DNA of 38,765 nt from Clostridia bacterium (GTDB lineage: Bacteria; Bacillota; Clostridia; Christensenellales; Borkfalkiaceae): contig JAFTQO010000008.1 in the NCBI GenBank assembly GCA_017462735.1, positions 1 through 38,765 on the forward strand. The letters are read 5' to 3'. The position numbers were made by a program, and so were the translations under genes. This document shows, in pieces, positions 1 to 38,765 of the stretch (position 1 is its first letter; every line of letters starts with the position of its first letter). The notes below the pieces were generated by a model that did not search any database, was not told the origin of the DNA, and saw only the letters and a list, made by a program, of their open reading frames with translations.

Positions 1-1
1 A

Positions 2-265
2 GAAGTATGGCTTCGTTTGTACGGCGCGACGGATAGTTTGCAGGTTAACGGATACAAGTTAAATGCAAACGGTACGGAAAAGGAAAGTGGCAATACGGCG
101 AACACGTACGCATACGATTCGGCGACAGGAGTCATCACCTTGCAAATGAACGTAACGGCGACGGAAAACGGACAATGGTTTGAAATAGCGACGGCGACTG
201 ACCAATCGAATGGCGGTGGGGTTTGGACGATAACCATCGACGACTTTATGGTTGCGAACGCGTAA
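2..265 (+). CDS. C-terminal end of a giant secreted modular protein (5' truncated by window)
   Basis: The frame is open to the window edge, so the true start lies upstream; the TTG at 17 is just an internal Leu codon. The visible 87 residues form the last part of a jelly-roll module. They include 'DSATGVITLQMNVTATENGQ' and end in 'WTITIDDFMVANA'. The same signature (TTGV...NQ.F.LTTVG...W.I.IDDF.V) recurs in the modules of the two large proteins downstream, most closely near residue 1100 of the next one ('FIVDDFKVANV'). It is therefore the third member of a tandem paralogous array. Unlike its neighbours it stops right after this module and lacks their C-terminal module. A carbohydrate-binding (CBM4/9-like) role is inferred from fold-like sequence pattern only. 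Confidence 0.8.
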   Translation, partial: EVWLRLYGATDSLQVNGYKLNANGTEKESGNTANTYAYDSATGVITLQMNVTATENGQWFEIATATDQSNGGGVWTITIDDFMVANA

Positions 266-282
266 CGTAAAAAAGCAACAAT

Positions 283-308
283 CGGGAAAGGGAAATTTCC
301 CTTTCCCG
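283..308 (+). terminator. Perfect 26-bp palindromic hairpin after the truncated gene
   Basis: The two 13-base arms, CGGGAAAGGGAAA and its exact reverse complement, meet with no spacer. The hairpin lies 17 bases after the stop codon and 37 bases before the small-ORF start. No U-tract follows (AGCAAAAAG), so it is a poor intrinsic terminator on the plus strand. It may be a 3'-end stabilising or processing element, or a partial attenuator within one long operon. Confidence 0.45.
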
Positions 309-345
309 AGCAAAAAGAAAATCTTATTTCAAGGAGGAAAATCCA

Positions 346-471
346 TTGAAAAATATTTATCAAAAACCTATTATCACTATTGAGTTCTTTGACGAAAAGG
401 ACATCATCACAGAATCGCCTTCCTCGTATGACGGAACGGGGTCTATTCCCGACGGCTGGTGGTATCTGTAA
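346..471 (+). CDS. 41-residue small protein A preceding giant secreted protein
   Basis: A TTG start at 346 sits 8 bases after a perfect AAGGAGG (331-337). The 41-residue product starts 'MKNIYQKPIITIEFFDEKDI' and ends 'PDGWWYL'. It has no signal peptide, membrane segment or cysteine. It aligns with the small ORF at 4401-4526, also 41 codons: Y-Q-(K/R)-P-(I/V)-(I/L)-x-I-x-F-(F/L)-(D/E)-x-K-D-I-(I/V)-(S/T)-x-S, and both have D-G-W at residues 36-38. The stop codon TAA is part of TAAGGAGG, the ribosome binding site of the giant gene 12 bases downstream, which suggests translational coupling. From memory, short proteins with a KPx(I/V)...D(I/V)(I/V) pattern occur beside surface proteins in gut Clostridia, but I know of no assigned function. 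Options are a peptide precursor, a chaperone or export partner, or a regulatory leader ORF. Confidence 0.8.
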   Translation: MKNIYQKPIITIEFFDEKDIITESPSSYDGTGSIPDGWWYL

Positions 472-483
472 GGAGGCGCAGAG

Positions 484-3400
484 ATGAAAAAGTTTAGCAT
501 TAAAAAACTTTTGACGGCAATTTTTGCAGGCGTCTGCTGTGCATGTACCGGTCTTTCGGTGGCGCTCTTAGACAAGGAGGTTGAAACGGTGTCTGCGGCA
601 ACGAGCGGAGAAGTCGAACTTTACCAACTTGCCCCCAACAAAGGTTGGTTGATGGAGTCTTACGTAATCAAAACTGCCAACAATAAGTTGATCGTTATCG
701 ACGGTGGCGCCGACGGTAGCGACGACGACAGCAACGGCGATGGAAATAGCCACGGCACGGCATTGACGGCGGAGGCGTATATGCCTGCGGCGCTTCGTGC
801 AATCGCTGGTGTTGGTGAAGGTGAGTATTTTGAGGTAGAGGCTTGGTTCGTATCCCACGGGCACAAGGACCATTTCAACGAACTCGGCAAGATGCTCAGC
901 AGTTATACCGCAAGTTCCAACTACAAAATCAACAACATCTATTTAGATTTCCCCGACTTCGGTGGCTCGTATGACGCTAACGGCGACTGGGATAGTTACG
1001 GCCCGCAATTCAAGGCGGGCTTGGATAACTATGCCGCCGTCAACGGTATAGCGACCAGCGGTAGTTATTACGACGATATCAACGGCGCGGTTATTAATGC
1101 GGAAAATATCGCTAAAGGCTTGGATATCACGGTAGACGGCGTGCGTTTTGAGATTTTGCAAACGTGGGCGGCTGACGAACATGATTTCAATAGTAATTCG
1201 ACGGTTATCCGTATGCACGTAGGCGATCAAAGCGTACTCTTCCTCAACGACTTAGGGGTGGGAGGCGGCAACCGCTTGACGTCCACTTATACGACGGAAG
1301 AACTTGAAAGCGATTACGTGCAAATGGGTCACCACGGTCAAACGGCGGTTACGCAAGCGCACTATACGCATATGGGCGCAACGCCTGAAAGCGACACGAA
1401 ATACTTGTGGTGCTCGCCTTTGTGGACGTTCAGCGATGCGACCAGTCACACGGTATACCAAAACTACGAATGGGTGAACGGCTCTTCGTATATGAACGGT
1501 ACGACCTTTGACCAAACGTTGGTAGACACGACGAGAAACAAAGTCGCCTGTCTTTACAGCGCATACCCTGCTACGCTTACGAGCGTTGCGGATTGGTCGT
1601 CCTGTGTCAGCGGTATGAAAGTTGCTTCGTTTGCTTATCAAGAAGTAGGCTTTGAGGTAATGGGCGCGTCCGTCCGTACGGCAAGCCCCGACGGTATCCG
1701 TTTCGTAGCGCAAGTCAACAGCGAAGCGCTTACCTCTTACGGTGCTGGCGCGAAATACGGCGTTATCCTCGTACCTGAGGTGGTAGATACGACTCGTCGT
1801 TTGACGGTTTCCTATGACGGCGCGAACTATACGACGAATAATACGAACGCTCTCGTTATCGAAGGGGGCGAACTTTGGAGTGCAGAACTTTGCGCGGCAA
1901 ACGGCGTGAAAGACGGATATTCCGCTTTCTCCAGCGCGTTGCTTGCACAGCAATCCACGGAGGAAGGTGCTGCGGCGGTAGAATTCCCCGCGGAATTCTA
2001 TAATACGCCTATTACGGCGGTAGGGTTTATTATTCCCGAAAGCGGCAACACGATTTACACGTCTAAAGTGACGCGTAGTATCGCGTACGTAGCGACGGTA
2101 GAAAGTTTGAAATCCACGTATGAAGAAAACGCGGTTGTGGAAAAAATCGTAGCGGGCGCAGACGTAGAATTGTCCGTTAACGGCGGTCAACTCCTTGACG
2201 ATAAATCAGCGATGTACGCACCTGTGCTCAAGATCGGCGGTATGGACGCGGCGGCTTCTGCGGCGGTGAACGTAACGTATACGTCGGACGACGAAAGCGT
2301 CATTAAAATCGTCGACAACAAAGTGACGGCGGTAGGCGACGGCATTGCAACGGTAACGGCGACGGTGTCGGTAGACGGTACGGCGACCCTTGTCAAAGAA
2401 GTCAGCGTAGAAGCATACGTCAGCAAGGTAACCTTTGACGGGACGACGTTGAAAGTGCAAGCAGGGGCAAACGCAGACGTATCCTTTGCCTTTACGTCCA
2501 GCGGCAACGCATACACGTTGAAAGACGGGGCGGGTACGGAACTTGATACGACGGCGTTCTCTTATGAAAATAACGAATTGACCTTGAAAGGCACCTATCT
2601 TTCTACCTTGGATGTGGGGTTGTATACGTATACCCTGTCGGTAGCAGATAGATATAACAGCACGTTTACCTTCTCGGTAGGCGTATACGGCGATGCGGAT
2701 GGCACTCACCTTGCCTTCCCTGCCTCTATCTACGGTGTCAACAACTTTGACAGCATACCCATGGCGGCTATTACCGAATATCTCGGCTCCTCTGCCGCAA
2801 GCGGCAAACCTTTGTACGTAGACGGTGCAGATGCGGCGGTAGTCGACGCAGCGGCGGGCTCTATTGACGGTCAGTCCTTGATGTTTAAGACTAAAGCGGC
2901 ACAGGTAGCAGCGGAATGGAACAAACTTGCCATACTTGATTTGGGCTTTGAAAAGGACGTCGTATATACCGTTTCCTTGAAGGCGAAGATTACGGCTCCT
3001 GCGACGGGTACGAAAGTATTTGCCTTGCGTTTCGACGATGTCACGGCAGCAAATTCTACCTGTGCGTTCAACGTGGTAGACGGTAGCGCGACGGGTTGGA
3101 GTAACGTAGGCAATGGCTCTACGGTATCCTTGGACAGCACGACGGGTGTGTGGACGATTAAAGCGGTGATTGCGGCTCCTACGGCGGGCGCAACCCTCAA
3201 CCTCACGACGGTAGGCGATGATGGCAACGGCGGCGAGTGGACGGTTGTCATCGACGACTTGTGTATCACGGTTAACGAAGATGAGACTCCCTTAATTGGC
3301 GTAGACTTTGAGAGTGCTAACGTCGGTTCGTATTCGGTGCTTGACAGTACGACGGGTTGTACGGCAGGCATGTATCCCGGTGAAACGTACGCTACCGGTC

Positions 3401-4317
3401 AAGTAGTGGACACGGACGTTATCAGCGGGACGAAGTCTTTGAAATTGACGACGACTGCGGCAGGTGAAACGGGCAACGTTAACGATATTTTCAAGAGTGA
3501 ATTCGGCATGAAAGCAGGTACGAGATACTTGATTTCTTTGAAGTTTAAGTTCTCGACGACGTTGACTTCTGGTAACGTGTATTTCCGTACGAATGACGGC
3601 GCGATTAACGCATTGAAGTTGGATCTTACCAGCGGTAGCACGTTGGCGTTCGGTTATGCGCAAGATAGCGCGACGACGTTGACGTACGATGAGACGACGG
3701 GCGTTTATACGGCGAATATCTACATGACGCCTTCGGCAGACAATCAAGTGTTTGCGCTTACGAAGGTAGGGGCGGCGGCTTGGACGTTTATCGTAGACGA
3801 TTTCAAAGTGGCCAACGTGACGTTTTCGGCAAAACATATTGCGTTGGATGCTAACGACTACGAGTTGGGCGCTACGTTAGCCAGCGTATTCCAAGCGGAA
3901 AACTCTGGCCCTAACTTGCACCTTGCCAGCGGTACGACGGACGGTGGCGTAGTTGATTGCGGTGACCTCGGCAATGCGTTTAGACTTGGCGCGAACGGTG
4001 TTGCTATTTGGTTTGATAAGTTTGCGGCAAATACGACGTATCGTTTCTCCATCCGTTTCTCGGTGGACGGGGATGCGGCAATTTCTTCCTTGCTCTTGAA
4101 ATGGATAAACGATGGAGGAATCGACGCTAACTGGATTAAAGACAATGCAGTCAGTGGTAATCAAACGACGGATACTTTACTCTATCAAGACGAGAAAGGC
4201 GTATGGACATGGACCTGCTATTTGACGAGTGGCGCGACTGACGGTGGGCAATTCGTGTTCTATGACGTAGGGAACCAAATCTTTAACGTTTACAGCATTG
4301 ATATTGCAGCGATTTAA
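484..4317 (+). CDS. Giant secreted metallo-beta-lactamase-fold hydrolase with carbohydrate-binding-like modules
   Basis: 1,277 residues. A Sec signal peptide (KK..KK then a hydrophobic core) has likely cleavage at VSA/A, residues 38/39. Residues about 45-330 form a ComEC/Rec2-like metallo-beta-lactamase domain: 'SHGHKDH' (H125, H127, D129, H130), 'LFLNDLG' with the bridging-type Asp near 256, and 'MGHHGQ' near 283. Residues about 390-545 hold the 'GASVRTASPDGIRFVAQ' domain shared with the next giant protein. A BIG2-like domain (about 560-640) and an X2/Ig-like module (about 645-738, 'LKGTYLSTLDVGLYTYTLSV') follow. Two jelly-roll modules end in 'VVIDDLCI' and 'FIVDDFKV', then comes a distinct C-terminal module (about 1118-1277). 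No LPXTG, dockerin or SLH anchor is visible. The substrate is unknown. The family includes extracellular nucleases, phosphodiesterases and teichoic-acid phosphorylcholine esterases. The start is fixed by TAAGGAGG at 469-476. Confidence 0.9.
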   Translation: MKKFSIKKLLTAIFAGVCCACTGLSVALLDKEVETVSAATSGEVELYQLAPNKGWLMESYVIKTANNKLIVIDGGADGSDDDSNGDGNSHGTALTAEAYMPAALRAIAGVGEGEYFEVEAWFVSHGHKDHFNELGKMLSSYTASSNYKINNIYLDFPDFGGSYDANGDWDSYGPQFKAGLDNYAAVNGIATSGSYYDDINGAVINAENIAKGLDITVDGVRFEILQTWAADEHDFNSNSTVIRMHVGDQSVLFLNDLGVGGGNRLTSTYTTEELESDYVQMGHHGQTAVTQAHYTHMGATPESDTKYLWCSPLWTFSDATSHTVYQNYEWVNGSSYMNGTTFDQTLVDTTRNKVACLYSAYPATLTSVADWSSCVSGMKVASFAYQEVGFEVMGASVRTASPDGIRFVAQVNSEALTSYGAGAKYGVILVPEVVDTTRRLTVSYDGANYTTNNTNALVIEGGELWSAELCAANGVKDGYSAFSSALLAQQSTEEGAAAVEFPAEFYNTPITAVGFIIPESGNTIYTSKVTRSIAYVATVESLKSTYEENAVVEKIVAGADVELSVNGGQLLDDKSAMYAPVLKIGGMDAAASAAVNVTYTSDDESVIKIVDNKVTAVGDGIATVTATVSVDGTATLVKEVSVEAYVSKVTFDGTTLKVQAGANADVSFAFTSSGNAYTLKDGAGTELDTTAFSYENNELTLKGTYLSTLDVGLYTYTLSVADRYNSTFTFSVGVYGDADGTHLAFPASIYGVNNFDSIPMAAITEYLGSSAASGKPLYVDGADAAVVDAAAGSIDGQSLMFKTKAAQVAAEWNKLAILDLGFEKDVVYTVSLKAKITAPATGTKVFALRFDDVTAANSTCAFNVVDGSATGWSNVGNGSTVSLDSTTGVWTIKAVIAAPTAGATLNLTTVGDDGNGGEWTVVIDDLCITVNEDETPLIGVDFESANVGSYSVLDSTTGCTAGMYPGETYATGQVVDTDVISGTKSLKLTTTAAGETGNVNDIFKSEFGMKAGTRYLISLKFKFSTTLTSGNVYFRTNDGAINALKLDLTSGSTLAFGYAQDSATTLTYDETTGVYTANIYMTPSADNQVFALTKVGAAAWTFIVDDFKVANVTFSAKHIALDANDYELGATLASVFQAENSGPNLHLASGTTDGGVVDCGDLGNAFRLGANGVAIWFDKFAANTTYRFSIRFSVDGDAAISSLLLKWINDGGIDANWIKDNAVSGNQTTDTLLYQDEKGVWTWTCYLTSGATDGGQFVFYDVGNQIFNVYSIDIAAI

Positions 4318-4328
4318 CAAAAAAAGTA

Positions 4329-4372
4329 GCCTGAAGGCGGCAAAAACCGCTTTCAGGCAATACTGCTTTTTT
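4329..4372 (+). terminator. Rho-independent terminator after the MBL-domain giant gene
   Basis: A 12-bp stem GCCTGAAGGCGG / CCGCTTTCAGGC (one G-U pair) has a CAAAAA loop and is followed by AATACTGCTTTTTT. It begins 12 bases after the stop codon. It would separate, at least in part, this gene from the next small-ORF/giant-gene pair, although no convincing promoter is visible between it and position 4401. Confidence 0.75.
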
Positions 4373-4400
4373 AGAAAAGAAAAAAATTAAGGCTAATATT

Positions 4401-4526
4401 ATGAAAAAGAAAACGTATCAAAGACCTGTGCTGGTCATTAGGTTTTTAGAAAACAAAGACATTGTCAGTTCGTCAACCGTAGACGACGAAAACTTCGGTT
4501 GGATTGACGGATGGTTGGAGGATTAA
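4401..4526 (+). CDS. 41-residue small protein B preceding second giant secreted protein
   Basis: An ATG start at 4401 has only a weak AAGG upstream. The 41-residue product starts 'MKKKTYQRPVLVIRFLENKD' and ends 'WIDGWLED'. It is homologous to the small ORF at 346-471 over the YQ(K/R)P...I.F...KDI core and the DGW tail, and the two are the same length. The serine/threonine run after the core (SSSTV) and the acidic-aromatic tail vary between them. As in the first copy, the TAA stop lies inside TAAGGAGG, which serves the giant gene starting 14 bases later. Too short to be caught by usual gene callers. The function is not recognised; the conserved position and length argue against a chance ORF. 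Confidence 0.8.
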   Translation: MKKKTYQRPVLVIRFLENKDIVSSSTVDDENFGWIDGWLED

Positions 4527-4540
4527 GGAGGGCTAGAGAG

Positions 4541-7500
4541 ATGAAAAAATTGAGTAAGATTAAAAAAGTGTTTCTCGGTCTTTTCAGCGCGTTGTTTATG
4601 GGCTGCATTGCGACGTCGGTCGCTTTGGTAACCCCTACGGCAAGTGCGGATACCGACTATACCATTACCGAACAAGACCCGAGCACCTATCAAGTACTTG
4701 GGATGTCGGTGCGTATCCAAAAGCCGGAAGGGCTTCGTTTCGTTGCGCAGATGAAGACGACGGAAAAGCAAACGTACGACTTAAAAGACGGTAGATACGG
4801 TATGTTGTTGATACCGACTAGTAAACTCGGTGACGCGAATATGGGAATTGAGCCCGTCTTTGACGCCAATGACAATTTGGTGGATTTCAAGACGGTTACT
4901 ACTACTGACGACGGGACCAGCGAAGAAAACCCTAACATTTTGCGTATTCAAACAAAAGTATGGATGGAAGAAAGTACCGCGCAAGCCAATGGGATTGATA
5001 CGACTAACTATTCTGCGTTCTCTTCCGTTTTGGCGAAAAAAGACAGTAGCGGGAATTATTTAGATTTCCCCGAGGATTACTATAATATGGCGTTTACGGC
5101 GCGTGCATACGTGGCGTATTTGGCAGACGACCCTACCGTGGACAACAACGGGGACAAAAACGTAGACTTGAACGACAAGTATATTATTGAGTACAGTAAA
5201 ACGCAAGTGACGAGAAGTTTGGGCTACGTTTCCTTCGTTTCCCTCGGCGCGGATAACTATTTGGATACTCGAGACCAGATATACGATAGATCGGGTGGGA
5301 CTAGTACCGTTACCGATGCAAATCCTATTAGCGGCAATCAATCTTTGAAACTCGAGACGTCCGATTCTGGTGCCGAGGTGAACTTCTGTTCTATGTTGGG
5401 GGTAAAATTCTTCCCGACGGCAGACGTTCGCTACTATGCGCAACTCAAACTCCGCGTAAACTCCATTACGGGGTTGGTGGACGGTGCGACCCCTCGTATT
5501 GCGGTCAGATTGCAAGACGAAACGGTTGATCCCGTGGTAGTTACCGAAGGGTTGCATTTGTATATGACGGCAGACGGTAAGGTGGACACTTCTAAAGTTG
5601 ACCAAGACGGGGCAGGCAATGATTTGCCCGCGGGTATCGTCGGCAACAGTTTTGCTCCTTCGGACAGCGATACGACGTATCTTTACGATGAAGAGACGAA
5701 CGTCATCACTATTCAGGCGTATTTTACGGCAGCAACGGCAAATCAAATTTTTTCCTTGACGACGGTTGGTGGCAACAAGGATGCAAACGGTCAATCGGTA
5801 GCAGGCAGCAGATGGAATATTACGATTGATGAATTTTCCATTAAGCAAGCAGGCAAAACGGGCAATCTCTTTGGACATGACTTTGAGGGGTTGGACGTTG
5901 GAAAACGCATCCAAGACGCCTATATGAATTTGGTGGATAGATCGGGGATTCAGCGGGTGTTAACGAGCGACCCTGCCGCGGATACCGACGGCGACGGATA
6001 CTTAGATGGTACGGCGCACGGTACGTTGACGGGCACTTTGACGGTTGAAAACCCCTATTGTGACTGCGGATTTGAAGGTTGCGACGGGATTGGTAACAAC
6101 GGCGCAGCGGGAACGTTGTACTATACGCCCACGTTTACTATCGCAGGGGTAGACGCCTTCACTTCCGATTACGTGCAAGTGACGTACGGTTGCTTAGAAG
6201 ATGAAAAAATGGTCTATTTCGAAGCGACCAACCGTGAGAAATTCCGCTTAGACGCGACGGCAGAGATGATGATGGCGGCAATAGGTGCGGTGGACGGCGA
6301 GATTACCCTTCAAGCATGGGCAACCGTCGGTAGAGACGCTGACGCGGCAGACGGGACGAAAGATCTTTGGTGGTCGGAGTTCTCCACGACGTGTACGATA
6401 GAAGTTGTCACGACAATGGCGACGTATACCCCGACCAACGCCGTACAAGCGGCGGGTGGTAGCGTCACCTTGCAATTCAACTCCAATAAGAGGCCGTTTA
6501 GATTGTATGCAGAAGACGGCAAAACGGTACTGTTGACGGTGGAAAAGGGCGCGTACGTCTCTCAAAACGGCATTTCGTACAACTCTGACGGCACGATTAC
6601 TTTGACAAACGAGTACCTTAGCACGTTGTCCGCAGGGTTACACCATATCACGGCGAAAGTTTGCGACGCGGCTCACTCTGAAATCAAAATGGGCTTTACT
6701 GTTTACGGGGACGAAAACGGTAAACATATCTCCTTCCCGTCGATTGTATCTAGCACGGATATGGACTGGTTTGCCGACAGTAGTTCCTTTGGGACGAACG
6801 CGCAAGGCGAATCTGTTTTACAACTCGTCAATGATACGACCAATACGACGTCTTGTGAGATTGTCGACGAGGGAAACGGCGCTATTGCAGGTAAGTCCTT
6901 AAAAGTCTCGACAACCTTATTAGAGGGTGCAAATACATCGTCTGTTTGGGAAGAAATCATAGAGTTGGACTACGGCTTTAAGTACGGCGTCACCTATGAG
7001 ATCGGCTTGAAGATGAAGTGGGAGATGCCTGACGCGGCGAAAGCCGTCAATGGCGGCAAAGGCGCGTCGATCGTTTGGGCGTTTGATGCCAACACCGCAG
7101 GCTTTGGTGTCAACACGGTTGAAAACAATAGTTGCTGGCATGCGGACAGGGGTTCTACTCCGTCCACCTATTCGACGGATACGACGACAGGGGTAACAAC
7201 TTTCCATATGATATTGACTCCCTATGCGCAAGACGACGAGTTGTTGAGTTTGATGATTGCAGGCGGTGATGCGACGCAAACGCGAGGGAATTGGGTCATC
7301 TATATCGACGATATTTCCATTATGGAATACGCAGTTTACAATACGACTAATCAATACTCGCAGACTTTCCCTAAGGATACGTATGCGGCAGGGACTGAGT
7401 TTACGATGGACGGCGGCAACTTGTTTACCGCTGGGGCTAACGGCACGATAGTAGCAGGTTCTACCGGTGGGTATGCGTTGCAATTGAAGACGGCAACGGA

Positions 7501-8617
7501 AACTAAGGATGGCGGTACTGTGGCTAGTAACGACGCAGAATGGAACCGTATGATGGCAAGCCGATTGACGACAAGCCAAACGGGTTCTGGCGTGGTAGCA
7601 GGACAACGTTATTTGATTCACTTGAAGTTTACTTATCAAGTACCTGACTTCTGGGATCCCGATACAACGGGTGTCATCGCCATTCGTTTCTTAGAAGAAG
7701 TGAACGGTAAGACGGTTTCGGCTGTGGACGGGTTGTTTATTTCGGTTTCGAAACAATCCAATACGCTTAACAGAAAATCGGATGACGATACCTTCTATAT
7801 GTACGATAAACACAGCGGCGTTATTTCCGCTTACGTATATATGACGGCAACCTCGTCCAATCAGCAACTTAACCTGACGACGGTCAGCAACAAGAATAAG
7901 ATGCAAGATACCGACGGCGACGACGTAGTAGACTACGGTCAATGGACGATTACGGTGGACGACTTGTCCGTGGTAAAATTGCGCGAAGACCCGTATATGC
8001 ATTTCAATGGCAACAATATTACGATGACGCCTGATGCAACGGGCACGAGCGACACGGTTACCGTAAACGGCAATACGGTGGAAAATACCGCGCAGAACAT
8101 TTTTGCTGGTCAACCTGTACACTTTACGTATACGGAAGGTAGTCCTACCACCTCTATTTCGGACGGAGGTCTCTATTACTCTACGTATTTGCAGTCCAAT
8201 TTCTGGTCGGTCACGGGTGCCAACGAAACAGACGGTGCAGGTGCTACGTCCATGGCGAATGCGTGGTTGATTTGGGTGGATAACGTCCCTGCCAACACGA
8301 AGTATCGCATTACGTTGAGACTTAGCGTAGCGGCAAGTACGCACAATGCTACGTCGGATAAGATTGAAAACCTCTTCTTCCATACGGCAGGCGCAAACAA
8401 AGGTATTTACATCAAGAATAACGAATTGGTGAATAGTGCCGATCACGCTACCGATTATAGTTTGAGTATGTATGAGGTTAGCACCGACAATTACCTGTAT
8501 ACTTGGTCGTTTGTCTTCACGACGGGCGATACGGTAGAACAATGGGTACTTTGGGACTATGCATACCAGAAGTTCGGTATTTTCGAAATTAGCGTAGTGC
8601 CTATTGGGGCTGCTTAA
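4541..8617 (+). CDS. Giant secreted modular protein with repeated carbohydrate-binding-like jelly rolls
   Basis: 1,358 residues. Start ATG 4541 is chosen because AAGGAGG lies at 4525-4531 and the product then opens with a standard signal peptide (KKLSKIKK, hydrophobic core, ASA/D cleavage near 36/37). The in-frame ATG at 4511 lies within the small ORF. Modules in order: the 'GMSVRIQKPEGLRFVAQ' domain shared with the MBL protein (about 50-245); a jelly roll (about 250-440); a Cys-containing stretch with CDCGFEGCDG (about 507); an Ig-like region (about 515-625); an X2-like module (about 629-720, 'LTNEYLSTLSAGLHHITAKV'); two more jelly rolls ending 'IYIDDISI' and 'TVDDLSV'; and the C-terminal module (about 1150-1358). 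No catalytic domain or wall anchor is recognised. It is probably a glycan-binding surface or matrix protein; this is inference. Confidence 0.88.
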   Translation: MKKLSKIKKVFLGLFSALFMGCIATSVALVTPTASADTDYTITEQDPSTYQVLGMSVRIQKPEGLRFVAQMKTTEKQTYDLKDGRYGMLLIPTSKLGDANMGIEPVFDANDNLVDFKTVTTTDDGTSEENPNILRIQTKVWMEESTAQANGIDTTNYSAFSSVLAKKDSSGNYLDFPEDYYNMAFTARAYVAYLADDPTVDNNGDKNVDLNDKYIIEYSKTQVTRSLGYVSFVSLGADNYLDTRDQIYDRSGGTSTVTDANPISGNQSLKLETSDSGAEVNFCSMLGVKFFPTADVRYYAQLKLRVNSITGLVDGATPRIAVRLQDETVDPVVVTEGLHLYMTADGKVDTSKVDQDGAGNDLPAGIVGNSFAPSDSDTTYLYDEETNVITIQAYFTAATANQIFSLTTVGGNKDANGQSVAGSRWNITIDEFSIKQAGKTGNLFGHDFEGLDVGKRIQDAYMNLVDRSGIQRVLTSDPAADTDGDGYLDGTAHGTLTGTLTVENPYCDCGFEGCDGIGNNGAAGTLYYTPTFTIAGVDAFTSDYVQVTYGCLEDEKMVYFEATNREKFRLDATAEMMMAAIGAVDGEITLQAWATVGRDADAADGTKDLWWSEFSTTCTIEVVTTMATYTPTNAVQAAGGSVTLQFNSNKRPFRLYAEDGKTVLLTVEKGAYVSQNGISYNSDGTITLTNEYLSTLSAGLHHITAKVCDAAHSEIKMGFTVYGDENGKHISFPSIVSSTDMDWFADSSSFGTNAQGESVLQLVNDTTNTTSCEIVDEGNGAIAGKSLKVSTTLLEGANTSSVWEEIIELDYGFKYGVTYEIGLKMKWEMPDAAKAVNGGKGASIVWAFDANTAGFGVNTVENNSCWHADRGSTPSTYSTDTTTGVTTFHMILTPYAQDDELLSLMIAGGDATQTRGNWVIYIDDISIMEYAVYNTTNQYSQTFPKDTYAAGTEFTMDGGNLFTAGANGTIVAGSTGGYALQLKTATETKDGGTVASNDAEWNRMMASRLTTSQTGSGVVAGQRYLIHLKFTYQVPDFWDPDTTGVIAIRFLEEVNGKTVSAVDGLFISVSKQSNTLNRKSDDDTFYMYDKHSGVISAYVYMTATSSNQQLNLTTVSNKNKMQDTDGDDVVDYGQWTITVDDLSVVKLREDPYMHFNGNNITMTPDATGTSDTVTVNGNTVENTAQNIFAGQPVHFTYTEGSPTTSISDGGLYYSTYLQSNFWSVTGANETDGAGATSMANAWLIWVDNVPANTKYRITLRLSVAASTHNATSDKIENLFFHTAGANKGIYIKNNELVNSADHATDYSLSMYEVSTDNYLYTWSFVFTTGDTVEQWVLWDYAYQKFGIFEISVVPIGAA

Positions 8618-8666
8618 TGACAAGATAATCTTTGCGAAAGCAGATTAGATAACGCGACAGGAGTGA

Positions 8667-8694
8667 CCTTGGGGGAGAATATTCTCTCCCAAGG
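8667..8694 (+). terminator. 28-bp palindromic hairpin after the second giant gene
   Basis: CCTTGGGGGAGAAT is followed at once by ATTCTCTCCCAAGG, the reverse complement apart from one G-U pair. It lies 50 bases past the stop codon. Like the hairpin at 283-308 it is a near-perfect spacerless palindrome without a U-tract (AAAACTTCG follows). It marks the end of the array and is probably a transcript 3' end or stability element. Confidence 0.5.
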
Positions 8695-8721
8695 AAAACT
8701 TCGCGTAAAACAAAAAAAGTA

Positions 8722-8750
8722 TTGATATTTTTATTCAAGTGTAGTATAAT
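8722..8750 (+). promoter_or_regulatory. Sigma-A promoter for the Gfo/Idh-lipoprotein pair
   Basis: TTGATA (8722-8727), a 17-base spacer and a perfect TATAAT (8745-8750). Transcription would start near 8757, giving a leader of about 20 bases before the ATG at 8777. The TTGATATTTT sequence recurs in the ispE promoter. Confidence 0.8.
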
Positions 8751-8776
8751 AATCAAAATTTGAAAATAGGGAAAAA

Positions 8777-10060
8777 ATGAGTAGTATGATAAAAGTCGCA
8801 GTAGTCGGTTGTGGCGACAGAGCGTGCGTATACGCAAAAGAGGGCGTCTTTAATTTAAAACGCATGCAAGTGGTGGCGGCGGTGGACCCTGACCCTGTCA
8901 AGCGTAAACAAATGCACGAGATTTACGGCGTGCCGAAAGAGATGTGTTTTGAGACGATTGACGGGCTTTTGGCAAAAGGGAAGATTGCCGATTGTATCAT
9001 CAACGGTACGATGGACCAAATGCATTTAGAGACAAGCGTGCCTTTCTTGAAGCAAGGATACGATATGTTGCTCGAAAAACCGCTTGTAAACAATGAAAAA
9101 GACCTTTATGCCTTGATGGCGGTAGCGGAAGAAAACGGCTGTAAACTGATGACGTGTCACGTCCTTAGGTATGCGCCTTTTTATAAAAAAGTAAAAGAAT
9201 TGATTTTAAACGGCGATATTGGCGAAGTCGTCAATATTCAAACGAGCGAACGGGTTGGGGCGGCACATTCTTCTATGTCCTATCTTCGTGGAAAATGGAA
9301 AAGCGAAAAGGAATGTGGATCCTCCCTGCTTTTGGCAAAATGCTGTCACGATATAGACCTCATTTGTTGGTTGAATAATTCTACTCGTCCTACGGAAGTG
9401 GTTAGTTACGGAGGTAGAAACTATTTTATCCCCGAAAAAGCGCCGAAAGGGGCGGGGACAAAGTGTCTCGTCGATTGCCCGAAAGAAGTGCGTGAAAAGT
9501 GCGTCTATGACGTGCAAAGCATGTATTTGGATAATTGCGTCTTGCCTTGGTATCCTTGGCAATGTACGGGCAAGCATTACGAAGACGTGACGATGGAAGA
9601 AAAAATCGAGTCTTTGAAGACGTATAACCCTCACGGCAGTTGCGTCTACAAAGCGGGTGGCGATATCGTCGATCATCAAAACGTGATGATGAAATTTGCC
9701 GACGGTTCAACGGCGACGCACAACGTGACCCTCGGTGTAATGGCGCCTGGCAGAAGTATCTGGATTGTGGGTACGAAAGGCGAAATTGAAGGGAATATCG
9801 AATCGGGCGTTTTAGAATTGAAAAAGTACGACAAAGCGACCTCGTTGCATACGGTAGAGAAGTTTACTTTCCACGATACCGCAGGCGAAACGGGCGGGCA
9901 CTTTGGCGGAGACAGAGGGATTGTGGAAGATTTCTGCAATATTATGGACGGGAAGCAACCTTCCATTTCCTGTACGGCGATACAGGATTCTATCGTCGGG
10001 CACGTACTTACCTTTAAAGCGGACGAATCTTTGAAAGAAAATAAACCCGTTACCTTTTAA
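8777..10060 (+). CDS. Gfo/Idh/MocA family NAD(P)-dependent oxidoreductase
   Basis: 427 residues. The N-terminal Rossmann fold has 'VAVVGCGDRA' (GxGxxA form) near residue 8; the family EKP motif is in 'LLEKPLV' near residue 98; 'CCHDIDLICWL' near residue 193 holds the catalytic-type histidine; the C-terminal half is the alpha/beta substrate-binding domain. A cysteine-rich insertion at about 230-264 (CLVDCPKEVREKC...C...WQC) resembles a subgroup seen in gut Firmicutes. The family oxidises or epimerises sugars, inositols and their derivatives; the substrate cannot be read from sequence. It is the first gene after a strong promoter. AGGG at 8767-8770 supports the 8777 start; ATG 8786 is an alternative. 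It may act on a sugar released near the neighbouring glycan-binding proteins, but only proximity suggests this. Confidence 0.9.
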   Translation: MSSMIKVAVVGCGDRACVYAKEGVFNLKRMQVVAAVDPDPVKRKQMHEIYGVPKEMCFETIDGLLAKGKIADCIINGTMDQMHLETSVPFLKQGYDMLLEKPLVNNEKDLYALMAVAEENGCKLMTCHVLRYAPFYKKVKELILNGDIGEVVNIQTSERVGAAHSSMSYLRGKWKSEKECGSSLLLAKCCHDIDLICWLNNSTRPTEVVSYGGRNYFIPEKAPKGAGTKCLVDCPKEVREKCVYDVQSMYLDNCVLPWYPWQCTGKHYEDVTMEEKIESLKTYNPHGSCVYKAGGDIVDHQNVMMKFADGSTATHNVTLGVMAPGRSIWIVGTKGEIEGNIESGVLELKKYDKATSLHTVEKFTFHDTAGETGGHFGGDRGIVEDFCNIMDGKQPSISCTAIQDSIVGHVLTFKADESLKENKPVTF

Positions 10061-10077
10061 CGGATTTGAGGGAAAGG

Positions 10078-11592
10078 ATGAAAAAACTTTGGTTATGGAT
10101 ACTGACGCTTTTAACGGCGCTTTGTTTGGTTGCTTGCGGGGAAACCCCTGAAGACGGCGACGAAGGCGGCGGCGAAAAGTCGTATACGGTCAGTATAACG
10201 CAAAACATAGCGGAAGCGGGCTCGACGATGGGCGCGGGGACGTATACGGAAGATACTAGCGTCACCCTTACCGCTACGACAAACGTCGGTTATACTTTTT
10301 TAGGTTGGTACGACGGCGAAGAGTTGGTTTCTTCTAGCAGCGAGTATGTTTTCGTGTTGTCGAAAGACGTGTCTTGGGAAGCGAAATGGGAACTGAACGA
10401 GTATACCATTTCCGTGCAAGGGAAAGTGTTGGACGACAACGGTAGCGTAGAGCAAGCGGGTACCGTGGCAATTTCCGGCACGGGCATATATACGCACGGC
10501 GAAAGCGTAACGGTTACGGCTACGACGAACGTCGGCTATACCTTCCTTGGCTGGTATAATGGAAGCACGAAGATATCTGTGGAAGAAACGTACGGCTTGA
10601 CTGCGACGGAAGACGTGACGTTTACCGCTACGTGGGAGAAAAACTCCTATGCCGTTTCCGTCAATCAAAATCTAGCGGAAGCAGGCGAAACGACGGGGGC
10701 AGGTACGTATTTACACGGCGCGGAGGTGGTTCTTGCTGCCACGACAAACGAAGGTTACGTCTTTTTGGGCTGGTACGATGCCAACGGTTTGATTTCTGCG
10801 GATAACCCTTATGAGTTTACGGCTACGAGCGCGTTGTCCGTTACGGCAAAATGGGAAACGGTTTTGTTGGAATATACTGTTGCAATAGAAAAAAATATTC
10901 TGCATGCAGGCACGGTAGAAGGCGCGGGTGAGTATGCGGAAGGGGAAACGATTTCTCTTACGGCAACGACAAAAACGGGCTATACTTTCTTGGGTTGGTA
11001 CGACGGCGAGACGTTGGTGACGGCGGATGCAAGTTGCTCCTTTGTAGTGGAGGAGGACAGAACGTTGACGGCAAAATGGGAGGCAATCCCTTATCAAGTG
11101 TCCGTGTCCTCTAATATGCTGGAAGCAGGCGGCGTAGCAGGCGCAGGTACGTACGATTACGGTACAGGCGCGACCTTGCGCGCTATCCCCAACGAAGGAT
11201 ATACTTTCCTCGGTTGGTATGACGGCGAAGAATTGATTTCTTCTAAGAGCGAGTATATTTTCGTGGTGACGGGAGACGTCTCTTGGACGGCGAAATGGAA
11301 AATTAACGAGTATGCTATTTCCGTGCAAGGACAAGTGACCAGCGGTAGCGGTAGCGTAGAAAAAGCAGGTACCGTGGCGATTTCCGGCACGGGCAAATAT
11401 ACGTACGGAGAAAGCGTAACGATTACGGCTACGACAAACGAGGGTTATAAATTCCTTGGCTGGTATGAAGGAGAGACGAAAGTGTCTTCCACGGAAACGT
11501 ACGTCTTTACCGCAACGAGCAATAGGCAATTGGTTGCCAAATGGTCCAACAACCAAACGGGTGGTGACGACGGCTGGACGGGTATTGTATAA
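10078..11592 (+). CDS. Lipoprotein with six InlB B-type (Listeria-Bacteroides) repeats
   Basis: 504 residues from ATG 10078, preceded by GAGGG; the in-frame TTG at 10066 is less likely. The signal peptide is of lipoprotein type with lipobox LVAC (Cys 20), followed by an acidic Gly-rich linker. Six repeats of about 73-82 residues follow, each with the Flg_new/InlB B-repeat core 'GYTFLGWY(D/N/E)G' and closing with '(A/T)KW' or 'ATW'. Repeats 1-2 resemble repeats 5-6 more than the middle ones (for example 'FLGWYDGEEL(V/I)SS.SEY' and '(K/Q)...GSVE.AGTVAISGTG'), which points to block duplication. The ubiquitin-like repeats usually mediate surface adhesion. It follows the oxidoreductase by 17 bases and shares its promoter; a perfect terminator follows. 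Confidence 0.9.
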   Translation: MKKLWLWILTLLTALCLVACGETPEDGDEGGGEKSYTVSITQNIAEAGSTMGAGTYTEDTSVTLTATTNVGYTFLGWYDGEELVSSSSEYVFVLSKDVSWEAKWELNEYTISVQGKVLDDNGSVEQAGTVAISGTGIYTHGESVTVTATTNVGYTFLGWYNGSTKISVEETYGLTATEDVTFTATWEKNSYAVSVNQNLAEAGETTGAGTYLHGAEVVLAATTNEGYVFLGWYDANGLISADNPYEFTATSALSVTAKWETVLLEYTVAIEKNILHAGTVEGAGEYAEGETISLTATTKTGYTFLGWYDGETLVTADASCSFVVEEDRTLTAKWEAIPYQVSVSSNMLEAGGVAGAGTYDYGTGATLRAIPNEGYTFLGWYDGEELISSKSEYIFVVTGDVSWTAKWKINEYAISVQGQVTSGSGSVEKAGTVAISGTGKYTYGESVTITATTNEGYKFLGWYEGETKVSSTETYVFTATSNRQLVAKWSNNQTGGDDGWTGIV

Positions 11593-11600
11593 GACAAAAA

Positions 11601-11627
11601 GGTCTACTTGGTAGTAGACCTTTTTTT
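11601..11627. terminator. Bidirectional terminator between the lipoprotein gene and veg
   Basis: An 8-bp stem GGTCTACT / AGTAGACC with loop TGGT is followed by T7 on the plus strand and preceded by ACAAAAA, which gives a U-tract on the minus strand. It serves the convergent genes on both sides. Confidence 0.9.
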
Positions 11628-11644
11628 ATTCCTTGATAATCTCC

Positions 11645-11887
11645 TCAAGAAAGCAATTTTAGCGTTACGGCGCCGCACAATACGTCCGCGTAAGAATACG
11701 CCGTTTTGCCCAAAAAATCGGGCTTATCGGGGCGGACGGTAAACAGGGCGGGATAGACGCCGCTGACGGCACCGCAAAACTGCATCGTTTTATTTCTGCC
11801 CATATTGACGCGTACGGCGACCCGTCTATTGTCGTACGCTTTTACCATTTGTTTGACGTCTTGGATATTTTTGGTCGGTTTAATCAT
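11645..11887 (-). CDS. veg: Veg family protein (DUF1021)
   Basis: 80 residues, close to the usual 80-86. It matches the Bacillus subtilis Veg pattern: a basic core 'RVNMGRNKTMQFCGAVSGVY' followed by 'PALFTV' and the C-terminal 'TAYSYADVLCGAVTLKL' (compare VSYSYADILTETVEL). Veg is a small SH3-like protein linked to biofilm gene expression and, by location, to the spore/cell-envelope cluster yabG-veg-(sspF or sipL)-ispE. That order is kept here, but veg is on the opposite strand and divergent from sipL. No strong ribosome binding site is visible upstream of the ATG, though homology begins at this methionine. Confidence 0.9.
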   Translation of the reverse strand: MIKPTKNIQDVKQMVKAYDNRRVAVRVNMGRNKTMQFCGAVSGVYPALFTVRPDKPDFLGKTAYSYADVLCGAVTLKLLS

Positions 11888-11976
11888 ACCCTAAGTATCG
11901 GGCGAAATTTCCTCTTTTATACTCCCTTTGACAAAAGGGACGAAAAAGTGACGAAAAGCGACTTTTTTCGCTTGGC

Positions 11977-12004
11977 ATAACCTCGCGTTTCTTCGCATAG
12001 GATA
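11977..12004 (+). promoter_or_regulatory. Putative sigma-E (mother-cell) promoter of sipL
   Basis: ATA within GGCATAA (-35 type, 11977-11979), a 16-base spacer, and CATAGGATA (11996-12004), an exact fit to the sigma-E -10 form CATANNNTA. The sequence is strikingly similar to the one in front of yqfC at 20540-20568. In C. difficile sipL is a sigma-E target (established). The transcription start itself is not shown. Confidence 0.6.
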
Positions 12005-12032
12005 GAAGGCAATAAAAACTGTGAGGGCTGAT

Positions 12033-13496
12033 ATGGGCAAATGCAATTATGAAACTTACCGCTATACGAGGGAAGTGTGTCAGGTAGAAAATCAATCGAT
12101 GGTAGAGTGCCGTTTTCCGGGCGCGGAGATGGTGAGCGTACTGGCGGTACAGGCGCGCGTAGTGGAGAGCGAGTGCGTTTGTGCGGACGGCGAGGTAAAA
12201 TATAACGGGAAACTGTTGCTCGGCGTCGTGTACGAAGACGCCAATAGAAAGATTTGTCGGGCGGAGCGCGGGGCGGAATTTTTCTATAAAGCCGCGCACG
12301 AGGAGATTGCGCCCGCCTGCTTTGCAAGGGGGTGTTTTACTCCGCAAAATATTGCGCATAGACGGGAAGGGGCGTCTACTTACGTGTCTGTTGTGATAGG
12401 CGCAAGTATCAAGATTTACGCCCAAGCCGAGGCGGAATATTTAGCGGGCGGCGAAGAGGTCGTCGTCAAAAAAGAGACGGGGTATATCGCCCAAGTTTCC
12501 GCCGTAGCAGGGGAGACGGAAGAGACGGACGACTTTGACGTCAGCGGGGCGGTAGACGTACTCTTACACGAAGAACAGGCGCATTTGACCGCGTGCCGTA
12601 TGCGTATGGGCGAGGTGGAGATAGAAGGGGAGATTTGTTACGACGTCTGCGTGCTGCAAGAAGAGGGCGGCGTTGTGCGTTACGAGCGTATCCTGCCCGT
12701 TAGGATGACTTTGCCTTGTGAAGAAGGCAGAGAAGAGGACGGCGTAAAGGCGGCGATAGAGGTGCGTCACGCACAGGTGAGTTTGACCTTCAGCGAGGAG
12801 GGGGACAGGGCGCGAATCGCCTTCGTCGGCGGTTTATACGCCGATTGTACCGTCTACAAAAAAGTGGGCGTAGAGATGGCGACGGATGCCTTTTCTATCA
12901 CTAATAAACTGACTTTAAAACGGCAAAAGGTGGCAGGCAGGTATTTGTTTGAGCAAAAAAACGAAGTTTTGCGGGTGGCAGGTACGGCTGCGTGTAACTA
13001 TGCGGAAGACGGAGGCGTCTTGCTGTGTGCCTTTTTGCCGAAGGTAGAGTTTGCAAAAAGAGGGGAGACTCTTGAAGGGGTATTAGAAGCAAATGCGCTT
13101 GTAAAAGACGCGGAAGGTGGCTATAAAGTGTGCTTGCTTTCCCTGCCGTTTGCGCTGGACGTAAAGGTAGACGAAAAAGACGAAATAGACTGTATGGTCA
13201 CGGGGCTCAGCGTACGGAACTTCGGGAAAGAACCGCAACTAGAAGGGACGATAAAATTGTCCGTTGCCAAATTCGAGCAAGTAGAAGCGGAATATATCAC
13301 GGAAGCGGTAGAAGGGGAGTCTCTTGCCGTCAAGGATTGCGCGATAACCGTTTTCGTCCCCAAAAAAGGCGACGGCGTATGGGAGGTCGCTAAAAAAATG
13401 GGTATTTCGCCAGAAGAGGTAGAAAAATGCAACCCCGACGTGGTTTTTCCCGTAGAAGAGGGGGCTAGAATCGTAGTATACAGACAAAAAAGGTAA
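12033..13496 (+). CDS. sipL: SPOCS-domain (DUF3794) and LysM spore morphogenetic protein, SipL-like
   Basis: 487 residues from ATG 12033 (GAGGG at 12023-12027); GTG 12021 would overlap that site. The N-terminal 430 residues contain SPOCS/DUF3794 beta-rich units, for example 'SGAVDVLLHEEQAHLTACRM' then 'GEVEIEGEICYDVCVL' near 170-215, with further copies toward residue 430. A C-terminal LysM domain spans about 437-487 ('VPKKGDGVWEVAKKMGISPE', '...NPD....GARIVVYRQ'). There is no signal peptide, as expected for a mother-cell cytosolic coat morphogen. In C. difficile SipL binds SpoIVA through its LysM domain to encase the forespore. Position between veg and ispE matches the C. difficile locus, and a sigma-E-like promoter lies upstream. 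Assignment rests on architecture plus synteny. Confidence 0.88.
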   Translation: MGKCNYETYRYTREVCQVENQSMVECRFPGAEMVSVLAVQARVVESECVCADGEVKYNGKLLLGVVYEDANRKICRAERGAEFFYKAAHEEIAPACFARGCFTPQNIAHRREGASTYVSVVIGASIKIYAQAEAEYLAGGEEVVVKKETGYIAQVSAVAGETEETDDFDVSGAVDVLLHEEQAHLTACRMRMGEVEIEGEICYDVCVLQEEGGVVRYERILPVRMTLPCEEGREEDGVKAAIEVRHAQVSLTFSEEGDRARIAFVGGLYADCTVYKKVGVEMATDAFSITNKLTLKRQKVAGRYLFEQKNEVLRVAGTAACNYAEDGGVLLCAFLPKVEFAKRGETLEGVLEANALVKDAEGGYKVCLLSLPFALDVKVDEKDEIDCMVTGLSVRNFGKEPQLEGTIKLSVAKFEQVEAEYITEAVEGESLAVKDCAITVFVPKKGDGVWEVAKKMGISPEEVEKCNPDVVFPVEEGARIVVYRQKR

Positions 13497-13546
13497 AAAA
13501 TGACAAAAATGCTCCGTAAAATGGGGATTTTAAATGACTTAAAATA

Positions 13547-13575
13547 TTGATATTTTAAAAAAAATATGCTACAAT
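13547..13575 (+). promoter_or_regulatory. Sigma-A promoter of ispE
   Basis: TTGATA (13547-13552), a 17-base spacer, and TACAAT (13570-13575) preceded by TG at 13567-13568 (extended -10). Transcription would begin near 13582, giving a leader of about 50 bases that is mostly the hairpin at 13592-13614. Confidence 0.75.
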
Positions 13576-13591
13576 AAGACGAAAGACTGTA

Positions 13592-13614
13592 CGCGGCGGG
13601 CGTTGTCCGCCGCG
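13592..13614 (+). other. GC-rich hairpin in the ispE leader
   Basis: An 8-bp all-GC stem CGCGGCGG / CCGCCGCG with a 7-base loop lies 16 bases before the ispE start codon and is followed by ATTTTGGGG. It fills most of the predicted leader. It may stabilise the mRNA or control translation; the short U-run makes it a weak terminator at best. Confidence 0.55.
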
Positions 13615-13630
13615 ATTTTGGGGTAAAACG

Positions 13631-14482
13631 ATGGCGAAAGTCAAGCAAAGAGCATACGCAAAGATCAATTTAACGCTAGAAGTCGTCGGGCAGAGCGAAG
13701 GTTACCATTTGTTGGATTCCTTCGTCGCCAGCGTAGATTTGTTTGACGTTGTCACCGTCAAAAAGCGCAAGGACAAGCAATGCACGGTGCGGATGCGCGG
13801 GCTGGGTAGTGAAGAAATCTCCACCGAAAAAAACAACGCTTGGAAAGCGGCGAAGATGTTTTGCGAAAAATACGACGTGAACGGGGTGGACGTTACGATA
13901 GAGAAAAATATCCCGATGGGCGCAGGGCTGGGCGGTTCTTCCGCCGATACGGCAGGCACCCTCAACGCTTTAGCAAAACTGTACAAAATTATGGATGAAG
14001 AGGGCTTGGATGAGATTGCCGACGCGCTGGGAAGCGACTCGCGCTATATGCGGCGCGGCGGGTTTGCCCGTATGCAAGGCAGGGGGAATAGATGCTACTA
14101 TTTAGGCGAGGGAGAGCCGTTACATTTTTTGATGGTATGTCCCTTGGAGAGCGTCTCGACCAAGCGCTGTTTCGAGGCGTTTGACGGGGTAGAAAAGAAT
14201 CCTTCACAAGGATATACCGCAAAAGCGATAGACGCCTATACGAAAGGGGACAAGGAGGCGCTTGGTAAAAGTTTGTACAACGATTTGTACGTCCCTGCGC
14301 AGACCCTGTGCTCTGCGATAGGACAAGCGTACGAGCGGCTAAAAGCGTTGTCTCCCTTAGGGGTGACGATGACGGGGTCGGGCAGTTGCGTCCTTGCCCT
14401 GTTTGAAAACGAGGAGTTTTGTCGATACGCAAAAAGCAGATACCAAGGCGACGAGCCTTGCTTTGTAGTTAAAACGGTATGA
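13631..14482 (+). CDS. ispE: 4-diphosphocytidyl-2-C-methyl-D-erythritol kinase
   Basis: 283 residues, normal length for this GHMP kinase of the MEP isoprenoid pathway, which phosphorylates the 2-hydroxyl of CDP-methylerythritol using ATP. Visible motifs: N-terminal 'AYAKINLTLEVVG' with the active-site Lys near residue 11; the ATP-binding loop 'PMGAGLGGSSADTAGTLNAL' near residue 96; 'GSDSRYMRRGG' near 135, where the catalytic Asp is kept but the usual V-P-F after it is replaced by S-R-Y; and the C-terminal 'MTGSGSCVLALF'. Cytosolic. It follows sipL and veg as in other Firmicutes but has its own promoter and leader hairpin. Confidence 0.93.
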   Translation: MAKVKQRAYAKINLTLEVVGQSEGYHLLDSFVASVDLFDVVTVKKRKDKQCTVRMRGLGSEEISTEKNNAWKAAKMFCEKYDVNGVDVTIEKNIPMGAGLGGSSADTAGTLNALAKLYKIMDEEGLDEIADALGSDSRYMRRGGFARMQGRGNRCYYLGEGEPLHFLMVCPLESVSTKRCFEAFDGVEKNPSQGYTAKAIDAYTKGDKEALGKSLYNDLYVPAQTLCSAIGQAYERLKALSPLGVTMTGSGSCVLALFENEEFCRYAKSRYQGDEPCFVVKTV

Positions 14483-14497
14483 TGAAAAGGAGAAATT

Positions 14498-15403
14498 ATG
14501 GAAGAAAGATTGATTGACGAGGAATACGGCAGAGGGGTCAAACTCAAAAAGACAAAGGACGGGTACGTAGACGTCACGGATGCGGCGTTGGACGAATTGG
14601 AAGAAGCGGAAGGGGAAGAAATTTCCTTCGAGTTTCCCGTCTTTGAAGAAGAGGACGACGAGGAGTTAGCAGGGCTTTCTCCCGAAGCGGCTATGGAGTT
14701 GCGCCAGAAAAAGGCGGAAATGGCTAGGGAGAAACGGGAGGAATACGAAAGACTCTGCGCCGAGGGGAATAAGTTGCTCGAAACGGGCAGTTTCAAGGCG
14801 GCGGAACTGAAATTCGAGAGGGCTATAGGCCTAGACGAAAAGGCGACGGAGGCAACCGTGGGCTATTGGCGCTCCAAGACCGCAGACTTCGACGAAGCGG
14901 AAGTGCTGGTGGAAGAATACGCCGACGAGGGTACGGAAAATATGGAATTCGACCTCGGTTACGAAGCGATTACGGAGATTGGGAAACAATTCCGCGAGAA
15001 ATTGCAGGTAAAATACGATAAGATTTGCGAGGAAGAAGAGTCGTTAATGGAAGTGGTAACGGCAGGGCAGGAGCGTCGTAAGGACACCCTCAAAAAACGG
15101 GTGATTAAGACGTCGGTGGCGTTTGCCGTGTCCTGCGCGTTGTCGGTGACGGCGCTCGTCTTTGCAATCTATTACGGATTGATGAATTTTACGGTCAGCG
15201 ACGATAGATATATCGTGACGACGATAGTTCTCGTAGCGGTGTTTATCGTTACTTTCGTGGCGTTCGGGATTTGCACCAACAAGTTTGTCAACGCCTGCCG
15301 CATCAAGCGCGCCAACGGGCGTTTGTCTTCGACGGAAGAGGGCGCAAGAGTGGAAGAATTACGCAATTATAAAGAAATTTACGAGTATTTTTTACAAAAC
15401 TAA
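14498..15403 (+). CDS. Uncharacterised acidic TPR-like protein with two membrane helices
   Basis: 301 residues; no family recognised. It has a very acidic N-terminal half (about 1-75), then a helical stretch with TPR-like pattern (about 80-125, 'EEYERLCAEGNKLLETGSFK' and 'ELKFERAIGLDEKA'). A further helical, Glu/Lys-rich region precedes two hydrophobic helices near 210-230 ('VAFAVSCALSVTALVFAIYY') and 238-262 ('VTTIVLVAVFIVTFVAFGIC'). The order suggests a cytosolic N-terminal domain tethered to the membrane by a hairpin. It lies 15 bases after ispE with AAGGAG before its ATG, so it is co-transcribed with ispE and perhaps with the ABC genes 18 bases downstream. No function is proposed. Confidence 0.8.
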   Translation: MEERLIDEEYGRGVKLKKTKDGYVDVTDAALDELEEAEGEEISFEFPVFEEEDDEELAGLSPEAAMELRQKKAEMAREKREEYERLCAEGNKLLETGSFKAAELKFERAIGLDEKATEATVGYWRSKTADFDEAEVLVEEYADEGTENMEFDLGYEAITEIGKQFREKLQVKYDKICEEEESLMEVVTAGQERRKDTLKKRVIKTSVAFAVSCALSVTALVFAIYYGLMNFTVSDDRYIVTTIVLVAVFIVTFVAFGICTNKFVNACRIKRANGRLSSTEEGARVEELRNYKEIYEYFLQN

Positions 15404-15421
15404 CCAAAGAAAAAGAGAAAG

Positions 15422-17173
15422 ATGAAAAGGCTGTTTAAGTATTTCAAACCGTATAAATGGCAAAGTGCGCTCGGCCCTTTGTTCAAATTGTTGGAGGCGA
15501 CGTTCGAGTTAATCGTGCCTCTTATCGTCGCGCGCCTTGTCGACGTCGGTTTGGGACAAGCGGTGGGGGGGAAGTACCCCAACGCCGACAGCGGTTATAT
15601 CGTTCGTACCTGCTTGCTTTTGGTGGGGATGGGGGCGATTGGGTTCGTCTTTGCCGTCGTGGCGCAGTACTTTGCCGCTAAGACGGCGACGGGGGTGTCC
15701 GCTTATATCCGCAAGGATATGTTCAAAAAAATCCAGTCCTTTTCCTATCGTGATATCGACGAAATCGGGACGAGTACCCTCGTCAACCGTATGACGGGAG
15801 ACGTGGACAAATTCCAATCGGGTGTCAATCTTTTCTTGCGGCTGTTTTTGCGTTCGCCGTTTATCGTGTTCGGCGCGGTCGTTACGGCGATGATTGTGGA
15901 TATCAATTCCTTCCCCGTATTCGGCGTGACGGTGTTGGTGCTTGCGATAGTCGTCTTTGCCGTAATGGGGATTTGTATGCCTTTATATCACAAGTCTCAG
16001 GCGGCGCTGGACGACGTGACCCTTTCCACCCGTGAAAATTTGACGGGGGTGAAAGTCTTACGTGCTTTTTGCAGAGAAAAAGAGGAAGAGGCGGTCTTTG
16101 ATAAACGAAACGAAAAACTGACCAAGGAGAGGACTTTCGTCGGAGTGCTGGCGATGCTGACCAACCCGCTGACGTACGTCCTTGTCAATTTAGGGATTGT
16201 GTGGCTACTTTATAGCGGCGCTATCCGCGTGGACGCAGGGAATCTGTCGCAAGGGAGCGTCATTGCTCTGTACAACTTGATGTCGCAAATCCTGATCGAA
16301 CTTATCAAACTTGCCAACCTGATCGTGACCGTCACCAAGGCGGCGGCAAGCGGGAAGCGGGTATCCGCCGTATTGGCAAGGACTCCCTCTTTGACGGTGA
16401 CGGACGGCGAAGAGACGGGCTCGTTACGAGAAAAAGACAAAGATTTTATTTTGTTCGAGGACGTATCTTTCAAGTATCACGAAACGGGCGAAAAGGCGCT
16501 GGATAACGTCAGTTTTTCGCTGGACAGAGGACAGACGCTGGGGGTTATCGGCGGTACGGGCAGCGGGAAAAGTTCGCTGGTTAATTTGATACCGCACTTT
16601 TACGACGTCAGCGCGGGAAAGGTATTGGTCGACGGGCAGGACGTGACGAAAAAAGGGATGCAGTTGCCTTTGCGTGAGCGCATCGGCGTCGTCCCTCAAA
16701 AGGCGTTGCTGTTCAAAGGCAGTATTCGTGAAAACTTGCTTTGGGGCAGGGCGGACGCCACAGATGAAGAATTATACGCCGCCTTAAAAATCGCGCAGGC
16801 GGAAGAAACGGTGCGCGAAAAGGGCGGTTTAGACGCGTTGGTAGAACAGGGCGGGAAGAACTTCTCCGGTGGGCAAAGACAGCGTTTGACGATTGCGCGC
16901 GCGCTTGTTCGCAATCCCGAGATTTTGATTTTAGACGACAGTTTTTCCGCGCTCGACTACTTGACGGACGCGGCGCTTCGACAGGAACTTGCTAAACTTA
17001 ATTTGACGACGGTCATCGTATCCCAGCGCGCCTCCTCGGTGCAGGACGCCGATAAAATTTTGGTGCTCGACGAGGGGAAATGCGTAGGGCTCGGCAAGCA
17101 CGAAAGCCTTTTACAAAGTTGCGACGTGTACCGTGAAATATATCTATCGCAGACGACGGAGGGGGGCGTATGA
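15422..17173 (+). CDS. ABC exporter half-transporter, degenerate-site subunit
   Basis: 583 residues: a six-helix type IV exporter membrane domain (about 15-310) followed by an ATPase domain (about 340-575). Walker A is 'GGTGSGKSS' near 374, the signature is the canonical 'FSGGQ' near 481, Walker B is 'ILILDDSFSALD' near 501. The catalytic glutamate after Walker B is Asp, and the switch histidine is Gln ('VSQRAS' near 533), so this domain's own Walker site is predicted to be catalytically weak. It pairs with the next gene, which it overlaps by 4 bases (ATGA). This matches heterodimeric exporters such as TM287/288, BmrCD and LmrCD. The substrate is unknown; candidates are drugs, lipids or peptides. 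Confidence 0.92.
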   Translation: MKRLFKYFKPYKWQSALGPLFKLLEATFELIVPLIVARLVDVGLGQAVGGKYPNADSGYIVRTCLLLVGMGAIGFVFAVVAQYFAAKTATGVSAYIRKDMFKKIQSFSYRDIDEIGTSTLVNRMTGDVDKFQSGVNLFLRLFLRSPFIVFGAVVTAMIVDINSFPVFGVTVLVLAIVVFAVMGICMPLYHKSQAALDDVTLSTRENLTGVKVLRAFCREKEEEAVFDKRNEKLTKERTFVGVLAMLTNPLTYVLVNLGIVWLLYSGAIRVDAGNLSQGSVIALYNLMSQILIELIKLANLIVTVTKAAASGKRVSAVLARTPSLTVTDGEETGSLREKDKDFILFEDVSFKYHETGEKALDNVSFSLDRGQTLGVIGGTGSGKSSLVNLIPHFYDVSAGKVLVDGQDVTKKGMQLPLRERIGVVPQKALLFKGSIRENLLWGRADATDEELYAALKIAQAEETVREKGGLDALVEQGGKNFSGGQRQRLTIARALVRNPEILILDDSFSALDYLTDAALRQELAKLNLTTVIVSQRASSVQDADKILVLDEGKCVGLGKHESLLQSCDVYREIYLSQTTEGGV

Positions 17174-18906
17174 ACAAATCCGTGAAATCTCCGTCCACTT
17201 TAAAAAGAGTGCTTTCTTACGCAAAAAAATATCCGTTCTCCCTAGTGGGCTCCTTGCTGTTTGCGCTATTAGGGGTAGGATTTTCGTTGCTAGTGCCCGT
17301 CTTTATCGGGGACGCTATCGATTGTATTGTCAGCGGCGGCGTGCTTTGGACAAAACTGTTTGGCTATTTTTGGTTGATACTGGGCTGCGCGCTGGGCGTA
17401 GGGGTGTGCAACTGGCTGTCAGGGGTGTGCAACAACCGCCTGTCTTGCCGTATCGTACACGATTTACGAAAGGACGCCTTTTACAAAATCAACCGCTTGC
17501 CTCTCGCTTATTTGCACGCGCATCCGCACGGGGACACGGTGGCGCGCATTGTTGCCGACGCCGACCAAGTGGCGGACGGACTGTTGCTTGGGTTTACCCA
17601 ATTTTTTACGGGCGTAACGACCATTTTGGGGACTCTCGTGTTTATGCTCGCGACCCATTGGCTTATCGGGTTGGTCGTCGTATTGGTGACTCCGTTGTCC
17701 TTGCTAGTGGCGCGTTTCGTCTCCACGCATACCTATCAATTTTTCCAAAGTCAAACGCAAATCCGTGGCGAGCAGACCGCGTTTACCGAAGAGGCAATTA
17801 GCGGGCTGAAGACGGTGCAGGCATTCTCCCAAGAGGACGAGATGCAGGAAAAGTTTAATCAAATCAACGTTCGTCTCGAAAAAGCGACGATGAAAGCGAC
17901 TTTCTATTCTTCTCTCACCAACCCGTCTACGCGGCTCATCAACAATATCGTCTACGCGCTGGTGGCACTCATCGGCGGGCTTTCGGTGGCGCAGGGCAAC
18001 TTTACGGTGGGTGGATTGACGAAATTTTTGTCCTATTCGGGGCAGTACGCAAAGCCGTTCAACGAGATTTCCGGTGTGATTGCCGAACTCAAAGGGGCGC
18101 TTGCTAGCGCGGCGCGCATTTTCGAGTTTATCGACGAAGAGGAAGAGCCGAGCGACGAGGGGAATCAAACGCTGGAAAATATCCGTGGCGAAGTCACTTT
18201 CGACGACGTGGACTTTTCTTACGAACAGGACAAAAAACTGATTGAAAGATTGTCCTTGACCGTTTCGCAAGGGCAACGGGTGGCTATCGTCGGGCGCACG
18301 GGTAGCGGCAAAACGACGTTGATTAATTTGTTGCTTCGCTTCTACGACGTGGACGGCGGGAAGGTGACGATGGACGGCAAGGACGTCAAAGAGGTGACGA
18401 GAAAATCCTTGCGGCAGGGCTACGGTATGGTCTTGCAGGAGACGTGGCTGAGAAAAGGCACGGTACGGGAGAATATTAAACTCGGTAAAAAAGACGCCAC
18501 GGACGAAGAGATGGTGGCGGCGGCAAAGGCGGCGCACGCCGACGGATTTATTCGCAGACTGGGGCAGGGCTACGACACCTTGCTTAGCGAGGACGGCGGA
18601 AACTTGTCCGAGGGGCAAAAGCAACTGTTGTGCATTGCGCGCATTATGCTCACGCATCCGCCCGTGTTGGTATTGGACGAGGCGACTTCCTCTATCGATA
18701 CCCGTACGGAATTGAAAATCAGCGACGCTTTCCACAAACTGATGGAAGGCAGAACCTCATTTATCGTGGCGCATAGGCTTTCTACGATTCAACACGCCCA
18801 TCTCATCCTCGTGATGGAAAAGGGTCGGGTCGTCGAAAGCGGTACGCACGAAAGTCTGCTTGAAAAAGGCGGCGAATATTACCGCTTGTATCACGGCAGA
18901 ATATAA
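17170..18906 (+). CDS. ABC exporter half-transporter, catalytic-site subunit
   Basis: 578 residues with the same exporter architecture. Walker A is 'GRTGSGKTT' near 375, Walker B 'VLVLDEATSSID' near 499 keeps the catalytic Glu, and the switch His is present ('VAHRLS' near 533). The signature motif is altered to 'LSEGQ' near 479. Since each ATP site uses one subunit's Walker motifs and the other's signature, the altered signature here and altered Walker B in the partner fall in the same (degenerate) site. The second site is fully canonical. Start ATG overlaps the partner's stop by 4 bases, implying coupled synthesis in equal amounts. Confidence 0.92.
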   Translation: MNKSVKSPSTLKRVLSYAKKYPFSLVGSLLFALLGVGFSLLVPVFIGDAIDCIVSGGVLWTKLFGYFWLILGCALGVGVCNWLSGVCNNRLSCRIVHDLRKDAFYKINRLPLAYLHAHPHGDTVARIVADADQVADGLLLGFTQFFTGVTTILGTLVFMLATHWLIGLVVVLVTPLSLLVARFVSTHTYQFFQSQTQIRGEQTAFTEEAISGLKTVQAFSQEDEMQEKFNQINVRLEKATMKATFYSSLTNPSTRLINNIVYALVALIGGLSVAQGNFTVGGLTKFLSYSGQYAKPFNEISGVIAELKGALASAARIFEFIDEEEEPSDEGNQTLENIRGEVTFDDVDFSYEQDKKLIERLSLTVSQGQRVAIVGRTGSGKTTLINLLLRFYDVDGGKVTMDGKDVKEVTRKSLRQGYGMVLQETWLRKGTVRENIKLGKKDATDEEMVAAAKAAHADGFIRRLGQGYDTLLSEDGGNLSEGQKQLLCIARIMLTHPPVLVLDEATSSIDTRTELKISDAFHKLMEGRTSFIVAHRLSTIQHAHLILVMEKGRVVESGTHESLLEKGGEYYRLYHGRI

Positions 18907-18935
18907 AAGAAAGTACGAACGAAAGGGAAAGACGT

Positions 18936-20534
18936 ATGAAGAGAAAACCTTGGAAAAGCGTGTACAGAAACGCTTTACAATTGGTGCTAGTCGGAGCGGT
19001 GACGGGGGTCGTCGTCGGGCTGGTTGTGACCATCTATAATTTGTTATTTACGTACAGCGAGGATTTTGCCCGCGGCTCGTACGCCGCGGTAAGAAGCAAC
19101 CCGCTTTGGATTCCCGTATGGGTACTTGCGCTTGCGCTGGGCGCCTTTTTGGTCTGTTCTGCCATTCAAGCCTCCAAGATTATCAAGGGCTGTGGGATTC
19201 CCGAGACGGAGGGCGCGACGAGAGGAATTTTGCGCTTGCATTGGTGGCGTGACGCGACGCTGATGTTCGCCGTGACCCTTTTGGAAGTGTTTATGGGCTT
19301 GTCCATCGGTGCCGAAGGGAGCAGCGTGCTTATTGGCGGCGCTATCGGCGACGGGGTAAGTAGCGGGTTAAAACGCAACTTTATGGTACGCAGATACCAG
19401 GTCACGGGCGGTGCGTGCGCGGGTCTTGCCGTGGCGTCCAACGCCCCCTTGACGGGTATGGCGTTCGCCTTTGAAGAGGCGCATAAGCGGTTTACGCCCG
19501 AGGTGTTTATCTGCGCTTTTTCTTCCGTCATCTTTGCGATGCTCACCCGTACCCTTTTGTACGCGGCTTTTCAAATGCCCGTCGTCAACGCCTTCGATAC
19601 TTTTTCTTTTAAAGAGGTGGTGTTGCCACTCAAAGATTATCCTTTCGTATTGCTGGCGGGGATTGTGTGCGGCGTGCTGGGCGTACTCTTTTATAAAGGG
19701 GTGTTTGCCGTGCGCAAACTCTTCCGTAAAATATCGGTAAAGAATTCTTTTTGGCGGGATTTCATCAAAGTCTCTATTGCCATTTTGCTTGGCGGTTGTA
19801 TTGCGCTTATTGCGGTGGACGCCTTGGGTGGCGGGCATCATCTCATCCAAAGTTTGGGCAGCGGGGCGGATCACGGAGTTACTTCCCTCTTCGGGATGCC
19901 TCTCGTATGGACGTTAATCGTCGTTGCCTTGCTCAAAGGGATTGCTACTTGTCTCAACGTCGGCGCGGGTGTGCCTTGCGGAATTTTTATCCCCATCATT
20001 GCCATCGGGGCGTGTATCGGCGGGGTGCTCAACCAAGCGTGGCTCGCGATGGGGATGGATAAGGCGTTTTGCGACTTGATGATAATGATTTGCATGGCGA
20101 CCTTCTTTGCGACTATCGTCAAAGCGCCCTTGACTTCTATCATTATGATCTGCGAATTCACGTGGAGTTTCTCGCCTCTTCTGCCCGTGATCATCGGGGT
20201 CTCCATCGGGTACATCATCGGGGATATCTCCCGTACGGACGGTATCTACGACGAATTGTTGGAAGTGTACGAAAAGGAAGAAAAATTGCATACGGAGTAT
20301 AAGGAAGAAAGATTTGAGGTTTGCGTGGCGGAAGGCAGTCTTGCGGAAAAGCGGGAGATAGCGGCGGTGCTTTGGCCTGCCAATGCCCGTATCGTTGCGA
20401 TTACGCGCGACGGAAAGTTTGTCGTTCCCGAAGGGAAAACGGTGCTTTGCGCGGGAGACCTGTTGACCATCGTCTGTAAGACGGAGGATAGAGAAGTTAG
20501 CGGCGACGACTTGAACCATATCGTGGGCGCTTAA
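18936..20534 (+). CDS. CLC-family anion channel/antiporter with C-terminal RCK_C domain
   Basis: 532 residues. The membrane domain shows the three CLC selectivity regions: 'GCGIPE' near 86 (usual GSGIP, central Ser replaced by Cys), 'GAEGSSVLIGG' near 126 (the GREGP region, gating glutamate kept), and 'GIFIP' near 349. Many hydrophobic helices lie between. The last 75 residues (about 458-532) form a TrkA_C/RCK_C-like regulatory domain ('KREIAAVLWPANARIVAITR', '...GKTVLCAGDLLTIVC'). The role is chloride or other anion transport, probably proton-coupled, with possible ligand control through RCK_C. It follows the ABC pair by 29 bases and may be in the same operon. The Cys in the selectivity loop could alter anion preference. 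Confidence 0.9.
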   Translation: MKRKPWKSVYRNALQLVLVGAVTGVVVGLVVTIYNLLFTYSEDFARGSYAAVRSNPLWIPVWVLALALGAFLVCSAIQASKIIKGCGIPETEGATRGILRLHWWRDATLMFAVTLLEVFMGLSIGAEGSSVLIGGAIGDGVSSGLKRNFMVRRYQVTGGACAGLAVASNAPLTGMAFAFEEAHKRFTPEVFICAFSSVIFAMLTRTLLYAAFQMPVVNAFDTFSFKEVVLPLKDYPFVLLAGIVCGVLGVLFYKGVFAVRKLFRKISVKNSFWRDFIKVSIAILLGGCIALIAVDALGGGHHLIQSLGSGADHGVTSLFGMPLVWTLIVVALLKGIATCLNVGAGVPCGIFIPIIAIGACIGGVLNQAWLAMGMDKAFCDLMIMICMATFFATIVKAPLTSIIMICEFTWSFSPLLPVIIGVSIGYIIGDISRTDGIYDELLEVYEKEEKLHTEYKEERFEVCVAEGSLAEKREIAAVLWPANARIVAITRDGKFVVPEGKTVLCAGDLLTIVCKTEDREVSGDDLNHIVGA

Positions 20535-20539
20535 AACGC

Positions 20540-20568
20540 ATAAACCTCCCCCTTTTTGGCATATAGTA
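20540..20568 (+). promoter_or_regulatory. Putative sigma-E promoter of the yqfC-yqfD operon
   Basis: ATA within CGCATAA (20540-20542), a 17-base spacer and CATATAGTA (20560-20568), an exact CATANNNTA. It resembles the sequence before sipL almost base for base in the -35 part (GCATAA(A)CCTC). The ribosome site AAGGGG (20575-20580) could pair with CCCCTT (20549-20554) in transcripts reading through from the upstream transporter gene, but not in transcripts starting at this promoter. Confidence 0.55.
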
Positions 20569-20586
20569 GACAATAAGGGGATAGCG

Positions 20587-20856
20587 ATGCGACTGTTTGA
20601 AGAGTTGTTTGAAAACGCAGACGACGGAGTTTACGGCGTTAAATGCGTCTGGAAATTGGGCGGAGAAGGGTATTTTGAAGGGGTAAAAGGCTTGACGGAA
20701 TTTTCCCCTGCCGAGATACGCATACATACCCGCTTGGGAGAAGTGCAAGTTCTAGGCAAAGGCTTGTCCGTAAAAAAATACGCGGACGGGGACTTGTACG
20801 TCGGCGGGCGTATTTATACGCTGACTTTGGCGACTCCCTCGGAGGGGAAATGCTGA
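20587..20856 (+). CDS. yqfC: Sporulation protein YqfC
   Basis: 89 residues, the usual YqfC/YabP-family size. The core pattern 'GEVQVLGKGLSVKKYADGDL' followed by 'YVGGRIYTLTL' matches the family's beta-rich C-terminal half. YqfC is a mother-cell protein required for efficient sporulation in B. subtilis, where it precedes yqfD as here. The stop overlaps the yqfD start by 7 bases. AAGGGG lies 6 bases before the ATG. A sigma-E-like promoter lies just upstream. Confidence 0.85.
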   Translation: MRLFEELFENADDGVYGVKCVWKLGGEGYFEGVKGLTEFSPAEIRIHTRLGEVQVLGKGLSVKKYADGDLYVGGRIYTLTLATPSEGKC

Positions 20857-21746
20857 AAGAGCGGCTTTGCTTGACGGGGATCAATCCAGAGCGTGCGCTA
20901 TCCCGCTTGGCAAAAGAGGGAATCCCCGTATTCAGCGCCGAAAAAACGGACAAGACGAACTTGTGTTTTTCCGTAAAAAAGGGGGATGTGGCAAAGGTGT
21001 TTGCTATCTACCCAAATGCGAAGAGGAAAGGGAATTTCGTCTATGCCGTCCGTAGATTGCCGCCGACGGGGTGGTTAAAAGGGGCGCGAAAATTAAAAAA
21101 CAGCGTAGGCGTTTTGGTGGGCGCGGTTTTGTTTGTAGCGGTGACGACGCTGGCGGACGATTGGGTGTTGCAAATTAATTTGGACGCACCCGCCGTCTAC
21201 GAGGCGCAAATCCAAGAAGTGCTGAAACGGCACGGAGTTCGCCAATACGCTCTTTACGAAAAAGGGAAAGAAGATTTGATATCCGCCTCTTTATTGGCGC
21301 TAGACGGGGTGAGTTACTGCTCCGTAGAAAAGCGCGGCTCAGTACTGACGGTGACGTTGAAAACCAATTCTTTTGCGACGGAGACGACTAACGAGGAGTT
21401 TGTCGCGGAACGGACGGGGATACTAACGGAGTTGACCGTTTTGCGCGGTTCGGCACTATGCGCTGTCGGGACGGAAATTGCGGCAGGGACGTCGCTTGTC
21501 GAAGGGCGGATATATACGCCCGAGGGAGAGAGCCAGCCCGCACGGATTGTAGCGTACGCAAAGTTGCAATGCGAGTATGCGTGTAAGTATACGGATATTA
21601 CGCAAGAGCAGGCGTTTGCACGGGCGTACTTGGAGGCTTGCTTAGATAGCGCGCAAGCGCAACTGACGGAGAGCAGGATAGAAAAAGATGGGGAAGACTA
21701 TGTCGTGACGTTGTCCTACGTTTGGACGCAACGGCTGGGGATATAA
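20850..21746 (+). CDS. yqfD: Sporulation protein YqfD
   Basis: 298 residues, about 100 shorter than the B. subtilis protein. A cytosolic N-terminal domain (about 1-80) is followed by one membrane helix ('NSVGVLVGAVLFVAVTTLAD', about 85-105) and an extracytosolic beta-rich region with 'NAPAVYEAQI...VLKRHGVR'-type POTRA-like sequence and 'VDGRIYTPE'-like segments (here 'LVEGRIYTPEGE'). YqfD is sigma-E controlled and sits in the mother-cell membrane facing the forespore. The identity is supported by the adjacent yqfC and phoH, the invariant order in spore formers. Confidence 0.87.
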   Translation: MLKERLCLTGINPERALSRLAKEGIPVFSAEKTDKTNLCFSVKKGDVAKVFAIYPNAKRKGNFVYAVRRLPPTGWLKGARKLKNSVGVLVGAVLFVAVTTLADDWVLQINLDAPAVYEAQIQEVLKRHGVRQYALYEKGKEDLISASLLALDGVSYCSVEKRGSVLTVTLKTNSFATETTNEEFVAERTGILTELTVLRGSALCAVGTEIAAGTSLVEGRIYTPEGESQPARIVAYAKLQCEYACKYTDITQEQAFARAYLEACLDSAQAQLTESRIEKDGEDYVVTLSYVWTQRLGI

Positions 21747-21760
21747 AAAAGGAGCGAAAG

Positions 21761-22750
21761 ATGAAAATCAAACGAGCGGTTGATATAGGGTCGCTAGAAA
21801 AACTGTCCAAAATTTTGGGCACGTTTGACGAAAACTTAAACGCGCTGTGCAGGGAGTTGTCCGTCGTGGCGTACGTGGACGGGGTAAAAATCGTCGTAGA
21901 CGGCGAAGAACACGCCGTGGACGTCGCCGAACAAGTCTTGGATGCGCTCAGTAAACTTGCCGATACGGGGGAGACGATTGATTTTGGCAGGACGTCCTAT
22001 TGCATCGAACTTGCCAAAGAAGGCAGGGCGCAAGACATCACCAATTTTACGTCGGGCGTTGTTGCCGTGACCTCCAAAGGTCGGCAGGTTAAGTGCAAGA
22101 CAATGGGGCAAAAGCAATACGTCGACGCCATAAAAAACAATACCGTGACCTTTGGCGTAGGCCCTGCGGGGACGGGGAAAACCTATCTTGCCGTCGGCAT
22201 GGCGGTATCGGCGTTTAAAAGCAAACAGGTGGAAAAAATCATCCTGACTCGTCCAGCCGTAGAGGCGGGGGAAAAACTTGGGTTTTTGCCAGGGGATTTG
22301 ACGGCGAAAGTCGACCCCTATTTGCGCCCGCTGTACGACGCGTTGCAGGAGATGTTCGGGATAGAAAATTACACAAAACTAATGGAGAGAGGGGTTATCG
22401 AAGTTGCGCCTCTTGCCTATATGAGAGGACGTACCCTTTCTTCGGCGTTCATCATCTTGGACGAGGCGCAAAACACGACCAAGGAACAGATGAAGATGTT
22501 TTTGACCCGTATGGGAGAAGGGAGCAAGGTAGTCGTCACGGGCGACGTCACGCAGATGGACTTACCCGACGGCAAGGAGAGCGGGCTATTAGACGCCGTA
22601 AAGATATTGGACGGGGTGGAAGGAATCGCCGTATGCAGACTGACGGCGCAGGACGTCGTAAGACATCCCCTCGTAATGCGAATTATCCGCGCGTACGAAA
22701 AGGCGGCGGAAAAACCTCAACGAACGCATAAGGAGAAAAACGAAAGATGA
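21761..22750 (+). CDS. phoH: PhoH family ATPase
   Basis: 329 residues from ATG 21761 with AAAGGAG at 21748-21754; the in-frame TTG 21722 lies within yqfD. An N-terminal KH-like domain (about 1-105) precedes a P-loop ATPase with Walker A 'GVGPAGTGKTYLAV' near residue 133, Walker B 'FIILDEAQNTTKEQMKMFLT' near 231, and 'VVVTGDVTQMDLPDG' near 258. PhoH proteins are RNA helicase-related ATPases linked to ribosome and RNA metabolism, often beside ybeY. The stop overlaps the pgpH start by 4 bases (ATGA). Confidence 0.95.
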   Translation: MKIKRAVDIGSLEKLSKILGTFDENLNALCRELSVVAYVDGVKIVVDGEEHAVDVAEQVLDALSKLADTGETIDFGRTSYCIELAKEGRAQDITNFTSGVVAVTSKGRQVKCKTMGQKQYVDAIKNNTVTFGVGPAGTGKTYLAVGMAVSAFKSKQVEKIILTRPAVEAGEKLGFLPGDLTAKVDPYLRPLYDALQEMFGIENYTKLMERGVIEVAPLAYMRGRTLSSAFIILDEAQNTTKEQMKMFLTRMGEGSKVVVTGDVTQMDLPDGKESGLLDAVKILDGVEGIAVCRLTAQDVVRHPLVMRIIRAYEKAAEKPQRTHKEKNER

Positions 22751-24252
22751 AACCCATAAAAACGCAATGGAATAAACAACAGGCGATAAAGAGTATCGTG
22801 CTCTTTCTCGTCTATTTTGCCTTGTTGGCGTTGCTCAGTTTTTTCCTCTTAGTGGGGACAAGACTGAACAGTTTGTCGGTGGTGATGAGAGAAAACGGGT
22901 CTAGGTATCTGTATGCTCTCTGTTGCCTGTTCTTGCTGGTAGCCATCACTTACGTCTATTTCTTTTTTGAAAATAGAGGGATTTTGATGAGCGGGAAAAA
23001 TACGGCGCTGTTATTTTGCGTACTCGGTTTGCAAATCGGCGTATCGTTCGGGGTAGGGCAGATGAATATTTATATGCGTCCCGTGGCGCTCGTGTCCTTG
23101 CTTACGTTGATGTTGCTCGGCAGGCGGGAAGCGGCGTTTATGACGGTGATTGCGGCGCTTGCTATGTTTGTGTTAGACAACGCCTCGGGCGCGGACGCGT
23201 ATACGCAAAAGGAAATTTACGCCTCGTTGCTCATCGCCTTCTCGTCGGGGATTGTCTCCATTTTCGCCTGCGCTTGCGCGAAGACGAGATTCCGCATTAT
23301 TTTGGTCGGGTTTATCATTTTGATTCCCGTACTGTTTATCATCGCGCTGTTAGAGTTGACGCTGTTCGTTTCCCCTGAGGCGTTGCAAGGGACGTTGCCC
23401 ACGGCGGAATATATCTTTATCCAAATGGGCTACGGCGTGATAGGCGGCATTTCGTCTACCGTACTGTTCCTTGCGATATTGCCTATTTTCGAGTGGATGT
23501 TTAACTGCTTGACGGTGTACAGATTGCGAGAACTTACTAGCCACGACTCCAGACTTCTTCGCAAATTGCGTACCGAGGCGCCCGGCACCTTCAACCACTC
23601 GGTATCGGTGGCTCAACTTGCCGAGTCCTGCGCGGCAGCACTTGGCGAAAACGCCGACTTTGCCCGCGCGGCGGCGTATTATCACGACGTAGGGAAGTTG
23701 CATCAACCGGAATATTTCACCGAAAACCAAGGGGATTATAACCTGCATGACGAATTGACGCCGGAACTTTCCGCAGATATTATCCGTTCACACGCGCACG
23801 ACGGTTACGAACTGATTAGGAGCCATCACTTACCGCAATTGTTCGCAGATGTTGCTTTGCAACATCACGGCACGTTGCCTATCCGTTATTTCTATGCGAA
23901 AGCGCTGAAAATGACGGACGGAGAATTGAATATCGAGGACTTCTCCTATTCGGGACCTAAGCCCCAAACGCGTATTGCGGCGATTATTATGATTGCCGAC
24001 GCGGCAGAGGCGTCGGTGCGTGCATTGCCCAACCGTACTCAAGAGACGGTAGAGGAAGCGGTACGGAAAATTATCGAAGAACGTATGGAACTTGAACAAT
24101 TCAGCGAGTGTGCGATTACGATGCAAGATTTGGCGCTTATCCGCCGCACTCTTGTGGATACGTTAACGGGGGTATATCACCGCCGCGTCAGTTATCCCGG
24201 TCTTCGCTACAAAAAGGGCAAAGACGGCAAAACGGAAGGGGAAAACGAATGA
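22747..24252 (+). CDS. pgpH: 7TM-HD phosphodiesterase (PgpH/YqfF) lacking the extracytoplasmic domain
   Basis: 501 residues against roughly 700 in B. subtilis YqfF and Listeria PgpH. The first helix (about 17-37) is joined to the seven-helix block (about 57-260) by a loop of only about 20 residues, where the family normally carries an extracellular 7TMR-HDED domain of about 200. The cytosolic HD domain is intact: 'TFNHSVSVAQLAESCAAALG', 'YYHDVGKL' near 313, 'HAHDGYELIRSHHLP' near 355, 'ALQHHGT' near 375. Known role: hydrolysis of cyclic di-AMP. Here membrane topology is kept but the outside sensor is missing. ATGA overlaps lie on both sides, with phoH and ybeY. Confidence 0.93.
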   Translation: MKPIKTQWNKQQAIKSIVLFLVYFALLALLSFFLLVGTRLNSLSVVMRENGSRYLYALCCLFLLVAITYVYFFFENRGILMSGKNTALLFCVLGLQIGVSFGVGQMNIYMRPVALVSLLTLMLLGRREAAFMTVIAALAMFVLDNASGADAYTQKEIYASLLIAFSSGIVSIFACACAKTRFRIILVGFIILIPVLFIIALLELTLFVSPEALQGTLPTAEYIFIQMGYGVIGGISSTVLFLAILPIFEWMFNCLTVYRLRELTSHDSRLLRKLRTEAPGTFNHSVSVAQLAESCAAALGENADFARAAAYYHDVGKLHQPEYFTENQGDYNLHDELTPELSADIIRSHAHDGYELIRSHHLPQLFADVALQHHGTLPIRYFYAKALKMTDGELNIEDFSYSGPKPQTRIAAIIMIADAAEASVRALPNRTQETVEEAVRKIIEERMELEQFSECAITMQDLALIRRTLVDTLTGVYHRRVSYPGLRYKKGKDGKTEGENE

Positions 24253-24740
24253 GGAAGACGCTAGTTATCTGTTGCGAAGAAGGGCTGTCCAAAGGGGACA
24301 AGTCGCGTCTGGAAAAGGCGTTCGATAAAGTGGTAAAAACGGACGTGACGCTTGCCGTAGAGGTGGCGTTTGTGGACGGAGAAGAGATACGCGCCCTCAA
24401 CCTTTCCACGAGAGGGATAGACAAGGAGACGGACGTACTGTCCTATCCTACGATGGAGGATATTAAGGGCAAAGCCCTTAAAAAGAAGGAGCATTTGCTG
24501 GACTTGGACGAAAAAGGACGCTTGCTTATCGGTAGCATTGCCGTTTGTACGGACGTGGCGAAAAGGCAGGCGGAAGAGTACGGTCACAGTTACGAAAGAG
24601 AGTTATTTTATTTGATTACGCACGGCGTAATGCATTGCCTTGGTTACGACCATATGACGGACGAAGAAAAGGCGGAGATGAGAAAAAAGGAAGAAGAGTC
24701 GCTGCAAAAAATAGGCGTGACGAGAGAGGAAGAAGTATGA
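24249..24740 (+). CDS. ybeY: rRNA maturation endoribonuclease YbeY
   Basis: 163 residues from ATG 24249, which overlaps the pgpH stop (ATGA); an upstream in-frame ATG at 24108 lies deep inside pgpH. The zinc-binding signature HGxxHxxGxDH is intact in 'HGVMHCLGYDHMTDEE' near residue 122. 'VSYPT'-like 'TDVLSYPTMED' near residue 60 and 'IAVCTDVAKRQAEEYGHSYE' near 97 are also typical. It processes 16S rRNA and takes part in ribosome quality control. The stop overlaps the era start by 4 bases. The dgkA and cdd genes usual between ybeY and era in Bacilli are absent. Confidence 0.95.
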   Translation: MRKTLVICCEEGLSKGDKSRLEKAFDKVVKTDVTLAVEVAFVDGEEIRALNLSTRGIDKETDVLSYPTMEDIKGKALKKKEHLLDLDEKGRLLIGSIAVCTDVAKRQAEEYGHSYERELFYLITHGVMHCLGYDHMTDEEKAEMRKKEEESLQKIGVTREEEV

Positions 24741-25630
24741 GAAGCGGATACGTTGCGGTAATTGGTAAAGCAAACGCAGGGAAGAGCACCTTGATCAACG
24801 TGTTAGTGGGTGAAAAGGTGTCTATCGTTTCCCCCAAGCCCCAGACGACGAGAGACAGGATTTTGGGCGTATTGACGGAAGGCGACTACCAAATCGTCTT
24901 TGTGGACACGCCGGGGCTTTACAAGGCAAGGAACGCCCTGACGGATATGATGATGAAGACGACGGAAATCAGCGCGAAATCGGTGGATTTTATCCTGTAC
25001 GTCGTAGACGGGCACAACGGGGTAGGTGAAGAGGATTTTGACCTGATGAAAAAGTACCGCGCTTTGGGGATACCTATGGCGGTGGCGTTCACAAAAATCG
25101 ACATTATGCCCAAGGAAAATATTCCCTTAGCGGCGGCGCAATTCGTCGACAACGGGATGGACGTCGATCTCTTCCCCGTTTCGGCAAGAAAGGGGACGAA
25201 CGTCCGTGCGCTGAAAGAATTTTTGGCGGCGCAGTTGCCCGAACAAGACAAAGTCTTTGAAGAGGATATCGTGTCGGATAAGAGCGAGAAATTTATGATT
25301 GCAGAGATTATGCGCGAGAAAATTTTGCTCAAATACGACAAAGAGATTCCGCACGGCATTGCCATCGTCATCAACACTTTTGCCCGTCAGGATAACGGCG
25401 TGTACGAGATTAACCTTGACATCGTCTGTGAAAAGGCGGCACACAAGGCGATACTTATCGGCAAACAAGGCAGGGCAATTAAGGAAGTCTCTTCTTTTGC
25501 ACGCCAAGCCATGGAAAAATTTTTAGATGCAAAAGTCTTTTTGACGACGTACGTAAAGGTCAAAGAAGATTGGCGAGACAGACCTAATCTTTTAAAAGAA
25601 TACGGCTACGAAAAACCCATAGAAGACTAG
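24737..25630 (+). CDS. era: GTPase Era
   Basis: 297 residues from ATG 24737 (GAGAGGA upstream), normal length. GTPase motifs: G1 'GKANAGKST', G2 'PKPQTTRDRI', G3 'DTPGL', G4 'FTKID' near residue 120 in place of the usual NKxD. The C-terminal KH domain is present ('AILIGKQGRAIKEVSSFARQ', 'TYVKVKEDWRDR'). It binds the 3' end of 16S rRNA and checks 30S assembly. N to T at G4 is known in other translation-factor-class GTPases, so binding of guanine is probably kept. Last of the run of ATGA-coupled genes; followed by a 324-base spacer. Confidence 0.95.
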   Translation: MRSGYVAVIGKANAGKSTLINVLVGEKVSIVSPKPQTTRDRILGVLTEGDYQIVFVDTPGLYKARNALTDMMMKTTEISAKSVDFILYVVDGHNGVGEEDFDLMKKYRALGIPMAVAFTKIDIMPKENIPLAAAQFVDNGMDVDLFPVSARKGTNVRALKEFLAAQLPEQDKVFEEDIVSDKSEKFMIAEIMREKILLKYDKEIPHGIAIVINTFARQDNGVYEINLDIVCEKAAHKAILIGKQGRAIKEVSSFARQAMEKFLDAKVFLTTYVKVKEDWRDRPNLLKEYGYEKPIED

Positions 25631-25744
25631 GTTTTCTTCTTATAGGCTTCGCAACTCGGCGTCGCGGCTCAGTTTCGTACTTCTCTGTACGCGCCTTTGC
25701 CGCTCCTTGATTTGCTTGCCTCTAAAAAGAAAAGGCTTCCTTTA

Positions 25745-25847
25745 ATGCATAGTGCAAAGTGGAGGAAAAATAAAATAATTCCATAATTATGCACTCTGCA
25801 TTTTGCATTATGCACTAACAAACAATGCATAGCGCATAGTGCAAAAT
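25745..25847. repeat. Palindromic intergenic repeat cluster between era and yqzL
   Basis: ATGCATAGTGCAAA (25745-25758) has an imperfect inverted copy TTTGCATTATGCAC (25802-25815, 12 of 14). ATTTTGCATTATGC (25800-25813) pairs with GCATAGTGCAAAAT (25834-25847) at 13 of 14 positions, giving a hairpin with a 20-base loop. The unit resembles REP/MITE-like dispersed palindromes. The rest of the spacer 25631-25954 shows no ORF I trust; 25640-25735 is a C/T-rich stretch with CGTAC...GTACGC inverted pairs, loosely like 31252-31310. Confidence 0.5.
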
Positions 25848-25954
25848 TTCAAAAAAATTAGCCCGAAAACCAAAGGTTTTCCACCTGCGGCGACACGCCC
25901 CGTCTATTGCATAAATCTTCTCCCTCGCACCAAACTGTATGGAGGGAGGGAAAT

Positions 25955-26065
25955 ATGCGAGATAAGAAAAAAGAGGGCGGCGCGGCAGAACTCGCGTGGA
26001 AAAACTTTGAAAAAACGGGCAAAATCACCTATTATCTTTTATATTACGATTTACTGAAAAAATAG
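25955..26065 (+). CDS. yqzL: YqzL-like small protein
   Basis: 36 residues from ATG 25955 behind GGAGGGAGGG. The sequence contains 'AWKNFEKTGKITYYLLYYDL', matching the family pattern W..F..TG.I..YLL...L of YqzL, which in Bacillus lies between era and recO exactly as here. Charged N-terminus (RDKKKEGG), no signal peptide or membrane segment. Function unknown. The overlapping longer frame at 25839-26057 has no supported start and does not match any family. Confidence 0.75.
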   Translation: MRDKKKEGGAAELAWKNFEKTGKITYYLLYYDLLKK

Positions 26066-26085
26066 TAGCGTACAAAGGCGGAATT

Positions 26086-26808
26086 ATGGAGATTAAGAGC
26101 AACGGCGTCTTATTAAAATCAATTGATTACAACGAAAGCGACAGATTGCTGACCATATTCACCGCCGAAAAAGGCAAATTGACGGCAGGGATACGAGGGG
26201 TGCGTAAAAAAGGCGCGCGTCTTGCCTTCGCTTCCCAGCCCTTTTGCTTTGCAGAGTATATCCTCGTGCAAAAAGGGGACAAGTATACCGTAAAAACGGC
26301 ATACTTGTACGACGGTTTTTACCCCTTGCGCACGGATATCACGCGGTACTATGCGGCGAGCGCGGCATTGTCCGTTTGCCTTTCTCTTCTTGGCGAGGAA
26401 GAAAAGGCTGACGGGATTTTCGTGGCGCTCGTACAGGCGCTCAAAAGCCTTGCTTACGGGGAGGGCGACCCTGCCGAACCGCTTACCGAATTTTTGCTGT
26501 CTACGTTGCAGGCGGCGGGATACGGTATTCGGTTGGACGGTTGCGGATACTGTGAAGAGGATTTGGGCGAAAAGCCGTACTTTGATTTTTCAGGCGGTTG
26601 TTTTTGCTGCGAAAATTGCGCGAAAGGGGTGCGGGCAAGTCTGTCCACTTACCATTTTTTGCGTAAATGTAGCGGGCTTTCCTACGAAGAGGAAAAGATA
26701 GCGGGTGGAGCGCGTCGCGCGCTGAAACTACTCAAAACGTTTTTGAGCGCGAGGCTGGATTTCAACGCAACTTGCCTAGAAGAATTCCTTCGACTTTACG
26801 AAGGCTGA
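26086..26808 (+). CDS. recO: DNA repair protein RecO
   Basis: 240 residues, usual length. The N-terminal OB-fold begins 'GVLLKSIDYNESDRLLTIFT' and continues with 'AEKGKLTAGIRGVRKK'; a helical C-terminal domain carries a zinc site of four cysteines, CGYC near 152 and CENC near 175. RecO loads RecA onto SSB-coated DNA with RecR. Follows yqzL by 20 bases; standard position after era-yqzL. Confidence 0.95.
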   Translation: MEIKSNGVLLKSIDYNESDRLLTIFTAEKGKLTAGIRGVRKKGARLAFASQPFCFAEYILVQKGDKYTVKTAYLYDGFYPLRTDITRYYAASAALSVCLSLLGEEEKADGIFVALVQALKSLAYGEGDPAEPLTEFLLSTLQAAGYGIRLDGCGYCEEDLGEKPYFDFSGGCFCCENCAKGVRASLSTYHFLRKCSGLSYEEEKIAGGARRALKLLKTFLSARLDFNATCLEEFLRLYEG

Positions 26809-26892
26809 TAGGCGGCGGAAAACGGGCGTAGCGGGTAGCCACGTTTTATCCGTCTGCGGGCGTAAGGTGGGAGTTGCCCACTCCAAACGACT

Positions 26893-28290
26893 ATGGAAAA
26901 GGAAGTAAAGAAAAAAAGAGTAACCAAAAAGACGAAAGAAGAAAAAGCGGTAGAAGAAAAGGCGGCGGTACAAGATACCGCCGAGAACCCCAAAAAAGCG
27001 GTGAAAAAACCTCGTGCAAAAAAAGCGGAAAAGGTAGAAACGCCTGCCGTCCCCGCGGAGGCGAAAGTAGAAGAAAGTAAAATAGAAGAAAGCGCGCCCG
27101 CGCGCGAGGAAGAGAAAAAACCCAAAAAACCTCGCGCGAAAAAGACGGTAAAAAAAGAAGACAAGACGGACGTTATCGTTACGGAACTGCCGAGGGAAGA
27201 AAAAAAATTGGCGCCTGAAAAACCCGTGGAAAAAGAGGCGGAAAAGCCAGCCGTTGAAAAGCATGAACTCACCCGTCAAGAAAAAAAGGACGCGGTGCGC
27301 GCCATTGTCAAAGAATTGTTGCAAGCCTCTCCTTTGCGCCGTACGGCGCTTATCGACGAGGCGTCTAAATTGTACGTAGAACGGTTTCCGTCGGCAGAGA
27401 ACGCCAACGTCAACGACGTCAAAGGCAGGGTGGGTTCGGTGATAACCTTGATGGAACAAGGCGCAGAAATTTTTCCTGACGGCAACGTAATAGGGCTTGA
27501 AAAACCCAAGGCAAAGGAAGAGAAAAAGCCTGAAGAACCCGTACCTGCCCCGATGGAAGAAAAGCATTTACCCGTACCCGTGTCCGAGGGAAAACTTGCC
27601 CCTGTCTTTGATATGAGTGCGCTTTTGGGTGAGAAAAAGCCCGAAAAGCCCGCCGAAAAAGCAGAAGAGCAAAAGACGGCGAAAAAAGTGGAAAAGGCGA
27701 AAGGGGTAAAAGCGATTCCCGAAAAAATAACCGTTAAAAAACTGCCAAAGCCGAAAACGGACGACAAACTCAAAGAGAGATTTTTAAAGAAAATCCGCTC
27801 TCACGGCGGTAGTTACTTAGAGTATTACGCGGTATACCTTTTGCAACGCTACGCGCAAAGCAACGGGCGCAGACTGGAAGGGATGAGAGTGAGCGGCGGC
27901 GAATACGACGGCGGCATCGACGGCGAGATAGAACTGACGGATAAGTTCGGCTTTAGAGAAACGCTGTATATTCAAGCCAAAAATTGGGAACCGACGGACG
28001 AAAAATGGATGGTCGGCGAGACGCTGTTGCAGCAGTTTATCGGCGCGGTGACCTACCGCCTTAGAAAGGCAGGTAAAGGCAACGGCAGAGGGGTATACGT
28101 CACGACCTCTAAGTTTAGCGAAGGCGCCAAAAAGATACTGGACGAGATGAGCGATAGTTTCGTCGGCTACGACGGGGACGAACTTTTTGAACTTGCCAAA
28201 GAGTGTAATTTCGGCGTGCTTAAAAAAGACGGCGAGTGGGTTTTGGACGAGAATTTGCTCTCAGGCGAAAAAGCATTTTTCAATATGTAA
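26893..28290 (+). CDS. Mrr-type restriction-endonuclease-fold protein with histone H1-like N-terminus
   Basis: 465 residues in three parts. Residues 1-125 are Lys/Glu/Ala/Pro-rich, low complexity, with 'KKPRAKKAEK' and 'KKPRAKKTVKK' repeats like bacterial H1/AlgP tails. Residues about 126-205 look like a winged-helix domain ('AVRAIVKELLQASPLRRTAL' onward), as in the Mrr N-terminus. After a second KE-rich linker, residues about 296-425 carry an Mrr_cat nuclease core: 'GGIDGEIEL' (Asp near 340), 'YIQAKNW' (QxK near 362) and 'VYVTTSKFS' near 404. The family cuts modified or damaged DNA. No methylase partner is near. There is no clear ribosome site; a GGTGGGAG sequence 20 bases upstream is folded into a GTGGG/CCCAC hairpin (26867-26881). 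Own terminator follows. Confidence 0.85.
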   Translation: MEKEVKKKRVTKKTKEEKAVEEKAAVQDTAENPKKAVKKPRAKKAEKVETPAVPAEAKVEESKIEESAPAREEEKKPKKPRAKKTVKKEDKTDVIVTELPREEKKLAPEKPVEKEAEKPAVEKHELTRQEKKDAVRAIVKELLQASPLRRTALIDEASKLYVERFPSAENANVNDVKGRVGSVITLMEQGAEIFPDGNVIGLEKPKAKEEKKPEEPVPAPMEEKHLPVPVSEGKLAPVFDMSALLGEKKPEKPAEKAEEQKTAKKVEKAKGVKAIPEKITVKKLPKPKTDDKLKERFLKKIRSHGGSYLEYYAVYLLQRYAQSNGRRLEGMRVSGGEYDGGIDGEIELTDKFGFRETLYIQAKNWEPTDEKWMVGETLLQQFIGAVTYRLRKAGKGNGRGVYVTTSKFSEGAKKILDEMSDSFVGYDGDELFELAKECNFGVLKKDGEWVLDENLLSGEKAFFNM

Positions 28291-28304
28291 AGAACAACAA
28301 CTAG

Positions 28305-28339
28305 GAAAAAGCGGACATTGAGCCGCTTTTTCTTTTTTT
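28305..28339 (+). terminator. Rho-independent terminator after the Mrr-type gene
   Basis: A 10-bp stem GAAAAAGCGG / CCGCTTTTTC with an 8-base loop is followed by TTTTTTTG. Confidence 0.9.
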
Positions 28340-28407
28340 GTAAAAAAGAGATACCGCAAAAAAATGGTAAAAGCGTGAAAAAATATTGAAAAAGGACTTA
28401 CAAAGGC

Positions 28408-28436
28408 TTGCTATTTTTCCCCGTTTATATTAAAAT
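28408..28436 (+). promoter_or_regulatory. Likely sigma-A promoter of ppdK
   Basis: TTGCTA (28408-28413), a 17-base spacer and TAAAAT (28431-28436). It implies a leader of about 93 bases containing a CGCGCGGGCGCGC-rich patch near 28452-28464 that can fold on itself. An alternative -10 (TATATT) overlaps. Confidence 0.55.
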
Positions 28437-28535
28437 AATAAATGGTGGTCCGCGCGGGCGCGCAAAAACGTAGCGCAAAAAAAGCGGAAAACACATACTA
28501 AACTAGGAAAAAATTACTTGGAGGAATTATATTTT

Positions 28536-31181
28536 ATGGCTAAAAAGTATTGCTATCTCTTCACCGAAGGTAATGCGAAAATGCGCGAAATCCTCGGCGG
28601 TAAAGGCGCGAACCTTGCGGAAATGACCAACATCGGTCTTCCCGTACCTCAAGGTTTCACCATCTCCACCGAAGCGTGCACGCAATATTACGAAGACGGC
28701 AGACAAATCAACGCAGACATTCAAGCAGAAATTATGGAATACATCGACAAGATGGAAACTATCTGCGGTAAAAAGTTCGGCGACAAGGAAAACCCCTTGC
28801 TCGTATCCGTACGTTCGGGCGCACGTGCATCCATGCCTGGCATGATGGACACCATTTTGAACCTTGGTCTCAACGAAGAAGTTGTCAACACCATCGCTAA
28901 CAAATCGGGCAACCCCCGTTGGGCTTGGGACTGCTATCGCCGTTTCATTCAGATGTTCTCGGACGTCGTTATGGAAGTAGGCAAGAAGTACTTTGAAAAG
29001 CTCATCGACGAAATGAAAGAAAAGAAAGGCGTTACGCAAGACGTTGAACTCGACGCGAACGACTTGAAAGAACTTGCTAACCAATTCAAGGCAGAATATA
29101 AAAAGCAACTGGGTAAAGATTTCCCCACCGACCCGAAAGAACAGCTTTTCGAAGCGGTAAAAGCGGTATTCCGTTCTTGGGACAACCCCCGTGCAAACAT
29201 CTATCGTATGGACCACGACATTCCTTACAGTTGGGGTACTGCCGTAAACGTACAAATGATGGCGTTCGGTAACATGGGCGAAACCTCCGGTACGGGCGTT
29301 GCGTTCACGCGTGACCCTGCTACGGGTGAAAAGGGCTTGATGGGCGAATTCTTGACCAACGCACAAGGCGAAGACGTCGTTGCTGGTGTTCGTACCCCGA
29401 TGCCCATCGCGCAAATGAAGGAAGTATTCCCCGAAGTTTACGCGCAATTTTTGGAAGTTTGCAAGACGCTTGAAAATCACTATCGCGATATGCAAGATAT
29501 GGAATTTACGATCGAAGATCGTAAACTTTACATGCTTCAAACCCGTAACGGGAAACGTACGGCTGCCGCGGCTATCAAGATCGCTTGCGACTTGATTGAC
29601 GAAGGTATGATTACGGAACAAGAAGCAGTTATGCAAATCGACGCGAAGAGCCTCGATATGCTCCTTCACCCTCAATTTGACGTAAAAGCGTTGAAAGACG
29701 CAGACAAGAACAACGTCGTTGGCAAAGGCCTTGCGGCTTCTCCTGGCGCGGCTGCTGGTAAGATCGTCTTCACGGCTGAAGACGCGGTTATCGAAGGCAA
29801 GAAAGGCGAAAACGTTATCCTTGTAAGACTTGAAACCTCTCCCGAAGATATCGAAGGTATGAAATATGCGAAAGGTATCTTGACCGTTCGTGGCGGTATG
29901 ACCTCTCACGCGGCGGTTGTTGCACGTGGTATGGGTACCTGCTGTGTATCCGGTTGCGGCGACATCAAGATGCACGAAGAAGAAAAGTGGTTTGAACTCG
30001 CTGGTAAGATCTTCCGCGAAGGCGACGTGCTTTCCTTGGACGGCTCCACGGGTAACATCTACGATACCCTCATCAAGACGGTACCTGCTGACCCCAACTC
30101 CGGCTATTTCGGCAGAATTATGGACCTTGCAGACAAATTCAAAGCAATGGCAGTTCGTACCAACGCTGATACGCCTGACGACGCAAAACAAGCAGTTGCG
30201 TTCGGCGCGCAAGGTATCGGTCTTTGCCGTACGGAACACATGTTCTTCGACCCCGCTCGTATCGGCGCTTTCCGTGAAATGATCTGCTCCGACACGGTAG
30301 CAGAAAGAGAAGCGGCGCTCGCGAAAATCGAACCTATGCAACAAGCAGACTTCGAAGGTTTGTTCGAGGCACTTGGCGGTTACCCTGTAACCATCCGTTT
30401 CCTCGATCCTCCTCTTCACGAATTCGTGCCTACCGCAGAAGAAGACATCAAGGCGCTTGCAGACGCGCAAGGCAAGAGCGTTGCTCAAATTAAAGACATT
30501 ATCGCTAGCCTTCACGAATTCAACCCGATGATGGGTCACCGTGGCTGCCGTTTGACGGTCACCTATCCCGAAATCGCGGTTATGCAAACGAAAGCAGTTA
30601 TCAAGGCGGCTATCAACATCGCGAAGAAACATCCCGATTGGACGCTTGTTCCTGAAATCATGATCCCCTTGACGGGCGAAACGAAGGAATTCAAGTTCGT
30701 AAAAGATATCGTTGTCAAGACGGCTAACGAAGTTATCGCGGCGGCTGGCGTTGACGTGAAATACGAAGTTGGTACGATGATGGAAATCCCTCGTGCTTGC
30801 TTGACGGCTGACGAAGTAGCGAAAGAAGCGGAATTCTTCTGCTTCGGTACCAACGACCTTACGCAAATGACGTTCGGTTTCTCCCGTGACGACGCTGGTA
30901 AATTCTTGCCTGCATACTATGCTAACAAGATTTACGAATCCGATCCTTTCGCAAGACTGGATACGACGGGCGTTGGTAAATTGATGGATATGGCTGTGTC
31001 CATGGGTAAGACGGTTCGTCCCAACATGCACTACGGTATCTGCGGCGAACACGGCGGTGATCCTTCCTCTATCGAATTCTGCCACGCTATCGGCTTGTCT
31101 TACGTATCCTGCTCGCCTTACCGCGTGCCTATCGCAAGACTTGCAGCAGCACAAGCGAATATCAAAAATCCCCGCAACTAA
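28536..31181 (+). CDS. ppdK: Pyruvate, phosphate dikinase
   Basis: 881 residues from ATG 28536 with GGAGG at 28520-28524; the in-frame TTG at 28518 overlaps that site. It interconverts pyruvate, ATP and phosphate with PEP, AMP and PPi, and in anaerobes can run as a PPi-saving glycolytic step. Visible: the ATP-grasp N-terminal domain ('GGKGANLAEM', 'SVRSGARASMPGMMDTILNL'), the swivelling domain with catalytic His near 458 ('GGMTSHAAVVARGMG'), and the C-terminal TIM barrel with 'GIGLCRTEHMFF' and the catalytic Cys near 836 in 'GICGEHGGDPSSI'. Codon use is noticeably more uniform than in neighbours (CGT, GGT, AAC, TTC preferred), as in highly expressed genes. Confidence 0.97.
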   Translation: MAKKYCYLFTEGNAKMREILGGKGANLAEMTNIGLPVPQGFTISTEACTQYYEDGRQINADIQAEIMEYIDKMETICGKKFGDKENPLLVSVRSGARASMPGMMDTILNLGLNEEVVNTIANKSGNPRWAWDCYRRFIQMFSDVVMEVGKKYFEKLIDEMKEKKGVTQDVELDANDLKELANQFKAEYKKQLGKDFPTDPKEQLFEAVKAVFRSWDNPRANIYRMDHDIPYSWGTAVNVQMMAFGNMGETSGTGVAFTRDPATGEKGLMGEFLTNAQGEDVVAGVRTPMPIAQMKEVFPEVYAQFLEVCKTLENHYRDMQDMEFTIEDRKLYMLQTRNGKRTAAAAIKIACDLIDEGMITEQEAVMQIDAKSLDMLLHPQFDVKALKDADKNNVVGKGLAASPGAAAGKIVFTAEDAVIEGKKGENVILVRLETSPEDIEGMKYAKGILTVRGGMTSHAAVVARGMGTCCVSGCGDIKMHEEEKWFELAGKIFREGDVLSLDGSTGNIYDTLIKTVPADPNSGYFGRIMDLADKFKAMAVRTNADTPDDAKQAVAFGAQGIGLCRTEHMFFDPARIGAFREMICSDTVAEREAALAKIEPMQQADFEGLFEALGGYPVTIRFLDPPLHEFVPTAEEDIKALADAQGKSVAQIKDIIASLHEFNPMMGHRGCRLTVTYPEIAVMQTKAVIKAAINIAKKHPDWTLVPEIMIPLTGETKEFKFVKDIVVKTANEVIAAAGVDVKYEVGTMMEIPRACLTADEVAKEAEFFCFGTNDLTQMTFGFSRDDAGKFLPAYYANKIYESDPFARLDTTGVGKLMDMAVSMGKTVRPNMHYGICGEHGGDPSSIEFCHAIGLSYVSCSPYRVPIARLAAAQANIKNPRN

Positions 31182-31205
31182 TTAAATAGCAAAAGCATAT
31201 AAGCG

Positions 31206-31237
31206 GCGCAGTACTTCGTTGTACTGCGCTTCTTTTT
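31206..31237 (+). terminator. Terminator of ppdK (copy 1 of a duplicated hairpin)
   Basis: A 9-bp stem GCGCAGTAC / GTACTGCGC with loop TTCGTT is followed by TTCTTTTT. It lies 24 bases after the ppdK stop. A copy differing by one base lies at 31336. Confidence 0.9.
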
Positions 31238-31335
31238 GCTCACGTACGCTAGGGTACGCTCCCTGCAAAGATGCTCGCACGCCTCGTCCTGCTTGCTTCT
31301 CTGCTTTTGCCGCGTGGAGCGTTGTTAAGCATTAA

Positions 31336-31365
31336 GCGCAGTACTTTGTTGTACTGCGCTTCTTT
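31336..31365 (+). repeat. Second copy of the ppdK terminator hairpin
   Basis: The same 9-bp stem with loop TTTGTT and TTCTTT tail; 29 of 30 bases match copy 1, 130 bases away. Between them (31240-31335) is a C/T-rich segment with a GTACGCTAGGGTACGCT repeat. Further on, GGGCAGGTGCGG (31399) and GGGCAGGTACGG (31441) form a short direct repeat with a 42-base period. No gene is seen in 31182-31578. Confidence 0.8.
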
Positions 31366-31506
31366 ACTTTATGTACGCGCGAGATTTTTAAAAAGGGCGG
31401 GCAGGTGCGGACTGAAAGGCTTAATTGGGAAAAATAGGTAGGGCAGGTACGGCTAAAAATCGAATAAGGAATTTTGGTGAAAATTTATAAAGATTGCGTC
31501 TGGTCT

Positions 31507-31535
31507 TTGACTTTTTTTGTGAAATCACTTATAAT
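31507..31535 (+). promoter_or_regulatory. Sigma-A promoter of the plasmalogen-synthase-like gene
   Basis: TTGACT (31507-31512), a 17-base spacer and a perfect TATAAT (31530-31535). The -10 box lies inside a 20-bp palindrome. Confidence 0.85.
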
Positions 31536-31545
31536 GTTATAAGTG
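31526..31545. promoter_or_regulatory. Candidate operator: 20-bp palindrome over the -10 box
   Basis: CACTTATAATGTTATAAGTG is a perfect inverted repeat of 9-base arms around TG. A bound dimeric repressor would block the -10 region. TTATAA-2-TTATAA resembles a PerR-type box but has a 2-base rather than 3-base centre, so the regulator is not assigned. Confidence 0.55.
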
Positions 31546-31578
31546 GGCGTGTTTTTTCTTGATAGAAAGGACAATAAA

Positions 31579-31629
31579 ATGCTTGCGAAAAGGCGGCGGT
31601 TATGGCAACAATCTACAGAGCGGGGATAG
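31579..31629 (+). CDS. Possible 16-codon leader ORF overlapping the giant gene start
   Basis: The ATG at 31579 has the better ribosome site (AAAGG, 8 bases upstream). It encodes a basic peptide beginning MLAKRRRLWQQ, in a different frame, and terminates 25 bases inside the large CDS. It could couple or dampen translation of the large gene, whose own site is only AGGCGGCGG. It may be fortuitous. Confidence 0.3.
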   Translation: MLAKRRRLWQQSTERG

Positions 31630-34600
31630 ACGTAGGATCGACCACGGTAAAATTGGTAGTATTGGATGAAAAGGGCGAGGTGTTGTACGGGCAGTACCGT
31701 AGACATTACGCCGAGATTCAACCTACGCTTGCCGATTTGCTTACGGAGGCCAAAGAAAAATTGGGCTTGGACGGCTTGCGCGTCAAGATTACGGGCAGCG
31801 GGTCTATCAATTTAGGTAAGGCGCTTTCCATTGGATTTATGCAAGAGGTCGTTGCGGTAGCGACGGCGGTAGAGACGCTTGCGCCGCAGACGGACGTCGC
31901 CATAGAACTTGGCGGGGAAGACGCAAAAATTATCTATTTTAAAGGCGGCTTGGAAGAACGCATGAACGGCGTTTGTGCAGGCGGGACAGGCTCTTTTATC
32001 GACCAAATGGCGGCGCTGTTGCAGACGGATGCGACGGGACTGAATAGGGCGGCGGAAGACTACAAACAAATTTATCCCATTGCGGCGCGTTGCGGCGTTT
32101 TTGCCAAGACGGATATTCAACCGCTTATCAACGAAGGGGCGACGAAAGCGGACCTTGCGGCGTCTATCTTCCAAGCGGTGGTCAACCAAACGATTTCGGG
32201 GCTTGCTTGCGGCAAACCTATCCGTGGCAAAGTCGCTTTCCTCGGCGGTCCGTTGTATTTCTTGCCAGAACTGAAAAAAGCCTTTATCCGTACGTTACGT
32301 TTAAAAGAGGACGAAGTGATAGGCTTTGCCTATCCCCACCTTTTGGCGGCGACGGGTAGTGCGCTTGGCGCGGAAAACGAAGAGGTTAAGGACGTAGATG
32401 CCTTGATTGCCGCGTTGCGTAATAAAATCTCTATGGATTTTGAAATCAAACGTCTTGCGCCCTTGTTTGAAAACGAGGAAGAGTACGCAAAGTTTGAAGA
32501 AAGACACGGCAAAGCCGTCGTCAAGAAACAGGACATTTCGACGTACGAGGGGAACTGTTACTTAGGGATCGACGCGGGCTCGACGACGACCAAACTTGCG
32601 CTGATCGGCGACGAGGGGCAGTTGTTGTTCTCCTATTATACGGGTAATTTAGGCAATCCTGTCCGCGCGGCAATCGGCGCGATGGAAGCCCTTTGGAAAG
32701 TGATGCCCGAAAACGCACGGATCGCGTACAGTTGTTCGACGGGTTACGGCGAGCAACTTTTGAAAGCGGCGTTCAACCTCGACGAAGGGGAGGTAGAGAC
32801 GGTCGCCCACCAAACGGCGGCGTCTTTCTTTGCGCCCGACGTCGATTGCGTCCTCGATATCGGCGGGCAAGATATGAAATGTATCCGCCTCAAAAACGGC
32901 TCGGTAGATACCATTATGCTCAACGAGGCGTGTTCTTCGGGGTGCGGTTCGTTTATCGAAAATTTTGCCACCTCGCTCGGTTACACGGCGGCAGGGTTTG
33001 CCAAAGAAGCGTTGTACGCGAAGAACCCCGTTGACCTCGGCACCCGTTGCACGGTGTTTATGAACTCCAACGTCAAGCAAGCGCAAAAGGAAGGGGCGTC
33101 CGTTGCCGACATCTCGGCAGGGCTTGCCTATTCCGTCATCAAAAACGCGCTGTATAAAGTCATCAAACTCACCGACGGACAAAAACTCGGCAAAAAAATC
33201 GTCGCGCAAGGGGGCACTTTTTACAACAAAGCGGTGCTTTGCGCGTTGGAGAAAATTGCGGGGGTGGAAGTCGTTTGTCCCGACATTTCGGGGATTATGG
33301 GCGCCTTTGGCGCGGCGCTTCTTGCCAAGCAAAGAGGGGCTTGTAAAAACACGGGGATTCTTTCTTTTAGGGATATTTCTTCGCTTACTTATCAAACGAC
33401 GGGGGTGCGTTGCGGCAGGTGCATCAACCGCTGTATGCTGACCGTCAATACCTTCTCGGGCGGCAGGAAGTACATAAGCGGCAACCGCTGCGAAAGAGGG
33501 CTCGGCGGAGAAAAGACGAGCGCGGAAGTACCCAACCTTGTCGAATACAAAAGACAGCGTATTTTCGGCTACGAACCGCTTGCGGTGGAATCGGCGCCCC
33601 GTGGTGTCATCGGCATCCCGCGCGTGCTGAATATGTACGAAAATTATCCCTTCTGGGCGACCTTTTTCAAGGGGCTTGGTTTCTCCGTGTTATTGTCGCC
33701 TGCATCCAATCGAAAAATTTACGAACTTGGGATGGAATCTATCCCTTCTGAATCGGAGTGCTATCCTGCAAAACTCGCCCACGGTCACGTCCAATGGCTG
33801 ATTGAAAGCGGGGTAAAGACGATTTTTCACCCCTGCGTCTTTTATGAAAGACAGGAGACGAAATCGGCGCAAAACCACTTCAACTGTCCCATCGTCGTGT
33901 CCTATCCCGAAAACCTCAAAAACAACGTGGAAGGGCTCAAAGAACACGGGGTGAAATACGTCCGTCCGTTTATGGCATTTACCGATGAAAAGACGACGTG
34001 TAAGAGATTGCAACGTCTTTGCAAAGAGGAGTGGGGTATCCCTGCCGCTGAAGTAAAAAAGGCAGTTAAGGCGGCGTGGAAAGAACAGTTGCAAGCCAAA
34101 GCGGATATCGTGGAGGAAGGCAAGCGCGCCTTGCAATGGGTGCGCGACAACGACGCCCTCGGCATCGTCCTTTGCGGAAGGCCCTATCATATTGACAACG
34201 AAATCAATCACGGCATCCCCGAGATGATTACTTCCTATCGGTTAGCGGTGCTTACCGAGGACAGTTTGTCTATCGATTTTGCGCCGACGAGACCCGTCCG
34301 CGTCAACGACCAATGGGTGTATCATTCCCGTTTGTATACGGCGGCGGAATTCGTCTTGAAACACGAGGAGTTGGAACTCGTGCAACTCAATTCCTTCGGG
34401 TGTGGGTTGGACGCCGTTACCACCGACCAAGTGAACGAAATTTTGGAGGGAGGAAACAAGTTATATACCGTCTTAAAAATTGACGAAGTCAACAACTTGG
34501 GGGCGGCGCGTATCCGTCTTAGAAGTTTGCTTGCCGCGATGAAGACGAGACGGGAAGCGCAGGTGCAGACGGTCAAGGAAATGAAGCCTTACCGCCGAGC

Positions 34601-35849
34601 GGAATTTACGAAGAGGATGAAAGACGAGGGGTATACGATTATCGCCCCGCAAATGAGTCCTATCCATTTCGATTTCGTAGAACCCGTTTTCAAGCGTTAC
34701 GGTTACAACGTCGTCGTCCTTCCCAACGACGATAAAAACGCTATCGATACGGGGTTGAAATTCGTCAATAACGACGCCTGCTATCCCTCTATTACCGCCG
34801 TGGGGCAGATTATGGAAGCGGTGACTAGCGGCAGATACGATACGGACAAACTCGCGATTATTATGTCGCAGACGGGCGGCTGTTGCCGTGCAAGCAACTA
34901 TGTTGCTTTCATCCGCCGCGCGTTGGACAGCGTCGGGCTTTCGCATATCCCCGTCATCTCGTTGAACGCCAACGGGATGGAAAAGAACGAGGGGTTCAAA
35001 CTGCCTTTGTCCCTTATTTTGAAAGCGGGACGAGCAATCGTCTACGGCGATTTGTTTATGCGCTGTCTCTATAAAGTGCGCCCGTATGAACTCATCAAGG
35101 GCTCGGCAAACGATTTGTATGCGGCGCTCAAAGAGGAATGCGTCCACTCGCTGACGCAAAGGCATAGTCCTTATAAGTTCAAAAAACAATGCAAAAAAAT
35201 CGTCGACGCCTTCGATAGATTGCCTATCGACGAAGGTTTGAAAAAACCGCGCGTGGGCGTCGTCGGCGAAATCTTAGTCAAATATATGCCCCTTGCCAAC
35301 AACCACCTCGTTGATTTGTTGGAAAGAGAGGGCGCGGAGGCAGTCGTCCCCGATTTGATGGATTTCTTGAACTATTGCGTATACAATATGAACTATAAGC
35401 ACGAGTTCTTAGGAAAACCGTACTCGCAAAAGGTGCTGGCAAAGTTAGGGGTATGGGCAATCCGTCAAATACGCAAGCCCGCCTTAAAGGCGCTGAAAAA
35501 GAGCAAACGTTTCTCGCCGCCCGTGGCTATCGAAAAGGTGGCGGAGTTCGCAAAACCCTTCCTCTCCGTCGGTAATCAGTACGGCGAAGGCTGGTTCTTG
35601 ACGGGGGAAATGGTGGAACTTATCCACGAAGGCGCCCCCAATATCGTGTGCGTCCAGCCCTTTGCTTGTCTGCCCAATCACGTAGTGGGGAAAGGGGTAA
35701 TAAAGGCGCTCAAAAACGTCTATCCGCAGGCAAATATTGCGGCGGTGGACTACGACCCCGGTGCCAGCGAAGTCAATCAGTTAAACCGTATTAAACTGTT
35801 GCTGGCGGCGGCGGAAAAGAATATGAAACAAGGAGAAAAGCATGATTAA
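31602..35849 (+). CDS. Fused acyl-CoA dehydratase activase/reductase-like protein, probable plasmalogen synthase
   Basis: 1,415 residues. It has two tandem BcrAD/BadFG (HgdC-type) ASKHA ATPase domains. The first starts 'AGIDVGSTTVKLVVL', with 'ELGGEDAKI' and 'CAGGTGSFIDQMA'. The second starts near residue 321, 'LGIDAGSTTTKLALI', with 'DIGGQDMKCI' and 'NEACSSGCGSFIENF'. A Cys cluster CGRCINRC lies near 604-611. A DUF2229 domain follows from about 665 ('GIPRVLNMYENYPFW', 'SESECYPAKLAHGH'). The C-terminal half is 2-hydroxyglutaryl-CoA dehydratase-like ('LCGRPYHIDNEINHG', 'FGCGLDAVTTDQ', 'SQTGGCCRASNY'). Such activases use a 4Fe-4S cluster and ATP to drive low-potential electron transfer. In Clostridium perfringens the homologous plsA-plsR operon is needed to make plasmalogens (vinyl-ether lipids); one-gene fusions occur in other anaerobes. 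It has its own promoter and overlaps the next gene by 8 bases. Confidence 0.88.
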   Translation: MATIYRAGIDVGSTTVKLVVLDEKGEVLYGQYRRHYAEIQPTLADLLTEAKEKLGLDGLRVKITGSGSINLGKALSIGFMQEVVAVATAVETLAPQTDVAIELGGEDAKIIYFKGGLEERMNGVCAGGTGSFIDQMAALLQTDATGLNRAAEDYKQIYPIAARCGVFAKTDIQPLINEGATKADLAASIFQAVVNQTISGLACGKPIRGKVAFLGGPLYFLPELKKAFIRTLRLKEDEVIGFAYPHLLAATGSALGAENEEVKDVDALIAALRNKISMDFEIKRLAPLFENEEEYAKFEERHGKAVVKKQDISTYEGNCYLGIDAGSTTTKLALIGDEGQLLFSYYTGNLGNPVRAAIGAMEALWKVMPENARIAYSCSTGYGEQLLKAAFNLDEGEVETVAHQTAASFFAPDVDCVLDIGGQDMKCIRLKNGSVDTIMLNEACSSGCGSFIENFATSLGYTAAGFAKEALYAKNPVDLGTRCTVFMNSNVKQAQKEGASVADISAGLAYSVIKNALYKVIKLTDGQKLGKKIVAQGGTFYNKAVLCALEKIAGVEVVCPDISGIMGAFGAALLAKQRGACKNTGILSFRDISSLTYQTTGVRCGRCINRCMLTVNTFSGGRKYISGNRCERGLGGEKTSAEVPNLVEYKRQRIFGYEPLAVESAPRGVIGIPRVLNMYENYPFWATFFKGLGFSVLLSPASNRKIYELGMESIPSESECYPAKLAHGHVQWLIESGVKTIFHPCVFYERQETKSAQNHFNCPIVVSYPENLKNNVEGLKEHGVKYVRPFMAFTDEKTTCKRLQRLCKEEWGIPAAEVKKAVKAAWKEQLQAKADIVEEGKRALQWVRDNDALGIVLCGRPYHIDNEINHGIPEMITSYRLAVLTEDSLSIDFAPTRPVRVNDQWVYHSRLYTAAEFVLKHEELELVQLNSFGCGLDAVTTDQVNEILEGGNKLYTVLKIDEVNNLGAARIRLRSLLAAMKTRREAQVQTVKEMKPYRRAEFTKRMKDEGYTIIAPQMSPIHFDFVEPVFKRYGYNVVVLPNDDKNAIDTGLKFVNNDACYPSITAVGQIMEAVTSGRYDTDKLAIIMSQTGGCCRASNYVAFIRRALDSVGLSHIPVISLNANGMEKNEGFKLPLSLILKAGRAIVYGDLFMRCLYKVRPYELIKGSANDLYAALKEECVHSLTQRHSPYKFKKQCKKIVDAFDRLPIDEGLKKPRVGVVGEILVKYMPLANNHLVDLLEREGAEAVVPDLMDFLNYCVYNMNYKHEFLGKPYSQKVLAKLGVWAIRQIRKPALKALKKSKRFSPPVAIEKVAEFAKPFLSVGNQYGEGWFLTGEMVELIHEGAPNIVCVQPFACLPNHVVGKGVIKALKNVYPQANIAAVDYDPGASEVNQLNRIKLLLAAAEKNMKQGEKHD

Positions 35850-37032
35850 CGCGAAAATGACGGCGCTGGGCAAAAAGCGCTCGGTGATTAGAGAAATATT
35901 TGAGTATGCGAAAAAACGCAGCGGAGAAATCGGCGGAGAAAACGTCTTTGATTTTTCCATCGGCAACCCCTCCGTGCCTGCGCCCAAGGAGGTCAACGAA
36001 GCGATACTTCGTATCGTCAACGAGACCCCGTCCGTGGCGTTGCACGGCTATACTTCGGCGCAAGGGGACAAGGGGGTGCGTGACAAAATCGCGGCAAACC
36101 TCCGTGCCCGTTTCGGTGCGGAAATTTACGGCGACGATTTGTATATGACCTGCGGCGCGGCGGCAAGTTTGACCATTTCTTTGCGCGCGCTTTGCAACGA
36201 CGGCGACGAGGTCGTCTTGATTGCGCCTTTCTTTGCAGAATACAAAGTGTTCGTGCAAGGGGTGGGGGCGGAAGCGGTGGTCGTGCCCTCCTGTCCGTCG
36301 ACGTTATTGCCTGACATGGTGGCTTTGGCGGGGTCGATTACGCCTAAGACGAAGGCGATTATCGTCAACTCTCCCAACAACCCGTCGGGGGTGGTGTACG
36401 ACGAAGAAACGCTGTGCGCGCTTGCCAAAATTTTACGCAAAAAAGCAGAGGAATTCGGCACCCGAATTTATTTGATTTGCGACGAGCCGTACAGGGAACT
36501 TATCTACGATAAAAAGACGGTGGTACCCTTTGCGCCCAACTATTACGACGATACTTTGGTGTGCTACTCGTACAGTAAGTCCTTGTCCTTGCCGGGCGAG
36601 CGTATCGGCTATATTGCCGTCAGCCCTAAGATGGAGGGGCACGGCGACGTCTACGCGGCAGTTTGCGGGGCGGGGCGCACCCTTGGTTACGTTTGCGCGC
36701 CGGCGCTTTTTCAACGGGTCGCGGCAGAGTGCGACGGCTTGACCGCCGATTTAAGCATCTACAAAAAGAACCGAGATCTGCTGTATAACGGCTTGACGAA
36801 AGCGGGCTTTTCCTGCGTATATCCGGACGGGGCGTTCTATCTGTTTGTGAAGTCCCCTGAAAAGGACGCCTACGCCTTTTGTGAACGGGCAAAAAAATAC
36901 GAGTTGTTGTTCGTCCCCGGAGACGATTTCGGGTGTGAGGGGTTTGTGCGTATTGCCTATTGCGTAGGGACGGAAAGGATCGAAAAAGCGTTGCCTCTCT
37001 TTGAAAAATTAGCGAAAGAGTACGCATTATAA
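35842..37032 (+). CDS. Class I/II PLP-dependent aminotransferase
   Basis: 396 residues, fold type I, aspartate-aminotransferase-like. Visible: 'FSIGNPSVPAP' near 34, 'LHGYTSAQGDKGVRDKIA' near 69, 'VNSPNNPSGVVYDEE' near 175, 'CDEPYREL' near 214 (PLP ring Asp), 'YSYSKSLSLPGERIGYIA' near 240 (Schiff-base Lys), and a C-terminal 'FVRIAYC' carrying the carboxylate-binding Arg. It transfers amino groups between an amino acid and a 2-oxo acid; the substrate is not determinable, with Asp, Ala or aromatic donors possible. The start lies inside the preceding large gene (AAGGAG upstream, 8-base overlap), so the two are co-translated, though a link to plasmalogen formation is not evident. Confidence 0.92.
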   Translation: MINAKMTALGKKRSVIREIFEYAKKRSGEIGGENVFDFSIGNPSVPAPKEVNEAILRIVNETPSVALHGYTSAQGDKGVRDKIAANLRARFGAEIYGDDLYMTCGAAASLTISLRALCNDGDEVVLIAPFFAEYKVFVQGVGAEAVVVPSCPSTLLPDMVALAGSITPKTKAIIVNSPNNPSGVVYDEETLCALAKILRKKAEEFGTRIYLICDEPYRELIYDKKTVVPFAPNYYDDTLVCYSYSKSLSLPGERIGYIAVSPKMEGHGDVYAAVCGAGRTLGYVCAPALFQRVAAECDGLTADLSIYKKNRDLLYNGLTKAGFSCVYPDGAFYLFVKSPEKDAYAFCERAKKYELLFVPGDDFGCEGFVRIAYCVGTERIEKALPLFEKLAKEYAL

Positions 37033-37111
37033 GGGGATTTTTGCGGGTATTTTTATAAAAAATAAAATTTTTAAAAAGTACAAAAAAGTTTAAAAAAGGT
37101 TTCAAAAAAGA

Positions 37112-37141
37112 TTGACAACCCGTCGGGAAGTATGATAAACT
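37112..37141 (+). promoter_or_regulatory. Sigma-A promoter of the rpmG-secE-nusG operon
   Basis: A perfect TTGACA (37112-37117), an 18-base spacer and TAAACT (37136-37141) with an upstream TG (extended -10). The 70 bases before it are very A/T-rich with A-tracts, like an UP element. Confidence 0.7.
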
Positions 37142-37190
37142 TGTTTTACGCACCTGACGGGGTGTAATTTTTTTGTATGGAGTTTTTGAT

Positions 37191-37355
37191 ATGGCAACCA
37201 AAACGGCAAGAGCCAAAATCACGTTTGAATGCACCGAATGCAAGCACAGAAACTACGACAGTATGAAGAACAAAAAGAACGATCCTGACAGATTGGTTAT
37301 GAACAAATACTGCCCTTTCTGCAAGAAGCACACGGAACACAAAGAATCTAAATAA
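37191..37355 (+). CDS. rpmG: 50S ribosomal protein L33
   Basis: 54 residues from ATG 37191 (GGAG 8 bases upstream); an in-frame TTG at 37173 lies before that site. It is the zinc-ribbon form of L33 with two CxxC pairs ('[11 protein letters not shown]' and '[11 protein letters not shown]'). It sits at the head of the secE-nusG-rplK cluster as in most Firmicutes. Confidence 0.96.
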
Positions 37356-37364
37356 TGCTAACCG

Positions 37365-37390
37365 CTTGCGCGGAGGTTTTTTCGCGCAAG
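37365..37390 (+). other. Hairpin between rpmG and secE
   Basis: An 8-bp perfect stem CTTGCGCG / CGCGCAAG with a 10-base loop (GAGGTTTTTT). It could process or stabilise the operon mRNA; there is no U-tract after the stem. Confidence 0.5.
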
Positions 37391-37405
37391 AAAACGAGGT
37401 AACTG

Positions 37406-37633
37406 ATGGCAAACGCAAGCAGAATGAAAAACAAAAAACCCAATTGGTTTCGTCGTGTCGGCGCGAAAATCAAGGAAACGTTTTCCGAATTAAAGAGGGT
37501 AACGTGGCCTAAGTTCGGCACGGTATTAAAGACGACGGGTGTCGTGCTCGTAATCGTCCTCGCCTTCTTGGTAGTAGTGACGGGGGTCGACGCAGGTCTT
37601 ACCGCCTTGTTGAAGTTGCTTACTGGTGCTTAA
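37406..37633 (+). CDS. secE: Preprotein translocase subunit SecE
   Basis: 75 residues, the short single-helix Gram-positive form. The amphipathic segment 'ETFSELKRVTWPKFGTVLKT' precedes one membrane helix ('GVVLVIVLAFLVVVTGVDAG', about 45-65). It clamps SecY in the Sec channel. GAGG upstream of the ATG; directly before nusG. Confidence 0.95.
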   Translation: MANASRMKNKKPNWFRRVGAKIKETFSELKRVTWPKFGTVLKTTGVVLVIVLAFLVVVTGVDAGLTALLKLLTGA

Positions 37634-37646
37634 GGGGGACTGAAAG

Positions 37647-38201
37647 ATGGATATGGAAAAACCCCAATGGTATATTTTGCATACCTATTCCGGGTATGAG
37701 GCGATGGTAAAAGACAGCCTGGAAAAGTTGATTGAAAACAACAACTTGGGCGACTACATCGTCGACTTGAAAATCCCTATGGAACAAGTCATCGAAGAAA
37801 AGAACGGTAAGCGTAAAGTAGTGGAAAGAAAATTGCTTCCCTGCTACGTCTTCATCAAGATGATTTATACCAACCAAATTTGGTATTACGTAACTAGCAC
37901 GCGTGGCGTGACCGGTTTCTGCGGCCCTCAAGGCAGACCCAAGCCCCTCCGCCCAGACGAAATCAAGAAGATGCGTCTGGAAGAAACGGCGGTAGTGGAC
38001 GTCGATTTCACGGTAGGAGACACGGTCTCTATCGAAGACGGTCCTTTGACGGGTTTCTTGGGTACGATCAAAGAAATGAACGATTCTGCCCAAAAGGCAA
38101 AGATTGCGACCAATATGTTCGGCAGAGATACGGACGTAGAGGTAGGCTACGCGCAAATCAAAAAGGTAGACGCACCTCTGCCTCCGCCTAGCGAAGACTA
38201 A
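37647..38201 (+). CDS. nusG: Transcription termination/antitermination factor NusG
   Basis: 184 residues. NGN domain with 'WYILHTYSGYEAMVKDSLEK' at the N-terminus and 'LLPCYVFIKM'; a KOW domain near 127-184 ('VGDTVSIEDGPLTGFLGTIK'). It binds RNA polymerase and modulates pausing and Rho or ribosome coupling. The gene follows secE by 13 bases behind AAGGGGG. Confidence 0.97.
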   Translation: MDMEKPQWYILHTYSGYEAMVKDSLEKLIENNNLGDYIVDLKIPMEQVIEEKNGKRKVVERKLLPCYVFIKMIYTNQIWYYVTSTRGVTGFCGPQGRPKPLRPDEIKKMRLEETAVVDVDFTVGDTVSIEDGPLTGFLGTIKEMNDSAQKAKIATNMFGRDTDVEVGYAQIKKVDAPLPPPSED

Positions 38202-38210
38202 TTTTGCGCA

Positions 38211-38230
38211 GACGCGCGTATAGGCGCGTC
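38211..38230 (+). other. GC-rich hairpin between nusG and rplK
   Basis: A 7-bp stem GACGCGC / GCGCGTC with a GTATAG loop, 9 bases past the nusG stop, without a U-tract. It is a likely processing or partial termination site. Confidence 0.45.
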
Positions 38231-38249
38231 AATAAATTAAGGTAAAAAT

Positions 38250-38295
38250 GTGGGAGAGACGTCAAATACTTTTCAGGGCGTCTTGCCAAAACCAC
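38250..38295 (+). promoter_or_regulatory. Probable L1-binding autoregulatory leader of rplK-rplA
   Basis: GTGG (38250-38253) can pair with CCAC (38292-38295) and AGACG (38257-38261) with CGTCT (38279-38283), leaving an asymmetric internal loop (GAG against TGCCAAAA). Ribosomal protein L1 represses the L11-L1 operon by binding an mRNA mimic of its 23S site just upstream of rplK; the GTGGGAG start and position fit. Identification is by structure pattern only. Confidence 0.5.
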
Positions 38296-38312
38296 AATAG
38301 GAGAAATATAGT

Positions 38313-38738
38313 ATGGCTAAGAAGATTACAGCAGTCGTCAAATTGCAACTTCCCGCCGGTAAAGCGACTCCGGCCCCTCCCGTAGGTTCTACGTTGGGCC
38401 CCTTCGGTATTAACTTACCCGGCTTCACCAAGGAATTCAACGCAAAGACGCAAGACAAACCCGGTCTCATTATCCCCGTGGTAGTAACGATCTATCAAGA
38501 CCGTTCCTTCACGTTTATCTTGAAGACCCCTCCCGTACCCGTTTTGATTAAGAAAGCACTCGGTATCGAAACGGCTAGTGCGAAACCCAACAGCGTAAAG
38601 GTAGGTAAATTGACCAAGGCGCAGGTAGAAGAAATCGCTAAGACGAAATTGCCTGACCTTAACTGCACGACGCTCGAAAGCGCAATGAGCATGGTTGCAG
38701 GTACCGCACGCAGCATGGGCGTAACGGTGGAAGAGTAA
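38313..38738 (+). CDS. rplK: 50S ribosomal protein L11
   Basis: 141 residues, full length. The N-terminal domain has '[20 protein letters not shown]' and '[16 protein letters not shown]', and the rRNA-binding C-terminal domain ends '[14 protein letters not shown]'. Forms the GTPase-associated centre with 23S rRNA. ATAGGAG lies upstream of the ATG. Confidence 0.97.
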
Positions 38739-38749
38739 TAAGGAGAGAC

Positions 38750-38765
38750 GTGGCAGAGGGGAAAC
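38750..38765 (+). CDS. rplA: Start of 50S ribosomal protein L1 (3' truncated by window)
   Basis: GTG at 38750, 4 bases after AAGGAGAGAC begins to clear the ribosome site, opens a frame reading (M)AEGK to the window edge. Position right after rplK is where rplA lies in nearly all bacteria. Only five codons are visible, so the call rests on synteny and the ribosome site. Confidence 0.6.

Follow-up and report, generated by a model that had tools for sequence, protein, structure and literature searches.

A family of small clostridial genes beside genes for large secreted proteins, probably encoding LPP-type peptide precursors

Described systems and how the locus compares

Linear polyphosphorylated peptides (LPPs) were reported in May 2026 from the lpp cluster of Paenibacillus alginolyticus, where LppK, LppB, LppS, LppD and LppN make them from precursors with a YxxP leader (PMC13381572). 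In that paper, the printed leader motif is YxxPxVLxHQxIxFETxxS, phosphate is carried on Ser3, cleavage is RRE-dependent, and LppS is a SipW-like peptidase with the catalytic residues S29, H68 and D93; the biological roles of LPPs are stated there as unknown. Phosphorylated lasso peptides (paeninodin, Bsf; PMC10368454) likewise have a YxxP-type leader and a nucleotidyltransferase, and their HprK-like kinase acts, aided by an RRE, on a Ser of the core.

We compared these systems with a 38,765-nt stretch of clostridial DNA (the window) and with genomes of the same taxonomic family and class. The likeness to LPPs lies in an HprK-like kinase, a discrete PqqD-type RRE and a SipW-like signal peptidase, joined at many loci by an ABC exporter and an NTP transferase, and in precursors with a conserved YxxP N-terminus and a variable C-terminus. 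In contrast to the lpp cluster, the precursors of the window's family, a group of gut bacteria, are dispersed and lie beside secreted-protein genes, and their hosts are Clostridia, a word stem absent from the main text of PMC13381572. The clostridial leader agrees with the printed motif only in YxxP and the later Ser, and the distance from the leader aromatic to that Ser is 19 in 80/95 clostridial peptides versus 18 in the motif as printed, the only form compared. Phosphorylated lasso systems differ as well: the lasso peptidase B2 (PF13471) scored above cut-off in none of 30 carrier genomes (one match fell below it), and a cyclase was not noticed in the inspected loci. SynChlorMet cassettes include radical SAM genes; near the kinase loci such genes were noticed at two only (L082, L092), where they are single and activase-like. 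What the cassette shares with our loci is a pair of HprK-related and PqqD-related proteins (ScmC/ScmD, NCBIfam), to which the matches are far below cut-off. Judged by sequence, the peptides of the window are best read as LPP-type, a clostridial branch, and not as proven LPPs.

Small genes and their secreted partners

We read the start of the window as a tandem of units, each a small gene followed by a giant gene (Table 1), because the contig start truncates a third giant and a strong hairpin precedes each small gene. The intervals holding these hairpins fold at -25.6 kcal/mol (262-345, z -4.6) and -27.8 kcal/mol (4318-4400, z -5.2), with 0/200 shuffles equally good in either case. By a terminator scan, the first hairpin is terminator-like on the minus strand only. 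The second, which is absent from the terminators called by a consensus scan, suggests that giant 1 and small gene 2 are separate units.

Table 1. Features at the start of the window, in order of position
Feature	Position	Strand	Basis or remark
Truncated giant, C-terminal end (frame 2)	2..265	+	cut by contig start; translation ends ..WTITIDDFMVANA*, resembling giant 1 repeats
Strong hairpin, truncated giant / small gene 1 interval	282..309		folding of 262-345
Small gene 1 ribosome site AAGGAGG	331..337	+	sequence
Small gene 1, 41 aa, TTG start, LPP-type precursor (probable)	346..471	+	family profile
TAAGGAGG, small gene 1 stop + giant 1 ribosome site	469..476	+	sequence
Giant 1, 1277 aa, signal peptide (by eye)	484..4317	+	metallo-beta-lactamase/ComEC-like region, then GASVR domain
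Giant 1 GASVR..GIRF domain	1651..2118	+	alignment, genome search
Hairpin, giant 1 / small gene 2 interval	4320..4372	+	folding of 4318-4400
Small gene 2, 41 aa, ATG start, LPP-type precursor (probable)	4401..4526	+	family profile
TAAGGAGG, small gene 2 stop + giant 2 ribosome site	4524..4531	+	sequence
Giant 2, 1358 aa, signal peptide (by eye), N-terminal GASVR domain	4541..8617	+	sequence, profile
Giant 2 GASVR..GLRF domain	4673..5245	+	alignment, genome search

The sequence-only reading had described two homologous 41-codon frames, each ending within the ribosome site of a giant secreted protein, and this description holds: the small proteins are identical at 15 of 37 aligned residues (BLASTP E 3e-9), both have D-G-W at residues 36-38, and the giants begin 12 and 14 nt past the small-gene stops. 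Both giants have N-termini that look by eye like signal peptides. Small protein 1 combines a YxxP N-terminus and DIITES with an acidic tail ending in DGWWYL; small protein 2 has YQRPVL, DIVSSS and an acidic tail containing DGW. Searched against the window's genome, small protein 2 recovered small protein 1 (E 2.4e-4) and a third copy (E 0.003), a homology beyond chance. The giants had been said to differ in their N-terminal domains. They are not unrelated, as they have in common a GASVR..GLRF domain (E 1.8e-40 and 5.1e-41 with a profile built partly from them) with a mutual identity of 36%; the metallo-beta-lactamase/ComEC-like region of giant 1 is a match below curated cut-offs. Elsewhere in the window, 31602-35849 encodes a 1415-aa BcrA/D-type activase with DUF2229, whose match to a 2-hydroxyglutaryl-CoA dehydratase part is below cut-off.

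With a 3-row profile of the small proteins, seven copies were detected in the genome bin to which the window belongs (0.92 Mb, 69% complete), and a Sec-type gene comes after every one of them. The small gene therefore does not track the position in an array, as had been proposed, and instead adjoins secreted-protein genes across the whole genome. A first search of the window's family (E up to 1) returned many chance matches in long frames; with one of the 36 loci removed (L034, an 888-aa frame), the resulting 35-row profile matched in 87/201 genomes of that family (E 0.05), while up to 23 matches occurred in one genome of the class-wide sample. Against this profile, which includes both, small genes 1 and 2 scored E 1.5e-21 and 1.7e-15.

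Ninety-five peptides were read, the 35 profile members and 60 further matches. Their pattern is a YxxP-like N-terminus, then D-[IV]-[IV]-T-x-S, then a variable, acidic tail free of cysteine. The wider form [DN]-[IVF]-[IVLMC]-x-x-S occurs in 95/95, with T two residues before the Ser in 67; the leader aromatic is Y in 90 and F or W in 5, and P stands at +3 from it in 54; the pair from the window reads YQ[KR]P. The mean tail length is 19, D, G, N and E are the commonest residues, and acidic minus basic residues come to zero or more in every peptide. No tail among the 95 contains Cys, the residue on which lanthipeptides and sactipeptides depend. The protein sequence appears to be under purifying selection, as dN was below dS in 49/49 computable related pairs; these pairs are not independent and were pre-filtered to 60-99% protein identity, and 13 of the 62 pairs gave no usable dS (nine undefined, four above 3).

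Pfam, NCBIfam and PHROGs gave no name for the small proteins. DUF5972, tried as an identity, reached E 0.095, far under its cut-off, and no mention of it was found in the open-licence papers searched. The earlier statement that no named family exists thus stands for Pfam and NCBIfam, whereas the machinery described below matches the published LPP family (PMC13381572). In two genomes, G054 and G091, paralogous small genes (L112, L114-L118) have near-identical tails (..YAHVKESWLDSEWLN) beside differing giants; the tail is therefore conserved within a lineage. The leader was also seen on longer proteins, of 117 aa in Kandleria vitulina (L248 3483-3836) and 102 aa in Blautia schinkii (L246 6444-6752).

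Within the window's family, 58/60 members adjoin a secreted-protein gene, the partner being downstream in 47 and upstream in 11. These 60 were taken from the next 63 best profile matches beyond the profile's own members, ranked by E-value, with three left out because their DNA was already among the sequences read. They are not independent: L149 and L152 have the same peptide and partner, and L136 is identical to a profile member. An automatic test found a Sec-like gene at most 130 nt downstream in 47/60; by eye, L139 was a false call, its real partner lying 5' (L178), and L146 had been missed. For ten further members the gene immediately 5' encodes a GASVR-domain protein, the domain being weak in L183. 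At L171 and L175 the partner's start is off the contig and its signal peptide not visible. The two exceptions are L156, an unclear case in that it lies 3' of a frame which the contig end cuts, and L121, which has no secreted neighbour.

Of 22 members from six other families of the class, 17 adjoin a secreted-protein gene, 16 of them lying directly 3' of the partner; partners at this level include proteins of 2344, 2077, 1424 and 1221 aa, and for 5/22 no secreted neighbour was found. The 22 comprise 20 hand-picked plus-strand stretches and two extra matches inside them. The automatic test called eleven of the 17, with the partner 5' in ten and 3' in L271. Five more were recognised after upstream DNA was added, and the last, L280 at 3062, on inspection by eye, its start having been called too early. 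As a control, the automatic test alone was applied to 394 genes and placed a Sec-like gene next to 24% of them, counting both sides.

The GASVR domain occurs in 74/201 genomes of the window's family, often on the partner. Pfam gave it no name in the tested giants, a sequence search found no relative among solved structures, and a profile search did not find it in the 20 class-level loci. Outside the window's family the partners differ (a pectinesterase with a GDSL lipase, Ig-like proteins). Metallo-beta-lactamase-type proteins are also among the partners, and the feature common to the partners is secretion. Among 36 complete downstream partners, one has an LPxTG-like motif and four have a C-terminal membrane segment. 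The partners at L123, L145, L156 and L169 end in a stretch containing Gly, Ser and Cys, a membrane segment and a basic end, resembling an unnamed sorting signal. At L126, L128, L153 and L161 the small gene is followed by short Ser/Glu-rich lipoproteins and not by giants.

The kinase, RRE and peptidase operon

At two loci (L040, L041) a small gene lies 79 and 116 nt ahead of an HprK-like kinase gene, which in L041 is followed by a PqqD-type RRE and a signal-peptidase-like protein. The operon as generally found holds the HprK-like kinase, the PqqD-type RRE (PF05402, E 1.9e-13) and a SipW-like peptidase, often with an ABC exporter and NTP_transf_5. The latter two adjoin the kinase in some, not all, inspected loci; for example, L265 has ABC_membrane+ABC_tran and NTP_transf_5, and L092 has NTP_transf_5. 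PqqD was found in 40/46 scanned loci of the window's family, some of which cover one operon twice, and a natural kinase-RRE fusion occurs at L237. Six loci of one genus (L067, L071, L074, L078, L081, L082) lack a PqqD gene between the kinase and the peptidase that directly follows it; PqqD is present at other loci of that genus. Tiny lipoproteins with Trp/Tyr-rich tails and no YxxP leader adjoin the operon at L065 (2211-2357, ending ..DGWTGNY), L080 (2237-2377, ..ETWSDFY) and L084 (2215-2388, ..EGWTDNY).

Several residues can be set against the printed descriptions. The RRE fits the Tyr-binding type: an Asn aligns to LppB N33 in 10/10 sequences and an Asp to D70 in 7/10. The kinase motif H-G-G-G-K-S is invariant in 11/11 with the spacing printed for BsfK, and the invariant Asp lies 19 residues past the Ser here versus 16-17 in BsfK. 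Ser and His of the peptidase are invariant in 13/13 and lie 38 apart, versus 39 in LppS as printed; its invariant Asp stands 15 after the His, whereas the catalytic Asp of LppS stands 25 after, leaving the third catalytic residue unmatched.

Small gene and kinase go together across genomes. The kinase occurs in 81/201 genomes of the window's family, including 75 of the 87 small-gene carriers: 75 genomes have both, 12 the small gene only, 6 the kinase only and 108 neither. Since relatedness inflates the resulting P value (1e-34), the comparison was repeated on 291 class-wide genomes. In that sample, 32/35 carriers have a full-length kinase, a subset (44/84) selected after the table had been seen, and outside the window's family 31 genomes have both, 2 the small gene only, 12 the kinase only and 242 neither. 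Small gene and kinase occur together in 15 other families of the sample, whose number of families was put at 76, the highest label observed; counted by family, the kinase is present in 15/17 carrier families and there are two kinase-only families.

Among the best 80 of 583 kinase loci, located via a kinase alignment, 15 have a small-family member, which in 12 lies on the same strand at most 1.5 kb upstream of the kinase. Hosts of these 80 are Clostridia, Lachnospiraceae, Ruminococcus, Blautia schinkii, Kandleria vitulina, Streptococcus merionis (where the member is on the opposite strand) and bins labelled Synergistaceae. In the window's family, by comparison, a precursor lies within about 1.5 kb in 2/30 kinase loci (each about 3.7 kb), and one of 16 longer loci has a family member, 13 kb off. 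The precursors of this family are dispersed away from the operon. Open-licence papers yielded no report of dispersed precursors beside secreted proteins.

Kinase, peptidase and PqqD were not found above cut-off in the window's own bin. A purB-like gene adjoins the operon in 13/18 same-genus loci inspected, and it was not found in four kinase-less same-genus carriers (the window's bin, G147, G162, G120). We read the operon as missing from the window's bin and not as shown to be absent, because this neighbour is missing too and incompleteness predicts 3.4 such absences among 25. G080 (94% complete) has the purB-like gene and neither kinase, peptidase nor small gene, and G011, an apparent kinase-less carrier, has the peptidase. 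Three near-complete carriers in which the kinase was not found count against explaining such absences by incompleteness. One is G091, a 93% complete and 6% contaminated genome in which four or more small genes score strongly; the peptidase was not found there either. In the class sample, the kinase was not found in G457 (97% complete, four small matches, best E 1.8e-5) or in the near-complete G266 (one small match, E 0.003).

What the small genes probably encode

We propose, with a probability of roughly 0.75, that the small genes encode LPP-type ribosomal peptide precursors, encoded apart from the modifying operon, with every precursor tied to a single large protein exported by Sec. Comparison of genome sequences establishes the family membership, the joint occurrence with an LppK/LppB/LppS-like operon, which often has LppD- and LppN-like genes as well, and the adjacency to secreted-protein genes. 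The likeness to a leader-core precursor, raised by the sequence-only reading, has gained support from the YxxP-type N-terminus, the variable tail and the co-occurring RRE, kinase and peptidase, sometimes at the same locus.

An unlikely alternative is that LPP-type peptides are exported phosphopeptides that act as signals to the population and, once sensed, regulate expression of the secreted protein encoded next to them, of which they are not partners. The co-occurrence with the operon speaks for signals as much as for partners, and a small exported peptide with its gene next to the one it regulates is a classic pheromone layout, but no receptor or regulator gene was evident by eye beside the inspected pairs, and the near-same tails of paralogs within G054 and within G091 argue against a locus-specific signal.

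That the small protein stays unprocessed in the cytosol and helps the giant to fold or to be exported is still less probable. It would account for the tight linkage to Sec-exported proteins; it would not predict co-occurrence with RRE, kinase and peptidase in 15 other families, nor small genes at the modifying operon itself. In addition, the GASVR giants of three inspected kinase-negative genomes (G013, G055, G129) manage without a small gene. Homologous giants lacking the small frame, which had been named as counting against a linked system, thus do exist, in genomes where their occurrence fits a precursor made by the operon.

We consider it very improbable that the small gene is an upstream ORF coupling ribosomes to the giant gene for translation control. 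Each stop in the window does overlap the giant's ribosome site, but the partner can be 3' or 5' of the small gene, which argues against such control: many relatives (the 11/60 and 16/22 cases above) lie 3' of the secreted gene, and purifying selection acts at the protein level. A true lasso precursor can be set aside with similar assurance, since B2 was above cut-off in none of the 30 carrier genomes tested, even though the YxxP leader, the T two before the Ser, PqqD, the HprK-like kinase and the nucleotidyltransferase are also found in lasso clusters.

If the small genes encode LPP-type precursors, their products are probably modified peptides carrying phosphate. By analogy with the lpp system (PMC13381572), the PqqD-type RRE would bind the Y(xxP) leader, the RRE-guided kinase would phosphorylate the invariant Ser of D-[IV]-[IV]-T-x-S, the SipW-like peptidase would cut the leader off near that Ser, NTP_transf_5 may attach a further group, and the ABC exporter would release an acidic peptide of about 20 residues. 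Cleavage is predicted before the Thr if the Ser is counted as core residue 3. SipW-like peptidases prefer small residues at the cleavage site, a preference that would alternatively place the cut after the Thr.

The mature peptide may then act outside the cell with its secreted partner, as a ligand, linker or assembly factor; this tie to the partner's function we infer solely from the pairing of the genes. On this proposal, many secreted proteins would keep a precursor gene of their own because the mature peptide acts with them. More tentative, and in our view somewhat doubtful, is the extension that one LPP machine supplies a whole set of different phosphopeptides, with each peptide reserved for the adjoining secreted giant as a ligand, linker or surface-attachment adduct. 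If true, the peptides would serve proteins that mostly lack known anchors. Searching for precursors only near the enzyme genes would overlook almost every member in the window's family, and the location of these precursors beside genes for large extracellular proteins hints, as a concrete pointer, at an LPP-type role at the cell surface.
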